From: Ktedonobacteraceae bacterium
Lineage (GTDB): Bacteria; Chloroflexota; Ktedonobacteria; Ktedonobacterales; Ktedonobacteraceae
Length of the DNA stretch: 64,000 bases
Assembly: GCA_035653615.1 (NCBI GenBank)
Contig: DASRBN010000030.1
Span: 1 to 64,000, forward strand
Reading direction: 5' to 3'
Shown: one piece after another, positions 1 through 64,000 of the stretch
Numbering within the stretch: the stretch's first letter is position 1
How the letters are laid out: every line of letters begins with the position of its first letter
Notes under the pieces: generated by a model
What the model was told of the DNA's origin: nothing
The model's input: only the letters and a program-made list of their open reading frames with translations
The model's database searches: none
Translations under genes and position numbers: made by a program

Positions 1-135
1 AAGCCGCCCCCAAGAGGACTCTTCCCATCGCTCTGCGGAGCGATCAAGATCCCAGGCAGATGACCTGGTGGATAGACCGCGCGTGTGAGCCGGGCAACCG
101 GCGCAGCGGAGCGGCCCTAATGATCGTACGGCTTG
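1..135 (+). rRNA. rrl: 23S ribosomal RNA, 3' end (partial)
   Basis: The sequence follows the known 3' terminal part of bacterial 23S rRNA: a CCCAGGCAGATGACCTGG hairpin, GTGGATAGACCGCGCGTGTGAGC, which matches the conserved GATAGGCCGGGTGTGTAAGC segment, and a terminal ...CCCTAATGATCGTACGGCTTG, which matches the conserved ...TACTAAT...GGCTTG end. The gene is cut by the window edge, so only about the last 135 nt are seen and the end is estimated to within a few bases. The following 200 bases hold no sequence resembling 5S rRNA. Confidence 0.85.
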
Positions 136-341
136 TTTCCCAACAGGCCACTTTGCGAATATCCTATATCTTCGCCAACATGACTCCATCGACGCGAGAT
201 ACGTTTCATCTTGGATGAGCGTCTGACTCGTCGCTGGTGGTGTGTTTCTCACGCTTCAAGACCGCTGGTGAGCCTCTGCTCATCTCTTGCCTGGTCTCGG
301 CAAAATTGAGGTAATTGTAAACAATCTGCAAACAGTTGACG
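136..341 (+). other. 23S downstream spacer without a recognisable gene
   Basis: This stretch lies between the 23S end and the palindromic terminator. I looked for the conserved 5S rRNA core (CCGAACNCGGAAGT) and for tRNA T-arms and found neither. It is probably the transcribed trailer of the rRNA operon, including the part that would pair with the 23S leader for processing. Confidence 0.4.
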
Positions 342-380
342 ACGAAAAAGGATCAGCTTCGAAAGCTGATCCTTTTTCGT
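342..380. terminator. Perfect palindromic terminator shared by the rRNA operon and glc operon
   Basis: ACGAAAAAGGATCAGCTT at 342-359 pairs without mismatch with 363-380 across a three-base loop. The arms carry A5/T5 tracts on both strands, so the hairpin can work in both directions: for the rRNA operon arriving on the plus strand and for glcF, which stops 34 bases further on the minus strand. Confidence 0.75.
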
Positions 381-413
381 TTTGCAAACGAGGAAAGTTG
401 TCGATTTCCTGTA

Positions 414-2009
414 TTACTCTCGTTTGCGTCGCCTGACCAGCAAGAAACCAATTGCTATCCCAACACTGATAGCTATGACTCGATTGCGGCGTCTAATCTT
501 CTCTTTTAGAACATCTTGTGCAGGAATGGTATACAGGCCACCGGTCAGATATGCCTCATCAAGTAACTGAATCGGGTGGACAACGTCCAGTTCCATTCCC
601 CTCTGGCGGGCGCCCAGTGCAATTTGCATCATGCAGCCTGGATTAGCAGTGGCGATGGCGTTTGCTCCGGTTGCTAGAATATTATTCATCTTGCGCTCTA
701 GAAGCTGAGAGGCCATCTCCTGGTTGGTGATGTTGTAGATACCGGCGCTGCCGCAGCACCAGTCGGCCTCTTTTAAATCGACAATCTTCAGTCCCGGGAT
801 AGCCTTCAGTAGTTGTACCGGCTGCTGTTTGATCTTCTGACCATGATACAGGTGACAGGCGTGGTGATAGGTAATGGTGCGCGGCACTGCCCCCATTTCG
901 CGATTCAGATCAATGCCTGCCAGGAATTCGTTCACGTCCTTTACCTTCGCGCTGAATGCTTCGGCGCGTTTAGCGTATGCAGGATCGTCGCGCAGCAGGT
1001 GACCGTACTCCTTCAGGTTGGAGCCGCAGCCTGCTGAATTGATAATGATAGCATCGCAGTGATATGGCTCAAACACATCAATGTTATGACGGGCAAGTTG
1101 CCTGCCGCGTTCCGCCTCTCCAGCATGGACATGCAGTGCTCCGCAGCATTGCTGGAGAGGCGGCGTAATCACTTCACAGCCGTTGGCCGTCAGAACGCGA
1201 ATGGTCGCCTCGTTAATGTCGCGGTAGACCTGGTCCATGATGCAGCCACTGATGAAGCCGACGCGGTAGCGTTTTCTGCCAGGAGCAGGGGTGATTTCCG
1301 GCAAGGGTGCGGGTATCAGGTCACCGCTTGCGGCTGGCATGAGTTCTTCGGGCGTTTTCAATTTGCCCTGAAATGGAGTGGGCAAGTTGTTCACGGCGTC
1401 GAGCAGTCCGGTACGGTGTACCAGGGCTTGCAGGCCGCTTCTCTGGTATATTTTCAAGCCTGCAAATACCAGGGAGGTAACCAGGCGCGATGGGAGCATA
1501 ATATCAAAAAAGAAACGCCGCAGGAATCGTTCTGTGAGATTTTCCAGCCTGGGACTTTTATCTTCACGCTCATGCAGGGGGAAATTAAGCGTGCCTTGGG
1601 GTTCAGGAAGTTCATCTTTTGCCCGCCATTGGCCGTTTGTGATATAGCTATGTGCCACCTCAAGCTGGATTTGTTCACGGGCGGCCTCGATCAATTTGCC
1701 GAATTGCACACCGGAAGGGCAGGCGGTCTCGCAGGCCCGACATCCCAGGCAGCAGTACATGTGATCCACAAACTCAGGGGAAATCTCCATGCGCCCCTCG
1801 GCTACAGCCTGCATCTGATAAATGCGCCCGCGCGGAGAGTCCATTTCTACTCCCAGCACGGCATACGTTGGGCAGGTGGGCAGGCAGAAACCGCAGTGGA
1901 TGCACTGGCGCATCAAGTCGTAGGTATGCGTATGACGACGTAATGGCCCCTGGCTGGGCGCTACGTGCTGCGTCGATAAAGTGGGTGAGTTTGTTGATTC
2001 TGCGGGCAT
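414..2009 (-). CDS. glcF: Glycolate oxidase iron-sulfur subunit GlcF, C-terminally membrane anchored
   Basis: This 531-aa protein is the ferredoxin-like electron-transfer subunit of glycolate oxidase, which oxidises glycolate to glyoxylate. Two [4Fe-4S] motifs are visible: C36/C39/C42/C46 (CIHCGFCLPTC) and C87/C90/C93/C97 (CLGCRACETAC). Two cysteine-rich CCG signatures (QQCCGALH, DWCCGSAG) mark the repeated heterodisulfide-reductase-type domain. The protein is longer than typical GlcF (about 410 aa): it has an extra segment around residues 125-235, and it ends in a hydrophobic stretch (about 508-525) followed by RRRKRE, which looks like a membrane tail anchor. The ATG start has an AGGAGG site 5-6 nt upstream. 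It is the last gene of the glcD-glcE-methyltransferase-glcF cluster and ends at the palindromic terminator. Confidence 0.88.
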   Translation of the reverse strand: MPAESTNSPTLSTQHVAPSQGPLRRHTHTYDLMRQCIHCGFCLPTCPTYAVLGVEMDSPRGRIYQMQAVAEGRMEISPEFVDHMYCCLGCRACETACPSGVQFGKLIEAAREQIQLEVAHSYITNGQWRAKDELPEPQGTLNFPLHEREDKSPRLENLTERFLRRFFFDIMLPSRLVTSLVFAGLKIYQRSGLQALVHRTGLLDAVNNLPTPFQGKLKTPEELMPAASGDLIPAPLPEITPAPGRKRYRVGFISGCIMDQVYRDINEATIRVLTANGCEVITPPLQQCCGALHVHAGEAERGRQLARHNIDVFEPYHCDAIIINSAGCGSNLKEYGHLLRDDPAYAKRAEAFSAKVKDVNEFLAGIDLNREMGAVPRTITYHHACHLYHGQKIKQQPVQLLKAIPGLKIVDLKEADWCCGSAGIYNITNQEMASQLLERKMNNILATGANAIATANPGCMMQIALGARQRGMELDVVHPIQLLDEAYLTGGLYTIPAQDVLKEKIRRRNRVIAISVGIAIGFLLVRRRKRE

Positions 2010-2060
2010 TTCTACCTCCTCGTATGAACCAGAAATACAGGACTATGAAATCTGCCAGAG

Positions 2061-3209
2061 TTATGACTTCGCTACAAGTGGCCGCGCCGTAACGACCGTC
2101 ACTTCCTGCCGGTTATGGAAAAGCTGATGAGCCTGTACAATGTTGAAGTACCTGCTCAAAAGATGTAAAGCCTCCCTCAGGTTCTTCAATGGGTCTATAC
2201 TGGCTGTTGCATGTGGCAACTTGAGCGTGCTGATGATGAAACCATCGCGCCGCAAGCATTTGCCCGCCTGAACCAGCAAGCGGGAAGCTTCTCGCGCATC
2301 CATGCGCATATCGTTAGCGATTATATCGAACTGGCGGTGCTTTTTCACGGCATCTTCGAGATACACTTCGGCATAACCACGAAAATGCTCCAGGCGCTGC
2401 GCGTGAGGTGAACGCAGCAGGCGCGGGTCAAGTTTAGCCGGATCAACCGCTACGACGCTTAATCCGGCCTCCAGCAACAACCGCGTCCAGCCGCCGGGAG
2501 CTGCACCGAGGTCGAGCGCGCGCCCGTGCGGTGGCAGCGAAAGCCCAAAGACTTCCAGGGCCTCCAGTAGTTTGAATTCGGCACGGCTGATCTGCTCGTC
2601 TGTCTGGGCAAAATGGCGCATGCCGCCCGGCCACGGACTCAGATTATCGCTGGCGAGCGAGATGCCGCTGTATGCTTTATCTGAGGCGCAGAGCAATGAC
2701 ACGATGATCTGTGGCTTTTTAATGGATTCTACCGCGCCGGTCTCTTCGGCGATAGCTTCAGCAAGTTGCTGGTTCAAGCGCCCACCGCTATATGGACGGT
2801 CGATAGTGGCTCTGGTTTGTGCCTCGCTTTGCACAAAACGGGTCTGCACCGCGAAACGTTGCCCTGGTTCCAGCAAGGGAAAGGTAGGCAGTTCCGCGAT
2901 AGCTAAGGCCAGTTCGCCTATGTCCTTTTCTGTATTGGACAGGGTGACGATTGCCTGCACAGGGGCGAGGTGACGCACGAAGATGGGCCGCTGCTCAGCA
3001 ACACGATGCATGAATTCTGGAGTGTTGGGAACGCTGCAAAGAGCAATACCGGGGGCCAGCACTTCATGGAGCATGAGGCGTCTATTTATGTGCTTCAGTT
3101 CGTCTAACGCGGCATCCAGAAATTCGGGGTGTGCGGTGAAGATCAGCGTAGGAACTGAAGTATCTGTCTGTTCTTTGTTGTTGCCATCTGGCCATATTTG
3201 CTGGTTCAC
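2061..3209 (-). CDS. FtsJ/RlmM-like rRNA 2'-O-ribose methyltransferase
   Basis: The C-terminal half of this 382-aa protein has the FtsJ Rossmann fold: the SAM loop DLGAAPGGWTRLLLEAG, then a K-D-K-E tetrad in RAEFKLLEA, NDMRMD, STLKLPH and NRQEVTVV. The N-terminal half resembles the THUMP-like region of RlmM-type enzymes, so it probably methylates a ribose of 23S rRNA; the exact target is unknown. The start is GTG, and the GTGA overlap with the glcE stop means translation is coupled. A glcF gene follows after 51 bases. An RNA methyltransferase inside a glycolate oxidase operon is unexpected, and nothing in the protein suggests a role in glycolate metabolism. Confidence 0.78.
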   Translation of the reverse strand: MNQQIWPDGNNKEQTDTSVPTLIFTAHPEFLDAALDELKHINRRLMLHEVLAPGIALCSVPNTPEFMHRVAEQRPIFVRHLAPVQAIVTLSNTEKDIGELALAIAELPTFPLLEPGQRFAVQTRFVQSEAQTRATIDRPYSGGRLNQQLAEAIAEETGAVESIKKPQIIVSLLCASDKAYSGISLASDNLSPWPGGMRHFAQTDEQISRAEFKLLEALEVFGLSLPPHGRALDLGAAPGGWTRLLLEAGLSVVAVDPAKLDPRLLRSPHAQRLEHFRGYAEVYLEDAVKKHRQFDIIANDMRMDAREASRLLVQAGKCLRRDGFIISTLKLPHATASIDPLKNLREALHLLSRYFNIVQAHQLFHNRQEVTVVTARPLVAKS

Positions 3210-4540
3210 AGGCCCCCCACAAAGCGACCGCGCACGAATGTACCCTTGGGATCAAATTGCAATTTGAGACGCTGCATCAGGTAGAAATCGGCGCCAGGTT
3301 CGCCCCACACGCTGATGAGCCGCTTGAGATCGACAGGGCAGCGCTCTACGACCAGGCTACCATGAGCAGCTCTGGCTTTCAGGCGCATCTCGGCGATTGC
3401 CTCGACCAGGCGAGGAGTAGCGTCGACTGGGCGCAATTCGATATAAAGAATCCCGTTACCTGCATGCGCCACAACTGCGGATTCAAGCTCGTGATGACGG
3501 CAGATGGCATCTAGCTCCTGAAGATAAGTGGCAACCTGCGATACCAGAATGGCGGCTTTGCAGGTGACCGATCCACGCGTATGTTCGCGTATGACCTGCC
3601 AGAATTGCTGCTGATCCTTCCCTGTCAGGTCATCGCTGAGCAAAGCGCTGTGTTTGCGTGCCAGTAAACGAGCCTCGTCCAACTGCCGATCAATGGTTGC
3701 CAGCGAACCCTCAAAATCAATAGCTAACGTATAGCCATCGGTCGGAAGCCGCAGGCCAAAGAAATCGCTCATATCGCTGGCCGCGCCCGCGTCTATCAAC
3801 TCGATAGCGGATGGCGTGAGCAGGGAGCCAAGGATAGCCGTCACCGTATGCATGGCATCTGTGACATTCGAATAGGTGAGTAACAAGGTGCGCTCTTTCG
3901 AAGGAAGCGGTTGCAGTTTGAAATTCGCATCGATGATAATACCAAGCGTTCCTAGAGAGCCGATATAGAGCTTATTGAGGTCGTACCCGGCCACATTTTT
4001 AACGACTTTGCCGCCGCTGCGCCCAATTTCGCCATCGGCCTGCACGACATGTAGTCCGATTACCATATCACGGGCTGTACCATAACGCAGGCGTTTGGGG
4101 CCACTGGCATTCGAGGCTAAGATGCCACCAATGGTTGCCTGTTGAGCATCGGGTGGATCGAGCGCCAGCCACTGCCCTTTTTTCGCCAGTTGAGCCTGGA
4201 GCGCGGCTAAAGTAAGCCCTGCTTCCACATGGCAGGTGAGGTCGGGGGCTTCATGCTCAAGCAGGCGCGTCAATTGCGTCGTTTCGATCATCATATCTAT
4301 GCGTTCGGGGATATCACCCAGGTCGATGCGCGAACCGCCCCCGCGAGCAAGGACGGTCAGATCTTGCTGGTTTGCAAGCGCCGTGACGAGCGCGACCTGT
4401 TCGGCGTTGGCTGGCATGACGACCATGCGAGGCAGTATACCATCGATGCTATAATCGCGTAGCTCATCGGGATCGATGGTTACGTTGATGCCGGGAATGG
4501 ATTGCTGAAGCGTCGTTGCAAACGTTTCGATCTCAACCAT
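3206..4540 (-). CDS. glcE: Glycolate oxidase FAD-binding subunit GlcE
   Basis: The 444-aa protein is of the VAO/PCMH flavoprotein type. The N-terminal FAD-binding domain shows VLARGGGSRIDLGDIP, DPPDAQQATIGGILASNASGPKRLRYGTARD and GGKVVKNVAGYDLNKLYIGSLGTLGII, the last being a typical GlcE signature. The C-terminal part matches the FAD-linked oxidase cap. It is longer than E. coli GlcE (about 350 aa). It lies 27 nt downstream of glcD and shares four bases with the methyltransferase start. It is expected to form the membrane-associated GlcDEF complex. Confidence 0.87.
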   Translation of the reverse strand: MVEIETFATTLQQSIPGINVTIDPDELRDYSIDGILPRMVVMPANAEQVALVTALANQQDLTVLARGGGSRIDLGDIPERIDMMIETTQLTRLLEHEAPDLTCHVEAGLTLAALQAQLAKKGQWLALDPPDAQQATIGGILASNASGPKRLRYGTARDMVIGLHVVQADGEIGRSGGKVVKNVAGYDLNKLYIGSLGTLGIIIDANFKLQPLPSKERTLLLTYSNVTDAMHTVTAILGSLLTPSAIELIDAGAASDMSDFFGLRLPTDGYTLAIDFEGSLATIDRQLDEARLLARKHSALLSDDLTGKDQQQFWQVIREHTRGSVTCKAAILVSQVATYLQELDAICRHHELESAVVAHAGNGILYIELRPVDATPRLVEAIAEMRLKARAAHGSLVVERCPVDLKRLISVWGEPGADFYLMQRLKLQFDPKGTFVRGRFVGGL

Positions 4541-4567
4541 CAGTCTTTTCCTTACAATTGATCTACA

Positions 4568-6037
4568 TCACAATTGTTTTACGTCGGCACAACGTCCTGG
4601 CAGCGGGAAGAGCTTTCCTGGATTGAATAACTGGCGCGGATTCCATGCCTCGCGCACCTGTTGCATGATGCGCAAATCGACGGGATTGAAGATCAAGGCC
4701 ATTTCTTCCTGTTTCTCAATGCCGACTCCGTGTTCTCCTGTGATCGTGCCTCCTACCTCAGCACAGACGGCCAGTATCTCATGTCCTGCCTTGCGCACGC
4801 GCTCGACCTCGCCGGGCACCTGCGAATCGAAGAGGATGAGCGGGTGCAGATTGCCGTCACCGGCGTGAAAGACATTGCCGACCCGCAAACCATAGCTGGT
4901 ACAGATCTCCTCGACGCGCCGCAGGACGTAAGGCAAACGAGTACGAGGCACAACACCATCCTGGACATAAAATTCAGGGCTGATGCGCCCGACGGCGCCA
5001 AATGCATTCTTGCGCCCTGCCCAGAATAGCTGTCGCTCCGTTTCATTCGCAGCGATGCGCACGGTGCGCGCGTGATGCTTATTGCAGATATTGACGATCT
5101 GCTCGACCTGTTCGGCGACGCTTTCACGAATACCCTCGGCCTCCATGAGCAGAACGGCGGCGGCGTCCATAGGATAGCCTGCATGTGTGTCAGCCTCCAC
5201 CGCCTGCAAGATCATGCGGTCCATCATTTCGATGGCGGCGGGTATGACACCGGAAGCGATGATCTCGGAAACGGTATTCGAAGCATCATCCATGGTGTCG
5301 AAGACGGCCACCATAGTCTTGACGGCTTCGGGCAAATGTACCATGCGCACAATGATTTTGGTAACGATACACAGCGTTCCCTCAGACCCGATGATCAAGC
5401 CGGTGAGATCATATCCTGGTGTATCATATGTCTGGCCGCCCACCTGCACGATATCACCCTCCGGGGTAACAATTTCCAATCCCAATACATGGTTGGTCGT
5501 AACGCCGTAGATGAGCGTATGCGGGCCGCCCGCGTTTTCGCCGACATTGCCGCCGATAGTGCAGGAACGCTGGCTGCTCGGATCGGGTACATAATAGAAT
5601 CCCTGCGGATTGAGCGCATTACTCAGATGAAGATTGACCAGGCCGGGTTGAACAACCGCCCGCAGATTCTCGTAATCAATCTCGAGGATGCGGTTCATAC
5701 GCGCGAACGCGATAACGATTCCGCCATAAATAGGGATGGCGCCTCCACTCAGGCCGGTGCCTGCGCCCCTGGGAACAACAGGGACGTTGTGATAGGCAGC
5801 AATTTTGACAATAGCCGCTACCTCCTCCGTCGTTGCGGGCAGCACGACGATATCAGGGGTGCTGCGATCAATTGAGGCATCGTACTCGTAAAGCATCAAA
5901 TCATAGGGTGTGTGCAGGACATAACGCGCTCCAAGCAAGGCACTCAATTCATGCACGACAAGAGCTTTTTTCGATGCGGACATGCGCTCGAATGCAGGGG
6001 CGGTAGCAGGTGATGATGGAATTTCTGCGATGCTCAT
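4568..6037 (-). CDS. glcD: Glycolate oxidase catalytic subunit GlcD
   Basis: This 489-aa flavoprotein is the larger FAD subunit of glycolate oxidase. Visible signatures are PRGAGTGLSGGAIP (PCMH-type FAD site), SQRSCTIGGNVGENAGGPHTL, GYDLTGLIIGSEGTLCI and, near the C-terminus, HAGDGNLHPLILFD and GEHGVGIEKQ, all typical of GlcD/D-lactate dehydrogenases. I chose the ATG at 6037 over the upstream in-frame ATG at 6076 because GAGGGG lies 8-9 nt before it and the extra 13 residues are not family-like. It is the first gene of the glc cluster. D-lactate dehydrogenase is the alternative, but co-occurrence with GlcE and GlcF favours glycolate. Confidence 0.9.
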   Translation of the reverse strand: MSIAEIPSSPATAPAFERMSASKKALVVHELSALLGARYVLHTPYDLMLYEYDASIDRSTPDIVVLPATTEEVAAIVKIAAYHNVPVVPRGAGTGLSGGAIPIYGGIVIAFARMNRILEIDYENLRAVVQPGLVNLHLSNALNPQGFYYVPDPSSQRSCTIGGNVGENAGGPHTLIYGVTTNHVLGLEIVTPEGDIVQVGGQTYDTPGYDLTGLIIGSEGTLCIVTKIIVRMVHLPEAVKTMVAVFDTMDDASNTVSEIIASGVIPAAIEMMDRMILQAVEADTHAGYPMDAAAVLLMEAEGIRESVAEQVEQIVNICNKHHARTVRIAANETERQLFWAGRKNAFGAVGRISPEFYVQDGVVPRTRLPYVLRRVEEICTSYGLRVGNVFHAGDGNLHPLILFDSQVPGEVERVRKAGHEILAVCAEVGGTITGEHGVGIEKQEEMALIFNPVDLRIMQQVREAWNPRQLFNPGKLFPLPGRCADVKQL

Positions 6038-6152
6038 GGTGGTATTTCCCCTCAATCGCTGCCACAGAGTGGGCAAGCAATAGACTCCTGACCAACGGCT
6101 GTTCTAAGTTGATGATACCATGCGAATCGGGCTATGGGAAGATGGGAATCTA

Positions 6153-7040
6153 TCAAGAAGGCCGGAAGAGCCGCCAGCACCAGAAGAGCATCAGAGCGAG
6201 AGCGATTACGAGTATGGTTAATAGAATACGACGAACGGTGTCTGAAACATTGTTTGTGGCAGGGGATGGCGATGGAACAGCGAGAGAGGCGCTCGTTATC
6301 GCTGTTGGGCTAGCTACAGCAGTTGGAAGCTGTAACCTGTTCCACGCTATCTGCGTTCCATCCACTATTGTTGGTGTATAGCCTGGATACCCTGCTCCAC
6401 CGCCAGAACCGCCAGAGCCACCGGAACCTCCAGGACTCGATTTAGTGGGAGTCGGTGTCTTTTTAGGCGTTACATTACTGGCAGCAATGGTTGGGGAAAG
6501 CGTGACTTGTAAGGTGCTGGCGCCATCAGGTACGCGAGCATAGGATTGATCGGGGCCAAGCGCGGGAATAGTCAGCTGGTCAATGGTTACACCGCTGATA
6601 TTGAAGCTCAAAGTGATGCCAGAACCAAGATAGGATGAGCCTTCATCTGGAAAAATGACAAGGTAATCATGCGCAGCAATGGCGCTGTTGAGAGGAAAGT
6701 AATATGGATATGGATTGGTATTGCTGGTAAAACTGGCATGTGAAGCGTACAGATCAAGCGCCTGATTGGTTGTATTATAGAGTTCAACCCACGAATCCGT
6801 GGTGTAAGAGGGCTTGCCTTGATCCAGGCAGTTCCATACTGTAGCAGGTGCGTAAAGTACTTCGTTGATTACCACAATATGCTGGTACGCGGGAGCGGGG
6901 ACAAGCGGACCGGGCACAGGCGGAGGGACGGACGGCGCGCAGCCATGAGAACCGGCGGCATGAAGAGGCAAAGCAGACAGGCAGGAGAGCAGGGTCAAGA
7001 CCAGTAGGGCAACTACAAACGATACCCGCAGCCGCACCAC
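6153..7040 (-). CDS. Secreted, membrane-anchored lamin-tail domain protein
   Basis: This 295-aa protein has an N-terminal signal peptide (about residues 3-28). It then carries a lamin-tail (LTD) domain at roughly 50-190, recognised by HIVVINEVLYAP, DSWVELYNTTNQALDLYA, HDYLVIFP and DQSYARVPDG. A Ser/Gly/Thr-rich linker (GGSGGSGGSGGGAG) follows, then a C-terminal hydrophobic segment with a short basic tail, so the LTD is presented outside the cell. LTDs are immunoglobulin-like modules often found in bacterial surface proteins; the ligand is unknown. The GTG start has AAGGAGG five bases upstream. The next gene downstream is glcD after a 115-nt gap. Confidence 0.72.
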   Translation of the reverse strand: MVRLRVSFVVALLVLTLLSCLSALPLHAAGSHGCAPSVPPPVPGPLVPAPAYQHIVVINEVLYAPATVWNCLDQGKPSYTTDSWVELYNTTNQALDLYASHASFTSNTNPYPYYFPLNSAIAAHDYLVIFPDEGSSYLGSGITLSFNISGVTIDQLTIPALGPDQSYARVPDGASTLQVTLSPTIAASNVTPKKTPTPTKSSPGGSGGSGGSGGGAGYPGYTPTIVDGTQIAWNRLQLPTAVASPTAITSASLAVPSPSPATNNVSDTVRRILLTILVIALALMLFWCWRLFRPS

Positions 7041-7074
7041 AAGGCCCTCCTTACGGTATCAGTTTTCTTTGAAG

Positions 7075-7260
7075 TTATTGATAGAGGCTTTCGTAAAGCA
7101 CTTTCCGCCGGCGTGGAAGCCGGTCGTTGATGGCGTGCCGCAACGCCCCGACGCTACTTTCGCCAAGGGTAAAAGCAACGATTGAACCAATAATAACCCC
7201 GCAAACTCCACCTAGCGCAATGCCCTCAAGAAACATGCGATTTCGAAAAAATGTCAACAT
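7075..7260 (-). CDS. Small single-pass membrane protein, unknown function
   Basis: This 61-aa protein has one predicted membrane helix (about residues 11-33, rich in Gly/Ile/Val) and a strongly basic C-terminal segment with LPRRRKVLYESLYQ. An AAAGGTGAT site precedes the ATG at suitable spacing. It lies between rsfS and the lamin-tail gene on the same strand with gaps of 21 and 34 nt, which supports a real, co-transcribed gene. The glycine-rich helix recalls YtxH-type small proteins, but similarity is too weak to assign a family. Confidence 0.55.
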   Translation of the reverse strand: MLTFFRNRMFLEGIALGGVCGVIIGSIVAFTLGESSVGALRHAINDRLPRRRKVLYESLYQ

Positions 7261-7281
7261 TGATCACCTTTTCTGATTGGT

Positions 7282-7641
7282 TTATTGCAGGTACACTACA
7301 GTCTTTGCATCATTCCAGAGGCGCTCCAGGCGGTAATATTCCCGTTCCTGTTTCCCGAAGATGTGTACAATAATATCACCAAAGTCCAGCAATAGCCAGC
7401 CGGTTTCGGCAACGCCCTCTCGATGAAGCAGCCTGGCTCCCTGCTTCTCTAATTGCTCTTCAACGGCTTCAGCAATTGCTTGTATCTGGCGCGTATTATT
7501 GCCGCTACAAATGACAAAGTAGTCCGCAATGGTACTTACGTCTCGAATATCGAGCAATATCACATCCGAAGCTTTTTTATCGGACGCGGCATCGACCGCT
7601 GTTCTTGCCAATTGTCCTGAGTCTAAAAGGACTCCTTCCAC
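7282..7641 (-). CDS. rsfS: Ribosomal silencing factor RsfS
   Basis: The ~119-aa protein matches the RsfS/Iojap family, which binds ribosomal protein uL14 and blocks subunit joining when nutrients are low. Diagnostic segments are KKASDVILLDIRDVSTIADYF, VICSGNNTRQIQAIAEAVEEQL, GWLLLDFGDIIVHIF and YYRLERLW. Two in-frame GTG codons compete as start (7647 and 7641); the second is preferred because AAAAGGAG ends five bases before it, while the first overlaps that site. A strong promoter lies about 45 nt upstream. Confidence 0.9.
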   Translation of the reverse strand: MEGVLLDSGQLARTAVDAASDKKASDVILLDIRDVSTIADYFVICSGNNTRQIQAIAEAVEEQLEKQGARLLHREGVAETGWLLLDFGDIIVHIFGKQEREYYRLERLWNDAKTVVYLQ

Positions 7642-7686
7642 ATTCACTCCTTTTCAATCCCGTTTCAATATATTCGTTGTGCCCGC

Positions 7687-7716
7687 ATTATAGCACGGAT
7701 ACGCAACTGTTGTTAA
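7687..7716 (-). promoter_or_regulatory. Sigma-70 type promoter for rsfS
   Basis: On the minus strand TTAACA (7711-7716) and TATAAT (7687-7692) are separated by 18 bases, and TGC just before the -10 box gives an extended -10 element. It points at rsfS, whose start is about 45 bases downstream. Confidence 0.6.
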
Positions 7717-7764
7717 TAGTACGCAGGACTGGACGAAAAGTTCACCAGACGGGCAGAGATGCGA

Positions 7765-9285
7765 TTATCGAGCCGGTCCTACGATGCCCAGCCACTCTTC
7801 TTTCGTTGTATGACGTTTGAGCCTGGCATTGTGCAGGATCTCGGCGCGTAATTCACCAAGCGTGCCCCAGCCTTCGGCTTCGACATCATATTTATGAATA
7901 GTTTCCTCGTTGCGTTGGCGCACCCAGATAAAGGTTTCATCCGGCAAATTGGTATATTTTTCTACCACGGCGCGCAAAATTTCGCGTGCCACATCTTCAA
8001 CAAAGCGAGGATTGGCATGCGCTTTGTTCACGATATAGAGTTCATCGGGCCGCTTGAGCAACCCGTAGTTTTCTGAACTCATCGCGCTTTCGGCGATGCC
8101 GATAAGATCTGCGGCGTCCAGATTCTCGTCAGTGCCAATCATCAGGGTAGCTCGCCCGCGCTGGTTATGAGTGGCGAGCGGCGTGAGATTGAGCATCTTG
8201 TCGATCACATCCTCGGCGAAACCCTCTTCCTGCAAGCGCACGCGAGCAAAAGAGTGAACCATATCTTGCGCACACGGGCAGGCGACCATGCCCTCGACTT
8301 CGACGCCAATCATGCGCCTGGAAGTATCTTTCGTGGCGACTGCCTGCGCCATCAAACCATACACTTCCTGGGTAGGGCGACCGGAAACCGGTGTCCACCG
8401 TTGTAGCGGGTAGGCAGTGCGAATATGCACCTCGGCACGGACGGCTTTTTGCTTCTCTACAATGGTTTTAGCCACATGTTCGGCAAGTATCTCGATTTTT
8501 GGCCAGGCGTTGGTATCGATGCCCTCCATGACTTCATCGAGCGCATCGCTGAAACGCGACATGTGAACGCCTGCCTGACTCGAATCGAGGTCGGCATAGA
8601 GATCGAATGTGGCATTGAACCACTGCTGGTTTCCCTCGCTGCCAATCAGGATGGCCTTGGTCACGCCGACCACGCCCGCACGTCCCAGCCGCACATGTAC
8701 CGTTGGCTGGCCACTTTGAATATCATGTTCAAGTGAGATGCGCAGGTCGGGTGCTAATTTTTTCACCCCTTCCCCGGAGACGGCATTCAGTAGCTGCTGA
8801 GCGGTATGCCCGGTTACAGGGTCAACGGCATCGGGAGCAATTTCCGCCAGGGGAACAAGTACAAATGCCCGCTCCGCCATACGCGGATGCGGAATAGTCA
8901 GATTATCTTCCGTAATATGTAGATCATCGTAGAAGATAATATCGATATCAATCGGGCGCGGTCCATTGCGAAATGTTGGCTGCCTGCCTATTGCCACTTC
9001 GATATCTTTCGCATATTTCAGTAATTCCGGTGCAGAAAGCGATGTCTTGCCCGCAATGACGATATTGAAAAACCGGGGCTGATCAAGGTAGCCTACCGGC
9101 TCTGTTTCATATATTGATGAAATTGCCGTGATCTCAACGACTTCCCGCAAGCGCTGTAATGCTGCTGCCAGATTTCCTCGACGATCTCCGATATTCGAAC
9201 CTAACGCCAGGTAAACTGTGTGTGTGGCGACCAGTTTGTGCCCATTCTGGGAAAACGGTGGTGAAACCGTGGTATCTATGCTCAT
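7765..9285 (-). CDS. FolK-FolE2/MptA fusion: HPPK plus GTP cyclohydrolase
   Basis: This 506-aa protein joins two pterin enzymes. Residues about 22-170 are 6-hydroxymethyl-7,8-dihydropterin pyrophosphokinase (FolK), with YLALGSNIGDRRGNL, YETEPVGYLDQPRFFN and the signature RPIDIDIIFYDD (110-121). Residues about 187-495 belong to the FolE2/MptA (COG1469) GTP cyclohydrolase family, with HMSRF (241-245), ACPCAQDMVHSF (335-346) and LATHNQRGRATL. The CPCAQ form is closer to archaeal MptA than to classical FolE2, so the product could be either dihydroneopterin triphosphate or its 2',3'-cyclic phosphate. The fusion brings the first and a late step of folate synthesis together, but not adjacent steps. 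ATG start; no other folate gene is seen in the window. Confidence 0.82.
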   Translation of the reverse strand: MSIDTTVSPPFSQNGHKLVATHTVYLALGSNIGDRRGNLAAALQRLREVVEITAISSIYETEPVGYLDQPRFFNIVIAGKTSLSAPELLKYAKDIEVAIGRQPTFRNGPRPIDIDIIFYDDLHITEDNLTIPHPRMAERAFVLVPLAEIAPDAVDPVTGHTAQQLLNAVSGEGVKKLAPDLRISLEHDIQSGQPTVHVRLGRAGVVGVTKAILIGSEGNQQWFNATFDLYADLDSSQAGVHMSRFSDALDEVMEGIDTNAWPKIEILAEHVAKTIVEKQKAVRAEVHIRTAYPLQRWTPVSGRPTQEVYGLMAQAVATKDTSRRMIGVEVEGMVACPCAQDMVHSFARVRLQEEGFAEDVIDKMLNLTPLATHNQRGRATLMIGTDENLDAADLIGIAESAMSSENYGLLKRPDELYIVNKAHANPRFVEDVAREILRAVVEKYTNLPDETFIWVRQRNEETIHKYDVEAEGWGTLGELRAEILHNARLKRHTTKEEWLGIVGPAR

Positions 9286-9560
9286 GTATAATGCAACCTC
9301 TCAAAACTTTTTCCATACCCATGTAACTAAAACATGGAGCCTGATGTCTTTCATTCCCTTATAAGTAAGATGGCTTTCGCGAGGGAAAGGGATACAACTA
9401 GAGGTTTGCGGAGCAAGTTAGTTGACATGCGAAAACAAGAGAACTACATACCTCTGCCACTGGCATAGGCGCAATCTTTACAGCGGCGGCTGTGGGCGAA
9501 CTTCTTGGCAACATTGCCGGTCGCGGTAACGCGAGGACAAAGAAAAGCTACCCTCATCCA

Positions 9561-11420
9561 TCATTTTTGAAACACCCATACATTGCTGAACATGGCCTCA
9601 GTTCCGCCGGCGCTATCTCCCGCCACCAGGAAGCCGATCAGGCCCGACGTGTAAGCGGAACCGGTTGCATCTACATAGCTCGAGACGATCAGTTGCTTGT
9701 TGATGTAAAAGCTGAATTGCGAGCCTGTTGCCACAATTAAAAACGTATTGATCTGGCCGTAGCCCTTGAGGATGGTGTTGGATGCCGTCCAGTCTATGAG
9801 CGTCAGCCAGTTCAAAGGATTGTTGCCGGATGCACGCACGAAGCGGTATTCGCCCAGGCTATTGAGTTCCAGGACGTAAAACTGGCGACCGCGTGGGCTT
9901 AGACGGAAAATCAGGCCATAGGTATCACCACGCAGCAATTGGGCCTGGGCAGTTATCACGACGTTGGAGAACGATTGGATGCTGGAGTAGCACCAGGCAG
10001 CTTCGTGCGCGGCATGTGTCTGGACATGATACCCCAGTGGTGAGAAAAAGCACTGGCTACCGTCATTCACCCAGCCGTTGCCCGGCGCTGTCATGCTATC
10101 CATGTAGAGAACGTTTCCGGCGCCAATAGCCGATGTGATGCCAGCAGTTGCTTGAGCGCGAGCCTCAGCTGCCAGTGTTGCCTGGATATGGGCCTGTCCT
10201 ATGGCGGTAGCCGTCATATCCGCGTTAATGAGTTGCTGAGCGCCCAGAGATTGCGGGCCTGTATTCGCGCCGTGATGCGATTGACGCCCCTGCCACGTCA
10301 TAAAACCTAAGGGTAATGCTATGACGAGAGATACCAGGCAAGCCAGGACAAGCAGTGCGGGCCATGGGCGACTTCTACGACGTGTGTTCTGCCTTGCGGT
10401 TGCTGAGGATACCTCGATCAGTGGCTCTTTCAATGGGATGAGCAGGGGAGTAATGAGTGGGTGCGATGATCCGAGGCCGGTCTCTGGTAGAACCTGAGTC
10501 GCGATGGATGGGACAATTACTGCTTTCTGCATAGTTTCTGCCGCTTCAGCAGAAACTTCTGAACTCGATGAAGTCGGCTCGGTGCTTGTTTGCGTATGCG
10601 CCTGTTCCTGTTGTAGAGCGTGCCACAAGGCATCCGCGAAAGCCTGCGCCTGTTGGAAGCGTTCATCCGGGTCTTTGGCCAGCGCTTTGAGAATGATCTC
10701 TTCAATAGAGGGCGGAATCTCGCTATTGAGTTCGCGTGGGGGCACAGGTTTTGATTGAATGTGTTTCAAGGAAATTGCTACAGGTGATTCGGCGGTAAAT
10801 GGCACGCGGCCCGCCAGCATCTGGTAAAGGATGATGCCGAGTGAATAAATATCGCTTCGATAATCGCTCTGTCCATTGGATTGTTCCGGGGCCATATATT
10901 CCGGGGTTCCGATCATTGCCCCCGCGGTCGTGAGCGATTCGCCGCCTGTAATTGCCTTGGCCAATCCGAAATCGACGAGGTAGGCGTAACCATCCTGGCG
11001 CAGCAGAATATTGGATGGCTTTACATCGCGATGCACTACGCCATGGTCATGCGCATATTGTAAAGCTGAGGCAATCTGGCTTATGATACTGGTGGCTTCC
11101 TCAAGCGTAAGCAGTTTGCGCTTGAACAGGTAGTCGCGCAGCGTGCTGCCCTCGACATAGGGCATCACCAGGTAGTACCAGGGACTCTGTTCGCCGAAAT
11201 CGTAGAGGGGCAGGATGTGGTTGTGGGAGAGCGCCCCAACGGATAGTGCCTCGCGCTCAAATCGACGCACGAACGATTCATCTCGTCCATAGAGTACTTT
11301 AATGGCTACCTGCCGCCGCACCCGGCGGTCATAGGCCAGGTATACTTCAGCCATACCACCCTGACCTAACCGCCTGCGCAGTTCGTATCGTCCTAATGTC
11401 AGACCTTCTATCCCCTTCAT
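9561..11420 (-). CDS. Transmembrane Ser/Thr protein kinase with extracellular LamG-like domain
   Basis: The 619-aa protein has a complete PknB-type kinase domain (about 12-270): glycine loop LGQGGMAEV, Lys41, HRDVKPSNILL with Asp132, DFG at 150-152 and an APE motif at 177-179. A Ser/Thr-rich juxtamembrane region (275-350) is followed by one membrane helix (353-375). The ~245-residue extracellular part contains a beta-rich module (RGDTYGLIFRLSPRGRQFYVLEL ... FSFYINKQLIVSS) that resembles concanavalin/LamG-like sensor domains. It probably senses a cell-surface or external ligand. It is transcribed alone; neighbours are separated by more than 200 nt. Confidence 0.85.
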   Translation of the reverse strand: MKGIEGLTLGRYELRRRLGQGGMAEVYLAYDRRVRRQVAIKVLYGRDESFVRRFEREALSVGALSHNHILPLYDFGEQSPWYYLVMPYVEGSTLRDYLFKRKLLTLEEATSIISQIASALQYAHDHGVVHRDVKPSNILLRQDGYAYLVDFGLAKAITGGESLTTAGAMIGTPEYMAPEQSNGQSDYRSDIYSLGIILYQMLAGRVPFTAESPVAISLKHIQSKPVPPRELNSEIPPSIEEIILKALAKDPDERFQQAQAFADALWHALQQEQAHTQTSTEPTSSSSEVSAEAAETMQKAVIVPSIATQVLPETGLGSSHPLITPLLIPLKEPLIEVSSATARQNTRRRSRPWPALLVLACLVSLVIALPLGFMTWQGRQSHHGANTGPQSLGAQQLINADMTATAIGQAHIQATLAAEARAQATAGITSAIGAGNVLYMDSMTAPGNGWVNDGSQCFFSPLGYHVQTHAAHEAAWCYSSIQSFSNVVITAQAQLLRGDTYGLIFRLSPRGRQFYVLELNSLGEYRFVRASGNNPLNWLTLIDWTASNTILKGYGQINTFLIVATGSQFSFYINKQLIVSSYVDATGSAYTSGLIGFLVAGDSAGGTEAMFSNVWVFQK

Positions 11421-11643
11421 CTATCCACCCCATCCGCATCGATAGATGGTTTGAAATCAGTCGCAACCATACTGTCCTCTTGCTTCTCTTGCGCCTTTTG
11501 AGCGCAAACATCTTCTATACTCAGCATACCATGAGAGAAAACAGGTGTGGTCGGCGTGTTTCGTTGCCTGGTAGAAATTTACTAGTTGCGAGTATGCGAA
11601 AAGTACCAGGCAACCATTATTTCAAATACCGGACGGCCGTGGT

Positions 11644-12456
11644 CTAACGTGCAGTCCAGTAGCGCTCGAGGTGAACTGTCTCTACCGGACGAATGCTGTG
11701 CGTATAGTTTTCCATCGCCTCAAACATAGACGTTTTATCGCCGAAATTTGGAGCAATTTGCGAAGCGTACATTTCCGCTGCTTCCTGGCGCACGGGCAGC
11801 ATTTCCGACATCTCGACCAGCGCAGGCTCCAGGGTATTGCCGAATTCCTTCAGACGCGCTTCTAAAGCCCCTTTTTGTAACACATACGGAAAGTCCTCAT
11901 AAAGTTTGACGTTTGCTCCAAGCTGAATGAGGCGATCAACCGCGGAAGTGACGATCTGGTGATCCACGTGCCGGCCCACGCCGAGAGGCGCGTACCAGAC
12001 CGCGTCGGGCAGGCGATCATGCAGAGCAACCAGGTGTTCGGCCAGTTGTCTATCAATATAGAGGTCTGATGGGTGAACTTCGCCCCCCATCAACTGGCTT
12101 TCCTGAGTATAGAACGATGGACTGCCGCGAAAAATCGCGTCGAGATAATCCAGCCAGAGATAATCAGTGTGCAGGTAATCAAGCGCCCTGGCGTCTTCTT
12201 GTCGCCGGGCAAGCACAGCATTCTGTATATCCTGGGGCCGGAATCCCATTCCCCTTAAAACCCGCTCGGCCAGAGGACTGAGAGTTATTGAATTATCGGG
12301 GATACCGGCGAAGACGGTGATGACCAGCGGGCGGAGTCCTACACTGACCTGCACTCCCAACGTGCCACCGCAGGAAAAGACGACGTCGTCGAAGTGCGGC
12401 GAGAGATAAATATGGCGATAGGTTCTGGTGATGTCATCAAGACTTTTGAGTTGCAA
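11644..12456 (-). CDS. PIG-L family deacetylase
   Basis: This 270-aa protein matches PIG-L/LmbE zinc hydrolases, which deacetylate GlcNAc-containing conjugates. SPHFDDVVFSCGG supplies the (A/P)HxDD metal and catalytic motif and GRHVDHQIV supplies the third zinc ligand. The start is TTG with GGAGG about 9 nt upstream; no in-frame ATG lies near it. The natural substrate cannot be read from the sequence: mycothiol- or bacillithiol-type thiols and surface glycans are all possible. Confidence 0.8.
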   Translation of the reverse strand: MQLKSLDDITRTYRHIYLSPHFDDVVFSCGGTLGVQVSVGLRPLVITVFAGIPDNSITLSPLAERVLRGMGFRPQDIQNAVLARRQEDARALDYLHTDYLWLDYLDAIFRGSPSFYTQESQLMGGEVHPSDLYIDRQLAEHLVALHDRLPDAVWYAPLGVGRHVDHQIVTSAVDRLIQLGANVKLYEDFPYVLQKGALEARLKEFGNTLEPALVEMSEMLPVRQEAAEMYASQIAPNFGDKTSMFEAMENYTHSIRPVETVHLERYWTAR

Positions 12457-12608
12457 CTGAATGTTCCTCCATGAAATAGATGAAATAATCTCGTTGTTAT
12501 TGCGCTACGGGTAACAGCCTCAGTATACATGACCGGGCTGAGAGTACAAAATGATACGGTTTTAATGTCCAAAAGTCCCTGTTAATACTGTAGCACGAAG
12601 CAAAAGGA

Positions 12609-13598
12609 TTATCCAGCAGGTAGCCTGACACCCTCATTCGTGCAATCGACCAGTCCATCTTTTACCAGTCCATCGATCAATTTTTGCAGCCACGGAAGGT
12701 CATCAGGACAAAATTCGGGTTTGATTTGCGGGCCGAGCGCAGTCAGGGAAATGCGCTCGTTAGCCGGTAGGGATCGCAGTTGAACGACGATACGCCCGCG
12801 AAAATAGCGGTTTGTGCTGGTAAATGGCCTCGTTTGATAGGGAGCTTTCTTTTCTGCAACCTTACGCATCTGACGGAGTACGGCGCCCGATGGGAAAAGA
12901 CTCTGCCGGCTCATTTCAGTATAGGCGCTACAGGTTTCCTGAAGAGGGCAGCGCGTGCATTGCGGGTTAGTGCTGGTGCAAATGGTCGCGCCGAGATCCA
13001 TCAGCGCCTGATTCCAGTCATAGGCTTCGCCATCAGGTAAGACCTGCTCCGCCAGCGCTAGCATCTGGTCGTTATTGAGTTTTGCTTCTGGATATTCCAG
13101 TCCCAGAAAGATGCGATGCAGCACGCGATAGATATTCGTATCGACGGTGGCCACCTGTTTGTGATAGGCAAAACAGGCTATCGCACCGGCTGTATAGCGA
13201 CCAATACCTTTCAGTTTCAGTAGATCATCGATGGTATCGGGAATGCGCCCACCATATTCGGCGATGACCTGGCGGGCAATGGATTGCAGGCGTACTGCGC
13301 GCATGTTGTAACCCAGCGGCACCCAGACTGAAATGACATCCGCGGTGGAAGCGGCGGCAAGATCGGCAAGGGTTGGAAAAGTGGCCAGGAACTGCTGATA
13401 TTTAGGCAGAACGCGATCAACCTGTGTCTGCTGGAGCATCATTTCGGACACGAGAATAGCATAGGGATCATTGGTTAATCGCCAGGGTAAATTCCTGCTT
13501 TCAGCCCTGTACCATGCCAAAAGAGAGAGATGAACCCGCGCCAGAACATCGGACGCGGGCCGTGAGAAGAAATAAGATGATGAAGATCGCTTGCCCAT
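12609..13598 (-). CDS. mutY: A/G-specific adenine glycosylase MutY (short form)
   Basis: The 329-aa base-excision enzyme removes adenine mispaired with 8-oxoguanine. It shows the catalytic-Glu segment SEMMLQQTQVDRVLPKY, the HhH motif LLKLKGIGRYTAGAIACFA, the Asp motif VDTNIYRV, and the [4Fe-4S] cluster CX6CX2CX5C in CTSTNPQCTRCPLQETC. The last ~90 residues do not look like the Nudix-like C-terminal domain of E. coli MutY that recognises 8-oxoG; they look like a winged-helix segment. No good ribosome-binding site is seen, and the start lies just after the stop of the upstream small gene, so translation may be coupled. Confidence 0.85.
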   Translation of the reverse strand: MGKRSSSSYFFSRPASDVLARVHLSLLAWYRAESRNLPWRLTNDPYAILVSEMMLQQTQVDRVLPKYQQFLATFPTLADLAAASTADVISVWVPLGYNMRAVRLQSIARQVIAEYGGRIPDTIDDLLKLKGIGRYTAGAIACFAYHKQVATVDTNIYRVLHRIFLGLEYPEAKLNNDQMLALAEQVLPDGEAYDWNQALMDLGATICTSTNPQCTRCPLQETCSAYTEMSRQSLFPSGAVLRQMRKVAEKKAPYQTRPFTSTNRYFRGRIVVQLRSLPANERISLTALGPQIKPEFCPDDLPWLQKLIDGLVKDGLVDCTNEGVRLPAG

Positions 13599-13604
13599 AA
13601 ACGA

Positions 13605-13898
13605 TTAAGGTGTAGTGCGCTGAGGCGTTGCGCTCTCCGGCTCTGCCATAGTATCTTCTGCAACAGCCTTTGCCTGTCCGCGCTTGCGCGCCATCAAAGA
13701 AAACAGCGTTTCGCCGCCTTCTTGCCAGCATCTGGAATCAGGAGCCGGGAGGTTTTCGCAGAGGATCCAGTCTTCTGCATCCCTTAGCACATGTCCCTTA
13801 ATGCATTTAGCATACATCACGTGATCGTTCAATTCAGGATCGCCCGGCTTGATGTCAGGCGAGGCAATCTTCGGTATAAAAAACTTGCACCACGGCAC
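13605..13898 (-). CDS. Hypothetical 97-aa cysteine-containing protein
   Basis: I do not recognise a family. The protein contains four cysteines (CK, AKC, ILC, SRC) spaced in a way that could bind a metal, a middle segment VMYAKCIKGHVLRDAEDWILCE, and a low-complexity Ala/Glu/Pro/Thr tail. The GTG start has GGAAGG about 10 nt upstream. It ends 6 bases before mutY on the same strand, so the two are probably one transcript. A possible extended -10 (CGCTATAAT) lies about 85 nt upstream. Confidence 0.55.
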   Translation of the reverse strand: MPWCKFFIPKIASPDIKPGDPELNDHVMYAKCIKGHVLRDAEDWILCENLPAPDSRCWQEGGETLFSLMARKRGQAKAVAEDTMAEPESATPQRTTP

Positions 13899-14041
13899 GT
13901 TTAGGCACCTTCCTTACATTCGTTTTTCTGCTCTTAAGTGAGCATTTTTATAAGTTCACTCAAACAACAGAGCTTGCGACTTATTATAGCGCATTACGAT
14001 GGTTTTAACCAGTGCAAGAATAAAAAAGGCTTATTTAGGAG

Positions 14042-15436
14042 CTAGATTTTCTGCAACACCTTGCCACGCAAACCCCTGGGTGCCTCGATATCGTAGCGGC
14101 TCAAGAGAGTAGGCAAGATATCATATATCTGGGCGTTCTCAATACGTTGTCCATTGCCGGGTCGTCGCGGGTCGTAGTAGATCATGAGGCCGTATTGGGC
14201 GTGGTTTGCGTCATCGGGTCCGGTGTCATTTTCCATCGTGTATAGTTCGCCTCCGCCCACGGTTCCTACCGAGCGCCATGCCAGGTCGGCGAAATAGACG
14301 ATCAGATCAGGCGCGACACCGCGCACGTTTTGATAGATTTGTCGCGGAATAAAGACGCGGTTCCCGAATGGTCGGCCATCAGGGCCGGGGATGGCGCGCA
14401 GTTGCTCGGCCAGGGCTGTTCGCTCGCGTTCATATTCGGCCAGTGGGATGATGCCTTCAGGTTCGCGACCTCGCACATTCATGAAGATGCGGGCGTAGTA
14501 GCCTCCCGCGCCCCATGCCTTTGTGCGTTTCCAATCTACGGCTGCCTCTTCCAATGAGATGGGGCTGGTTGGCTGCTCGCGCAACGTGAGATAGCCGGCC
14601 ATCTGGAGCCACTCGTTGATGCAAATGCCTCCCATTAATGGGCGAGCGCCATGGTCTGAAACCACCAGCACCGACGTTTCTTCTCCACAGTAGCTCAGTA
14701 ATTCACCAATGCGCTTATCGACGTGGCGGTAGTACTCGTGGATAGCCTCACTGAATGGGGAATTGGGAATGTATCCTGGATGGCGCGGGTCCATATGCTT
14801 CCAGAGCGCATGGTGAATGCGGTCGACTCCCATCTCCACCATCATGAACAGGTCTGGCTCGTACTCCGTAAGCAGGCGTGTAGCTACCGTGAAGCGCTGA
14901 TCGCACAGGGTGTAGATGTCTTTGAGGATGCGCGCTTTGTCTTCTGAACGAAAATTGGGCACATCGAGCAGGTAGTTATCGACCCACATCGCTATGCGGT
15001 CAGCCAGGTGCGGCGGCCACGTGTAGGCAACACGAGTCGAGGGGCTGAGAAAGCAGGAGACAAGCGCTCCATTGACCGGGTGTGGCGGATAGGTACCCGG
15101 TACGCTGAGAACAGCAACTTTCCAGCCTGCTTCGCTCAAGATATCCCAGAGTCGTGGTACGCGCACGGCCCTGCCATCAGCAATAGTCATGTGCTGGTAA
15201 GAGCGGTCGGCGCGGTTGCGAAAGCCATAAATGCCCAGCTCTCCCGGATCACGCCCGCTCATCATGCAGCTCCAGGCAGGCACGGTAATGGCCGGTATGC
15301 TGCTTTCTAGCAAGCCATAGCTGCCTTTTTGTACCAGCCCGGCAAGGTTTGGTAGGTCGTTACGCCATTGATCGAAGACTAGCGATGGCTCAGCGCAGTC
15401 GAGACCGATGATGATGAGGCGGGGGGACTTTGACAT
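14042..15436 (-). CDS. Alkaline-phosphatase superfamily phosphodiesterase (nucleotide pyrophosphatase type)
   Basis: This 464-aa protein has the type I phosphodiesterase/nucleotide pyrophosphatase fold. LIIIGLDCAEPS carries the first metal Asp, the nucleophile Thr sits in PAITVPAWSCMMSG, MMVEMGVDRIHHALWKHMD and VLVVSDHGARP supply further metal ligands. It has no signal peptide or membrane helix, so it acts in the cytoplasm unless exported in another way. It begins nine bases after lgt ends and is the third gene of a sulfatase-lgt-phosphodiesterase operon. The substrate is unknown. Confidence 0.78.
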   Translation of the reverse strand: MSKSPRLIIIGLDCAEPSLVFDQWRNDLPNLAGLVQKGSYGLLESSIPAITVPAWSCMMSGRDPGELGIYGFRNRADRSYQHMTIADGRAVRVPRLWDILSEAGWKVAVLSVPGTYPPHPVNGALVSCFLSPSTRVAYTWPPHLADRIAMWVDNYLLDVPNFRSEDKARILKDIYTLCDQRFTVATRLLTEYEPDLFMMVEMGVDRIHHALWKHMDPRHPGYIPNSPFSEAIHEYYRHVDKRIGELLSYCGEETSVLVVSDHGARPLMGGICINEWLQMAGYLTLREQPTSPISLEEAAVDWKRTKAWGAGGYYARIFMNVRGREPEGIIPLAEYERERTALAEQLRAIPGPDGRPFGNRVFIPRQIYQNVRGVAPDLIVYFADLAWRSVGTVGGGELYTMENDTGPDDANHAQYGLMIYYDPRRPGNGQRIENAQIYDILPTLLSRYDIEAPRGLRGKVLQKI

Positions 15437-15444
15437 CGAACCAA

Positions 15445-16455
15445 CTATCCTTTTTCGATGCCAGGCGTATTTACCCCTGTACTATTGACCCCGATTTCGC
15501 TTTCAGTACGCTGATCTTCAGATTCCGAACTGTTAACCGCTATTCCGTTGCTGCTGGCGCCGGCCTCCTCGTTTGCTAGTGCTTCTGAATCTGCTGATTC
15601 ATTAGCTACTTCGGGCTGTTCTACCTCAGCGGCAGGCTGGCGGCGGTGGCGCAGGATCAGGATGGTGGCGCTGGTGATAACGGCAAGGGCGGACAGGATA
15701 TGTACGAGATCGATGTGTGTGCCGGGGAAGTACCATGAGTCCGAACGCATGAATTCGATAAAGAAACGCCCGGTCGGGAACCAGATCAGGTACATCAAAA
15801 AAAGATCGCCATTGCGCAGGCGCGTCTTGAAACGGCGCGAGATGAAGTACAGGACGGCGAAGCCGAGCGCGTCCCAGGTGAGCTCATAGAGAAAGAGTGG
15901 TTGAAAGCGCACACTCTCCGGATAGAGCGTCAGGTTGTTATAGGGCGGAACGCGATGAGCAGGATCGATGCGCAGGCCCCAGGGGAGCGTGGTAGGCGGG
16001 CCGTACAATTCCTGGTTGATGAAGTTTCCGATGCGACCAATAGCCTGTCCAATCAGTAAGCCCAGGCCAATGCCGTCGAGGTAGATCAGTACCGGCAGTT
16101 TGCGTATGCGTAGGAATAAAAGCCCGGTGATGCCGCCTAAGATAATAGCCCCAAAGATATGAATGCCGCCATTCCATATCTCGAAAATTTTGATGGGGTT
16201 TGCCAGGTACTGCCCAACACCATTAGGTCCCGGTGGTGTCTGAATGAAGACGAAGTACAGACGGGCGCCGACGAGCGCGGGAATGAGCACCCAGAGCAGC
16301 ATTTCCCAGATGCTATTTGGGTCCTGCCCCTTGCGTGCTACATAGCTACTGGCGACCATGGTGCCAGTGAAGATAGCAAGCGTCATCGTCAGGCCATACC
16401 AGTGTATCGCGAGAGGCCCCAATTGTATCAAAATTGGACTAACAGGTGGATACAT
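15445..16455 (-). CDS. lgt: Prolipoprotein diacylglyceryl transferase Lgt
   Basis: The 336-aa membrane enzyme transfers diacylglycerol from phosphatidylglycerol to the lipobox cysteine of prolipoproteins. It has about seven hydrophobic helices and the family signature GQAIGRIGNFINQELYGPPT, plus LYPESVRFQPLFLYEL. The last ~70 residues are an acidic Ser/Glu/Asn-rich tail not found in typical Lgt (about 290 aa). It starts 15 nt after the sulfatase gene. Likely clients in this window are the LivK-like and beta-propeller lipoproteins. Confidence 0.92.
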   Translation of the reverse strand: MYPPVSPILIQLGPLAIHWYGLTMTLAIFTGTMVASSYVARKGQDPNSIWEMLLWVLIPALVGARLYFVFIQTPPGPNGVGQYLANPIKIFEIWNGGIHIFGAIILGGITGLLFLRIRKLPVLIYLDGIGLGLLIGQAIGRIGNFINQELYGPPTTLPWGLRIDPAHRVPPYNNLTLYPESVRFQPLFLYELTWDALGFAVLYFISRRFKTRLRNGDLFLMYLIWFPTGRFFIEFMRSDSWYFPGTHIDLVHILSALAVITSATILILRHRRQPAAEVEQPEVANESADSEALANEEAGASSNGIAVNSSESEDQRTESEIGVNSTGVNTPGIEKG

Positions 16456-16470
16456 AATACGTTCATGCTC

Positions 16471-18012
16471 CTATTCAAGGTAACCCAGGTTACGCAGACG
16501 ATGAGATACCTGTGGGTCATTGTAAGGGTCAAGCCCGGTGTTGGGAGTTCCAACATCGACATGTTGCATAAAAGCCTTTAAGCGCTCTTGCATCATTTCG
16601 ACCTGCTCAGGAAGGATATCGCGCAAATTCAAGGTCTCATCGGGATCGTCGAAGAAGTCGTAAAGCTCTACCTCGTCTTCTCCGGTCTGAATAAGTTTGT
16701 AGCGTTCGCTCCATACCGTCCGGCGTGGATTGTTCAAATGGGCCTTGCGCACCAGGTCTGGCCGGCGCCGTTCCAGCAGGCTCAGCGCGTTTTGGGGCGT
16801 TACTCCCTCTGAATAAACGATGGTATCGATGAGATCGCTATGTTCATTTTTTCGCGCCAGGGTAAGTCTCTGCTCAGCTTCGGTTGCGATTCCTGCCGCT
16901 GTTAGTATAGTATGAAAAATGCGCCTTGTCGAGGTCGTTTCTTCGACAGTAGTGCCGCGTGGAAAATCGCCGTCCGGGTCGCGAATGAACAGGGGGACAT
17001 GCACAAGTTCGTTGTAAAGCGAGATGCTGTGCCCCATCAGTTCTTTCTCGCCCAGGTGCTCGCCATGATCCGCGCAGACAATGAAAAGTGTGCGATCCAG
17101 CCTGCCACTTGCCCGCAGTTTATCCAGGAATTCGCCTACTTGCTCGTCCTGGTTAGCCACTTCCGCGTTGTACATACCATCCAGCGTCGCCTTTTCTTTC
17201 GCGTCCATTGTGCCGGCCAGCGGGGCCAGCCAGCCGAAGACATCGCTGTTGAAGCGGCGCAAGTAATGCTGCGCCGATTTATCCTCTAAAACATGGGGCG
17301 CGAAACGCTCGACGAAGCGCCGCGGCGGATGGTAGGGCATGTGTGTGCCCATCAGGTTTATGAAGCTAAAAATAGGTTGATCTTCTGGAAGCCCTTCGCG
17401 CTTGATCAGCAAGCGCGCCGCATCGTTCAGTGCCCTGCCTGTATTGCCTTTAAAGCTAAGAGCGGTTTGCCAGAGTGGAACCATCAAAGGAGAAAATGAG
17501 AAATCCAGCAGCGTATCTGAACGTGCGAAGACATCCTGTATGCCGGTGATTGCATTGGCCAGGAAACGCTTGAAATGTTTACGATAGCGGTCAAACAGGT
17601 GCTGCTGCCCCCCGATCTGATTGGGGCGTGAAGTCATCCAGCCAGAATAATTCAAAAAGCTATTGAAACCTCTTCGCAGGCCGTTATTAACGACACCGAG
17701 CAGGGGATTGTTGCAGTACGCGGCAGTGAGGTAGTGATTATTGCTAAGCCGCTCTGCCAGCGTGGACATCGATGCCGGCAGAATCGACGAGGCATGGAAC
17801 ATGGTGTGGCTAGAAGGATAAACGCCGGTGAACATCGAGGCATGAGACGGAACGGTCCACTGGGCCGTTGAGACGGCATGGCGAAACAGCGTAGAATCGG
17901 CAGCAAGCTCGTCGATATGGGGCGATATTTCAAGCGGATTCCCGTAGCATGAAAGACGGTCGATACGCTGAGTGTCAAGTACGAGTAGCACAATATCCGG
18001 GCGTGCTCTCAC
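16471..18012 (-). CDS. Sulfatase-family hydrolase with Thr at the nucleophile position
   Basis: The 513-aa protein begins with DIVLLVLDTQRIDRLSCYG (metal-binding Asp residues of the sulfatase family) and has STAQWTVPSHASMFTG where true sulfatases carry C/S-x-P-x-R. The residue at that position is Thr, and Arg is replaced by His, so formylglycine chemistry is not expected; a phosphodiester or phosphonate hydrolase is more likely. VCADHGEHLGEK gives the second metal motif. No signal peptide is seen. GTG start with AAAAGGAG 8 nt upstream. First gene of the sulfatase-lgt-phosphodiesterase operon. Confidence 0.8.
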   Translation of the reverse strand: MRARPDIVLLVLDTQRIDRLSCYGNPLEISPHIDELAADSTLFRHAVSTAQWTVPSHASMFTGVYPSSHTMFHASSILPASMSTLAERLSNNHYLTAAYCNNPLLGVVNNGLRRGFNSFLNYSGWMTSRPNQIGGQQHLFDRYRKHFKRFLANAITGIQDVFARSDTLLDFSFSPLMVPLWQTALSFKGNTGRALNDAARLLIKREGLPEDQPIFSFINLMGTHMPYHPPRRFVERFAPHVLEDKSAQHYLRRFNSDVFGWLAPLAGTMDAKEKATLDGMYNAEVANQDEQVGEFLDKLRASGRLDRTLFIVCADHGEHLGEKELMGHSISLYNELVHVPLFIRDPDGDFPRGTTVEETTSTRRIFHTILTAAGIATEAEQRLTLARKNEHSDLIDTIVYSEGVTPQNALSLLERRRPDLVRKAHLNNPRRTVWSERYKLIQTGEDEVELYDFFDDPDETLNLRDILPEQVEMMQERLKAFMQHVDVGTPNTGLDPYNDPQVSHRLRNLGYLE

Positions 18013-18411
18013 TGTTAAGCTCCTTTTGATTGCGCCAGTACATAAGAGGCTGTTATTTTTCAGCTAGCTTAGGGATAACTGGCTGCCATTGTCTCCATAA
18101 ACACTATCATAAATGCCGGCCTTTGTCTATAAAATGAGCATAGCCCGGCTTTGTTATAAAACGGTTAAGTCAATGCAAAGGGAGCGTAATACAAATATCT
18201 TTACTGTTTAGTTTATTTAATGCCCGCTTGCTTGAATGAGCTTCTGGATGAGTTTCTTGCTTGATTTAGAAAACTTATAAGCAAAAATCCTTAACCGCTT
18301 CTCAACCTTATCATTATTGCACCTATCTATTGATGAGTGCTATGTTGATTAATGAAGATCAGGGATTTCCTGACGTATTATCGGAAAGAACAGTATTTGA
18401 GAGGAAATTGT
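18013..18411. other. Divergent intergenic region
   Basis: About 400 AT-rich bases separate the minus-strand sulfatase operon from the plus-strand secreted protein. Promoters for both directions must lie here. A possible plus-strand promoter is TTGCAC (18317-18322) and TATGTT (18341-18346) with 18-bp spacing; it is weak. No further gene or clear palindrome was seen. Confidence 0.4.
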
Positions 18412-19842
18412 ATGAAGCGGAAAATGAAGTTTGCCGGTCTCTGCATGTTTTTAGTGCTATGCGGAGGTATGGTAGCGGCTTTCATTGTGGTGCAGCGAAT
18501 GCCTGGCAAGGCTCATGCTTCTGGAGGCGGCCAGGTTATCTTTCAAGATAATTTTGACAGTTACCAGCCAGGCCCTTTACCAACAGGTCCGGGGGCTGAC
18601 CAGTGGTCGAGTGTAGGCATAAAAGGCACCGGTTTCAACGTGGCTGTTTCTAATGCCCAGTTCGAGAGTGCTCCAAATTCATTACAGATAACTCTGGGTA
18701 GTCAAAAGAACGGCTATGCATGGGCAGAGAAGGACTATACCGGTCCCGGCTATGTCGAACATACTGTAGACTTCAACCTTTATCTCGACCCAAGCCTCAG
18801 TCTTGGGAACCAGTCAATCGCTTTATTTACGGCAGAGAACGCCAGCCAGCCACAAAATGGCTCTGCCGCCATATGGTTGACTTCGAATGGTCATTTACAG
18901 GTTGTGCGTTATGATAGCCAGGGCGTCAAGCATGCTACGGGGGCAAAGGCCGGGCTTTCCTTGGGTCAATGGCATGCGATCGAGCTAAATCAGACAAACG
19001 ATCCCCAGAGCGGCTCCTACTCTCTCCTGGTAGATGGAACGCAGGTTCTGGGAGAAACAGGAATCGATACCGGAAATACACTGGTGACGACCATTTTTGC
19101 CGGCGATAAACTCAGCTCTAATGCGAGCTTAAGCGGCTTATATTATGAAGATGATGTCGTTACTTCGACCACGACTCCACCACCGCCAACCGTTATCTTC
19201 CAGGACAACTTCGATAGCTATCCTCTAGGTCCCTTACCAACCGGGCCGGGAGCGAACCAGTGGACGAAGGTCAGTATAAAGGGTGCAGGCTTTGGTGTAG
19301 CGGTTTCCAGCGCGCAATCTCACAGCGCTCCCAATTCGTTGCAGATTACGCTTGGTAACGTGGCGCGCGGGCATGCCTGGGCGGAGAAGGATTATTCGGG
19401 AGCCGGCTACTTCACGCACGCGGCCCAGTTCTGGGTTTACCTTGACCCACACCTGGTACAGGGTAACCAGGCCATCTCCTTGTTCACCGTCAATAACAGT
19501 AGCCAGCCGCAGAATGGCTCGATTGCTCTCTGGTTAACTCCAAAACAACACCTGCAAATCATTCGCTACGATAGCCTTGGAAAGAAGTATATTGTAGGGA
19601 CAACAGGTGTCCTGACTACCGGGGCATGGTTTAAGATCGAGATAGACCAGACGAACGATCCCGCCAATGGCTCATACGCGCTTTTCCTGAACAATACCCA
19701 GGTTGCAGGGCAGACCGGCATAGATACCGGCAATATCCCGGTAACTTCAATCGTTGCGGGCGATAGGCTCATTTCTCGCGCCGGACTATCCGGGTCTTAT
19801 TATGAGGACGATGTGATAACAGCAACCGGTTATATTGGGTAA
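18412..19842 (+). CDS. Secreted protein with two tandem concanavalin/LamG-like repeats
   Basis: The 476-aa protein has an N-terminal signal peptide (KRKMKFAGLCMFLVLCGGMV...) and then two homologous ~215-residue repeats. Each begins with VIFQDNFDSY..GPLPTGPGA.QW and ends with GLYYEDDV or GSYYEDDV, and contains GYAWAEKDY/GHAWAEKDY and QTNDP..GSY.L. The repeats look like jelly-roll lectin modules. A short TTTPPPP linker separates them. I chose the ATG at 18412 rather than 18352 because GAGAGG lies just upstream and a signal peptide begins there. The ligand is unknown, and no anchoring motif is visible, so it is probably released. Confidence 0.72.
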   Translation: MKRKMKFAGLCMFLVLCGGMVAAFIVVQRMPGKAHASGGGQVIFQDNFDSYQPGPLPTGPGADQWSSVGIKGTGFNVAVSNAQFESAPNSLQITLGSQKNGYAWAEKDYTGPGYVEHTVDFNLYLDPSLSLGNQSIALFTAENASQPQNGSAAIWLTSNGHLQVVRYDSQGVKHATGAKAGLSLGQWHAIELNQTNDPQSGSYSLLVDGTQVLGETGIDTGNTLVTTIFAGDKLSSNASLSGLYYEDDVVTSTTTPPPPTVIFQDNFDSYPLGPLPTGPGANQWTKVSIKGAGFGVAVSSAQSHSAPNSLQITLGNVARGHAWAEKDYSGAGYFTHAAQFWVYLDPHLVQGNQAISLFTVNNSSQPQNGSIALWLTPKQHLQIIRYDSLGKKYIVGTTGVLTTGAWFKIEIDQTNDPANGSYALFLNNTQVAGQTGIDTGNIPVTSIVAGDRLISRAGLSGSYYEDDVITATGYIG

Positions 19843-19894
19843 AGCGAACCGTTCCTAAGCGTGTCGTTGCATTCCATAATCGATTTTCCCAGGA

Positions 19895-19917
19895 GCCGAT
19901 CAATCGGCCCCTACGGC
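19895..19917 (-). repeat. Dispersed GCCGATTGATCGGC element, copy 1
   Basis: GCCGATCAATCGGCCCC followed by CTACGGC is the reverse complement of the sequence found twice at 43360-43464 and, in altered form, at 20623-20640. The core GCCGATCAATCGGC is nearly self-complementary, so it can form a small hairpin. Confidence 0.65.
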
Positions 19918-19958
19918 ACCACCGTGGGGGCCGTTATGTATTTTTACCATCAAAATCC

Positions 19959-20040
19959 AGGTCGTGTCATTCTGAGCGCAGCGAAGAATCTGTGCCCTGT
20001 CGCGCTGAGATTCTTCGCTGCGCTCAGAATGACATGACCT
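19959..20040. repeat. 33-bp inverted repeat (REP-like palindrome)
   Basis: The arms at 19959-19991 and 20008-20040 are complementary with one mismatch over 33 bases, separated by a 16-base loop. The arm sequence contains TGTCATTCTGAGCGCAGCGA. A single arm, with two changes, recurs at 20581-20607. The pair could act as a strong terminator for the upstream gene, or be a REP/MITE-like genomic repeat. Confidence 0.8.
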
Positions 20041-20163
20041 GAACCACAGATGCTGAACGAGGCGAAGAATGGCGTGACCTGAACCACTCAGATTATCGGT
20101 TTTGGTCGTGAAAATTCATTATCGGCCCCATTGACGCATTCTTTCAGAAAGGTCCCATTTTGC

Positions 20164-20475
20164 TTACAGTCCGCGACTGACGGCAATGCGCAGCCACCAG
20201 CTACCTGTTTTGAAAGCCAAAATCAGGTAAAACCAGCCCCAGGGTTCCTGAATAACCCAGTAGCTGGCCGCCATTGCCAGAAAGAAGAGGCTGGCAATCG
20301 CGGAGAGCTGCTTTAAACGCCAGCTGCGCAAGCGCCAGTTAAAACTTTGCACCTGGCTTCCGCGAAAATGCCACAGAACCAGGCCGGTCGTTACTAAGAG
20401 GGCAACAGTGCCGGCGATGCCAAACCCGAAAAGGTAGGGTGAGAATACGCCAGGATTGAAAGTACCGGCATCCAT
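20164..20475 (-). CDS. Hypothetical membrane protein, 103 aa
   Basis: No family was recognised. There are three hydrophobic segments: PYLFGFGIAGTVALLVTTGLVLW, LSAIASLFFLAMAASYWVI and WGWFYLILAFKTGSWWL, with a basic loop between the first and second. The ATG has GAGGACAT upstream. An extended -10 promoter (TGCTATAAT, 20539-20547 on the minus strand) lies about 65 nt before the start. It is flanked on both sides by repeat elements. Confidence 0.5.
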   Translation of the reverse strand: MDAGTFNPGVFSPYLFGFGIAGTVALLVTTGLVLWHFRGSQVQSFNWRLRSWRLKQLSAIASLFFLAMAASYWVIQEPWGWFYLILAFKTGSWWLRIAVSRGL

Positions 20476-20538
20476 GAGAAATGTCCTCGATTTGTGTTCA
20501 TGAACCGTTGCTACAATAGGCCTGGGTTATTATATGCA

Positions 20539-20547
20539 ATTATAGCA
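20539..20547 (-). promoter_or_regulatory. Extended -10 promoter element
   Basis: TGCTATAAT on the minus strand gives a consensus -10 with the TGn extension. No clear -35 box is present. It points to the 103-aa membrane protein gene 64 nt downstream. Confidence 0.4.
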
Positions 20548-20580
20548 TGCAGCGAGTGCCTGTAGTATACTAAGGGGGCA

Positions 20581-20640
20581 TGTCATTCTGAGTGAAGCGA
20601 AGAATCTGAAAAGGGATGGCGTGTAGGGACCCGATTGATC
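20581..20640 (+). repeat. Repeat pair: single REP-like arm and GATTGATC element
   Basis: TGTCATTCTGAGTGAAGCGA and the following seven bases (20581-20607) repeat the left arm of the palindrome at 19959, with two substitutions. GTAGGGACCCGATTGATC (20623-20640) is a variant of the GTAGGGGCCGATTGATC element. Both lie in the 207-base gap before the plus-strand galT cluster. Confidence 0.6.
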
Positions 20641-20682
20641 GCGTCCGGGGGTAGGACTTTCCCCGACTTCGTGGAGTGAAGT

Positions 20683-21240
20683 GTGTTAGCAAATGAATTA
20701 GTCGTGCTTGACGCCGATTCTCGTCTTTGGCAGGCAGCACGTTCATTATTGAATGCCGCTTTACGGCTGGATCAGTCTGATGATGCGTACTCGTGGCATG
20801 GATGGGATAAGCTTCAGATAAACTCCTTCCTCAAAAATTTGCCGTCGCCGTGTAGCCTGGTTGTGGGAGTATGGAAAACTGTGCTTGCGCAAGATGGTGA
20901 GGTGGAGCGCGAGGAACTGGCATTGGGCATCGTTTGTGCGGTGGTCGAGGGAGAAGTTCACTCGATTTGCACCTTTGAAGCGCTGGCTGCTGCCGGACTC
21001 AAGTCTGTTAAGGAACTGGAGCCTGGCATTGATGATGCCGTGGAGATTATGCGTGCAGCCCGCAAGCTGTTTGCTCCCGTGGCCTGGGCGCTTTTTATCG
21101 AGAAGCCGGCATGGGATGAATGGCTGTTTGCCGGTGGAGACGATGGCGCGGTTGCGAATAAAGGAGAACTGCTTGCCTCTTATGCTCGCCAGGGGCGCTG
21201 TGTTTTGATGGGGAGCCAGACCGGGCATCATCATCCATGA
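20683..21240 (+). CDS. Hypothetical 185-aa protein upstream of galT
   Basis: I do not recognise a domain. The protein is soluble and mixed alpha/beta, with no signal peptide or membrane helix. Segments include SPCSLVVGVWKTVLAQDGEVERE and EVHSICTFEALAAAGLKSVKELEPGIDDAVEIMRAARKLFAPVAWALF. It ends in GHHHP. The GTG start has GGAG six nt upstream. It is followed within 30 bases by galT and then by the M55 peptidase gene, so the three are probably one operon. Confidence 0.6.
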   Translation: MLANELVVLDADSRLWQAARSLLNAALRLDQSDDAYSWHGWDKLQINSFLKNLPSPCSLVVGVWKTVLAQDGEVEREELALGIVCAVVEGEVHSICTFEALAAAGLKSVKELEPGIDDAVEIMRAARKLFAPVAWALFIEKPAWDEWLFAGGDDGAVANKGELLASYARQGRCVLMGSQTGHHHP

Positions 21241-21268
21241 AATGGGCTGGAACAATCATGAGGATACT

Positions 21269-22177
21269 ATGGAACCGGCAACAAAGTTAACCTGGAATCC
21301 TATTCTTCGTCAATATCTTGTCAATGCGCCCCAGCGCATGAACCGGCGCGAAGGAAGTGCCGCGTGCCCTTTCTGCGCGGATATCGTCAATGGCAAAGTA
21401 GGGCCGGAAACACAGGTATGGCTGCATCCCAATGATTTCCCCCCATTGGTAGCTCCGGTTGGAGAAGCCTATGTCGTGATTTATAACCGCGACCATAACC
21501 GCACATTCACCGAATTGACCGTAGATGAGGTAGACGCCGTCACACATTTGTGGCGCGACCTCTACCGCGACCTTGCTTCACGTTACCCCGCCGTAATGAT
21601 CTTCGAGAACAGCGGCGAAGCGATTGGGCAAACACAACACCATCCGCACGGCCAGGCATTCGGCGTCTCCGTAATCCCCCCGCTATTGGAACGCGAGTTA
21701 GAGACCGTTCTGAAAGATCATAGCGAAGGCAAGGGGTGCCCATTTTGCCGCGCGCGAGAGGAAATGACGAACAGCGACTATCAGGTAGCGGCCAATACTA
21801 CCTGGCAGGCATTCTTACCACCCTACGCGCGATACCCCTATGAGACGCATCTTTACCCGCGCCGCCACGTGCCGAATCTTTCACTGATGCAAGATCACGG
21901 GCTGCACGACCTCGCGGACATATTACTGGCGGTGGTGCGAGGTTACAATGCGTTGTATGATGGAGCAATGGCCCCCATGCCTTACTTGCTGGGGATACAT
22001 CAATTAGCCGATGAACGCTTTCACCTGCACGTTGAAATCCTTGCCATCGGTCGCGCGCCCGGCAAATTGAAGTACGCAGCCTCATCCGAGTCCATCTGGG
22101 GCCTATGGACAAACGACTCCAATCCGGCGCAGAAAGCCCGGGAGTTGCGAGAGGCCATCGCGAAAATAGCAGTGTAG
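21269..22177 (+). CDS. galT: Galactose-1-phosphate uridylyltransferase-like protein
   Basis: This ~302-aa HIT-superfamily enzyme transfers UMP between UDP-glucose and galactose-1-phosphate. It shows CPFCADIVNGK (first zinc-type Cys pair), ENSGEAIGQTQHHPHGQAFGVSVIPP with the catalytic HPHGQ, a second CPFCRAREE and LGIHQLADERFHLHVEIL. It is shorter than E. coli GalT (348 aa), as in many Chloroflexota and archaea. The ATG at 21269 has AGG five bases before it; an upstream in-frame ATG at 21242 is also possible. No galK or galE is adjacent. Confidence 0.85.
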   Translation: MEPATKLTWNPILRQYLVNAPQRMNRREGSAACPFCADIVNGKVGPETQVWLHPNDFPPLVAPVGEAYVVIYNRDHNRTFTELTVDEVDAVTHLWRDLYRDLASRYPAVMIFENSGEAIGQTQHHPHGQAFGVSVIPPLLERELETVLKDHSEGKGCPFCRAREEMTNSDYQVAANTTWQAFLPPYARYPYETHLYPRRHVPNLSLMQDHGLHDLADILLAVVRGYNALYDGAMAPMPYLLGIHQLADERFHLHVEILAIGRAPGKLKYAASSESIWGLWTNDSNPAQKARELREAIAKIAV

Positions 22178-22193
22178 AAGGAGCATAACATCC

Positions 22194-23021
22194 ATGAAAT
22201 TATTTCTTTCCACTGACTTTGAGGGAACCAGCGGTATCGTGGCCTGGGAGCAGATTCTTGAGGGCAACCCTGAATACGAGCAGGGCCGCCGTTTACTCAC
22301 CGCCGAGGTCAATGCCATCATCCAGGGCGCTTTAAACGCCGGAGCGAATGAATTCGTCGTCAACGACTCACATCATGATATGCGCAACCTTCATCCACAG
22401 GACTTACTTGGCCTGGCTACCTTGATTACCGGCAAGCATAAGCCACTCTATATGATGCAGGGCCTGGACGCCAGCTTCGATGGGGTATGCTTCGTGAGCT
22501 ATCATGGCTCGATTGGAGCAGAACACGCGGTGCTATCGCATACGTATAATCCGCGCGCCATCTGGGAAGTGCGCATCAATGGCGAAATCGTGGGCGAATC
22601 CGGCATCAATGCGCTCGTGGCGGCCCATTATGGCGTGCCAATTATCTTTGTCAGCGGAGATGCCGTAACAGCAAAAGAGGCCGAGAGCATCGCACCCAAC
22701 GCGGAAAAGGTGGTCGTAAAGCAATCGCTTGGACGATTTGCCGCCGCCCATATTCATCCTACACTTGCCTGTGAAATGCTGCGCGAGGGAGCATTTCGAG
22801 CGGTTAGCAATATCGAAAAGATGCGCCCGCCGGAGTTCAAACTGCCGGTGCCATTGGAGATAACCTTTCTGGTCGCCGATATGGCTGAGATGGCCTCCTG
22901 GATACGAGGCGTTGAGCTGGTAGGCCCACGCACGGTGATCTTGAGCAGCGACAATCTACTCGATCTCTATCGTATGTTCGTGGCGATTGTCACGCTGACT
23001 CGCTCGCTGGTGGATAGGTAG
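22194..23021 (+). CDS. M55-family D-aminopeptidase (DppA-like)
   Basis: The 275-aa protein matches the zinc peptidase family M55, represented by DppA, which cleaves D-amino-acid dipeptides. MKLFLSTDFEGTSGIV gives the metal-binding Asp/Glu, NDSHHDMRNL and FVSYHGSIGAEHAVLSHTY give His ligands, and GEIVGESGINALVAAHYGVP is a typical motif. No signal peptide is visible, so it works in the cytoplasm, perhaps in recycling of peptidoglycan peptides. It starts 16 nt after galT with GAAGGAGC upstream and is followed by a strong terminator. Confidence 0.85.
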   Translation: MKLFLSTDFEGTSGIVAWEQILEGNPEYEQGRRLLTAEVNAIIQGALNAGANEFVVNDSHHDMRNLHPQDLLGLATLITGKHKPLYMMQGLDASFDGVCFVSYHGSIGAEHAVLSHTYNPRAIWEVRINGEIVGESGINALVAAHYGVPIIFVSGDAVTAKEAESIAPNAEKVVVKQSLGRFAAAHIHPTLACEMLREGAFRAVSNIEKMRPPEFKLPVPLEITFLVADMAEMASWIRGVELVGPRTVILSSDNLLDLYRMFVAIVTLTRSLVDR

Positions 23022-23054
23022 CGTTTCATATAGCCAGGACAATCTTTTTGACAG

Positions 23055-23105
23055 GCCGCCGCGTAGAGCTAGAATCTTTTCATTCCTACGGCTCTACGCG
23101 GCGGC
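23055..23105 (+). terminator. Rho-independent terminator after the galT-dppA operon
   Basis: GCCGCCGCGTAGAGC (23055-23069) pairs perfectly with GCTCTACGCGGCGGC (23091-23105), giving a GC-rich 15-bp stem, followed by TTCTATTTTTATTGG. Confidence 0.85.
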
Positions 23106-23174
23106 TTCTATTTTTATTGGTTTTTCCTCTTTTGAGTGATCGAGATCTCCAAAGATGGAAAAGCAATCTATAGG

Positions 23175-23618
23175 TTACGAACCATCTCCAGAAGAATGAG
23201 TGCGCGATTCTTCAGCGATGCTGAAACGAGCGGCTTGTGATTGTTCGATGCGATCAACAGCCTCCGTCAGTACGCGTAAATGTTGCTCAAGCTCCCAGGC
23301 ATGCTGGTAGAGGGTGCGCAACTCAGAGGCAAGCTCATGGAACTGGCCGTTGAGCGCGGATAATTGTTGATCGTCTCCTCTTGTGCCATATGATCGCTCT
23401 ACAGGAACCGGTGCGGACTGCCTTATAGGAGCTGTCCTGCCGGTTGGAACGCTTTGATTTGATGCGCTGCTTGCCGTCGAACTCATATTTGTTGCACCCG
23501 CGGCTGCTCCATTGGCACGCGCTTTCTCAGCACGCTGCTCGCCGATGGAGAGGAGTACAGCGCCGAGAATTGCTGCTGCTGCTATGATGATCAGGCCGCC
23601 CATAATCAGTAAATTCAC
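23175..23618 (-). CDS. Hypothetical membrane protein with C-terminal coiled coil
   Basis: The 147-aa protein has one N-terminal membrane helix (LLIMGGLIIIAAAAILGAVLLSIG), a Ser/Ala/Pro-rich linker (about 38-75), and a helical, coiled-coil-like segment LSALNGQFHELASELRTLYQHAWELEQHLRVLTEAVDRIEQS. The orientation and partner are unknown. The GTG start has AAAGGAGG five bases upstream, a strong site. It lies 160 nt downstream of the exporter genes on the same strand and may or may not share their transcript. Confidence 0.6.
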   Translation of the reverse strand: MNLLIMGGLIIIAAAAILGAVLLSIGEQRAEKARANGAAAGATNMSSTASSASNQSVPTGRTAPIRQSAPVPVERSYGTRGDDQQLSALNGQFHELASELRTLYQHAWELEQHLRVLTEAVDRIEQSQAARFSIAEESRTHSSGDGS

Positions 23619-23779
23619 GAAAGCCTCCTTTGTATATCAGGAACGATGTACGCTTGCAGCATCGTTTCCTGGATTTGCTTGTGCATCTGCTCTTGACGTT
23701 TGCAGGTTTAGCAAGCTATGCTCCTGTCACAGGAAGCGGCAAGGACCAGACTCTTCACTGAATCCGTTCGGGATCGAAA

Positions 23780-24442
23780 CTAGTGAAGATGAATGGTAAC
23801 CTCGGCACTCATACCCGGGACAATATCCTTGCCGCCATTATTGTCGAGCGTGATGATTACCGGGATGCGCTGCCCCACCTTGGTGAAATTTCCACTGGTC
23901 GGGTCCTCGTTAGGCAGAAGCGAAAACTCGCCGGCAGCCGCCTGGATAATTTGCTGCACGTGGCCGCTAAAAGTTGTACCGCTATAGGCGTCGATGCTAA
24001 TATCGACCGCCTGGCCGACACTGATATTGCTGATGGAGTTCTCATCAACATAAGCGGTCACCGTTACGGCGCCGAGATTGGTCACTTCAGCGATTGTCAG
24101 GCCAGGCGCGACGGTTTGATTTTGTACCGCGGGAACCTGCAAAATGGTGCCGTTCATAGGGCTGGTAATATTGATAGTAGCCGGGGCTGCACCGGCGCCA
24201 TTTGCGCTGGATGCTAAAGTGACCGTACCGATTGTTTCGCCGGAAGTAACTGTATCACCTTGCTTGATTGAGAGGCTGGTGAGGATACCGGCAGCCGGTG
24301 CGCTCACATTTACAATCGGCCCGGTGACCTGTGCATCATCGGTGCTATAGTAGGTATAGTTGTTATAAACAGCGTAAAAAATAGCCCCACCAATGGCGAA
24401 TACTGCTATTATGACCAGCAGCGGTATAAGTAAACGACGCAT
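23780..24442 (-). CDS. HlyD/EmrA-type membrane fusion protein (short)
   Basis: This 220-aa protein has an N-terminal membrane helix and the biotinyl-lipoyl-like barrel region STDDAQVTGPIVNVSAPAAGILTSLSIKQGDTVTSGETIGTV, then INITSPMNGTILQVP and a C-terminal beta domain ending DIVPGMSAEVTIHLH. It lacks the long alpha-helical hairpin of Gram-negative EmrA (about 390 aa), consistent with a cell without an outer membrane. It follows the DHA2 exporter by 88 nt and is expected to work with it. Confidence 0.83.
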   Translation of the reverse strand: MRRLLIPLLVIIAVFAIGGAIFYAVYNNYTYYSTDDAQVTGPIVNVSAPAAGILTSLSIKQGDTVTSGETIGTVTLASSANGAGAAPATINITSPMNGTILQVPAVQNQTVAPGLTIAEVTNLGAVTVTAYVDENSISNISVGQAVDISIDAYSGTTFSGHVQQIIQAAAGEFSLLPNEDPTSGNFTKVGQRIPVIITLDNNGGKDIVPGMSAEVTIHLH

Positions 24443-24530
24443 GGATTATCTCTCCCTTGATAAACTTTATGATGTTGCGGAGGCATACACACATGCCACT
24501 CTACGTTGTACTGGCATGCCGTTAAGCACA

Positions 24531-26177
24531 TTATCCGGCCAGCACTGCTTCCGCAAGGGCGGCATCTTCTGTTTGTGCAGGAACCTGGACCTCAGGCGCA
24601 CGAGCAGGCACGCGCTGTGGCTTAGGCCTTGACCTGACGAACAGCGTAGCAATGATTGCCACAACGATGAAAACTAATGTGAGCCTTAAGGCATCTTGTA
24701 TAGCCAGAACAAAAGCCTGTCCTTTCACGAATTCGGCAATCAATTGGATGGCCGTTCGATGAGCCAGTGCTGGATCAGCACCATGGAGAATAAAGTAATT
24801 CTGAATAAACGGGACGAGCTGGCCAAGGCGCGAACTGGGTGTTACCTGCTCGGCGAGATGACCGAAATGTAACATGCTTTGTGTTTGCACCAGTGTGGCC
24901 AGTATAGCGATGCCAAGCGAGCTTGCCACAGCACGATTCACAGTGCTGATAGCGGAAGCCTGACCAAGTTGGCGCGGACTGATCTCAGATAACGATGCTA
25001 CCGTTAAAGGCTGGATGGTGAGTCCGAGGGCCATGCCACGCAAGATCAGCATTGATTGCAACCAGGAATAAGGTGAATACAGGGTTAGCTGGGCAAGTTG
25101 CCATGTTGCAAAAGCCAGGATGAGCAGGCCGGGGATCATTACAGCTCGCACGCCGATTTTGTCCACCAGGCGTCCACCGATAATCGTTGTTACCATGGAG
25201 GCCAGGGCCTGGGGCAGTAAGATCAGACCGGCCTGGAATGCGCTCAGCTGCCGCAGGTCTTGCAGGTAAATTGGAAACAGGAATAGCGCGCTAAAGAGAC
25301 TGAAAATGACGAAGACGTTGGCAATCATGCCCGCCCGGAATGGCCCGTTTGCGAAGAGGCGCAGGTCAAGCAGTGGTTGTCCGCCACGATTTGCGAGGAT
25401 CAATTCTGTAGCGATAAACGCTGCGATGCAGAACAATCCCCCCGCGAGACAGCCCAGAACAGTTCCAGACCCCCATCCATCCGTACTTGCAGATGAAAGC
25501 GCGTAAAGAACGAGGGCCAGCCCGATGGCAGCAGAGATGAAGCCAACCGGGTCAAAACGTGTATTCCCCTCAGGGCGTGCCTGGCGTATGAAGAGGATAG
25601 AGAGGATGATGGCAACGATGCCGACGGGAACGTTGATATAGAAAATCAACTGCCAGCCCGCGTAGGTGACAAGGTAGCCTCCAAGCGTCGGGCCAACTGC
25701 CGGTGCCAACAGCGCGGGAACGCCGAAGAATCCCATTGCCATGCCGCGTTCCTGCGGTGGGAACTCGCGGAAGAGCAGTGTGATGGAGAGCGGGAACAGC
25801 GCGGCTCCTCCAAGCCCTTGCAAAATACGGAATGTGATCAGGACTGGCAGACTCCAGGCAAGACCACACAACGCCGAACCAGCGGTAAATGCAACCAGCG
25901 AAAGGATGTAGAAGCGCTTGATCCCGAGCCTGTCCGAGAAGAAAGCCGCGGCTGGTGTAGCGACTCCCTGGGCAAGGATATACGCGGTAAGCACCCATTG
26001 AACGCTGTGGATATCGGCGCCGAAAGCTGTTTGCAGGCGTGGTATGGCAATATTGACGATGGTCTGATCCAGGATGCTCATAAACACTCCTAGAATGACG
26101 ACCATTGCCAGTATCCACTTGTAGTCAAGTCCTCCGTCGCGTCGTGCCGCCTGGGTATTGACTTGCATGACCTGCAT
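24531..26177 (-). CDS. DHA2 family (EmrB/QacA-like) MFS drug exporter
   Basis: The ~548-aa protein has about 14 membrane helices. Motif A-like and antiporter signatures are present: VFMSILDQTIVNIAIPRLQ, VQWVLTAYILAQGVATPAAAFFSDRLGIKRFY, ILQGLGGAALFPLS and FGVPALLAPAVGPTLGGYL. It likely exports hydrophobic drugs or metabolites with proton antiport. I chose the ATG at 26177 because AAAGGAG lies 9 nt upstream; the longer in-frame version would overlap tetR. It begins four bases after the TetR stop. Confidence 0.9.
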   Translation of the reverse strand: MQVMQVNTQAARRDGGLDYKWILAMVVILGVFMSILDQTIVNIAIPRLQTAFGADIHSVQWVLTAYILAQGVATPAAAFFSDRLGIKRFYILSLVAFTAGSALCGLAWSLPVLITFRILQGLGGAALFPLSITLLFREFPPQERGMAMGFFGVPALLAPAVGPTLGGYLVTYAGWQLIFYINVPVGIVAIILSILFIRQARPEGNTRFDPVGFISAAIGLALVLYALSSASTDGWGSGTVLGCLAGGLFCIAAFIATELILANRGGQPLLDLRLFANGPFRAGMIANVFVIFSLFSALFLFPIYLQDLRQLSAFQAGLILLPQALASMVTTIIGGRLVDKIGVRAVMIPGLLILAFATWQLAQLTLYSPYSWLQSMLILRGMALGLTIQPLTVASLSEISPRQLGQASAISTVNRAVASSLGIAILATLVQTQSMLHFGHLAEQVTPSSRLGQLVPFIQNYFILHGADPALAHRTAIQLIAEFVKGQAFVLAIQDALRLTLVFIVVAIIATLFVRSRPKPQRVPARAPEVQVPAQTEDAALAEAVLAG

Positions 26178-26181
26178 GCGG

Positions 26182-27045
26182 TTAAACTCCTTTCCAGGCT
26201 TCGTCTTTAGGCGGTTGATCGCGGCGGACGATGCCGTATAGAAGTAAAGAGACAAATTGATCGATAATTTCTTCGCGTGAGAGGTGTGCCAGGGGGAGAA
26301 GATCGCTGAGTCCCTGTCCTACTACGCGCATAGCACAGGTTAAGGATATTACCTGTACGAAAAATGCAGGATCAATATCCTGACAGAAAGAGCCGTCTTC
26401 CTGGCGTTTTTTCACGTACTCAATAATGCTTTTGCGTCCCTTGACGATTTTCTCTGCGAGCAGGCGGGCCGCCTCTGGATGGGTATGAACAAGTAGAATG
26501 GCGAGGCGCGCATAATCTCCCATCTCGGTGAAGCCGTCGTAAAAGGCAGCAACAAGTTTTCGCACGATAGCTTCATCGTCAAGCGGAACGTCATCCCTCA
26601 AATGTTGTTCAATCGACTCGACAACCGGGCGCACTACGGAATGAGGCCCATAGCGCTTAATGATGGCTGAGAGTAACTCATCTTTACTGTGAAAGTGCCA
26701 TAAGAGCGTGCCGCGTGTGACACCCGCTTCGGCAGCAATGTCTTCCAGGGTGGCTGCTGAAATACCGGCGCGCGCGAAAACGCGCAGGGCCGCCTCGAGA
26801 ATGGCCTGCTGCGTATCTTGAACCGGTCCCTCATCAAGTATGCCGCGATGTATCAGTTCAGCGCGCAGCTCTTCTTTCCCCCCTGCAAAGTGGTAATAGA
26901 AGGCAGGGCGCGAGAGTTCCGCGGTTTTGCTAATATCATCAATGGTGATATTAGCAAAAGGACGTTCTTTCGCCAGTACTTGAGCCGCATTGATCAAGCG
27001 CTCTTTCCCGCTGCATTTTCCTTTATCGGAGTGCTGCCGAACCAA
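26182..27045 (-). CDS. TetR-family regulator with two tandem HTH domains
   Basis: This 287-aa repressor carries two TetR-type DNA-binding domains in one chain: residues about 14-60 (ERLINAAQVLAKERPFANITIDDISKTAELSRPAFYYHF) and about 78-122 (AILEAALRVFARAGISAATLEDIAAEAGVTRGTLLWHFHSKDELL). A single C-terminal ligand domain follows. The start is TTG with AAAGGAAAG five bases upstream. It precedes the MFS and HlyD genes and probably represses the whole operon, acting at the inverted repeats just upstream. Confidence 0.85.
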   Translation of the reverse strand: MVRQHSDKGKCSGKERLINAAQVLAKERPFANITIDDISKTAELSRPAFYYHFAGGKEELRAELIHRGILDEGPVQDTQQAILEAALRVFARAGISAATLEDIAAEAGVTRGTLLWHFHSKDELLSAIIKRYGPHSVVRPVVESIEQHLRDDVPLDDEAIVRKLVAAFYDGFTEMGDYARLAILLVHTHPEAARLLAEKIVKGRKSIIEYVKKRQEDGSFCQDIDPAFFVQVISLTCAMRVVGQGLSDLLPLAHLSREEIIDQFVSLLLYGIVRRDQPPKDEAWKGV

Positions 27046-27126
27046 CTATACTTTCCTTTACCAGAAATTTGTATCATACAGTGGAACAGACTATATTATA
27101 CAGTTTCACTGGTAAGGATAGTATAG
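27046..27126. promoter_or_regulatory. Candidate TetR operator region with nested inverted repeats
   Basis: An outer pair, CTATACTTTCCTTTACCAG (27046-27064) and CTGGTAAGGATAGTATAG (27109-27126), and an inner pair, CAGTGGAAC (27079-27087) and GTTTCACTG (27103-27111), lie directly before the tetR start. A consensus -10 (TATAAT, 27095-27100, minus strand) sits between the arms. This is a plausible autoregulatory operator; the -35 box is not clear. Confidence 0.5.
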
Positions 27127-27140
27127 ACTACAGGAAAAAG

Positions 27141-28808
27141 TCAAGAGTTATTCACCAGTTGCTCAAAAGCCATACTCATAACCGGTGAGAGGCGGAAAAT
27201 GATCTCGTAGTTTCCGATGCTGATGTGATCGCCATCCGCCAGTTCGCATCCCACCACAGCATCAATCTTCTGGCCATTCACAAACACACCATTCGCGCTC
27301 CGCCTGTCATAGATGATGTAAGTATTATCCACACGTTTGAGCAGGGCATGATGTCGTGAAGTGAGGTTATCCTGGTCCAGCAGGATATCGCTGGAACCGG
27401 CGCGGCCCAGGGTTATTTCGTCGCTTTTCATTCTATATTCCACCACCTGTTCAGTATATGGCGAGACGATGATCAGGTGTGGGGTAGCCGTCGCCTGTTC
27501 TTGTTCCGTTTGTGGTAATAGTTCCGCGTAGTCCGTAAGTTCGCTTATAGAAGTGTAGCCGGCCTGTGGCAGCGTTTGAGGCGTTGTTTCAGGTATGGTG
27601 GGTTCGGGCAATGGTTGTGGCACATCTGGCACCGGTTGTGGAATGGGGTCAGGCACCGGCTGCGGTGTATCCGGCTCAGAGGGCGTTCCAGGAATATCCG
27701 GTTGGGGAGCAGGAACGGGGTCTGGCGAGGGTTGAGGTACGTTGGGTTCCGGTATAGGCTGTGGAATATCTGGTTCTGGTCGAGGTTCGGGAGCAGGACT
27801 CGGAACTGGAGTTGGTGGAACTGTTGGAGCGGGTTCTGGTTCTGGTTGAGGAGTCGGGGCAGGCTCTGGTGTAGGCTGGGGTATCTGCTGCGCAAATTGA
27901 TCTTCCACTACCAGGACCGGCTCTTCTCGCTCTTGTTCCTCAGAAGACTCAGCCTGAGGGGTGGGCGCCAGCGTTGCCAGCAGAGATTCTGCAAATGCAA
28001 GCATCGAGGGATAACGATCTTCAGGGTAGCTAGATAAGGCGCGAAGTAGGATGCCGTCTTGCTCAAGAGTTACCTTTGGATTGAGGGAGCTCGGCAGCGG
28101 AATACTTTCAGAAAGTTTCAAATGCTCAATTTCTTCTGGAGTTCCTAAATACGGTGGTTGGCCGGTGAGCCAGAAGTAGAGTAATACGGCGAGGGCGAAT
28201 TGATCGCTGGCAGGAGTGACACGTTTGCCGTATTGTTCGGGAGCAGTTGTGATGGGAAGGAATTGATTCTGGGGCCGGCCAAAGCGACGTACAAAGTTTG
28301 TCAAGCCGGCATCCGCGAGCAAGAAAGGCGCGTAATCCGGTTCGTTATCAAGGTTTGGACCGCGCAATAGCAGGATGTTAGAGAAAGTCATGGAGCCGTG
28401 CAAATATCCCAGATTATGGATGTACTGAAGCGCCTGGGCCAGTTGATGTACATAATGGATGGCATCCGCGATAGGAAGCGGGGGTCGAAACCACAAGCGG
28501 CCTTCGTTGCCTAATAAAGTGCCACCGGTAACGTAGCGGCGAGCGACGTATAGCCTGCTATCAAGCTCCCCATAGTCAAGCACCGCCGCGAGGTAGGGAT
28601 GATTGAGGGCGCTAATCCCCTGCATTTCGCGGAAAAACTGGCGGCGGGCGGCGTCGGCAAGGGTGGCCCATGGATGTATCAGTTTCAGCGAGACTTTGCG
28701 CAGGAGCATGGTATCTTCGGCCTCATAGCATTCTCCTGAAGCGCTACTTCCTAGATGGCGTAGGATACGATAGCGCTCAAATAGCTGTCCATCAAGCAAT
28801 GTTGGCAT
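27141..28808 (-). CDS. Pseudokinase with Pro-rich linker and C-terminal FHA domain
   Basis: The 555-aa protein has a Ser/Thr-kinase fold (residues about 10-290) that keeps Lys42 (VSLKLIHPW) and Asn144, but the HRD motif is HGS (137-139) and DFG is DAG (166-168), so the catalytic base is missing. Residues about 295-430 form a repetitive Pro/Glu/Gln/Thr linker of PEP/PQP units. The C-terminal ~110 residues are an FHA domain (LGRAGSSDILLDQDNLTSRHH ... RRSANGVFVNGQKI), which binds phosphothreonine. It is therefore a scaffold rather than an active kinase. ATG start with GAGGGG upstream. Stop lies 15 nt from the tetR operator. Confidence 0.82.
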   Translation of the reverse strand: MPTLLDGQLFERYRILRHLGSSASGECYEAEDTMLLRKVSLKLIHPWATLADAARRQFFREMQGISALNHPYLAAVLDYGELDSRLYVARRYVTGGTLLGNEGRLWFRPPLPIADAIHYVHQLAQALQYIHNLGYLHGSMTFSNILLLRGPNLDNEPDYAPFLLADAGLTNFVRRFGRPQNQFLPITTAPEQYGKRVTPASDQFALAVLLYFWLTGQPPYLGTPEEIEHLKLSESIPLPSSLNPKVTLEQDGILLRALSSYPEDRYPSMLAFAESLLATLAPTPQAESSEEQEREEPVLVVEDQFAQQIPQPTPEPAPTPQPEPEPAPTVPPTPVPSPAPEPRPEPDIPQPIPEPNVPQPSPDPVPAPQPDIPGTPSEPDTPQPVPDPIPQPVPDVPQPLPEPTIPETTPQTLPQAGYTSISELTDYAELLPQTEQEQATATPHLIIVSPYTEQVVEYRMKSDEITLGRAGSSDILLDQDNLTSRHHALLKRVDNTYIIYDRRSANGVFVNGQKIDAVVGCELADGDHISIGNYEIIFRLSPVMSMAFEQLVNNS

Positions 28809-28867
28809 GGCAGAGACCCCTCACTTTTCTTTCTTGTACTCAATGTTAGCATGCACAAAAGAGGCAA

Positions 28868-29635
28868 TTAAGGATGATCATTCGCTGTGCTGGCAGCTTC
28901 TTCCGCGAGCTCTTCCAGCGGGACATCCTGGATTTCCCCGGCTAATTGGGTTGAACGCATACGCCGTTTGCGCAGGCGATACATGATAATTGCCAGGATG
29001 ACGACCAGTGCGATTGCCCCGGCTCCCGCCCAGCCAATTGTGCGAGCAATGGTTTCCACCTGTGTAAAATTATCCTTGAAGTAGCGTCCAGCATAAAAGC
29101 CGAGCAGGCCATAGACGATGGCCCAGACGATACCGCCGGCGGCATTATAGAGCAGGAAACTGCGCCAGCGCATATGGTTAACCCCTGCTAGAAACGCCGC
29201 CCATGCACGTAAGATAGAGACGAAACGACCGAAAAAGACCGTTTTATTGCCGTGTTTGGCAAAGAACTTTTCGGCCCGGTCCAGGTGTTCCGGCTTCAAG
29301 AAGACATAACGACCGTAGCGTTCTGCCAGGGCGCGGCCTCCGGTACGACCGATGATATAGCCGATATTGTCTCCCACAATCGCGCCGAGTGCGGCGCAAG
29401 CAATGACGATGGGTATCTGTAATTGCTGCTCTACTCCCGCGTAAAAAGAGGCGAGCAGCAACATTGTTTCACCGGGGAATGGGATGCCCGAACTCTCGAT
29501 CATGATGAAAAGCGCAACTGCCGGATAGCCCATTGCGTTCAGCGCGTTACGCAATAGGTCCAGTGAGATGAGCGCCCCCATCGGCTCACCTGACCAGTAA
29601 AGCATTTTGTTTCGAAACATGAATAAATGGCGCAT
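28868..29635 (-). CDS. DedA-family membrane protein
   Basis: This 255-aa protein belongs to the DedA (SNARE-associated) family of membrane transporters or flippases that maintain envelope and membrane potential homeostasis. IESSGIPFPGETMLLLAS and GDNIGYIIGRTGGRAL are typical, followed by FGRFVSILRAWAAFLAGVNHMRWRSF, the conserved phosphate/lipid-handling motif. Five to six hydrophobic segments are present. The N-terminal ~25 residues vary in the family, so ATG codons at 29605 or 29581 could be used instead. GAAAGGA lies upstream of the chosen start. Confidence 0.85.
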   Translation of the reverse strand: MRHLFMFRNKMLYWSGEPMGALISLDLLRNALNAMGYPAVALFIMIESSGIPFPGETMLLLASFYAGVEQQLQIPIVIACAALGAIVGDNIGYIIGRTGGRALAERYGRYVFLKPEHLDRAEKFFAKHGNKTVFFGRFVSILRAWAAFLAGVNHMRWRSFLLYNAAGGIVWAIVYGLLGFYAGRYFKDNFTQVETIARTIGWAGAGAIALVVILAIIMYRLRKRRMRSTQLAGEIQDVPLEELAEEAASTANDHP

Positions 29636-29685
29636 CGAGAGTCCTTTCGCCCCGGTTGAACAATCGCTGAGAGCTCACCCAGGCA

Positions 29686-29715
29686 ATTATAAAGCGGCGA
29701 GGTCCGACTCGGCAA
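29686..29715 (-). promoter_or_regulatory. Possible promoter for the DedA gene
   Basis: On the minus strand TATAAT (29686-29691) follows TTGCCG (29710-29715) with an 18-bp spacer. It ends about 50 nt upstream of the DedA start. Confidence 0.4.
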
Positions 29716-29725
29716 CTTTATGATA

Positions 29726-31423
29726 TCAAGCCCTGACTTTTTCCGTGTAGGCACTATCGCTTGTCAGGTGGGAAGCCTGTGAAGGAGACTTCCAGGTAAA
29801 GTATACAATGAGAAAGGCGACTATGGGAGGGGCAATAGTAGTTAAAAATACCAGGCCGGTCCATACGCCGAACGGCGGGTAGCCATCTTTAAAAAGATAA
29901 GTCAGGAGAGCCGAAGCCGAAAATATCAGGACAAAGGCCAGCAGCGATCTGCCGGTACGGCTCCCTTTCAATGGAAGGCAAACTGCTATCAGACCGACTA
30001 GCCAGGTCACGTACCAGGAATAGAACCATGGCGTGACGATGAGCAGGGCGCCCAGGGAAGCGACTGATGCGAGCATAAAATTGCGCATGGTTTGGGTTTT
30101 CCACATCGCAATCGCCCCGGCCAGGATGGATATCGCTAAAATGAGAATGCTTATATCGTCCCAGGTCTTGCGAGCGGCCAGAGTGCTGGCAAGCGTGTCC
30201 ATAAAGCTACCTGGCGGTAGACTATTGGCATGATTCCAGGCCTGTATGGCTCGCATGATCGAATTTTCGGAAAAGAGAGCTGATGGTGGAGAGGTGAAAC
30301 TGCTCTCAATTGCATGGATACTATGGCCGATCCAGAATGGGCCATAAAATGAAATCGCTACGATAGCGGCGCTGATGCTCGCGAGGAGAACCGTTAAGAG
30401 CGCTTGTTTCCAGCGACGTGAGATTATTCTCCATACCGGTTGACCATCTGAGTCTGCCGGATGCAGCACTCTACATGCCAGGAGAATAATAAAGAGAGCG
30501 ATGATTGGGATGGTCGTGAACTTTATTAAGGCGGCCAGCGTGAATGCGATTATCGGTGGCAGGTAGCCTCGCGGCGTAGGAAGTAATCCCTTGCGATCTG
30601 CGCGAACGGCCAGCAAAATCCCGGCAAGTATGAAGGTGACCATGACGATATCGTTATGACCACCAAGGCTACTCTCAAGCAATACGAGAGGATTCCAGGC
30701 GTACAGCAGCGCTCCGAGAGTGATGGTACGCGGTGAGTGCCCCATTGTGCGCAGTGTGGTGATGACCAACCAGATATTTATCAGATGGCAGGCAAGCGCG
30801 AACAGGCGAAAAGCCAGGACATACGCAACCGGTTGCGGGCCAACTATCAATCCCCAAAAAGCGCATATGCCTAACCACACGGGACCATAAGCAGCTGTCG
30901 TATGAGCCCAGTAGTTAAGAGGGTAAAGCGGGTCCTGGGGGTAGGCTGATAATGGCACGAAATAGGGATTCGCATGATACACACCCAATATGCGGCTGTA
31001 GCTGGCGTAGACAAGGATATCATGCGAGAGCATTGCTGGTGTAAAGACGTAGATCAGCCCTGCCACCAGCGTCCCAGCCCAGATGAACTGGAGCGTTTGC
31101 CTGTGCCTGTTAGCCTGGGCCAGGCGTAAGATGAAGAAGGCAAACCATGCATAGATGGCAAAAGTAAGCCCGATGAGTAGCAAGAATTCCAGGTAGTTTG
31201 TGTTAGCCTGGGATGCTACATGATTCGCTGTTAGGCCCACATCATTGGGTAACCAGGCTCCTACCCTGGCAAGATAGGCTCCCAGAGGCGTTTGCAGGCG
31301 AATGACCGGGTCTGGTATTCGACTGAGCGGTGCAACGGTGAGCAATGTACAGGCTACAAAAGCTAGCGTGCAGAGTATGCTAGTAAGTATTGATGATCGG
31401 CCTTCAGTGTTTCTCTCGACCAA
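29726..31423 (-). CDS. GT-C family polyprenol-phosphate mannosyltransferase-like protein
   Basis: The 565-aa protein is a polytopic membrane glycosyltransferase with about 12 hydrophobic segments. The first loop has LSHDILVYASYSRILGVYHANPY, with an Asp typical of the metal/lipid-donor site of GT-C enzymes, followed by YGPVWL and ALLYAWNPLVLLESSLGGHNDIVMV. This pattern resembles MptA/MptB-like alpha-mannosyltransferases and GT87. It uses a lipid-linked sugar donor outside the membrane. TTG start with GAGGAT upstream. Its neighbours are two more GT-C enzymes. Confidence 0.72.
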   Translation of the reverse strand: MVERNTEGRSSILTSILCTLAFVACTLLTVAPLSRIPDPVIRLQTPLGAYLARVGAWLPNDVGLTANHVASQANTNYLEFLLLIGLTFAIYAWFAFFILRLAQANRHRQTLQFIWAGTLVAGLIYVFTPAMLSHDILVYASYSRILGVYHANPYFVPLSAYPQDPLYPLNYWAHTTAAYGPVWLGICAFWGLIVGPQPVAYVLAFRLFALACHLINIWLVITTLRTMGHSPRTITLGALLYAWNPLVLLESSLGGHNDIVMVTFILAGILLAVRADRKGLLPTPRGYLPPIIAFTLAALIKFTTIPIIALFIILLACRVLHPADSDGQPVWRIISRRWKQALLTVLLASISAAIVAISFYGPFWIGHSIHAIESSFTSPPSALFSENSIMRAIQAWNHANSLPPGSFMDTLASTLAARKTWDDISILILAISILAGAIAMWKTQTMRNFMLASVASLGALLIVTPWFYSWYVTWLVGLIAVCLPLKGSRTGRSLLAFVLIFSASALLTYLFKDGYPPFGVWTGLVFLTTIAPPIVAFLIVYFTWKSPSQASHLTSDSAYTEKVRA

Positions 31424-31654
31424 TTTTATCCTCTATTGAATGAAAAGCATAGTAAGAAGGAGTGAGGCAGCTTTCTGCACCAACAGCATTTTAACTATAG
31501 TTTTCTGACCATGTACTTTGTCAATTTTGATATCTCTAGGTACTATTACCGAGTGATGACAAATTCGTTACCTCAACAAACGTAGTTCGTTAGTTTTGAG
31601 TAGGCCCGATGGAATTTTCACATTATCTAACGTACTAGATGCTCGGTATGGAAC

Positions 31655-33046
31655 ATGAAATTTGAAATGAAACATTTGCGGTCATATCTGCCTGCATTCA
31701 GCATTTTTTGTCTCGCTCTGGCGGTACGCCTGGTCTATAATCTCACAGTTGCGCGTAATTATGTACCGGAGCACGACTCGCTTTCTTATTACATGTTGGG
31801 TGTCCATATTGTTACCGAACATTGTTTCTGCGTGCAGCCATATATGCCGACGGTATACCGTGCCCCTTTCTGGCCGGCAATCATCGCGGTGATAGTTGCG
31901 CTCTTCGGTCAACATGCTGAATTGCCGCGCTATTTTTTGTGCCTGGTTGGTTCCGGTACCTGCGTGCTGGTCTACCTGTTCGCGCGAGATTTGTTTGGCT
32001 GGCGTATAGGCCTGCTGGCAGGGGCATTTGCCGCCATCTACCCGCAACTGTATATCTATGACGGTTGGCTGTATACCGAGTCTATCTATATTTTCCTCTT
32101 TTTTGGTTTTTGCTATGCTGTCTACCGGTTACAACGCGATCGGAAACGAGCAAACTGGATATGGTGCGCAATACTGCTCGCCATGCTCACCCTCACCAGG
32201 CCCAACGGTATTCTTGTGCTTGCGCTTTTCCTATTCTGGGCAGTTATTATGGTCTGGAGAAAAGTGCTTCCATGGCAATTACTCGCGAAAAGCGCGCTTG
32301 GCATTACGCTGATAACCGCTATCTTCGTAGTTCCCTGGACGATTCGCAATTATAACGTTTCACACGCGTTTGTGCTTGTGGCAAACGGGGATGGAACCGT
32401 ACTGCTCGGAGCATACAATTCGCAAACGGTCTACCTGCCAAGCTATCCGGGTGGAGTGCCGGGAACCTGGATCAATCCACTCGTGTCCAGTCCGGCTATC
32501 GCGCACAAATACCCGGATTTTTGCGTGCCGACGTGCGAGGTCGCGCGCGACAACTATTTCAAGGCTCAGGCCATTCTATGGATCAAGAGCCATCTTAATT
32601 TGATGCCTCACTTGCTGAAATTACATTTCATTAATATGTGGCAACCTGCGACCTTCGAAGCCGATTTGCCGGTTGACAAATATTTCTGGCAGCGGTCATC
32701 AAAAATTGTTCAGGATATGATGAACACCTTCCCGATTGCTGTTTTTATCATGGCCGGTCTGGGCCTGGCGCTTACCTGGCAAAGATGGCGTGAACTCCTG
32801 TTCCTCTATCTCATGATCTTGATGACCATTGCCCAGTGTATTATTTTTTATGGCATCCCACGCTTTCGAGCGCCTATCGAGCCAATACTTATCCTGCTGG
32901 GGGCCGGTGCCCTGTGGTGGTTGACGAGCGGAGAGCCTGGAACCCTGCGCGCGCTTATCGCAAGTTACAGGAAAGCGCCCGCTCAAAAGATGGAACCAAA
33001 AGCTGAAGAGGATGTGCCAGAGACAAGCGAGGCCCTGGGCAAATAA
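31655..33046 (+). CDS. GT-C (PMT/ArnT, GT39-like) glycosyltransferase
   Basis: This 463-aa membrane protein has a first extracytoplasmic loop with NLTVARNYVPEHDSLSYYMLG, matching the conserved acidic motif of ArnT/PMT-type enzymes, then AFAAIYPQLYIYDGWLYTESIYIFLF and about ten hydrophobic segments. A soluble loop (about 235-300) carries cysteines (DFCVPTCEVARDNY). The C-terminal tail is basic then acidic. The ATG at 31655 lacks a strong Shine-Dalgarno; the second Met is four codons later. It is divergent from the 29726-31423 gene and convergent with the PIG-V gene. Confidence 0.72.
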   Translation: MKFEMKHLRSYLPAFSIFCLALAVRLVYNLTVARNYVPEHDSLSYYMLGVHIVTEHCFCVQPYMPTVYRAPFWPAIIAVIVALFGQHAELPRYFLCLVGSGTCVLVYLFARDLFGWRIGLLAGAFAAIYPQLYIYDGWLYTESIYIFLFFGFCYAVYRLQRDRKRANWIWCAILLAMLTLTRPNGILVLALFLFWAVIMVWRKVLPWQLLAKSALGITLITAIFVVPWTIRNYNVSHAFVLVANGDGTVLLGAYNSQTVYLPSYPGGVPGTWINPLVSSPAIAHKYPDFCVPTCEVARDNYFKAQAILWIKSHLNLMPHLLKLHFINMWQPATFEADLPVDKYFWQRSSKIVQDMMNTFPIAVFIMAGLGLALTWQRWRELLFLYLMILMTIAQCIIFYGIPRFRAPIEPILILLGAGALWWLTSGEPGTLRALIASYRKAPAQKMEPKAEEDVPETSEALGK

Positions 33047-33116
33047 ACCCTCTCTGATCAATTTTGCCAATCGAATCGGGGAATCACCATCATCGTGCCT
33101 GTCCTCTTCGGGGCCG

Positions 33117-34457
33117 CTACACCATCCAACGATTCAGCACGAAAAGCATCGCGAATACTGCCTGCAAGGTCGGGAACAAAAGTATCAATGCCTGGTGCAG
33201 ACGATGATGTTTGATGCCAAGGGCCGCCAGCGTGATGAAAGCCGGGAACATTTCCAGGACGAAGCGTTGATTGGACTGTAAGGCGTCATGCTGTGTCGTT
33301 GCCGGGCTAATGAGCATGAATAACAATAAAATGACCAGCCAGACATTGTAGCTGGTACGCAGCCGCCGCCAGCCCATCACTGCCAGGATGATAAAGCTAA
33401 TGGTAGCAGTGAGATCGATTAAGGTATGAACCTCGTAGAATGATCCAAATGGAGTTGCCCAGAAGAGATCGACTAACGCCAGCCATATACCTATCCAGGG
33501 CCAGGAGAGATGCCGCGCCCAATAAATCTGCACCGATGCAAACGCAAATGGATTGCCGAAGACATACCACGTATAGAGACAGTAGAGCAGCGTACCAAGC
33601 GGGATGAGAATAACCGGCAAGGCCCTGGAAAGGAAGTCCAGTAATTTGCGGGCAACGACCCTGGTAGCGTGACCAGGCCTGTCATTTGAGACCCAGATTT
33701 CATAGAGAAAAGGGATGATAAGGAATAGACCGGCTGAGCGTGTCAAAGCAGCGAAGAACCCCAGGCCTGCCGCAAGCCACCACCTCTTTCGACGCATAGC
33801 GAGGAAGGAACTGGCGGTCAGGAAGAGGAAAAGTGACTCATTATAGGCGGCAAAAAAGAAAAAAGCGGTTGGGAAGATGCAAAGATACAGCAGCGTTCGT
33901 CGCCCAACCTGTTCTCCTGAAACATCGACGGCAATCTGGTAGAGAACGAACAGCGATCCAAGCAAAGCGAGATTGCTGATAATCATGCCAATAGCGATGT
34001 AACCTTGATTGCCAAGTAAAAAAGCGACTGCCTTGATAAGTAGGGGAAAAAGTGGGAAAAAAGCGGTCAGCTCAACTCTGGTATAACCGAACTCGGCAAT
34101 ATAGGTATAATTGGCGGCATCCCAGTGATTCCAGGAAGTAAACAATCCGATCAGGTCAACGGGTGTGTTTGGATAGAAATGCGCCGGTACCGGAAAAAGA
34201 ATAAAGCTGATATACGTAACCAGGATGAGTAACAGGCGCGTTGCTACGAACAGCCAGATGATATCCGAAACAGGGACAGTCTGCTTTGTAACTTCGCCTG
34301 CCGGTTGCTCAACATATTCAGGTTGCTGAACGCGATTACGCTGAGAGGTAAATATAGCTTTATTCCTCACTTGAGCCAGGTTATCGAATTGATCAAGTCT
34401 AAGGTATGTAACGTATCGCCCAGCCAAATAGATACAATCGGGCCTGAGAGCGATCAA
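33117..34457 (-). CDS. PIG-V-like mannosyltransferase
   Basis: The protein (up to 446 aa) has the PIG-V/GT-C signature WNHWDAANYTYIAEFGY followed by TAFFPLFPLLIKAVAFLLGN and AAYNESLFLFLTASSFLAMRRKRWWLAAG. In eukaryotes PIG-V adds the second mannose of GPI; bacterial homologues are membrane glycosyltransferases of unknown acceptor. The only start at this end is a TTG at 34457 that sits in the T-tract of the upstream terminator, so the real start may be a later GTG or TTG; the first ~60 residues are not family-like. Confidence 0.72.
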   Translation of the reverse strand: MIALRPDCIYLAGRYVTYLRLDQFDNLAQVRNKAIFTSQRNRVQQPEYVEQPAGEVTKQTVPVSDIIWLFVATRLLLILVTYISFILFPVPAHFYPNTPVDLIGLFTSWNHWDAANYTYIAEFGYTRVELTAFFPLFPLLIKAVAFLLGNQGYIAIGMIISNLALLGSLFVLYQIAVDVSGEQVGRRTLLYLCIFPTAFFFFAAYNESLFLFLTASSFLAMRRKRWWLAAGLGFFAALTRSAGLFLIIPFLYEIWVSNDRPGHATRVVARKLLDFLSRALPVILIPLGTLLYCLYTWYVFGNPFAFASVQIYWARHLSWPWIGIWLALVDLFWATPFGSFYEVHTLIDLTATISFIILAVMGWRRLRTSYNVWLVILLLFMLISPATTQHDALQSNQRFVLEMFPAFITLAALGIKHHRLHQALILLFPTLQAVFAMLFVLNRWMV

Positions 34458-34497
34458 AAAGAGGGGGCCAAATCTTTACAGTACTGGCCCCCTCTTT
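34458..34497 (-). terminator. Rho-independent terminator of the E1 gene
   Basis: AAAGAGGGGGCCA (34458-34470) and TGGCCCCCTCTTT (34485-34497) form a perfect 13-bp stem. On the minus strand the stem runs into TTTTTGATC. It lies 42 nt after the stop of the fused E1 gene. Confidence 0.8.
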
Positions 34498-34538
34498 CTC
34501 GTTGGTTGTAGGAGGGTATTATATCCAGGCGATGGTGG

Positions 34539-36635
34539 TTATTCCTGCAATAACTGCTCGATTCCGGCTTCGATAGTGGCAGCGGTTGGATAGAATGCCT
34601 TCTCTTCCGGCTCGTTATAGGGAGCTGCGGGAGCCGGAAGCGCGGAGATGAAGATGGGCGTGCCATCCAGGTCATAGAAGCAGTGTTCCACAATCCAGGA
34701 ATGCAGGTGGCGAGCAAAGCTCGTCAAATCGTATTCTTCCGTCACGATGATGACGCGATTCGCTTCACGCACGGCTGCGGATACCGCCTCTTCGTCGAAA
34801 GGAGTGAGCGTGCGCAAATCTACCACTTCGATTGCCCCCCCACTGCGATTGACGATATTGGCCGCCGCGGTACAGGATTCCAGCACCATCGTTCCCCAGC
34901 TGATGATGGCAATGTTAGAACGCCCCTCACCGATGCGCAGGCGCCGGGCCTTACCTATCGGCAGTGTGTAGTAGCCTTCGGGAACATTCCACAGTTCGGC
35001 CATAACCGCGATAAGGTTGCCTGCGCTGTCCTTTGGCGGCTCCGAACGATAGAGACGACCGCGTTCGAGGAACGTGACCGGAGATTGCGAGCGGGCCGCT
35101 TCAAGGAGTAGTCCCTTGGCATCAAAAGGCGTTGATGGACAGATGGTTATCATGCCTGGTATCGATGTGAACCATTGCTCGCCGGCGTTGGAATGACCGA
35201 AAGCGCCGCCGCCTGCGCCGCCGCTGGAGATAGGGCCACCGCCGCCGCTGCCCGACTTGGTACGGATAATCAACGGAACCGTCCAATCGCCATTGCTCTG
35301 ATACATCGTGCGCGCAGCCATGCGGATGGTCTGGGCCGCCGACTGGTGATAGTCAACGAATTGAATTTCAGCGCAGCGTGCTTTTCCATCGATCATACCT
35401 GCGCCCGCCGCGATGCCAACGATAAGCTGTTCATTGAGGGGACTACTGATGGCGCGACCGGGAAATTGTGTGACGAGTGAAGCAGTCGCACCAAAAACGC
35501 CGCCTCTCGGACTGCCTACGTCCTGCCCATAAACAAAAAAGTAAGGATCGCGTTGTGCCAGCTCTACCAGCGCGTCGTTGATAGCTCCCAGCATTGATGT
35601 CTGCTTTTTCGTTCCGCGTGGCATGTTTTCTTGCCACTCTGGAACGGCGAGAACATGCTGCGTGACCCGATCAGGTGATGGCTCCGGCTCCTGCAGCACC
35701 TGGGCTTCGGCCTGTTCCAGTTCGGCACGAACCTCTTTGCGGATACGCTCGATATCGCCTTCCTGCAGGTAATTGTTTTCAACGAGCCAGCGACCAAAGT
35801 TTTTCACCGGGTCTTTCGTGGCGGTAGTAGCCTCGATCTCTTCCTTTGTACGGTAAGCGCGAATATCGGTGCTGCTGGAATGTGGATCAAGCAGGCCTAG
35901 ACGCAGGTGCATCAAAACAGGTCCCTGGCCGGAGCGGACATGTTCGGCGAGACTTACGGCGGCATTATAGGTAGCCATCGTATCCGTTCCATCGACCTCT
36001 TCAGCGTAGACGCCTCCCCCCTTAGCCCATTCTACCAGCGAGCCTGCCCATTGAACAGGAGAAGGAGTAGTGATGGCCCAGCCATTATCCTCTACAACCA
36101 TCAAGACGGGCAGTTTATGCACTGCTGCCTGGCGGAACAGAACATTGAAGTCATTGGTAGCGGCTCCGCCATCGCCGGTACAAAACATGACGATATCTTT
36201 ACTTTCGTGCCTTTGTAACGAGAATGCCACGCCGCCCGCGAAAGGACCCAATGCCGCGACCTCGCTGAAGGTAGGGAGAATGCGGTGGCGTTTGCTGCTA
36301 TAATGGGATGGCATATTGCGCCCGGCTCCCATAGGGCCGGTTGTGCGCGAATACGCTTCACGCAATGGACCGTAAATATCACCCGTTCGCTGGAGCCATG
36401 CTCCCAGGTCGCGGTAGTAGAGGGCGAGCCAATCGGTTGTGCGCAGGGCCGCGACAACGGCGGCCATACTTTCATGTCCGGCGCACCCGATGTAAAATGG
36501 GAAACGGCCCTGCGTTTTGCGCGTTTTCAATAAATCGTTTGTCACGCGGGCTGTTACCATCGTCCGGTATAGCGCGAGGATATCCAGCGGCTCTGCTGTG
36601 GTACTTGCTTCCGTAGCCTGTATGTTAACTGTCAT
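34539..36635 (-). CDS. Fused E1 alpha-beta 2-oxoacid dehydrogenase
   Basis: The 698-aa protein joins the alpha (about 15-335) and beta (about 345-695) halves of a thiamine-dependent E1, as in branched-chain or related 2-oxoacid dehydrogenases. The TPP motif starts GDGGAATNDF (154-163) and ends EDNGWAITT, keeping the metal-binding Asn184. The beta part has YGQDVGSPRGGVFGATASL and SPLNEQLIVGIAAGAGM. A Gly/Ser-rich run (about 460-478, GSGGGGPISSGGAGGG) interrupts the usual RTPYGGG segment. GGAGG precedes the ATG by five bases. No E2 or E3 gene is adjacent. A degenerate alpha paralogue lies divergently. Confidence 0.83.
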   Translation of the reverse strand: MTVNIQATEASTTAEPLDILALYRTMVTARVTNDLLKTRKTQGRFPFYIGCAGHESMAAVVAALRTTDWLALYYRDLGAWLQRTGDIYGPLREAYSRTTGPMGAGRNMPSHYSSKRHRILPTFSEVAALGPFAGGVAFSLQRHESKDIVMFCTGDGGAATNDFNVLFRQAAVHKLPVLMVVEDNGWAITTPSPVQWAGSLVEWAKGGGVYAEEVDGTDTMATYNAAVSLAEHVRSGQGPVLMHLRLGLLDPHSSSTDIRAYRTKEEIEATTATKDPVKNFGRWLVENNYLQEGDIERIRKEVRAELEQAEAQVLQEPEPSPDRVTQHVLAVPEWQENMPRGTKKQTSMLGAINDALVELAQRDPYFFVYGQDVGSPRGGVFGATASLVTQFPGRAISSPLNEQLIVGIAAGAGMIDGKARCAEIQFVDYHQSAAQTIRMAARTMYQSNGDWTVPLIIRTKSGSGGGGPISSGGAGGGAFGHSNAGEQWFTSIPGMITICPSTPFDAKGLLLEAARSQSPVTFLERGRLYRSEPPKDSAGNLIAVMAELWNVPEGYYTLPIGKARRLRIGEGRSNIAIISWGTMVLESCTAAANIVNRSGGAIEVVDLRTLTPFDEEAVSAAVREANRVIIVTEEYDLTSFARHLHSWIVEHCFYDLDGTPIFISALPAPAAPYNEPEEKAFYPTAATIEAGIEQLLQE

Positions 36636-36787
36636 GCTGCCTCCATGAATCTAAGCTGCTCTGGCTCTAGTTGAGGATTGTATTGTTAGTCCATTATAGA
36701 ATCCTTGATTAGAAAAAAGCAATATTGATCGGAGAAAGGCAGAGTTATTATTTTTGTGGGAATCACCGGGACTCTTTCCTATCATTA

Positions 36788-36817
36788 TTGCCTCACAACG
36801 AGGCCGGGTCGTATAAT
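36788..36817 (+). promoter_or_regulatory. Promoter for the E1-alpha-like gene
   Basis: TTGCCT (36788-36793) and a consensus TATAAT (36812-36817) are 18 bases apart. Transcription would start near 36824, which suits a translation start at 36865 better than at 36835. Confidence 0.55.
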
Positions 36818-36864
36818 ACACGCGGAAAAAGTCCTTGAAAGACAATAGATCGGGTGGAAATTCA

Positions 36865-37806
36865 TTGGAGAAACAGGCAGTCTCTGCATCTTCTGTAGCC
36901 CTTTTAAAAAACTTGTATGCTCGTATGCTTTTTTCGCGTATTGTCGATGATTGTGCATGGGGGTTATTTAAACAGGGACAGATCGATTTTGTGGCCAGCG
37001 CTCGTGGGCATGAAGCGGCTCAGGTGGGAAGTGCGCTGTGTATCGAGGTGGGACTGGATTTCACCCTACCCTATTATCGTGATCTGGGCGTTGTATTGAC
37101 TATCGGTATGACGCCTTATGAGGTGTTTCGCACATATTTGCTGGCTCATAGTCGCTATTCAGCGCAAGATAGACCGGTGGGAGCATCAGGAGAGGGCCGT
37201 GTTGAAAGGCAATGTGTGCATCATTGGGGCTATCAAAAGCACAACATGATTACGGGTACTGCGCCGGTCGCGACGCAGATTCTGCATGCCGCGGGCGTCG
37301 CATTTGCCTGCAAGCTACGTAAGACGCCGGCAGTTACAGTCGCTTATTGTGGCGATGGAGCTACCGCCGAACCAGATTTCCTCGAAGGCATAAAATTCGC
37401 GGCTCAACATGTCCTGCCTGCGGTATTCATCTGCGAGCAGGATTGTTCCGATCCGGCTTTATCTTGCCTGCAGGAATTGGAACTTCCCGCGGGCATCGAG
37501 CATCGCCACGTTAATGGAGTCGATGTTGTGGAGGTATATGATGCAATGAGAAATGCGATGCTGCATGCGCGTAGTGGCCTCGGCCCCGTTTTACTGGAGA
37601 TGCACGTTGTGCGCTCGGGCCTTGACCAACATAAGCAGATGCCATCCGAGCAGCTGCCTGCTGATCCTCTCCTACGCTGCCGGCAACTGATGGAGGAGCA
37701 GGGCGTATGGGATGAGCAGTGGGCAAGTGAGTTGTATGAACGCACATTTGAAGAGGTTGAACAGGCATTAGAGGATGCGATGAGGGATGTTGTGGGGATG
37801 CGATAA
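36865..37806 (+). CDS. E1-alpha-like protein with degenerate thiamine site
   Basis: The 313-aa protein resembles 2-oxoacid dehydrogenase E1-alpha: DFVASARGHEAAQVGSALCI, LPYYRDLGVVLTIGMTPYEV and CGDGATAEPDFLEGIKFAAQHVLPAVFIC. The GDG part of the thiamine motif is intact (163-165 by this start), but the closing Asn-Asn is replaced by Gln-Asp (CEQDCSDP, 190-197), which would disturb magnesium binding. No E1-beta gene follows. TTG at 36865 has GGGTGG upstream; TTG at 36835 is the alternative. It is divergent from the fused E1, with 200 bases between. It could be inactive, regulatory, or need a distant partner. Confidence 0.75.
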   Translation: MEKQAVSASSVALLKNLYARMLFSRIVDDCAWGLFKQGQIDFVASARGHEAAQVGSALCIEVGLDFTLPYYRDLGVVLTIGMTPYEVFRTYLLAHSRYSAQDRPVGASGEGRVERQCVHHWGYQKHNMITGTAPVATQILHAAGVAFACKLRKTPAVTVAYCGDGATAEPDFLEGIKFAAQHVLPAVFICEQDCSDPALSCLQELELPAGIEHRHVNGVDVVEVYDAMRNAMLHARSGLGPVLLEMHVVRSGLDQHKQMPSEQLPADPLLRCRQLMEEQGVWDEQWASELYERTFEEVEQALEDAMRDVVGMR

Positions 37807-37851
37807 TTTAGTAAGATATATGCTATTTGGTATTGCTATGGATGGGACAAG

Positions 37852-38430
37852 ATGATAAATTGGAAAGAGTTCTACAAATTTACCAAAGGCCAACCACCGT
37901 GGTCATTGCTTGTCAAAGCAGTATCTATAGTCTCTCGTAAGGAAAATGCGCTGGAATTGGGAAGCGGCGCCGGACGTGATACCATATACTTACTGGAACA
38001 GGGCTTTCACGTGACCGCGGTGGATAAAGACCCAGATTCTATGGCAATTCTGCAAGAATTGCCACAACAGAACTTGCGACTCGTGCAGTCAGGCTTTGAG
38101 GATTTTACGTTTGAGCCGGGCGCTTATGACCTGGTCAGCGCGCAATTTGCCCTGCCATTCACCGCAAAGGACAAATTCGGCGAGGTTTTTGCACGCATGA
38201 AGGATTCTTCGCGACCGGGAGGTATCTTTGCGGGCCAGTTGTTCGGTATGCATGACCAGTGGAATACCCCAGGCAATAGTATGACTTTTCTGACGCGCGA
38301 GCAGGCAGAAGATTTATTCAGGGATATGCGCGTCATAGAGTTCAAAGAGGTTGAAGAGGACGGGCATACAGCAAATGGGTCGCCGAAACATTGGCATGTC
38401 TTCCATATCATTGCGCGCAAGGAAGCGTAA
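37852..38430 (+). CDS. Class I SAM-dependent methyltransferase (TehB-like)
   Basis: The 192-aa protein has the Rossmann SAM motif ALELGSGAGRDTIYLLEQG, the acidic loop VDKDPDSM and motif II-like YDLVSAQFALPF. The architecture matches TehB/UbiE-type small-molecule methyltransferases, but the substrate is unknown. It lies 45 nt after the E1-alpha-like gene on the same strand and could be in the same operon. GATGGGA precedes the ATG. Confidence 0.75.
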   Translation: MINWKEFYKFTKGQPPWSLLVKAVSIVSRKENALELGSGAGRDTIYLLEQGFHVTAVDKDPDSMAILQELPQQNLRLVQSGFEDFTFEPGAYDLVSAQFALPFTAKDKFGEVFARMKDSSRPGGIFAGQLFGMHDQWNTPGNSMTFLTREQAEDLFRDMRVIEFKEVEEDGHTANGSPKHWHVFHIIARKEA

Positions 38431-38474
38431 AGCAGTAGAAGTTTTCAGGTCAGTTTACCGGAAAGGGAATCAGT

Positions 38475-39137
38475 ATGGACGAGTCAGCAGGTAAGATCAC
38501 CGGGCTACATCAAGGCCAGCCACTTCTGCACGCGGGCGAATCGATGGAAAAGGCGCGGGCAGCTATGATTATGGTACACGGACGAGGCGCTTCAGCAGAA
38601 GATATTCTCAGCTTAACTCCTGACCTGAAACAACCCGGCTTTATATTTCTGGCTCCACAGGCCGCCGGAAATGCCTGGTATCCCAATAGTTTTCTGGCGC
38701 CCACAGCGAGCAATGAACCAGCCCTATCATCAGCGCTGGCAGTAATTGCATCTCTCCTGGAGCAACTTGCGGCAGCCGGGATTCCCGCGGAACGTACCCT
38801 ACTTCTAGGCTTCTCACAGGGCGCGTGCCTTTCTTTAGAATTTGCCGCGCGCAATGCTCGTCGTTATGGTGGAATAGCCGGCTTGAGCGGTGGATTAATT
38901 GGGCCAGATGGCGCACCACGAGATTATCCAGGTTCATTGGCAGGAACGCCGGTGTTTCTCGGCTGTAGCGATAGAGATCCCCACATCCCAAAGGAGCGGG
39001 TGCTGCTGACTGACGAGGTATTGAAGCGCATGGGCGGAATGGTTACCACGCGCCTGTATCCTCACATGGGGCATATGGTTAACAGAGATGAGCTGCGATT
39101 TGTGCAGGACATGATGAAGGAACTGGTTGAACAATAG
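38475..39137 (+). CDS. Carboxylesterase/phospholipase-type alpha/beta hydrolase
   Basis: The 220-aa protein belongs to the YpfH/carboxylesterase 2 family of serine esterases. The nucleophile elbow GFSQGACLSLEF holds the catalytic Ser, GCSDRDPHIP supplies the Asp, and PHMGHMVNRDE the His. MVHGRGASAEDIL is the oxyanion-hole region. No signal peptide is present. It starts 44 nt after the methyltransferase, with GGAAAGGGAA upstream. It is convergent with the Nudix gene, only four bases apart. Confidence 0.8.
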   Translation: MDESAGKITGLHQGQPLLHAGESMEKARAAMIMVHGRGASAEDILSLTPDLKQPGFIFLAPQAAGNAWYPNSFLAPTASNEPALSSALAVIASLLEQLAAAGIPAERTLLLGFSQGACLSLEFAARNARRYGGIAGLSGGLIGPDGAPRDYPGSLAGTPVFLGCSDRDPHIPKERVLLTDEVLKRMGGMVTTRLYPHMGHMVNRDELRFVQDMMKELVEQ

Positions 39138-39141
39138 ATTC

Positions 39142-39621
39142 CTAACTCGTCGTAAGTCCCTGATCTTCCTCTGTACTGGTGAGCTGCGCGCGAATAATCG
39201 CTTCGCATTGGTTGAGTAGAGCGTCTTCAATACGCTGGCGGTGTTTGGGTAGCGTATTTTCCGGCAGAGCATCGGGCGGAAAATACCTGCTCTCGCTCGT
39301 TTCTTCAGTTGCTTGCAATGTCCCGCCGGTGATGTGGCAGCGGAACGCCAGCACCACCTCTTGCTTTTGGGGTTTCGAGTAGACCCCTACCAGTTTTTCA
39401 ACCTCGATCTCAAGACCGGTCTCTTCCTGTACTTCGCGACGCAATGCTTCATCGACCGTCTCTCCTATCTCCATGCCGCCGCCGGGGAGATTCCACCAGT
39501 CAGTATCGCGCCGGTGCCCAAGGAGAATATGCCCCTGCTCATTGAAGATCAAAGCAAAGACGCCGATACGAAATTGTCGCGGACTGGTCGCTGCATCTAA
39601 TGTATCTATCGACCTGGCCAA
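39142..39621 (-). CDS. Nudix hydrolase
   Basis: This 159-aa enzyme has a complete Nudix box, GGGMEIGETVDEALRREVQEETGLEIE, preceded by HRRDTDWWNLPG. Nudix enzymes cleave nucleoside diphosphates linked to other groups; the substrate is unknown. The start is TTG with GGGAGGG about 8 nt upstream. It lies 45 nt after the amidohydrolase gene on the same strand, so it is probably the third gene of that operon. Confidence 0.85.
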   Translation of the reverse strand: MARSIDTLDAATSPRQFRIGVFALIFNEQGHILLGHRRDTDWWNLPGGGMEIGETVDEALRREVQEETGLEIEVEKLVGVYSKPQKQEVVLAFRCHITGGTLQATEETSESRYFPPDALPENTLPKHRQRIEDALLNQCEAIIRAQLTSTEEDQGLTTS

Positions 39622-39665
39622 TGTTGTCCCTCCCTGGATTTGTTCTACTTCACTTTAAATATATC

Positions 39666-40796
39666 TCATAGTTTGTAGACGGTATAGGCCGTATCGTGTA
39701 AAATTTGAAGCGCAAGGTCGTATGCCTGCTCTTCATCAATTTCGTCCGCCTCGATCATTTCCTGAAGAACCTGTCCGATGATGCTACGTCCCCGGATGGC
39801 CGCGGCCCAGTGCATTTCAGGCACATGTATACCATCCGAACTGTACATGAGTTTGCTTGCCGGTGCTACTGCCAACGCCTGGCGGGTAAACGCCAGCATC
39901 TCTAACCTGTCTACAAAAGGAATCATATAAGACAGGTCAAAATAGACATGTGGATAAATAGCTGCCAGGTAAGCTCCAAGCTGTGAATAAGGGTAGCTCT
40001 CATGCAAAAGCACAACCTTCATCGTTTGGTATTCTTTGCGTTCCAGCACATTGCGCAGGTGCAGTGGATTGCCCAGCAACATGTCGGTATCACTATCGCC
40101 ATAACCGGTATGAAACTGCAGCGGAAGTTCTTGCTCAGCGGCTTCCTTGAAAGCAATGTGCAAAAGATAATCGATCAGAGGCTTGTGAACAATGCGTAAT
40201 TGCCCATCCCTGATACTGGAAACTGCTTCTCGAAAAGAGGAAATCGCCTGGTCTTTGCTCCAATCTTCGATGTGCAATCCGCTACGATAGGCGACAATAC
40301 TTTTGAATGCGCAGTAGCCCTGTGCGCGTGCGTTGCTCAAGGCCAGCGTGTAGCGTTCAACTACTTCATCGAAATCATGGTATTGCACGATCAATCGCTG
40401 CATAAGCGTTTCCAGGCGTAGCATGCTGGCGACACGGCAATGACCCAGCTGTCCCATACGCTCCGGCGTATAACATATCTGCGGGAGCGGGAAAGCAGGG
40501 TCGAGAATTAATGTGTCGATGTTGGCGGCACGCAGGAAGCGCTCGATAAGGGCATCTCCATTCAGCGCATTTCTTATAGCCAGAATGTCTATCTCACTGT
40601 TCTGGCAGCCGTAAAAAGTTGCTAGTTGTCGAAGAAGCCAGAGGTAGTAGACGGTGTTCGGGATGTGCGTTTCTGAAAAGCTGGCATCGCTCGCCTCGGT
40701 AAAATAGCCGCGGAAGCTCTGTGCATCTAGCTGCTGGTTTAACAGGACGGGATGGCAGTGGTTATCTACCACCGGGATGCTGGTCAGGTCAAGCAT
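39666..40796 (-). CDS. Amidohydrolase-2 family protein (FluG N-terminal-like)
   Basis: The 376-aa TIM-barrel protein starts with IPVVDNHCHPVLLNQ, the HxH metal motif of amidohydrolase 2. LQFHTGYGDSD gives the next metal His, VLLHESYPY a further one, and MYSSDGIHVPEM the conserved Asp. In fungal FluG and related bacterial proteins this domain is fused to a glutamine synthetase domain; here a GS homologue lies 2.7 kb upstream. I chose the ATG at 40796 because GGAGGGAG lies 7 nt before it and the metal motif is then near the N-terminus; the 28 extra residues of the longer frame overlap the kinase gene. Confidence 0.78.
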   Translation of the reverse strand: MLDLTSIPVVDNHCHPVLLNQQLDAQSFRGYFTEASDASFSETHIPNTVYYLWLLRQLATFYGCQNSEIDILAIRNALNGDALIERFLRAANIDTLILDPAFPLPQICYTPERMGQLGHCRVASMLRLETLMQRLIVQYHDFDEVVERYTLALSNARAQGYCAFKSIVAYRSGLHIEDWSKDQAISSFREAVSSIRDGQLRIVHKPLIDYLLHIAFKEAAEQELPLQFHTGYGDSDTDMLLGNPLHLRNVLERKEYQTMKVVLLHESYPYSQLGAYLAAIYPHVYFDLSYMIPFVDRLEMLAFTRQALAVAPASKLMYSSDGIHVPEMHWAAAIRGRSIIGQVLQEMIEADEIDEEQAYDLALQILHDTAYTVYKL

Positions 40797-40836
40797 AGCA
40801 TATCTCCCTCCTCCAGTCCTGGGAGCATTCAGAAAG

Positions 40837-42525
40837 TCATTGCTGCTGGATCGGCAATCTGACGGTAAAAGTGCTGCCATTCCCAGGAATGCCTTCGCTT
40901 TTTATCGTTAATGTGCCTCCATGTTTGGCAACCAGCGCGTTGACAAGATAAAGGCCAAGACCTAAGCCTTTTGAGTCAACGCTCATGGCATTTTCGGCAC
41001 GGAAAAAGCGCTCGGTCAGGTGCGCCAGCGCCTCCGGTGGTATGCCAATCCCCTCATCTTCAACGTCAATCTCGATATATTCATTCTCAACCTGCCGGAT
41101 TGATACGGTAATCGGGCCATCTTCAGGGCTATATTTGATAGCGTTGCTGAGCAGATTTGCCAGTATCTGTTCCAGTTGTTGTTCGTCAGCCTCTATTTTC
41201 AGAGAGTGTGCTATGTGATCGCTCTCTGGGGCAGTTGGAACGATGGGCACAGCATTTCCATTAACAAGCAGGCGAAGTTCATGGTTGCGTGCGGCGTAAG
41301 GCAGTTGTTCGGCCAGCGCGCGGCGTGCCAGCTGGATCAGGTCAATCTGCTGTAACTCACTTTCCAGGCGATCCAGATCGAGGCGGCTGACATCCAGCAG
41401 GGTATTAATCATGTGTTCGATTCTGCGCGATTGATGTTCGATGCTGTCCAGCCCTCGAATCAGATCGTTGGTGGCTTCGGTATTGATAATTTCTGGATGC
41501 AGCATTCTTCTGAAGTAACGCCGCAAGACCTGGGCCTGGCCGCGAATAGCTGTAAGCGGGTTTTTGAGTTCGTGTGCGGTTAGCGAAATGAACTCATCTC
41601 GCTGGTTAAGCAGCGCACGAGCAGTTTCCAGTTCGCTGTACCGGCGATTTAATGCTATCAGCAGGTGATTTTTTTCGATTGTCATGCTGGCAAATCTCGC
41701 CAGGGCGGTGAGCAATTCAACACTCCACTGGGGGAAATAGGAAGGGTCCTGACCGAGTGGGCGGTGTCTTTCGACCCCTAATACAGCTATGGGATGCCCG
41801 TTGAACATAACCGGGGCATAGATCGCGGCACGCAGCTGGCGTGGATTGCTCAGACCTGGGGAAGAGGCGAAATCGAACATGAGGGGGCGCGCAAGCCTGA
41901 GCGTTTGTAAATAGGGCGATGAGGACTTGTTTAAGGCCTGTTGTAAATGGATGGTCAAATCCTCAAGCTCCTTTTGCCACTCTTCCTTGCTTTGCTGGCT
42001 TGAGCCAAACAGTCCAATAGGCACAATTCTTCCTGTTTTATCATCAAGGCGAAAGGCGATGCTATTATCTACCGATTCCATCTGCGGAATGAGGGCAGCA
42101 ATGCGACGCAGAACCTCGTCGATTTCGTTGTTTTCATGCTCACCATGTGTGTCGAGCATGACCTCTAGCAGCACATTTAATGCGGTCAGCGCCTGGTGTT
42201 CTTCAAGCAGGTGTTCGCTGATATCATGCGAGGTGATAACGACACCCTTGATAGCGTTGCTTGCTGAATGTAGAGGGACGGAATTGATAAGCAGGAACTC
42301 TTTTTCACTGATATGCACAATTTCATGCTGCACCTGTGTACCTGCGAGCGCTCGTGCGACAGCAGGTTGCTTTGCGAGCCTGTTGCTGGACGCATGCTTC
42401 AGGTTCCAATGCCTTTCTGCCACTGCGTTATGGTAGATCAATGCACCATTTGCATCGAGATAGCAAATTCCTTCGTGAAATGAATTCAGCAAGGGGCTAA
42501 GGTCGTGCTGGTGAATTTCAACCAT
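40837..42525 (-). CDS. PAS-GAF sensor histidine kinase
   Basis: The 562-aa soluble kinase has an N-terminal PAS domain (about 8-115), a GAF-like domain (about 120-310), then HisKA with FISLTAHELKNPLTAIRGQAQ and an HATPase_c domain showing NLLSNAIKYSPEDG (N box), DEGIGIPPE (G1) and KGLGLGLYLVNALV (G2). There are no membrane helices, so it senses an internal signal. No response regulator gene is adjacent. AGGAG lies 7 nt before the ATG. The amidohydrolase and Nudix genes follow directly downstream. Confidence 0.87.
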   Translation of the reverse strand: MVEIHQHDLSPLLNSFHEGICYLDANGALIYHNAVAERHWNLKHASSNRLAKQPAVARALAGTQVQHEIVHISEKEFLLINSVPLHSASNAIKGVVITSHDISEHLLEEHQALTALNVLLEVMLDTHGEHENNEIDEVLRRIAALIPQMESVDNSIAFRLDDKTGRIVPIGLFGSSQQSKEEWQKELEDLTIHLQQALNKSSSPYLQTLRLARPLMFDFASSPGLSNPRQLRAAIYAPVMFNGHPIAVLGVERHRPLGQDPSYFPQWSVELLTALARFASMTIEKNHLLIALNRRYSELETARALLNQRDEFISLTAHELKNPLTAIRGQAQVLRRYFRRMLHPEIINTEATNDLIRGLDSIEHQSRRIEHMINTLLDVSRLDLDRLESELQQIDLIQLARRALAEQLPYAARNHELRLLVNGNAVPIVPTAPESDHIAHSLKIEADEQQLEQILANLLSNAIKYSPEDGPITVSIRQVENEYIEIDVEDEGIGIPPEALAHLTERFFRAENAMSVDSKGLGLGLYLVNALVAKHGGTLTIKSEGIPGNGSTFTVRLPIQQQ

Positions 42526-42816
42526 TCAATTACTCCTGACCAGTAAGCTAAAAAATATAGATTGATTATATGCTATTGGTTAAAAGAACGGAAGTCCAAT
42601 AATTTGTAACTGGCAGATTCTAATGATACTTCGCGGTGAGGGTAAGACGCTCGTAACGCTTTGTAGCGCATCTGAAACCGATTGATTACTATGCACGTAT
42701 CTGTAATGGATGGATTTCAAACTCGTTTTCCTGGAAGATCCAGTACATATGAGTACTATTCTTACTTAAGCGTGTGGTATAGGGCCACGCAGGTCCTATA
42801 GGAAAGGATGTCGAAG

Positions 42817-43263
42817 ATGAACAGTTTCTTTAAAGGTTTGCTGGTTGGCGTTGGCGTTGGCCTGCTGGTAGCTCCAATGAGAGGTGAGGAGATGCGCAAT
42901 CTCTTGAGCCAGCGCTTTGAAGAGCTACGGGGTTATCTGCCTGAAAACGAACAGCTCAACCAGTATGTGCAGCAAGTTTCTAGCAGCGTCTCACAAACAA
43001 GTAGCAATTTGAAGAGCTATGCCCAACAGGCAGCCGCGAAGATGAAAGACACGGGTTCGGGTCTTGGCGAACTTGCTCAAAAGGCAACCAGGGATGTGAA
43101 GCAGACGGGCCAGGATGTCGCGCAGACAACGAAGCAGGCGGCACAATCTACAAAGCAAAGCGTGCAGTCAAGCACCACAGGTACCGGTACTGCAACATCT
43201 GCCCCGGCTCCGACAGCATATCCCGAATATGTCAATCCTGAGAGGGGTACTACTGATCACTAG
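42817..43263 (+). CDS. YtxH-like protein with helical repeat region
   Basis: The ~148-aa protein begins with a short hydrophobic helix SFFKGLLVGVGVGLLVAPMRGEEMRNLL, the YtxH signature. A long polar helical segment follows, with 11-residue-like repeats rich in Gln, Ser, Thr and Ala (SSVSQTSSNLKSYAQQAAAKMKD ... TKQAAQSTKQSVQSS), recalling LEA/apolipoprotein-like helices. A Pro/Tyr tail ends the chain. YtxH proteins are general stress proteins. ATG at 42817 fits the GGAAAGG site nine bases upstream better than the ATG at 42808. Confidence 0.7.
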   Translation: MNSFFKGLLVGVGVGLLVAPMRGEEMRNLLSQRFEELRGYLPENEQLNQYVQQVSSSVSQTSSNLKSYAQQAAAKMKDTGSGLGELAQKATRDVKQTGQDVAQTTKQAAQSTKQSVQSSTTGTGTATSAPAPTAYPEYVNPERGTTDH

Positions 43264-43290
43264 TTTCAATTCCCAGACGGGTTCAGGAAA

Positions 43291-43328
43291 GAAAGGACAC
43301 TTTTCCCACAAAGGGGGAGTGTCCTTTC
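43291..43328 (+). terminator. Terminator-like hairpin after the YtxH gene
   Basis: GAAAGGACAC (43291-43300) pairs with GTGTCCTTTC (43319-43328), and TTTTCCC with GGGGGA inside extends the stem. There is no long T-tract after it. Confidence 0.55.
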
Positions 43329-43331
43329 CTG

Positions 43332-43465
43332 TCTACTGTGCCTGATTTCTTTGGCAATGGCCGTAGGGGCCGATTGATCGTGCCCACCGCCGATTGATCG
43401 GCCTCCGCTCTACTGTGCCTGATTTCTTTGGTAATGGCTGTAGGGCCGATTGATCGGCCTCCGCG
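43332..43465. repeat. 77-bp period direct repeat with GATTGATCGGCC elements
   Basis: TCTACTGTGCCTGATTTC and the following bases occur at 43332 and again at 43409 with few changes. Each unit ends in GTAGGGGCCGATTGATCG or GTAGGGCCGATTGATCG. CCGATTGATCGGCCTCCGC occurs at 43390-43408 and 43446-43464. The same core appears at 19895 and 20623. This spacer holds no gene. Confidence 0.75.
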
Positions 43466-43513
43466 TCAATACCTGATTATTTTGTTAAACAACATTAAAG
43501 CAAGGTATGAGTA

Positions 43514-44875
43514 TCAATACTTGTAAAAGTGCTGGATAGCCTCTTCCTCGGGTGTTTTATCTTTGAAAAACGCGGCTTCATTGCGCTTGACGGCAATGTA
43601 GGAGTTTGCTAGCAACGGGCCGAGCGCATCCGTCAAAACCGTATCGCGTTCTAGCTCGTCCAGGGCCTCGTCGAGCGTGGTGGGGAGACGACGGATGCCG
43701 CGTTCCTCGCGTTCCGCATCGCTATAGTTTCCGGGATCTATCTCCTGTGGATCGCCGGGGTCGATCTGGTTCTGCACTCCATCCATACCGGCGGCAATGA
43801 GCGCGCCCATGGCAAGATAGGGATTGCCGCTGTGATCAGACGGCTTCAGTTCCAGGTTAATCGAATCGGCTTCACGCCCCCAGAAGACCGATGGCACACG
43901 AATAGCTCCTTCGCGGTTATCGAAGCCGTAGGCGCCATAGGCGGAACTCCAGAAATGCGGCAGGAGACGCCGATAGGAGTTCGGACTGGCACAGGTGATG
44001 GCAACCAGGCCGCGAATATGCCGTAAAACGCCCCCAATGAAGTATTTACCGAAATCACTCAGCGAGCCGCGTGCGTTCGGATCGTAGAACAGGTTTTTGC
44101 GTTGATGCTCCTCATCCCCGGTTCCCCAGATGCTCAGGTGGATATGCGCTCCGCTGCCGGCCTGGTCAAGGAATGGCTTGGGGGCGAACGTGGCGAGCAA
44201 ATCGAAGGAACGGGCGATGCCATGAGCCGTCTCACGCACAAGGCAGACATTATCCGCGGCGCGCAGGACATCGGCATGATGAATAGAGAGTTCCTGCTGC
44301 GCGGGACCGAGTTCTGTATGGAACAGTTCGATGGAGAGGCCTTGCTTTTCCAGTGCCTCTAGAAGAGCATCTATTACCTCTGCCTGTTCGTCCAGGCCGA
44401 TGCTGCTATAGCAAAGACTGTGGTCGGCAGGAACGTATTTCCCGTTCTCTTCACGCGCAAGGTAAAACTCGTGTTCGACGGCGGCCTCAGCGTACATGCC
44501 TTGATCGGCCAGCCGCGCCACCATGCGTTTCAGAAAAGTGCGCGGGCATGCCTCCCATGGTTTACCATCTGTCCGGATCATGTCGCACATCATGCTGCCG
44601 GTACCGGGCACGTAGGGTAGTATGACGAACGTATTGGGGTCGGGGATCAGGCGAAACTCGCCAATCGGTCCCATACCCTCAACAGGGGCAAGCGATTCGA
44701 CGCCGGTAAAAGCCTGCATCGCAAGCGTCTGGCCGATGCCTTCGGTAATACGTGTGGAAAGTTTGCTGGCGTGTGTAGCTTTGCCACGGATAATGCCGCC
44801 ATTATCACAATACAAAAATCGCACCAGCCGGAGGTCTGCCTCGCGTGCCTGTCGCACCACATCTTGAGCATTCAT
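43514..44875 (-). CDS. Glutamine synthetase family protein
   Basis: The 453-aa protein is a type I-like glutamine synthetase homologue: AAVEHEFYLARE (metal Glu), HTELGPAQQELSIHHADVLRAADN, SGAHIHLSIW (ammonia/glutamate region), SPNSYRRLLPHFW and NREGAIRVPSVFWGREADSINLELK. It lacks an obvious adenylylation-site context, and the overall pattern resembles gamma-glutamylamine synthetases (PuuA/FluG type) rather than the main nitrogen-assimilation GlnA. The substrate amine is unknown. AGGAG lies 11 nt before the ATG. It is the only gene on its strand between two plus-strand genes. Confidence 0.85.
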   Translation of the reverse strand: MNAQDVVRQAREADLRLVRFLYCDNGGIIRGKATHASKLSTRITEGIGQTLAMQAFTGVESLAPVEGMGPIGEFRLIPDPNTFVILPYVPGTGSMMCDMIRTDGKPWEACPRTFLKRMVARLADQGMYAEAAVEHEFYLAREENGKYVPADHSLCYSSIGLDEQAEVIDALLEALEKQGLSIELFHTELGPAQQELSIHHADVLRAADNVCLVRETAHGIARSFDLLATFAPKPFLDQAGSGAHIHLSIWGTGDEEHQRKNLFYDPNARGSLSDFGKYFIGGVLRHIRGLVAITCASPNSYRRLLPHFWSSAYGAYGFDNREGAIRVPSVFWGREADSINLELKPSDHSGNPYLAMGALIAAGMDGVQNQIDPGDPQEIDPGNYSDAEREERGIRRLPTTLDEALDELERDTVLTDALGPLLANSYIAVKRNEAAFFKDKTPEEEAIQHFYKY

Positions 44876-45105
44876 GGGTCTGCTTTCTCCTAATCTACGT
44901 TATAATGCAAAAGGAAAAGAGCCATAGAACCGGTATTGATCTGCTGGCAGTAGTATATCAAAGCAGTTGAGAGAATACAAGAAGAGGAAGCATAGGCATC
45001 GTGAGGCATGTGTATCGTATCGAACTTGCGTCCGCTGGCATGTTATGATACCCTGTTCCTTGCAATTGATATCCTCAATTTTTAATGGTCACCGGGTGAA
45101 TTGCT

Positions 45106-47058
45106 ATGCCAATTGTCAATGTAACACAGGTAGGGAAATCGTTTGGGTCTGAACTCATCTTTTCTGACGTCAGCTTTCAAATTGATGAGCATGATCGTAT
45201 TGGACTTGTAGGCCCCAATGGCGCCGGTAAAACAACGCTCCTCAATCTTCTGGCCGGTTATGAAGAGCCTGACGAGGGCACAATATCTATCGCTCGTAAT
45301 ACTCGCCTTGGGTATCTGAGACAACTCACGGATTTTCATCCTCGGAATACGCTGCGGGAAGAGATGCTTACCGTCTTTGCGGAGGTGCGAGCCTGGGAAC
45401 GGGAACTGAATGAGCTGGCTGTTGCCCTCAGTAGCACATCTGACCAGGAGGTTGATACAACAACGCATGATCAGCTTTTGCAACGCTATGCAGAATTGCA
45501 GATGCACTTTGAACACGCGGGTGGCTATACCTATGAAAATCGTATCGACCAGGTGCTTGATGGACTCGGATTTTCGCGGGAGCAACAGGCAGCCCCGGTG
45601 GAACAGCTCAGCGGTGGGCAGCAAACGCGGGCGGCTCTCGGCAAACTACTCTTGCAAGAGCCTGATCTGTTGCTACTGGACGAGCCAACGAACCATCTTG
45701 ATCTGGCGGCCCTCGAATGGTTAGAGACCTACCTGAGCGGCTGGAAAGGCGCTATGGTTATCGTCGCGCATGATCGCTACTTCCTGGACAAAGTCGTCTC
45801 GCGCACCATCGAGATGGCTTTTGGTCGCATCGAAGAGTATCCCGGCAATTATACAAAATATCTACACCTGCGAGAGGAGCGCATGGAGCGCCGGATGCGC
45901 GAATACGAGGCGCAGCAGGCACATATCGCTCACACGGAGGAGTTTATTCGCCGTTACAAAGCGGGCCAGCGCAGCCGTGAAGCGCGCGGGCGTCAGAAAC
46001 TGCTTGACCGCCTGGAACGTGTCGAGCGGCCACAGGATTTTCCAGAGATGCATTTCGAGTTCACTCCCGTTGTGGATAGCGGCCAGGTGGTGCTTTCTAC
46101 CCAGAAACTCGCGGTGGGATATACTGCCGCGAATACGGAGAATGGACAGCAGCCGAGGATGCTGGTGCGTGTCGCCGACCTGGAACTTTTACGTGGAGAT
46201 CGCGTCGGGCTGCTTGGGCCGAATGGCGCGGGCAAAACAACTCTTTTGCGCACGATCATTGGAGAGCTTCCTCCGGTCGGCGGGCAGGTCAACATTGGTC
46301 ATAATGTGCGCATCGGCTATTATTCGCAGACCCATGCCGGGTTAAATCCCAATCGCACCATTGTCGACGAAATCCGGCAGGTGAGCGTATTGAGCGAAGA
46401 TGGCGCGCGCAGCTTCCTGGGACGTTTTCTCTTCAGCGGAGATGACGTGTTCAAGCCAATCAGCACGCTGAGCGGTGGCGAGCGCAGTCGCGTGGCGCTG
46501 GCCAAGTTGACGCTACAGGGTTCTAATTTTCTCGTATTAGACGAGCCAACGAACCATCTTGACCTGCAATCGCGCCAGTTTCTTGAAGAGATTCTGGGCG
46601 AATTTGAGGGGACGCTGCTCTTTGTCTCGCATGATCGCTACTTTATCGATAGCCTGGCAACCAAAGTCTGGGTGATTGAGGACGGCGTATTGATACCCTA
46701 CCTGGGTAACTACACGGAATATCGCACACGCAAGCGACCGCTGGTGCTCGATATTCCTGCTCCTGCTCAGGATAATGGAAGGACTCCGGGGGCAGTTGCT
46801 AAACCCCTGCCATCCTCTGCTCCCGCGCCTAAATCCGCAACCAGAAAAGGTCCGAAGGTCAAGGTGCGTACAGTCGAGGATGTGGAACGAGATATCGAAA
46901 AAGCTGAGGCACGTGTGAAAGCAGTAGAAGACGAACTTTCTGCTGCCGCACTCCAGGCAGATGCGGCCCAACTGACGAAGCTGGCCGCCGATTATGAGCG
47001 GGTGAAAGCAGATGTTGAGAAGCTGCTGGCTGAATGGGAGCAGCTGGCTGAGATGTAA
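45106..47058 (+). CDS. ABC-F family ATPase
   Basis: The 650-aa protein has two ABC domains on one chain and no membrane helices. Both Walker A motifs (GPNGAGKTTLLNLLAG, GPNGAGKTTLLRTIIG), both signatures (LSGGQQTRAALGKLL, LSGGERSRVALAKL) and both Walker B motifs (DEPTNHLDL) are intact. A charged interdomain linker (EEFIRRYKAGQRSREARGRQKLL) and a C-terminal coiled coil (VEDVERDIEKAEARVKAVEDEL) resemble Uup/EttA-type translation factors. It probably acts on the ribosome; antibiotic protection is an alternative. Convergent with the caspase gene, 12 bases apart. Confidence 0.88.
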   Translation: MPIVNVTQVGKSFGSELIFSDVSFQIDEHDRIGLVGPNGAGKTTLLNLLAGYEEPDEGTISIARNTRLGYLRQLTDFHPRNTLREEMLTVFAEVRAWERELNELAVALSSTSDQEVDTTTHDQLLQRYAELQMHFEHAGGYTYENRIDQVLDGLGFSREQQAAPVEQLSGGQQTRAALGKLLLQEPDLLLLDEPTNHLDLAALEWLETYLSGWKGAMVIVAHDRYFLDKVVSRTIEMAFGRIEEYPGNYTKYLHLREERMERRMREYEAQQAHIAHTEEFIRRYKAGQRSREARGRQKLLDRLERVERPQDFPEMHFEFTPVVDSGQVVLSTQKLAVGYTAANTENGQQPRMLVRVADLELLRGDRVGLLGPNGAGKTTLLRTIIGELPPVGGQVNIGHNVRIGYYSQTHAGLNPNRTIVDEIRQVSVLSEDGARSFLGRFLFSGDDVFKPISTLSGGERSRVALAKLTLQGSNFLVLDEPTNHLDLQSRQFLEEILGEFEGTLLFVSHDRYFIDSLATKVWVIEDGVLIPYLGNYTEYRTRKRPLVLDIPAPAQDNGRTPGAVAKPLPSSAPAPKSATRKGPKVKVRTVEDVERDIEKAEARVKAVEDELSAAALQADAAQLTKLAADYERVKADVEKLLAEWEQLAEM

Positions 47059-47070
47059 AGAAGCATTGCT

Positions 47071-48852
47071 TTACTTTTTCCGCCGCACGCCGGTGAAAAG
47101 TCCGGCAATAAGTCCGCCGATGCCTGCCAGGAAAGGCACTATCGCTGCCACCAGTAGCCACGTCCCGAGAAAGATCACAGATACGATCAGTGGAGGATTG
47201 GCTGTAACTCTATTAACTATCCAGTTATAGCCAAATTTATAGAGTGCCCCAATGATGCCGGCTGCCATCAAACTGGTAATGAGCGTAATCAGCAGGCGTG
47301 AAAATCCATAGAGATAAGCTCCGCGCGCAGCATTTACACACAAAACGGACAAGCCTAAACTTCCCAGCACGAAAGCAATGATGATGGCCAGTTGTGGCGC
47401 TATCAGGAGCAGCGATATACCGATTGAGCCAACGATGAGGGCGAAAATTTGCAGGAAAGCACTAAGCAAGAAAGATGCCGCATTGTCACGTGGACGAGCG
47501 TAAGCTGCCTGCAACTTCTGGCTCTGCTCGACGAGTTGCTGTCTTGTCAAGATAGTTTCCTTGACAGCCCATGTCTCCGGGTTGTTGGGGTCAATGGCAA
47601 GCGAGCGCTCAACCGAAGTTAAGGCCTCTTGAAATTCTCCCAGGTTAGCTAGCAGGGCCGCCTGCATGCTCCAACCCAGGGCGTTGTTAGGTTCTGATTG
47701 TAACGATTGTTTGATAGCGGCAAGAGCATCCTGGAACTGGCCGGCAGTGCCTAAAATCTGCCCTTTGAGAATAAGCGCATCACTAAGCGTTGGTGAAATT
47801 TGCAGAACCTGGTTGACGATGGTGAGCGCTTCGGTGAGATTCTGCATCTGCACAAGCTGGCGAGCCTGGTTCAGGAGCATCATACATTGCTGCTGGCGAT
47901 TTCTCTCCAGGACTGAAAGTGCCAGTTGCCCGGAGGTTGTGGGCGACATTTGCCTGGTTGCGGTAGCGGTTGATGCCGTGTTCTGGGGAGATTGTTGCCA
48001 TGGCGAGCTGGTGCTTGCCTGAAAAGGAGTTGTTCCGGCGGGGCTGGCAGGAGGGACAGCGGCAGACTCATAGCCATTTTGCTTACTACCGGTAAGTGTA
48101 GGGAGATCACCTACCAGCACGATAGGACGCTGTTCCTGACCGAATACCTGTGGCGAGTATTGCGGGTTGAGAGAACTCGACAGGAATGCATGCAGTCTTT
48201 GCAGTGTGACCTGGCCGGTAGCAGGATCGACAGCCGGACCACTGAGGCCAACTATGGCGCTGTGCATCAGGACGCCTAGATTTTTCCCACCCACCTCTGG
48301 CACAGATTCGTTTCCGCGACAAGAACAATACAGCAATCGACCCTGTATTTGTTGCAGTCCATTCAATAGTGACTGGCCAAGCAATGGCTTGAAATCAAAA
48401 GGAGAAGCACGCAGGGAATTCCAGGCAGGGCCGGACTGGAAACAATCGAGTACCAATAATATTTGAGCGGCTCGGCTGGCGGCAATGATATTTCTAACCA
48501 GAGAGTAGAGATGCAGGCCGGTATCTGGCTGCTGGTAACGAGTATTTGCTAAGGCAAGATAACCCTCTTTACTCGATTGATCGACGAACGCGTGACCGGC
48601 GAAGTAGATCAGAATGAGGTCGCCAGGCATGGCCTCATTGAGGCAGACCTGTGTGAGCAGTGATTCGGTTAATTCTCGTGTAGCCTGTGAGCCGAGTACC
48701 AACTGTACGTCCGAAGGGAGCCATTTGCCACCTCGAACATTCACCAGCCATTGAGCCAGCGCTTTAGCGTCGGTTTCGGCAAACTGCAACGGTCGAAATG
48801 CAGTATCTTGATACTGATTGATTCCGATAATGAGCCCCAGGCGTCTGGCCAA
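47071..48852 (-). CDS. Caspase (C14)-TPR-transmembrane protein
   Basis: The 593-aa protein has an N-terminal caspase-like domain with the His87/Cys137 dyad (LILIYFAGHAFVD, LLVLDCFQSG). A Ser/Pro/Thr linker follows, then about three TPR repeats at about 320-430 (ALTIVNQVLQISPTLSDALILKG ... NNPETW), and about four membrane helices at the C-terminus. Prokaryotic caspase homologues act in signalling or regulated death. TTG start with AAGGAGA 8 nt upstream. The gene ends convergently with ABC-F and is divergent from coaE, so it stands alone as a transcript. Confidence 0.83.
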   Translation of the reverse strand: MARRLGLIIGINQYQDTAFRPLQFAETDAKALAQWLVNVRGGKWLPSDVQLVLGSQATRELTESLLTQVCLNEAMPGDLILIYFAGHAFVDQSSKEGYLALANTRYQQPDTGLHLYSLVRNIIAASRAAQILLVLDCFQSGPAWNSLRASPFDFKPLLGQSLLNGLQQIQGRLLYCSCRGNESVPEVGGKNLGVLMHSAIVGLSGPAVDPATGQVTLQRLHAFLSSSLNPQYSPQVFGQEQRPIVLVGDLPTLTGSKQNGYESAAVPPASPAGTTPFQASTSSPWQQSPQNTASTATATRQMSPTTSGQLALSVLERNRQQQCMMLLNQARQLVQMQNLTEALTIVNQVLQISPTLSDALILKGQILGTAGQFQDALAAIKQSLQSEPNNALGWSMQAALLANLGEFQEALTSVERSLAIDPNNPETWAVKETILTRQQLVEQSQKLQAAYARPRDNAASFLLSAFLQIFALIVGSIGISLLLIAPQLAIIIAFVLGSLGLSVLCVNAARGAYLYGFSRLLITLITSLMAAGIIGALYKFGYNWIVNRVTANPPLIVSVIFLGTWLLVAAIVPFLAGIGGLIAGLFTGVRRKK

Positions 48853-48989
48853 CTCTGTTCTCCTTAGAGCCTAAGCATTGCAAGTGTCCTTTGGGTATTG
48901 TACGATACATGGCAGAGAATATGGAACTCAAAACGTAAAAACAAGTACTTTTGTGGTATTCGGGGAGTATCAAAAGGAACGATTGAAGC

Positions 48990-49595
48990 ATGCCGCGAAT
49001 TATTGGGATAACCGGCAATATTGCCTGTGGCAAGACTGCTGTTGGGCAAATGCTGCTGGAATTGGGAGCCGAGCGCTATATCGACGCTGACGCGCTTGTC
49101 CATAGGCTCTACCTGAAAGGCCAGCCGGTAGCGATAAAGGTTGCCGAGGCGTTCGGTCCCCAGGTTGTTGCTGCTGACGGAAGCATTGATCGCAAAGCCT
49201 TGGGAACGATCGTATTTCAAGATGCCGGAGCCATGCGCCGCCTGGAAGGGATAGTTCACCCGGCGGTGGGGCAGGCATTGCTGAAAGAATTAGCCACTAT
49301 TAGCCCATCCGGCATCGCGGTCATCGATGCGGTGAAGCTATTGGAGGGAGGATCAGGTGCCTTATGCCAGAGCAAATGGTTGATTACCTGCTCGGAGGAA
49401 CAAGAACTGGCCCGCTTGATGGCCCGCAATGGGCTGAGTGAGGAGGATGCCCGGTCGCGTATTCGAGCGCAGCCTTCCGTTTCCGCCCGGCTTCTCCTGG
49501 TCGATGAAGTGATTGATAACAGTGGCTCATTAGAGGAAACGCGACGGCAGGTGACTGCTGCGTTTGAACGCTTCCTTAATCGTTTCCCGGCGTAG
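48990..49595 (+). CDS. coaE: Dephospho-CoA kinase
   Basis: The 201-aa enzyme phosphorylates dephospho-CoA in the last step of CoA synthesis. The P-loop GITGNIACGKTAVGQML is complete, though with ACGKT instead of the usual GSGKS, and YIDADALVHRLY gives the substrate Asp motif; VIDAVKLLEGG and ARSRIRAQPSVSARLLLVDEVIDNSGS are also typical. AAAAGGAAC precedes the ATG at 48990 by about 9 nt. The only neighbour on the same strand is the liv operon, 340 bases away. Confidence 0.88.
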   Translation: MPRIIGITGNIACGKTAVGQMLLELGAERYIDADALVHRLYLKGQPVAIKVAEAFGPQVVAADGSIDRKALGTIVFQDAGAMRRLEGIVHPAVGQALLKELATISPSGIAVIDAVKLLEGGSGALCQSKWLITCSEEQELARLMARNGLSEEDARSRIRAQPSVSARLLLVDEVIDNSGSLEETRRQVTAAFERFLNRFPA

Positions 49596-49936
49596 CATGT
49601 AAAGCATGTAACGAATGAGATTGACTCGTAATTTGCGGAAGTTGAGCAGAAACTATTGACATCCTATGCCTGGATACGTATAATCTGTCCAGCTATTACC
49701 CCGTTTCTTTTATCTTGTTCCATTGGGAGAAACCGGCATTCTAGTGGGCTCATGAGCCGTCATCTTGAAAGCAAAGCTGTCAGGGATGATCTGATCAGTA
49801 TTAGCTCATCCTGGTGAGATTTGTTAAAAAGCTGACGTACTTAATCGTAGGAAGGGATTATCAGTTCCGAGAATTGACCCTTTCTAAAGACTTATGAGTC
49901 CATATTTCGTATTGTTGAAGGAGGCTGACTACGATC
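49596..49936 (+). promoter_or_regulatory. Liv operon upstream region with long leader
   Basis: These 341 bases contain a consensus promoter (49656-49684) and then about 245 nt of transcribed leader before livK. The leader holds a perfect GGCTCATGAGCC palindrome (about 49748-49759) and further complementary segments around 49795-49835. No ORF with a start and ribosome site was seen, and no known riboswitch consensus (T-box AGGGUGG, SAM, lysine) was recognised. Confidence 0.5.
49656..49684 (+). promoter_or_regulatory. Perfect sigma-70 consensus promoter of the liv operon
   Basis: TTGACA (49656-49661) and TATAAT (49679-49684) match the consensus at all twelve positions with the ideal 17-bp spacer. 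It is the best promoter seen in the window. Confidence 0.8.
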
Positions 49937-51265
49937 ATGAAGAGAAGTTGGTCACGTATTTTTGCCTTAACACTGGGAATCCCCTTGTTGTTGGCAATTC
50001 TCGTGGCGTGTGGCGGCACGGGAACCACGGGAGGAAGTGGAACGAGTGGTGGAGGCACCACCTCCGGTGGAATCATCAAAATTGCCACCGACCTGCCGGT
50101 GAGCGGCGCGGAAGCCACCGATGGCAAACCAGCCGAGAATGGCGCACACCTGGCCGTCGACCAGGCCAATGCCAACCATACTATTCCCGGCTATACCCTG
50201 GTCTTTGATCCACAAGATGATGTGGGTGCCAGCGGTGTGCATGACCCGGCAGTCGGCGCTGCCAACGTCACCAAACTGATCGGCGATGCCGAAGTAGCCG
50301 GCATCATTGGCCCGTTCAACAGTAGCGTGGCCCAATCCGAAATGCCGATTGCTAATGAGGCCCCCATCGTCCTGATTAGCCCATCCAACACCAACACCTG
50401 CCTGACGCAGAATAGTCCAGATACCGGCTGCACTGGCGCCAATGATATGCTCTCTACCTTACGTCCAACAGGGAAGGTCACCTACTTCCGTATTGCGACG
50501 ACCGACAACCACCAGGGCGCAGTCGGAGCTGATTTCCTGTACAAGACGCAGGGCTACAAGACCGCCTATGTGATCGATGATACCGAGACCTATGGCGTCG
50601 GATTGGCCACCCAATTTATCAAAGAATGGCAGGCCGACGGTGGGAAGCTGCTTGGCCACGACAGTATCAAGAGTACGACAGACTACACCGGTGAATTGAC
50701 CAAGATCGCGTCCTTAAAACCCGATGTGATCTACTTTGCAGGTGTGGAGGCCAATGGTGGCTTACAGATCCGCAAGCAGATGGCGACGACCCCTGGCCTG
50801 ACCAACACCCCATTTGCCGGTGGTGATGGTATCCAGGACAGCGCCTTCGCGACAGCCATTGGCACCAAGACCGGTGGTCCCGTCTTCAGCACGGTGGCAG
50901 CAGTCGATGTCACCAAGGTACCCTCAGCGGCTAGCTTTATCCAGCAGTACCAGGCCAAGTATGGGCCGCTGGGCGCCTATAGTGCCAGTGGTTATGACTG
51001 CGCGCAGATCCTGATCCTGGCCATCAAGGCGGCGATTGCCAGTGGAGCCAAACCGCCGACCAGTTCAAGCGATGTGGCTGCGGCCCAGTCGTTCCGGCAG
51101 GCGGTCATTGACCAGGTGGCCAAGACCAACTATAACGGGGTCACCGGCCACCAGTCCTTTGATCAGAACGGCGATACGACCAACAAGACCATTTCGGTCT
51201 ACCAGTTGGCCGATGTCAATGGCTCTCCCGGTTGGAAGTATGTGACCGCGGAGACGCTGCCGTAA
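49937..51265 (+). CDS. livK: Branched-chain amino acid ABC transporter substrate-binding lipoprotein
   Basis: The 442-aa protein has a lipoprotein signal peptide (LLLAILVAC) with the lipobox Cys, a Gly/Ser/Thr-rich linker, then a periplasmic-binding-fold type I domain: IIKIATDLPVSGAEATDGKPAENGAHLAVDQAN, DDVGASGVHDPA, AGIIGPFNSSVAQSEMPIANEAP and YVIDDTETYGVGLATQF. It captures Leu/Ile/Val or related substrates outside the cell; specificity cannot be told. AAGGAGG lies about 12 nt before the ATG. First gene of the five-gene transporter operon. Confidence 0.88.
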   Translation: MKRSWSRIFALTLGIPLLLAILVACGGTGTTGGSGTSGGGTTSGGIIKIATDLPVSGAEATDGKPAENGAHLAVDQANANHTIPGYTLVFDPQDDVGASGVHDPAVGAANVTKLIGDAEVAGIIGPFNSSVAQSEMPIANEAPIVLISPSNTNTCLTQNSPDTGCTGANDMLSTLRPTGKVTYFRIATTDNHQGAVGADFLYKTQGYKTAYVIDDTETYGVGLATQFIKEWQADGGKLLGHDSIKSTTDYTGELTKIASLKPDVIYFAGVEANGGLQIRKQMATTPGLTNTPFAGGDGIQDSAFATAIGTKTGGPVFSTVAAVDVTKVPSAASFIQQYQAKYGPLGAYSASGYDCAQILILAIKAAIASGAKPPTSSSDVAAAQSFRQAVIDQVAKTNYNGVTGHQSFDQNGDTTNKTISVYQLADVNGSPGWKYVTAETLP

Positions 51266-51462
51266 GCTGTCTTCCAGGTAAATAGTGGCAGTGGCCTGAT
51301 TGTGAGCAAAACTCTCAGGCCATTGATACCAGCATGGAAAGCATAAAAGGGGGTCGTTGTCATACTCTCGTTGACGGCTCCCTTGCTTGCTATTCATTTC
51401 CTGAATGATATAATTACTCCCGATTCCATCCTAACTCGCAGGAAGGAGGGTTGCCGCATACT

Positions 51463-52425
51463 ATGACGCTTTTTGTGCAGTTACTGATCGTAGGTCTTTC
51501 CGGAGGCGCGATTTATGCGCTCATTGCTCTTGGATATACGATGGTCTATGGTATCATCGAGCTGATTAACTTCGCCCATGGCGATATCTTCATGATTGGC
51601 ACCTTCATCACGATTACCATTCTCCAGGCATTTAACATTACTGATGATCCTAATGTAAATGGCACGCTGGTCGCAGCAATACTGATAGCTTTTTTTGCAT
51701 CGATGATCCTGTGTGCTATTTTAGGCGTTGTGATCGAACGAATTGCCTATCGCCCACTGCGTAACGCTCCGCGACTGGCGCCGCTGATTTCCGCTATTGG
51801 TGTATCTTTGGTCCTTGAAGATATCGGAAAGCTCTGGAAAGGTCTTAGCCCGATCTCCCCACCTCAAATTTTCGGCGCGGGCGCGGTTTTCTATATCGGC
51901 CCAATATCCATCCAGGTAGTCGATATTGTTGTCGTCGTGGTCTCCATACTATTGATGGTCGGCTTGCAATGGATGGTCAACAGCACTCGTCTCGGTCGTG
52001 CTATGCGCGCAGTCGCGCAGGATCGTGAGGCAGCTGCGTTAATGGGTGTCAATGTCGATTTTATTATTTCGTTCACTTTCCTTGTTGGTACTGGACTGGC
52101 CGGTGCCGCCGGTTTTATCTATCTGTTGAAATTTCCGGTTACGACGTTCACCATCGGTTTCGATCTGGGCCTAATTGCTTTTACTGCCGCCGTGCTTGGA
52201 GGCATCGGCAACCTCTATGGTGCAATGCTCGGCGGGCTTGTGATTGGCCTGGTGCAGTCTCTGGTCAATCTCATACCCGATTCCAACAACCCAAGTTCTC
52301 ATGGGTTAGGCTTGCCACATGGTGGTGGCGCCTGGGCGACAGCCATCATTTTCGCAATCCTGATCCTGATCCTGGTATTTCGTCCCTCCGGCCTCCTGGG
52401 TCAACAGACTCCGGAGAAAGTGTAA
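51463..52425 (+). CDS. livH: Branched-chain amino acid ABC transporter permease LivH
   Basis: The 320-aa permease has about eight hydrophobic segments and LivH signatures: LSGGAIYALIALGYTMVYGIIELINFAHGDIFMIG, IERIAYRPLRNAPRLAPLISAIG, RLGRAMRAVAQDREAAALMGV and FTAAVLGGIGNLYGAMLGGLVIGLV. The ATG at 51463 is chosen; an in-frame TTG lies at 51451 directly after the GGAGGG site, too close to be used. The gene follows livK by about 200 bases. Confidence 0.9.
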   Translation: MTLFVQLLIVGLSGGAIYALIALGYTMVYGIIELINFAHGDIFMIGTFITITILQAFNITDDPNVNGTLVAAILIAFFASMILCAILGVVIERIAYRPLRNAPRLAPLISAIGVSLVLEDIGKLWKGLSPISPPQIFGAGAVFYIGPISIQVVDIVVVVVSILLMVGLQWMVNSTRLGRAMRAVAQDREAAALMGVNVDFIISFTFLVGTGLAGAAGFIYLLKFPVTTFTIGFDLGLIAFTAAVLGGIGNLYGAMLGGLVIGLVQSLVNLIPDSNNPSSHGLGLPHGGGAWATAIIFAILILILVFRPSGLLGQQTPEKV

Positions 52426-52488
52426 AGGAACATCTGTGCAAGCTGGTGATTCGTTTCGCAGATTTGCCGGAATCAAGGAGAGAAAGCC

Positions 52489-54510
52489 ATGTCTGCTGTC
52501 ACTATCAACACAAATCCGGCTGGCCCGGTAAGCAGTACGCGCTCACTATTAATAAAGTGGGTGATCGCGTTGCTTGTGCCCATACTTGTCTTCAACTTTG
52601 TCTGGCAGGGTGATTACCTGATCAACAATGTGATCCTGGGATTCATTAATCCTGCTGACGCCCTTATTGGTACAGGTAGCCTGGTTCAGGCAACGATCTT
52701 TATTATCTTTTTCTACCTGGTTATACTCGCATTCGCCGGATACCTCGTGGCCGCGGATACAGGCCGGAGGGGTATGGTTGAAGTATGGGTCGATGTGCTT
52801 GTTTTTGCCGTCCTGCCCATCCTGCTGATTGTCCTGGTGAACAATAACTTGATCATTGGCCTGGCGCTGTGTGCGATAGTGTGGCCTATTTACTTTTATA
52901 TTCGCCGTCGCGTCCCATTCCTGGCGCGCAGTCAGGCTCTTTCGTTGCCAAAGAGTATTTCCGTATTGAACACTGAACAGAAGGCCGCGATGGTCCGTCG
53001 AGCTAAACTAGGCGGATTCGCGTTTGGATTATCTTTAGCCATCATCTGGCTTATTGTCGATCTGCTTTATTATATTGCAGGAGCTTACCCCACGGAGTTG
53101 CTCGTTGTTACAGCTGTTCGCACGGTATTTCTCATAGTAGCAGGCTATTTTCTTGGCTGGCTCGGCGGTATTGTGGCGGTGCGACGTACCCTGTCTGCAA
53201 ATGGAAATCCCACCAATGGCTCAGATAATGCCACTCAATCTGACGCCAATGAACGAAGAAGACGCCAATCGCTGTTGTTAGCGAGTTCTCGCGCGAAGGA
53301 AGAAGTCCAGGAAGTCGTGCCTAATGATTTGCCTTTGCGCAGCGCGGGCGCTCGACGGTTCTTTCTTATCCTCTTGATTGCGTTCGTCCTCTTCTATCCT
53401 GTGCTTGATCCGTTCCTGTTTGGTTATGGAACGGCTGGTCGTCTCGCAGGCTATACTGACGCGGGTTATTATGTGATTCTTGCGCTTGGCCTCAATATCG
53501 TGGTGGGCTTCGCGGGATTGCTTGACCTGGGATATGTAGCGTTCTTCGCCATAGGTGCTTATGCCTGGGGTATCTTCGGCTCAACGCAATTTGGTCGGCT
53601 TACCAATATTATCATCCAGCCGAATGTTCTATCCTGGCTTTTCTGGCCGATGTTAATTGTAACCGCGCTCATTGCGGCTCTCTGGGGAGTGATATTAGGG
53701 GCGCCAACACTACGCCTGCGCGGTGATTACCTGGCGATTGTTACGCTGGGTTTTGGTGAAATTGTTCCGGTGATCTTTCTCAATCTCGATAAATATACCA
53801 ATGGTACGAACGGCATTGTGGGTGTACGTTCGCCCGCTTTCTTTGGCATACAATGGACAGTAATCAACCATGTTCCTTACTACTACTTGATCCTGGCCTT
53901 GATTGCCCTCGTGATTTTCGCCAATGTCCGCCTGCGCGATTCCCGGCTGGGTCGTGCCTGGATTGCTATACGCGAGGACGAGATAGCCGCGGCATCCTCA
54001 GGTGTGAATCTTGTGCGCACAAAATTATTCGCGTTCGGCACGGGCGCATTCTTTTCAGGTATCGCGGGAGCATATTTCTCCGCTAAGCTGGGTAATGTTT
54101 CGCCAGACCTGTTCAGCTTCAATGACTCGGTCATTTACCTGGCAATGGTCGTGATTGGTGGTCTGGGTAGTATTCCTGGTGTCATCGTAGGCGCATTGGC
54201 CGTCTACTCCATCAACCTGTTTATCCTGAACAACCTTGATTCTATCGCCTCCGATCCCAGCAGTTTCCTCTATGGGATTGACCAGTTCATTATCCATTTT
54301 ATTCCGAGCTTTACGTTCGGCAATATTCGTAACCTGGTCTTTGGCATTGTACTGGTAGCGATTATGATCTTCCGCCCCGAGGGTCTGATACCGAGCGCGA
54401 GAAGGAGACGCGAATTGCACCAGGCTCCCGAAGAGGAAGCGGTAGAACTCGGCTCGCTGGATGTAACGACGACCGATCCAGGCTTCGAGGCCGAGGTTCG
54501 TATTGAGTAA
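52489..54510 (+). CDS. livM: LivM permease with ~280-residue extra N-terminal membrane domain
   Basis: The C-terminal part (about residues 285-650) is a normal LivM: YYVILALGLNIVVGFAGLLDLGYVAFFAIGAYAWG, LGAPTLRLRGDYLAIVTLGFGEIVPVIF, RLRDSRLGRAWIAIREDEIAAASSGVN and DSVIYLAMVVIGGLGSIPGVIVGAL. At 673 aa it is much longer than typical LivM (about 320-430 aa): residues about 20-235 add five or six hydrophobic segments, and 240-280 a polar charged linker. AAGGAGAG precedes the ATG. The extra part may form its own domain or a fused accessory subunit. Confidence 0.85.
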   Translation: MSAVTINTNPAGPVSSTRSLLIKWVIALLVPILVFNFVWQGDYLINNVILGFINPADALIGTGSLVQATIFIIFFYLVILAFAGYLVAADTGRRGMVEVWVDVLVFAVLPILLIVLVNNNLIIGLALCAIVWPIYFYIRRRVPFLARSQALSLPKSISVLNTEQKAAMVRRAKLGGFAFGLSLAIIWLIVDLLYYIAGAYPTELLVVTAVRTVFLIVAGYFLGWLGGIVAVRRTLSANGNPTNGSDNATQSDANERRRRQSLLLASSRAKEEVQEVVPNDLPLRSAGARRFFLILLIAFVLFYPVLDPFLFGYGTAGRLAGYTDAGYYVILALGLNIVVGFAGLLDLGYVAFFAIGAYAWGIFGSTQFGRLTNIIIQPNVLSWLFWPMLIVTALIAALWGVILGAPTLRLRGDYLAIVTLGFGEIVPVIFLNLDKYTNGTNGIVGVRSPAFFGIQWTVINHVPYYYLILALIALVIFANVRLRDSRLGRAWIAIREDEIAAASSGVNLVRTKLFAFGTGAFFSGIAGAYFSAKLGNVSPDLFSFNDSVIYLAMVVIGGLGSIPGVIVGALAVYSINLFILNNLDSIASDPSSFLYGIDQFIIHFIPSFTFGNIRNLVFGIVLVAIMIFRPEGLIPSARRRRELHQAPEEEAVELGSLDVTTTDPGFEAEVRIE

Positions 54511-54534
54511 TATCGAGCAGGAGAGAGAACTACT

Positions 54535-55377
54535 ATGGTCGAGGAACGGGTATACGTACCTACTAACGAGGTACTGCTGGATTTACAAAACGTAACAAAG
54601 CATTTTGGTGGTCTGGCCGCGGTCCAGGATGTCAACCTGCAGGTCCGGCGAGGCGAAATTATCAGTGTGATTGGACCCAATGGAGCCGGTAAAACAACCG
54701 TATTTAACCTGATTACAGGGATATATCACGTATCAAGTGGTGATATCGTCCTGGATGGGAAGTCGATTCTCGGGTTGACGCCCGACCAGGTACTGCGTCG
54801 TGGTATCGCGCGCACCTTTCAAAACATTCGCCTCTTTAATAATATGACCGTGCTTGAGAACATCCTGGTCGGCCAGCATACACAGTTGAGTGCAAACATA
54901 CTAACTTCGCTCTTTCGCACGCCCGGTGTCCGGCGAGAAGAAGAGGAGGCGCGTGAGCGAGCTACTGAGTTATTGAGTTTCTTCGGCGCTGGATTGGTAA
55001 ACCGGCAGGAAGAGTATGTAATAAACCTTTCCTATGCTGATCGGAGGCGCGTTGAAATCGCTCGCGCACTGGCAGCAAGACCAAAACTGCTGTTGTTGGA
55101 CGAACCAACTGCCGGTATGAACGAGGCTGAAACGCTGGAAGCTGTGAAATACGTGCGCCGTTTGCGTGATGAACTAGGCCTGACCATACTGTTGATCGAA
55201 CATAAGCTGGCGGTAACAATGGGCATGTCAGACCGCATTTACGTGCTCGATTATGGACGGAAGATTGCCGAGGGCCTACCAGAAGAGGTGCGCCGGAATG
55301 AAAAAGTCATCGCGGCCTATCTTGGCAAACCTGCAGCCAGCGAGCAAAAGGCGGCTGGTGATGCGCCTTATGTGTAG
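54535..55377 (+). CDS. livG: Branched-chain amino acid ABC transporter ATPase LivG
   Basis: The 280-aa ATPase has Walker A GPNGAGKTTVFNLITG, the LivG Q-loop TFQNIRLFNNMTVLENILVGQH, signature region NLSYADRRRVEIARALAARPKLLLLDEPTAGMNEAE (the family form of LSGGQ is LSYADRR), and a switch His in LLIEHKLAVTM. It lies 25 bases after livM and 78 before livF. It powers uptake together with LivF. Confidence 0.9.
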   Translation: MVEERVYVPTNEVLLDLQNVTKHFGGLAAVQDVNLQVRRGEIISVIGPNGAGKTTVFNLITGIYHVSSGDIVLDGKSILGLTPDQVLRRGIARTFQNIRLFNNMTVLENILVGQHTQLSANILTSLFRTPGVRREEEEARERATELLSFFGAGLVNRQEEYVINLSYADRRRVEIARALAARPKLLLLDEPTAGMNEAETLEAVKYVRRLRDELGLTILLIEHKLAVTMGMSDRIYVLDYGRKIAEGLPEEVRRNEKVIAAYLGKPAASEQKAAGDAPYV

Positions 55378-55455
55378 TCGAACCAATCATATGCGTTCTC
55401 TGTCCCATATAGCTGCTTGAGCTAGGGAGCAGGTAGCGCAGGAGGGTAATTTTCC

Positions 55456-56229
55456 ATGTCAAGTGCAGATATATTTCCGACCGCTTATGGCGCAAATGTA
55501 CCAGGGGCAACAACTACAGCAATGTTGCGCCTCAACAATGTGAATACGTTCTACGGTCCAAGCCAGGTTCTGTATGATGTGTCGGTTGAGGTGAATAGGG
55601 GCGAGATTGTTTGTTTGCTGGGGGCAAATGCAGCAGGCAAGACAACCACCATGAAAACAATCTTCGGCCTCGTGCGAGCCCGCAGCGGAACGATTGAATT
55701 CGAGGGCAAACGCATTGACCGTATGTTGCCCGGTGATATTGTACGTATGGGCATGGCGCTGGTGCCCGAAGCTCGCCGCATCTTCTCACGTATGACTGTG
55801 CTGGAGAACCTGGAGATGGGCGCATTCATTCGCAATAACCGGTCAGAAATCAAGCAAGATCTCGATCATGTATGCCAGATATTCCCTCGTCTCCAGGAAC
55901 GCTTGAAGCAGGTTGCAGGTACTATGTCCGGTGGGGAACAGCAGATGCTGGCGATGGCCCGTGCCTTGATGTCTCGTCCACGTATGATATGTATGGATGA
56001 ACCATCCATGGGCTTATCTCCAATTCTCGTTGAGACCGTTTTTAACACGATCCTGCGCATTCGCGATGAAGGGGTAACAATTTTCCTGGTGGAGCAGAAT
56101 GCGTCAATGGCCTTGAGCCTGGCGGATAGAGGCTATGTTTTACAGACCGGTCACATCGTCTTGAGCGATTCGGCACGCAACTTGCTGACGAATGATCTCG
56201 TCCGGCAGGCTTATCTGGGTGGCGCGTAG
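55456..56229 (+). CDS. livF: Branched-chain amino acid ABC transporter ATPase LivF
   Basis: The 257-aa ATPase has Walker A GANAAGKTTTMKTIFG, the LivF motif ALVPEARRIFSRMTVLENLEMGAF, signature GTMSGGEQQMLAMARALMSRPRMICMDEPSMGLSP and switch His region LVEQNASMALSLADRGYVLQTG. The first ~22 residues before MLRLNNVNTFYGPSQ are an extension; the ATG at 55456 has GGAGGG 8-9 nt upstream, and ATG at 55522 is an alternative. Last gene of the operon; a nested inverted repeat follows. Confidence 0.9.
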   Translation: MSSADIFPTAYGANVPGATTTAMLRLNNVNTFYGPSQVLYDVSVEVNRGEIVCLLGANAAGKTTTMKTIFGLVRARSGTIEFEGKRIDRMLPGDIVRMGMALVPEARRIFSRMTVLENLEMGAFIRNNRSEIKQDLDHVCQIFPRLQERLKQVAGTMSGGEQQMLAMARALMSRPRMICMDEPSMGLSPILVETVFNTILRIRDEGVTIFLVEQNASMALSLADRGYVLQTGHIVLSDSARNLLTNDLVRQAYLGGA

Positions 56230-56240
56230 AAAAATCGCGG

Positions 56241-56412
56241 AGATGAGACATCCCGAATTTTGACAAGTGGACTTGTAGAGGGCGACCAGTAGAGTGCGCA
56301 TTCATCCGGCGCGTGGTGCGCCCTTACTATGACCACGAAGCTATCTCGTAAGGGCGCACCCTTGTGTCGCCCTTTCTCCTTGCCTATTCCTCAAATTCGG
56401 GATGTCTCATCT
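56241..56412. repeat. MITE-like element with 20-bp perfect terminal inverted repeats
   Basis: AGATGAGACATCCCGAATTT (56241-56260) recurs inverted without mismatch at 56393-56412. Nested within are GGTGCGCCCTTAC (56315-56327) with GTAAGGGCGCACC (56348-56360), and GAGGGCGAC (56278-56286) with a near match at 56366-56374. The 172-bp unit sits exactly between the ends of convergent livF and the next gene, encodes no protein, and could form one long hairpin. It resembles a non-autonomous transposable element or an intergenic palindromic unit that also terminates both genes. Confidence 0.7.
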
Positions 56413-56414
56413 TC

Positions 56415-56609
56415 TCATTTCAGGTCGAGTTGCCGGTGTAATTCGTCGATGCGCTGGATGACCTCCGCCAGCGTCGTTACTCCCAGGTCCTCCATATCTT
56501 CACGCAATGTCTCTAGCCGCTCTAGCATCTCCATCACATCATATTCTTCTTCGTCCAGATCATTAGCGGCTTCATCAGCAGAATCCTGATTATGTGGATT
56601 GTGATTCAT
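56415..56609 (-). CDS. Small acidic coiled-coil protein
   Basis: This 64-aa protein (MNHNPHNQDSADEAAND...) is rich in Asp and Glu and ends with an amphipathic helix, MLERLETLREDMEDLGVTTLAEVIQRIDELHRQLDLK, likely a coiled coil. No family is recognised. The start at 56609 fits a GGAAGGA site nine bases upstream; the frame stays open to 56717, but those codons lack a ribosome site and include the overlap with the upstream gene. The upstream gene stops 104 nt before, on the same strand. Confidence 0.5.
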   Translation of the reverse strand: MNHNPHNQDSADEAANDLDEEEYDVMEMLERLETLREDMEDLGVTTLAEVIQRIDELHRQLDLK

Positions 56610-56713
56610 TTCTTGTATTCCTTCCATAACAATGCTGTTCATGTGTATGATGTTGTCTATATTGTATAGACGTTTATGTGGACGGCGTAAGAGCATTTCA
56701 GGATAGCCCCCGA

Positions 56714-58060
56714 TCAAAACAAAAAGGATGTATTGGGGTCTTCGTAGCTCCAGCTGGCCTGTGAATCGTTTCCTGAATCTATAAGGTTAGGTGTGCCCTG
56801 AACTTTCCCCTGGTTATCGAGCGTAACTGTGTAGAGGCCATTACCGGAATGCAGACGCTGTCCCTGCCAGCTCAAGCGAGAGCGTGTCAGAAAGAGAAAG
56901 TGCCGGCTATCCGACGCCCAGGGACTATTTGAGGCAGGCTGGAGCAAACCATCAACCCCGGGAAGAGCAGGCGACGAAGCTCCTGGCTCCTGTGTCATAC
57001 TGGAATCGCTCAGTAATATTTGCTGGCTCTGATGCGCGATCTGCGCAAGTACCAGGGTATGTAAACCATCGAGCAGCAAAAATTCACTGTCCGGCGACCA
57101 GTAGGGTAGGCTCCCTGCCTCACCCGAGATAGTGAAGGCTGAGCCGGAGTGTATGTTCACGACAGTATAGATTGAGCCTGTACTGTACAGTACTGAGTTT
57201 CCATCCGGTGACCAGGCAAATTGAGTGCAACTACAGGTTGCCAGTGAGGAAGTATGACCATCGCTTTCGCGCAGCTCCAGTTGGACTTTTAGAGCCCCCG
57301 AACCAAACGATTTAGATTGTGACGAGGGAACAGCAATAGCATAAAGAATAGCAGGATTCTGGTGCGCAGGCTGCCAGAGGATGCGCTCCAGGCTGGTCGG
57401 CAGGGGATGGCCTGGCAGAACAGAGGGTATAATGTATTGTATGTTGGTTCCGGCCAGTGTCGTAGTAAAAACACCCTGTTCCGAATTTCCTATAGCCAAA
57501 GAACTATTGGGTGAAAATGATGGGATCGAGAAGGTGCTGGGAAGCGATTTGCGGGCGATGCCGCTCGGTTGATCATTTTGGGATACCCACCAGGAAACGC
57601 CAAGGGGGCTTTGAACACTGGATAACGGTTCTTCACGATATAGCACGCGATTGCCACTTGCATTCCACCATGCATTGCTGCGCGAGATATCGGAACTGGC
57701 GAAGATAATGGGAATAGGAGTGCCTCCATCGATGCCAACGGTATTAAGTGTAGAAGGGACATCGCCAGGCATTCCTGTGATGGGATTAAAAGTGAGATGT
57801 TTACCAGCCGCGCTCTTAGCGAAGGTACTATCGAGTGTGCGAAATACAAAGATATGATGGTCAGGTGACCACGCATAACCAATAACGGGATCAGCACCGG
57901 AAACTACCTGATATGCATTTGCGCCATCAGGGTCAATGGTCCACAGGTGCCCATCGCGCACAAAAGCAATCTCATTACCTCCCACGTGACCAGGACTGCA
58001 CGAGGCAAGCAGAGGCAGCAGGAGTAAAATCAGTAATAGTAGTACATGATGCCGTTTCAT
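56714..58060 (-). CDS. Beta-propeller (TolB/WD40-like) lipoprotein
   Basis: The 448-aa protein has a lipoprotein signal (LLLLPLLASC) with Cys at about residue 21. Repeats of the TolB/PD40 type follow: NEIAFVRDGHLWTIDPDGANAYQV, GYAWSPDHHIFVFRTLD, TCSCTQFAWSPDGNSVLYSTGS, LPYWSPDSEFLLLDGLHTLVL and NSPWASDSRHFLFLTRSRLSW, giving a six- to seven-bladed propeller outside the cell. Partner and role are unknown. The gene is divergent from the histidine kinase gene that follows. Confidence 0.75.
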   Translation of the reverse strand: MKRHHVLLLLILLLLPLLASCSPGHVGGNEIAFVRDGHLWTIDPDGANAYQVVSGADPVIGYAWSPDHHIFVFRTLDSTFAKSAAGKHLTFNPITGMPGDVPSTLNTVGIDGGTPIPIIFASSDISRSNAWWNASGNRVLYREEPLSSVQSPLGVSWWVSQNDQPSGIARKSLPSTFSIPSFSPNSSLAIGNSEQGVFTTTLAGTNIQYIIPSVLPGHPLPTSLERILWQPAHQNPAILYAIAVPSSQSKSFGSGALKVQLELRESDGHTSSLATCSCTQFAWSPDGNSVLYSTGSIYTVVNIHSGSAFTISGEAGSLPYWSPDSEFLLLDGLHTLVLAQIAHQSQQILLSDSSMTQEPGASSPALPGVDGLLQPASNSPWASDSRHFLFLTRSRLSWQGQRLHSGNGLYTVTLDNQGKVQGTPNLIDSGNDSQASWSYEDPNTSFLF

Positions 58061-58392
58061 AAGCGCAGTATAGCCTTGTGAAAGGGGTCAGTCAATAGCG
58101 ATCTCTCAGCATCCAACCCGATGTAAAAGTCATACTGCCAGAGCATCCTTGTGGCCGCCTATTTTCCCACCAGGCTTTTTTATTACCATTTCTTCAGCAT
58201 CGCTATTGACTGCGTATCTACAATCTCATATGCTAGATAATAGCTTAATTTCAATCCCCACCGGGAAGCCGGGAAAAGGACCAGTTCCTGCCGCTTCTCT
58301 GTGGAGAGAGTATAGTGGTCAAACCCGAATATATCAAGGGCAAATAGCATTAAACAATGTAAGCCCCGGCGGGCATCTATCAGGAACATACA
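58061..58392. promoter_or_regulatory. Divergent intergenic region with possible kinase promoter
   Basis: These 332 bases separate the lipoprotein gene from the KdpD-like gene. A possible plus-strand promoter is TTGACT (58206-58211) and TATGCT (58229-58234) with a 17-bp spacer, leaving a leader of about 150 nt. No other gene was seen. Confidence 0.4.
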
Positions 58393-60093
58393 ATGAACTG
58401 GCTTGAACGATTTCGTCTATCGCTGTTAGAAATAAAACAGGAGCAGCGAGGGAGTAAAATCTTCGTCGATAGCGTAGTAGCGGTACTAGGAGCGCTTGTT
58501 GTTACCTTCATCATTTACTTTTTTCACCTTTACCCACGTATTCCGAATATATCGCTACTATATATAGTAGTCGTGCTGGCACTGGCAAGTACACGTGGCC
58601 TCTATGCCGCTGTTCTTACGTCTATAGTGGCGTTCTTATCGTTCGATTACTTTCTGGTTCCTCCATACTATACCCTCAGCATTGCGAAGATTGATGAATG
58701 GCTGGCGTTATTCATTTTTCTGGTTACCGCGATCATTACCGGACAACTTGCATCTGCTCTACGCAAGCGCGCGGAACAGGCAAGACGCCGCGAGTATGAG
58801 ACGAGAATTCTTTATGAACTTGTGCGCGATATGAATAGAGAAGAGAATCTGCAGAGGCAGTTGGATATCATTGTGCATGGGATTGCCGATAACTTTTCTT
58901 CCTGGGGCGTCCGTGATTGCGCTATTTTTCTTCCTGACTCTGCCGGGCGCCTCGTTTTACAGGAGAGCGCGCGAGAACCGGCGGTTCAAGTCAATCTTTT
59001 GCCCGATGAAGAAGCAACCGCGGCCTGGGTGATGGCGCAATCGCAAACCGTTGAATTGCACGATGTCGCGTTAAATCCCCCCCAATTGTCGGTTAACGCG
59101 CCGAGGGCAGTAGTGCGTAGTACCAGGCACGGACAGGTGGCACGCCATTACATACGCTTGATACCCCTAAAGCTAGGGCAAAAAGTGGTTGGTGTGCTGC
59201 GTCTTTCGATGGAAGACGACCCCCAATTATTCGCCGCGGAAAGAAGCCTGGGAGTGGAACAGGAGAGATCAAATCCGCGTATGGCCTTTTTCTGGGCCTT
59301 TGTCGATCAGGCGGCGGTTGCGATTGAGCGCGCGCGTTTAAGGCATGAAAGTTTGCGAGTCCAGGTTTTGCAGCGTACAGATGAACTGCGAGCAGCGCTG
59401 CTCTCTTCTGTCTCGCATGATCTGCGCACCCCTCTTTCAGCGATTAAGGCGGCTGCTAGCAGTTTGTTGCAAGAGGATGTACAATGGGACGAAGAGGCAA
59501 GGCGGGGCTTTGCCCTGTCTATCGAACGGGAAGCAGATCGGCTCAACCGGCTGGTTGAGAATCTACTGGATATGTCGCGTATCGAGGGCGGGGCGCTCAA
59601 ACCTGAAAAAGAGTGGTATCCGGTAGATGAACTGGTTCATGACGTGTTAGGGCGTTTGCAACCGGACTTACGAGGACGCGAGGTGATCCTGGATTTACCT
59701 GCCAGTTTGCCACCTGTCAAATTAGACTACATGGAAATAGACCAGGTGTTGACCAATATTATAGAGAATGCGGTGGACTATTCGCCCGCTGGATCGCCAA
59801 TAGAGATAAGCGCGAAAGTTGATAGCGATCAAATGGTGGTAAGTGTGGCAGATCGTGGCCCAGGTATTCCGCCAGACGATCTGGTGCGTATCTTTGATAA
59901 ATTTTATCGCATCAGGAATATAAAAACGAAATCGCCTCGCACTTCTGGGTCGGGATTAGGACTGGCAGTGAGCCGGGGGATGGTAGAGGCCCATGGAGGG
60001 CGTATCTGGGCGGAAAATCGTGAGGGCGGCGGATCGATCTTTCGTTTCACCTTGCCGCTAGGGAAAACAGAGAGGGTACTGCTCCATGAGTAA
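58393..60093 (+). CDS. KdpD-like sensor histidine kinase, copy 1
   Basis: The 566-aa kinase begins with a DUF4118 membrane unit of three to four helices (VVTFIIYFFHLYPRIPNISLLYIVVVLALASTRGLYAAVLTSIVAFLSFDYFLVPPYYTL), followed by a GAF-like domain (about 150-310). HisKA has SSVSHDLRTPLSAIKAAASSL with phospho-accepting His342, and HATPase_c has NIIENAVDYSPAGS, DRGPGIPPDD and SGSGLGLAVSRGMVEAHGG. It is the C-terminal part of KdpD without its N-terminal KdpD and Usp sensor domains. Its last eight bases overlap the response regulator. It is 60% or so alike, by eye, to copy 2 in the conserved parts. Confidence 0.87.
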   Translation: MNWLERFRLSLLEIKQEQRGSKIFVDSVVAVLGALVVTFIIYFFHLYPRIPNISLLYIVVVLALASTRGLYAAVLTSIVAFLSFDYFLVPPYYTLSIAKIDEWLALFIFLVTAIITGQLASALRKRAEQARRREYETRILYELVRDMNREENLQRQLDIIVHGIADNFSSWGVRDCAIFLPDSAGRLVLQESAREPAVQVNLLPDEEATAAWVMAQSQTVELHDVALNPPQLSVNAPRAVVRSTRHGQVARHYIRLIPLKLGQKVVGVLRLSMEDDPQLFAAERSLGVEQERSNPRMAFFWAFVDQAAVAIERARLRHESLRVQVLQRTDELRAALLSSVSHDLRTPLSAIKAAASSLLQEDVQWDEEARRGFALSIEREADRLNRLVENLLDMSRIEGGALKPEKEWYPVDELVHDVLGRLQPDLRGREVILDLPASLPPVKLDYMEIDQVLTNIIENAVDYSPAGSPIEISAKVDSDQMVVSVADRGPGIPPDDLVRIFDKFYRIRNIKTKSPRTSGSGLGLAVSRGMVEAHGGRIWAENREGGGSIFRFTLPLGKTERVLLHE

Positions 60094-60805
60094 GAGTGGC
60101 GCGCGCATTCTGGTTGTTGATGATGAGATCGAGATCATGCGGGCCTTGCAGCGCAGCCTGGCTGCACATGGATTTGAGGTGTTCACTGCCAATAGCGGTG
60201 AGGAAGCGCTGGATGCTATTATTCAGCACCGGCCTGACCTCATGATATTGGATCTGGGACTGCCAGGTATAAGTGGGCTGGAGGTCTGCAAGCGGGTACG
60301 GACGCAATCCAATTTGCCCATCATTGTGCTTTCCGTGAAGGATACCGAACGTGACAAAGTGCTGGCGCTCGATCTGGGGGCGGACGATTATGTTTCCAAG
60401 CCCTTTGGAATGAATGAGGTGCTGGCGCGTATCCGCGTGGCCTTGCGTCATGCCGCACAGGTCGAGTCTGGAACGGAACCCATCTTTACTGCTGGCCCAC
60501 TGAAAGTGGATTTTGCGCAAAGGCTCGTGCAGGTCAATGGAAAAGAGGTGAAGCTGACTCCAACCGAATACGACCTGCTCAAGGCCCTTATCAAGAACAG
60601 CGGCAAGATCATGACGCGCCAGATGTTGCTTTCCCAGGTCTGGGGAACCGGATATGGCGCCGAGTCTCATTACCTCCACGTGTATATAGGTCAGCTGCGC
60701 CGTAAAATTGAGCCTGATCCCGCGCATCCTCGTTTTATCCTCACTATATCTGGCGTCGGTTATCGCTTCAATGCTGACGAAGAAGTTGAGCCGGCCAGAT
60801 ATTGA
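60086..60805 (+). CDS. KdpE-like OmpR-family response regulator, copy 1
   Basis: The 239-aa regulator has a receiver domain with acidic pocket DD (12-13), phospho-accepting Asp56 (LMILDLGLPG), and Lys105 (VSKPFG), then a winged-helix DNA-binding domain (VKLTPTEYDLLKALIKNSGKIMTRQMLLSQVWG ... LHVYIGQLRRKIEPDPAHPRFILTISGVGYRF). This form is close to KdpE. It overlaps the cognate kinase by eight bases, which points to translational coupling. Confidence 0.9.
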   Translation: MSKSGARILVVDDEIEIMRALQRSLAAHGFEVFTANSGEEALDAIIQHRPDLMILDLGLPGISGLEVCKRVRTQSNLPIIVLSVKDTERDKVLALDLGADDYVSKPFGMNEVLARIRVALRHAAQVESGTEPIFTAGPLKVDFAQRLVQVNGKEVKLTPTEYDLLKALIKNSGKIMTRQMLLSQVWGTGYGAESHYLHVYIGQLRRKIEPDPAHPRFILTISGVGYRFNADEEVEPARY

Positions 60806-60853
60806 GCGAATCTTTAGCTCTTCGCGTTTTCTTCTTAGCACATATTGACCTGC

Positions 60854-60865
60854 TTTTAGCTAAAA
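60854..60865. promoter_or_regulatory. 12-bp palindrome TTTTAGCTAAAA
   Basis: A perfect palindrome lies in the 128-base gap before the Usp-domain gene, just after TTGACC (60845-60850). It could be an operator; no promoter with good spacing was found around it. Confidence 0.3.
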
Positions 60866-60933
60866 TGTGGACATGAATAAAGAGGTTATTCTTTGCCTCC
60901 GTGAGATATTGTCCCGGCTATCTGGAGGTCATG

Positions 60934-61515
60934 ATGAAAAAATGTTTACTACTCCCTTTTACGCATGGCATCGACTCATTTGCGGTTGAGCAGGCTATAC
61001 GGTTAGCGAAGAGCCTGGGTGCTACCCTCATTTCTCTCTCAATAATTTTTGTGCCGCAGGAACGATGTCCAGGAGGGGCTCGCCTCGAACATATTCAGCA
61101 GTCGAAGGATTTTCTGGAAATGGCGAAGTATAGGGCGGCAAGAATCGGTGTTCCTCTCAAATGCTTCGAGGTTTTTACATCTGACGTTGTGGAGAGTATT
61201 AACATTGTGGCGAGGGAACAGGGATGCGAGGGTATCTTGCTCTTCGTACAGGACAGGCGCGGCGTGCTTCTGCATGCAGATGAGATTAAGCATCTGATGG
61301 AGAGGGCGACTTGTAAGCTCTATATTATGCGCTTGCAGTTTGATGATAAAGATACTCCTGTACGATCTTTTCGCGAGCGTCTCTCTCATTTGCTTTCCCA
61401 GAGGGGGCGGAGATACCAGGGGATGCCGCTCGAAGTGCTGGCCTATGCTGAAGAGGAGGCATCCCCTCTCTTTTGTATTCCATCGGGCAGGAAGCCTGGC
61501 TATGAACGTAGTTGA
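60934..61515 (+). CDS. Usp-domain protein, possible detached KdpD sensor module
   Basis: The 193-aa protein starts MKKCLLLPFTHGIDSFAVEQAIRLAKSLGATLISLSIIFV, a universal-stress-protein fold, with a later strand-helix unit EQGCEGILLFVQDRRGVLLHADEIKHLMERATCKLYIMRL. KdpD carries a Usp domain in its cytoplasmic N-terminus; both KdpD-like kinases here lack it, so this gene may supply it in trans. The start is the second ATG after GGAGG (spacing 5); GTG at 60901 lacks a ribosome site. The end overlaps the next kinase by 14 bases. The C-terminal ~50 residues are basic then acidic and not Usp-like. Confidence 0.65.
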   Translation: MKKCLLLPFTHGIDSFAVEQAIRLAKSLGATLISLSIIFVPQERCPGGARLEHIQQSKDFLEMAKYRAARIGVPLKCFEVFTSDVVESINIVAREQGCEGILLFVQDRRGVLLHADEIKHLMERATCKLYIMRLQFDDKDTPVRSFRERLSHLLSQRGRRYQGMPLEVLAYAEEEASPLFCIPSGRKPGYERS

Positions 61516-63193
61516 GCATTTACCCGCAATCGAAGAAAGAAAAGCCCCGACCTGGAGAAGTTTCCTCTATGATACAGTTCTGGCAATAGCTGGAGCTTTG
61601 CTGATTACTGCTATCATCTTCTTGCTTCATCTCTATCCGCGCATTCCCAACATATCGTTTGCCTACCTGCTGGTTGTGCTGGCACTGGCGAGTACACGGG
61701 GATTGTATGCCTCAATTCTCACCTCTGTGACAGCATTTCTTTCGTTTGATTACTACCTCGTGCCGCCAATTTACACCTTTACAATACAAAGGGTGGACGA
61801 ATGGCTGGCCCTGTTTTTCTTCCTGGCGGTTTCCATCATCACGGCGCAATTCGCTACGGCCCTGCGGAAGCGTGCGGAGGAAGCGCGGCGGCACGAACGT
61901 GAGATGCACATCCTCTTCGATCTCGTGCGCGTCACCAATCGAGAAGATGATCTTTCCAGGGAACTCAGCGTGGTTGCCCGTGCATTTGTGGATGTGTTTT
62001 CGCCGTGGGGGGTGCGTGCATGTTCGATTCTGCTACCGGATGAAAGTGGAGCGCTTACTGTACGCGCATCCGCCAATGGACTTGCAGCGATCAAGCCGGA
62101 GGAACGTTCCTCTGATGAGGAAGCAACGTGTTCATGGGTACTCTCTCATGGCCAATCCGTAAAGCTGCACGAGACATCAACTTCTCTACAGAAGTCGGCT
62201 TATACGCTGCGAGTTTCTGCAACTGGCAGGGCTGAACTCCCTGATTCACGTTACGCACTCTACCTGCTCCCACTCAGGGTGGGGCAAAAGGCCGTGGGCG
62301 TCCTTCGTCTCAAGATCGAGGGGAACCCGCACTGGCTTTCTTCGGAGTCATCTCTAGATGATGAAAAAGAGCGCGCAAGCTCGCAGACAGCTTTCTTCTG
62401 GACCTTCCTGGAACAGGCTTCGACGATGATTGAACAGGCGAGTTTGCGCCAGGAAACGATGCAGGTCGAGGTCTTGCGACGCACAGATGCCTTGCGTACT
62501 GCCCTGCTTTCCTCTGTTTCGCATGATTTGCGCACTCCGCTAGCCTCGATAAAGGCAGCGGCCAGCAGTCTCCAGCAGGAAGATATGCAGTGGGATGAGG
62601 AGGCGCGCCGCAGCTTTGCTAATACTATTGAACGTGAGGCTGATCGTCTCAATCGCCTTGTTGAGAACCTGCTGGATATGTCACGCATTGAAGCAGGTGC
62701 GCTCAAGCCTGAGAAAGAGTGGTATTCGATCACCGCTTTGATCCAGGATGTGGTGGGGCGCCTGCAGCCGCTTTTACAGACAAGGGAGATACGAGCCTCT
62801 TTGCCTGCTGATTTGCCACCGGTAAAGATAGATTATCTCTACATTGATCAGGTCCTGACAAATCTCCTGGAAAATGCCACGCGCTACACACCACCAGATT
62901 CGCCGATTGATCTCAGCACGGCAGTGAAAAATAACTTCATACTTGTCAGCGTCGCTGATCGCGGCCCGGGCATTCCTGCCGGTGAGCGCGAGCGCATATT
63001 TGACAAGTTCTACCGCATACTTGGGAGCCAGCGCGATACGAGAGGATCGGGATTAGGTCTTGCTGTCAGTCGTGGGCTTATTGAAGCTCACGGAGGGCGT
63101 ATCTGGGTAGAGGCGCGTGAGGGGGGCGGCTCTGTGTTTCGTTTCACGCTTCCGCTTGAGAACATAGAAGAGGGACATTTCCATGATGAATGA
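61502..63193 (+). CDS. KdpD-like sensor histidine kinase, copy 2
   Basis: The 563-aa protein has the same order as copy 1: DUF4118 membrane unit (ITAIIFLLHLYPRIPNISFAYLLVVLALASTRGLYASILTSVTAFLSFDYYLVPPIYTFTI), GAF-like domain, HisKA with SSVSHDLRTPLASIKAAASSL and His341, and HATPase_c with NLLENATRYTPPDS, DRGPGIPAGE and SGLGLAVSRGLIEAHGG. The start is the ATG at 61502 with AGGAAG upstream and 14 bases of overlap with the Usp gene; the longer in-frame reading is not supported. It overlaps the second response regulator by 11 bases. Confidence 0.87.
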   Translation: MNVVEHLPAIEERKAPTWRSFLYDTVLAIAGALLITAIIFLLHLYPRIPNISFAYLLVVLALASTRGLYASILTSVTAFLSFDYYLVPPIYTFTIQRVDEWLALFFFLAVSIITAQFATALRKRAEEARRHEREMHILFDLVRVTNREDDLSRELSVVARAFVDVFSPWGVRACSILLPDESGALTVRASANGLAAIKPEERSSDEEATCSWVLSHGQSVKLHETSTSLQKSAYTLRVSATGRAELPDSRYALYLLPLRVGQKAVGVLRLKIEGNPHWLSSESSLDDEKERASSQTAFFWTFLEQASTMIEQASLRQETMQVEVLRRTDALRTALLSSVSHDLRTPLASIKAAASSLQQEDMQWDEEARRSFANTIEREADRLNRLVENLLDMSRIEAGALKPEKEWYSITALIQDVVGRLQPLLQTREIRASLPADLPPVKIDYLYIDQVLTNLLENATRYTPPDSPIDLSTAVKNNFILVSVADRGPGIPAGERERIFDKFYRILGSQRDTRGSGLGLAVSRGLIEAHGGRIWVEAREGGGSVFRFTLPLENIEEGHFHDE

Positions 63194-63881
63194 AGACGCG
63201 CACATTCTGGTAGTCGATGATGATATTGGTATTCAACGCGCTCTACAACGCAGCTTGAGCGCCTATGGCTATCAAGTGAGCACTGTCAGCACCGGTGAGG
63301 AGGCGCTGGAGGAAATTGCTCGGAAACGTCCCGACCTTGTTTTACTCGACCTGGGATTGCCCGGCATGAGCGGTCTGGAGGTGTGTGAGAAGATACGCAC
63401 CGGGTCCAATCTTCCGATCATCGTGCTTTCTATTAAGAACTCGGAACAGGATAAAGTCCGCGCGCTTGATCTTGGTGCCGACGATTACGTCTCCAAACCC
63501 TTTGGAATCAACGAGGTTCTCGCTCGCGTTCGTGTGGCGCTGCGCCATGCTACGCAGCGATACTCTGAGACGGAACAGGTTGTGAAAGCAGGTTCTTTGA
63601 CGATTGACTTTACGAAACGAAAAGTGCTGGTAGATGGACGTGATATCAAGCTTACACCGACCGAATATGAATTGCTGGCCGCCCTGGTGCAGCACAGCGG
63701 CAAGATCATGACGCGCCATATGCTGCTCTCTCAAGTGTGGGGGAATGGTTACGAAGCGGACGCGCATTATCTGCACGTTTATGTGGCTCACCTGCGGCAA
63801 AAGATCGAACCAGACCCGGCGCATCCATGCTTTATATTGACCATCCCTGGCGTCGGTTACCGCTTCAACTCAGAATTCTAG
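63183..63881 (+). CDS. KdpE-like OmpR-family response regulator, copy 2
   Basis: The 232-aa regulator has Asp56 (LVLLDLGLPG), Lys105 (VSKPFG) and the winged-helix domain IKLTPTEYELLAALVQHSGKIMTRHMLLSQVWGNGYEAD. It is a close paralogue of copy 1; the two share nearly the whole recognition helix region, so they may bind related sites. Overlap with the kinase suggests coupling. The ATG at 63183 or its neighbour at 63186 may be used. No kdpFABC gene follows within the window. Confidence 0.9.
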   Translation: MMNEDAHILVVDDDIGIQRALQRSLSAYGYQVSTVSTGEEALEEIARKRPDLVLLDLGLPGMSGLEVCEKIRTGSNLPIIVLSIKNSEQDKVRALDLGADDYVSKPFGINEVLARVRVALRHATQRYSETEQVVKAGSLTIDFTKRKVLVDGRDIKLTPTEYELLAALVQHSGKIMTRHMLLSQVWGNGYEADAHYLHVYVAHLRQKIEPDPAHPCFILTIPGVGYRFNSEF

Positions 63882-64000
63882 GTTGACACCCTATTCCTAT
63901 TGCTCATTTTGAGCAAACATTGAGATGCCGCATTATTCTTCTTAGTTCATCTTGATACGAAAAGCGCGATAATTGCTGTAAAGGTAAGATCAGTCAGTGG
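63882..64000. other. End of window, no gene
   Basis: The last 119 bases hold no reading frame. TTGCTCATTTTGAGCAA (63900-63916) is a small perfect hairpin but has no T-tract. Whether kdp transport genes follow cannot be seen. Confidence 0.4.

What the first reader, a model, noticed from the sequence alone, without database searches (positions are those of the whole stretch)
58393..63881. Duplicated KdpD/KdpE-like module with a Usp gene between the copies
Two DUF4118-GAF-histidine kinases and two KdpE-like regulators lie in direct tandem, each kinase overlapping its regulator. Neither kinase has the N-terminal KdpD or Usp domains, yet a stand-alone Usp-domain protein sits between them and overlaps the second kinase. 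This looks like a KdpD whose stress-sensing half has been split off and shared. The two regulators are so alike in their DNA-binding half that cross-regulation is possible. No kdpFABC operon is in view, so the targets may not be potassium transport.
Basis: partly seen in the sequence, partly recalled or inferred. Interest (0 to 1): 0.65.

Follow-up and report, generated by a model that had tools for sequence, protein, structure and literature searches.

The report
Split potassium-pump control locus, duplicated
The two similar sensor-regulator pairs and the stress-type protein between them are the front end of a complete potassium-pump (Kdp) locus whose pump genes start just past the window's edge, in a bacterial family where the usual potassium sensor KdpD is made as separate proteins.

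Summary
The window ends 253 bp after the last of them begins to be explained: on the same 330-kb contig RR2 is followed by a stand-alone receiver (REC), kdpF, kdpA, kdpB, kdpC and a 439-aa KdpD-domain+Usp protein (KdpDN). This is a kdp locus with a split KdpD. The missing half is KdpDN, not the Usp between the kinases, which is a generic Usp-fold protein. Split KdpD is published (Deinococcus radiodurans; survey PMC11018627) and universal in this class. K-RR-Usp-K-RR occurs in only 2 genomes, whose duplications look independent. Three things go beyond the papers found. (1) A spacing-specific direct repeat, TTGAG-N6-TTGAG, lies upstream of Usp-K2-RR2 and REC-kdp, and family-wide upstream of Usp, REC, KimA/APC permeases and stand-alone DUF4118-GAF proteins: a predicted KdpE-type K+ regulon. 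(2) REC precedes kdpA in 38 of 48 split loci and 0 of 17 full-length-KdpD loci, though this rests on one evolutionary change. (3) Diadenylate cyclase was not found in 46 of 47 class genomes, so c-di-AMP, the published signal for short KdpD, is probably unavailable. How KdpDN senses K+ is open.

The parts
58393..60093 (+). K1: DUF4118-GAF-HisKA-HATPase histidine kinase (C-terminal half of KdpD)
   Evidence: Pfam, NCBIfam best hit PRK10490 KdpD positions 401-885 of 895; 33% identical to E. coli KdpD
60086..60805 (+). RR1: KdpE-like OmpR-family response regulator
   Evidence: Pfam; NCBIfam best hit KdpE, 230.6 bits, below equivalog cut-off 325; 47% identical to E. coli KdpE
60802..60817 (+). operator-like direct repeat TTGAGCGAATCTTTAG (1 mismatch) in front of Usp-K2-RR2
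   Evidence: perfect copies in front of the Usp gene in 11 of 30 family loci
60934..61515 (+). stand-alone Usp-fold protein, 193 aa, family-specific, no G-2X-G-9X-G(S/T) ATP motif
61502..63193 (+). K2: second DUF4118-GAF-HisKA-HATPase kinase (ATG start; the TTG at 61340 is the mechanical ORF start)
63183..63881 (+). RR2: second KdpE-like response regulator (scores KdpE 229.3 and MtrA 231.5 bits about equally)
63909..63924 (+). perfect operator TTGAGCAAACATTGAG upstream of REC-kdpFABC-kdpDN (operon itself at contig 64134-70835, outside the window)

Best explanation
The region is the regulatory head of a complete split Kdp K+-uptake locus: K1-RR1 | Usp-K2-RR2 | REC-orf27-kdpF-kdpA-kdpB-kdpC-kdpDN. 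Shown by sequence: gene content, domain split, conserved catalytic residues, and a shared direct-repeat operator before Usp-K2-RR2 and before REC-kdp but not before K1. Inferred: at low K+ the membrane kinases (DUF4118-GAF) phosphorylate the KdpE-like regulators, which bind the 11-bp-period repeats and switch on the pump, the second kinase module, KimA-type importers and accessory proteins. K1-RR1 would be the always-present copy; Usp-K2-RR2 the induced copy that reinforces the response. At high K+ the separate KdpDN acts as a serine kinase that shuts down KdpB at Ser162, as published for E. coli and D. geothermalis KdpD. The Usp most likely docks on KdpDN or the kinases as UspC docks on KdpD in E. 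coli; this last step is the least certain (about 0.3). The confidence below is for the identity of the locus and its K+ target; the division of labour between the two copies is about 0.45.
For: kdpFABC and KdpDN directly downstream. KdpDN is separate and short in all class genomes that have it. Serine-kinase residues GKT, DE and R190 conserved 39/39, W39 replaced by Y/F; KdpB E161/S162 conserved 32/32. Operator perfect upstream of Usp 11/30, REC 7/28, DUF4118-GAF 8/23, APC permease 6/15, other ORFs 7/526. Spacing N6 gives 27 of 98 windows, neighbouring spacings 0-2, and TTGAG ranks first of 1024 pentamers. No site with 2 or fewer mismatches before K1. Usp lies in kdp or permease loci in 17 of 25 family genomes. 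Split KdpD and serine-kinase function published: PMC5716572, PMC11018627.
Against: No expression, binding or phosphorylation data. RR2 scores marginally better as MtrA than KdpE. Fisher p-values treat related genomes, and divergent genes that share one intergenic region, as independent. The Usp also sits in non-K+ contexts (for example next to ribonucleotide reductase or an MFS permease) in 8 genomes. Assignment of constitutive and induced roles rests only on presence or absence of an operator match.
Confidence: 0.85

Rival explanations
1. One reading: the Usp between the kinases is the KdpD Usp domain split off and shared by both kinases.
For: Usp fold; overlap with K2; Usp family often in kdp loci.
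Against: KdpDN still carries its own fused Usp domain downstream; the window Usp is closer in sequence to a generic Usp; it also occurs away from kdp, for example with KimA or ribonucleotide reductase.
Confidence: 0.05
2. The second kinase-regulator pair has taken on a different signal or targets outside potassium transport.
For: 59% identity between kinases, N-terminal sensor halves only 50%; RR2 ambiguous KdpE/MtrA.
Against: Both regulators keep the HYLHVY...LR(R/Q)KI helix; the same operator precedes K2-RR2 and kdp; the pair sits directly in front of REC-kdp; DHp regions nearly identical.
Confidence: 0.2
3. The stand-alone receiver REC relays kinase activity to KdpDN, so that the serine kinase is switched by the histidine kinase in trans and c-di-AMP is not needed. 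(An add-on to the best explanation rather than an alternative to it.)
For: REC precedes kdpA in 38 of 48 split loci and 0 of 17 full-length loci; K-REC-KdpDN with neither RR nor pump genes adjacent in genus g3, and K-REC-kdpABC-KdpDN without RR in G320; phosphorylation residues kept in 27 of 33; no DAC in 46 of 47 class genomes.
Against: Split versus full-length is a single change on the KdpB tree, so the association is not statistically independent; other Chloroflexota with REC mostly have DAC; REC could be a phosphate sink.
Confidence: 0.25

Closest known systems
Split kdp locus of Deinococcus radiodurans (kdpBAC-kdpD-N plus separate SK and RR; PMC5716572)
   Same: KdpD N-half at the end of the pump operon; separate sensor kinase and KdpE-like regulator upstream
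   Different: There SK/RR are divergent and single; no stand-alone receiver is described and 'usp' does not occur in the text. Here all genes are in line, K-RR is duplicated, with a Usp insert and a REC
KdpD/Usp serine kinase plus TM/GAF/DHpCA histidine kinase on separate chains (domain survey, PMC11018627)
   Same: Same division of domains; serine-kinase and KdpB target residues conserved
   Different: D. geothermalis KdpD is stimulated by c-di-AMP; here no diadenylate cyclase and no S. aureus-type SXS-X20-FTAXY motif were found
E. coli KdpD/KdpE with UspC scaffold (PMC2714519)
   Same: Kinase, regulator, K+ pump target; a soluble Usp acting on KdpD is precedented
   Different: KdpD is one chain there; UspC is not encoded in the kdp locus (one search lists that locus)
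TeaD, Usp of a TRAP transporter (PDB 3hgm)
   Same: Top fold match; a dedicated Usp tied to a transporter
   Different: Different transporter class; the window family lacks the ATP motif

Membership tests
KdpD (full-length sensor kinase) | KdpD + Usp + DUF4118 + GAF + HisKA/HATPase on one chain | tested here: not met
   K1/K2 lack PF02702 and Usp; 258 and 238 bits against equivalog cut-off 1123
Split KdpD (kinase half) | DUF4118-GAF-HisKA-HATPase encoded next to kdp together with a separate KdpD-Usp protein | tested here: met
KdpD-like non-kinase sensor / KdpD serine kinase (KdpDN, outside window) | PF02702 with Walker A GKT, Walker B DE, R190 | tested here: met
   323.7 bits PF02702; residues 39/39, W39 replaced by Y/F; NCBIfam NF038185 405.7 bits, below its 550 cut-off
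KdpE | OmpR-type regulator controlling kdpFABC | tested here: inconclusive
   receiver + Trans_reg_C, adjacent to kdp, operator found, but below the KdpE equivalog cut-off; DNA binding not testable here
Universal stress protein | Usp fold | tested here: met
   pLDDT 83, Foldseek 3hgm E 1.5e-7
KdpD Usp domain | specific kinship to KdpD Usp domain rather than to generic Usp | tested here: not met
c-di-AMP-controlled short KdpD | diadenylate cyclase in the genome and c-di-AMP motif in the Usp domain | tested here: not met
   PF02457 not found in own and 45 other class genomes; S. aureus-type motif absent in all KdpDN examined; ligand binding itself not testable
Kdp pump | kdpF, A, B, C genes | tested here: met
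   PF09604, PF03814, PF02669; KdpB identified as a P-type ATPase (PF00122/PF00702) that aligns to E. coli KdpB with TGES162 and D307 kept

The most novel reading that the evidence does not exclude
KdpD works here as an assembly in trans: KdpDN (serine kinase), kinase-less DUF4118-GAF proteins (membrane/K+-sensing part), DUF4118-GAF kinases, a dedicated receiver and a dedicated Usp, all in one KdpE regulon with kdp and KimA-type importers. The receiver and/or the kinase-less DUF4118-GAF protein would replace c-di-AMP as the K+ signal to the serine kinase.
Probability: 0.2. Interest if true: 0.75.

Novelty: new variant of a known kind. Interest (0 to 1): 0.5.

Why it matters
Short KdpD proteins were called a 'conundrum' because they lack the K+-sensing domains; c-di-AMP was the proposed answer (PMC11018627). 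This lineage appears to have no c-di-AMP synthase, yet keeps the serine-kinase residues and the KdpB target serine. It therefore makes the question of what else can gate this kinase directly testable, with named candidates from the same locus and regulon. The operator found here also gives a predicted K+ regulon for Ktedonobacteraceae.

Tried and rejected
PDB sequence search with the Usp found nothing relevant; fold search was needed. The Rfam scan found no riboswitch in the locus, so a c-di-AMP riboswitch in front of kdp as in Bacillus is not supported. The sigma-70 promoter/terminator scan was at chance level. The kinase tree could not tell whether K1 and K2 are sisters (p-AU 0.44). REC/split association: striking in counts but only one independent pair, so not claimed as statistical proof. 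The c-di-AMP motif of S. aureus KdpD was sought and not found. The 23-row Usp alignment was too variable for a collection scan; a 7-row one was used and gave only Ktedonobacteraceae/Ktedonobacterales MAGs.

Full report
Observation. The five ORFs exist as described. Pfam gives DUF4118, weak GAF, HisKA and HATPase for both kinases and receiver + Trans_reg_C for both regulators. H-box, N and G boxes, receiver aspartates and lysines are intact by eye in the translations. K2 most likely starts at ATG 61502, overlapping the Usp stop by 14 nt. K1/K2 are 59% identical (N-halves 50%, catalytic halves 71%); RR1/RR2 69% (receivers 71%, DNA-binding halves 65%).

Beyond the window. The window is contig C30:1-64000 of a 330-kb contig. 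From 64134 onward, same strand: a stand-alone receiver; a 27-aa membrane-type ORF (64627-64710); kdpF (64731-64826, PF09604); kdpA (64862-66613), kdpB (66615-68813), kdpC (68839-69477); and KdpDN, 439 aa (69516-70835, PF02702 323.7 bits + Usp 56.7 bits). After that come a Ca/Na exchanger, a kinase-less DUF4118-GAF protein (72100-73122), another Usp, an APC permease and a KimA-like gene. KimA identity was tested on the homologue in G044 (PDB 6s3k, E 2e-139). So 'no kdp operon' was a window-edge effect.

What was split. In all 39 of 47 class genomes with a strong KdpD-domain match, that domain sits in a short ORF without kinase; elsewhere in the phylum both short and 885-941-aa forms occur. In a KdpB tree of 52 loci, the full-length forms make one clade among split ones. 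Split KdpD is published for D. radiodurans (PMC5716572). A survey of 5495 species reports KdpD/Usp serine kinase plus TM/GAF/DHpCA histidine kinase on separate chains (PMC11018627). I therefore file the locus as a split Kdp system.

The Usp. Relatives occur in 25 genomes of the same family plus one very weak hit outside it; named records are all Ktedonobacteraceae/Ktedonobacterales MAGs. Contexts: in kdp loci in 12 genomes (between RR and REC; between two K-RR pairs; or after KdpDN), next to KimA-like or APC permeases in 5 more, elsewhere in 8. The AlphaFold2 model (pLDDT 83) is a Usp fold, best matched by TeaD; the KdpD Usp domain is fourth. Profile comparison favours a generic Usp over KdpD-Usp. 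Precedent for a soluble Usp acting on KdpD: UspC in E. coli (PMC2714519).

Duplication. K-RR-Usp-K-RR-REC-kdpA recurs only in G029 (L047). G029's two kinases group with each other and with a kinase of its sister genome G028 (100/98), apart from K1/K2 of the window, so the arrangement arose separately or was blurred by gene conversion. A single K-RR before REC-kdp is commoner.

Operator. Upstream of REC in 19 family loci, exact 6-mer repeats with an 11-bp period are in excess (16 against 1.3 expected), with a second excess at 21 bp. The core is TTGAG-N6-TTGAG. Tested on other gene classes: perfect copies before Usp 11/30, DUF4118-GAF 8/23, APC permeases 6/15, and REC 7/28 (the class it was derived from); 7/526 before other ORFs, several of which look like divergent neighbours of the same genes. 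Only N6 spacing is enriched, apart from 8 at N16 (21-bp period), and TTGAG is first of 1024 pentamers. Own sites: 60802 (1 mismatch, before Usp-K2-RR2), 63909 (perfect, before REC-kdp), C30:72015 (1 mismatch, before DUF4118-GAF), C30:75871 (perfect, between permease and KimA). None with 2 or fewer mismatches precedes K1. Genome-wide there are 15 perfect sites against 3 for the reversed pattern; 2 of the 15 lie within 12 kb here, and the rest were only partly looked at and include sites inside coding sequence, so the motif alone is not a regulon map. Caveat: the p-values ignore kinship of genomes and shared intergenic regions.

Post-translational arm. The serine-kinase residues of KdpD (with W39 replaced by Y/F) and KdpB E161/S162 are conserved. 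c-di-AMP stimulates the short D. geothermalis KdpD, but PF02457 is found in 1 of 47 class genomes, against 38 of 40 other kdp-bearing Chloroflexota. The S. aureus c-di-AMP motif is absent. Some other signal is likely. Candidates are the receiver, the kinases, the kinase-less DUF4118-GAF proteins (14 family genomes; also between kdpB and kdpC in other Chloroflexota with full-length KdpD), and the Usp.

Receiver. It precedes kdpA in 38/48 split and 0/17 full-length loci. Its acid pocket and lysine are lost in genus g11, where no kinase lies in the locus, but other kinase-less loci keep them. I found no paper describing it; the library searched holds open-licence papers only.

Verdict. Observation confirmed; interpretation half right. 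Ordinary in kind (split Kdp), with an apparently unreported regulon and an open signalling question that can be tested.

Noticed in passing
C30:64134-64634 (L008:7135-7635): Stand-alone receiver in front of kdpF-kdpA, conserved across split-KdpD loci of Chloroflexota and absent from full-length-KdpD loci.
   Followed up: yes
C30:72100-73122 (L008:15101-16123); L050, L073, L108-L118, L120-L124, L126: Kinase-less DUF4118-GAF proteins in at least 14 family genomes, often scattered in the genome but with the same TTGAG-N6-TTGAG operator upstream (8 of 23 perfect).
   Followed up: partly
L150, L153, L162, L166: A stand-alone DUF4118-GAF-like ORF (249-268 aa) between kdpB and kdpC in other Chloroflexota that have full-length KdpD.
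   Followed up: no
L113:765-3362, L114:2202-4803, L118:7287-9885, L097:17629-19901: kdpC-kdpA gene pairs with no kdpB found nearby; in genus g8 an amino-acid-kinase family gene (tested in L114) and a DUF4118-GAF gene follow. KdpC precedes KdpA and has a long internal insert.
   Followed up: partly
C30:64627-64710: 27-aa membrane-type ORF MLDVIIILVTIITFVAFIGFTEGCERL overlapping the REC stop; similar peptides recur in many related kdp loci; no Pfam or NCBIfam family.
   Followed up: partly
L075:12359-15854, L077:12588-16119: Kinase-REC-KdpDN operon without pump genes or response regulator in genus g3; kdpA is on another contig.
   Followed up: no
L065-L069, L071: In genus g11 the receiver before kdpA has lost its acidic pocket and lysine (T-S/G-D-S-R), and the DUF4118 kinase has left the locus.
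   Followed up: partly
class-wide: Diadenylate cyclase domain PF02457 found in only 1 of 47 genomes of the class, while nearly all other kdp-bearing Chloroflexota sampled have it.
   Followed up: yes
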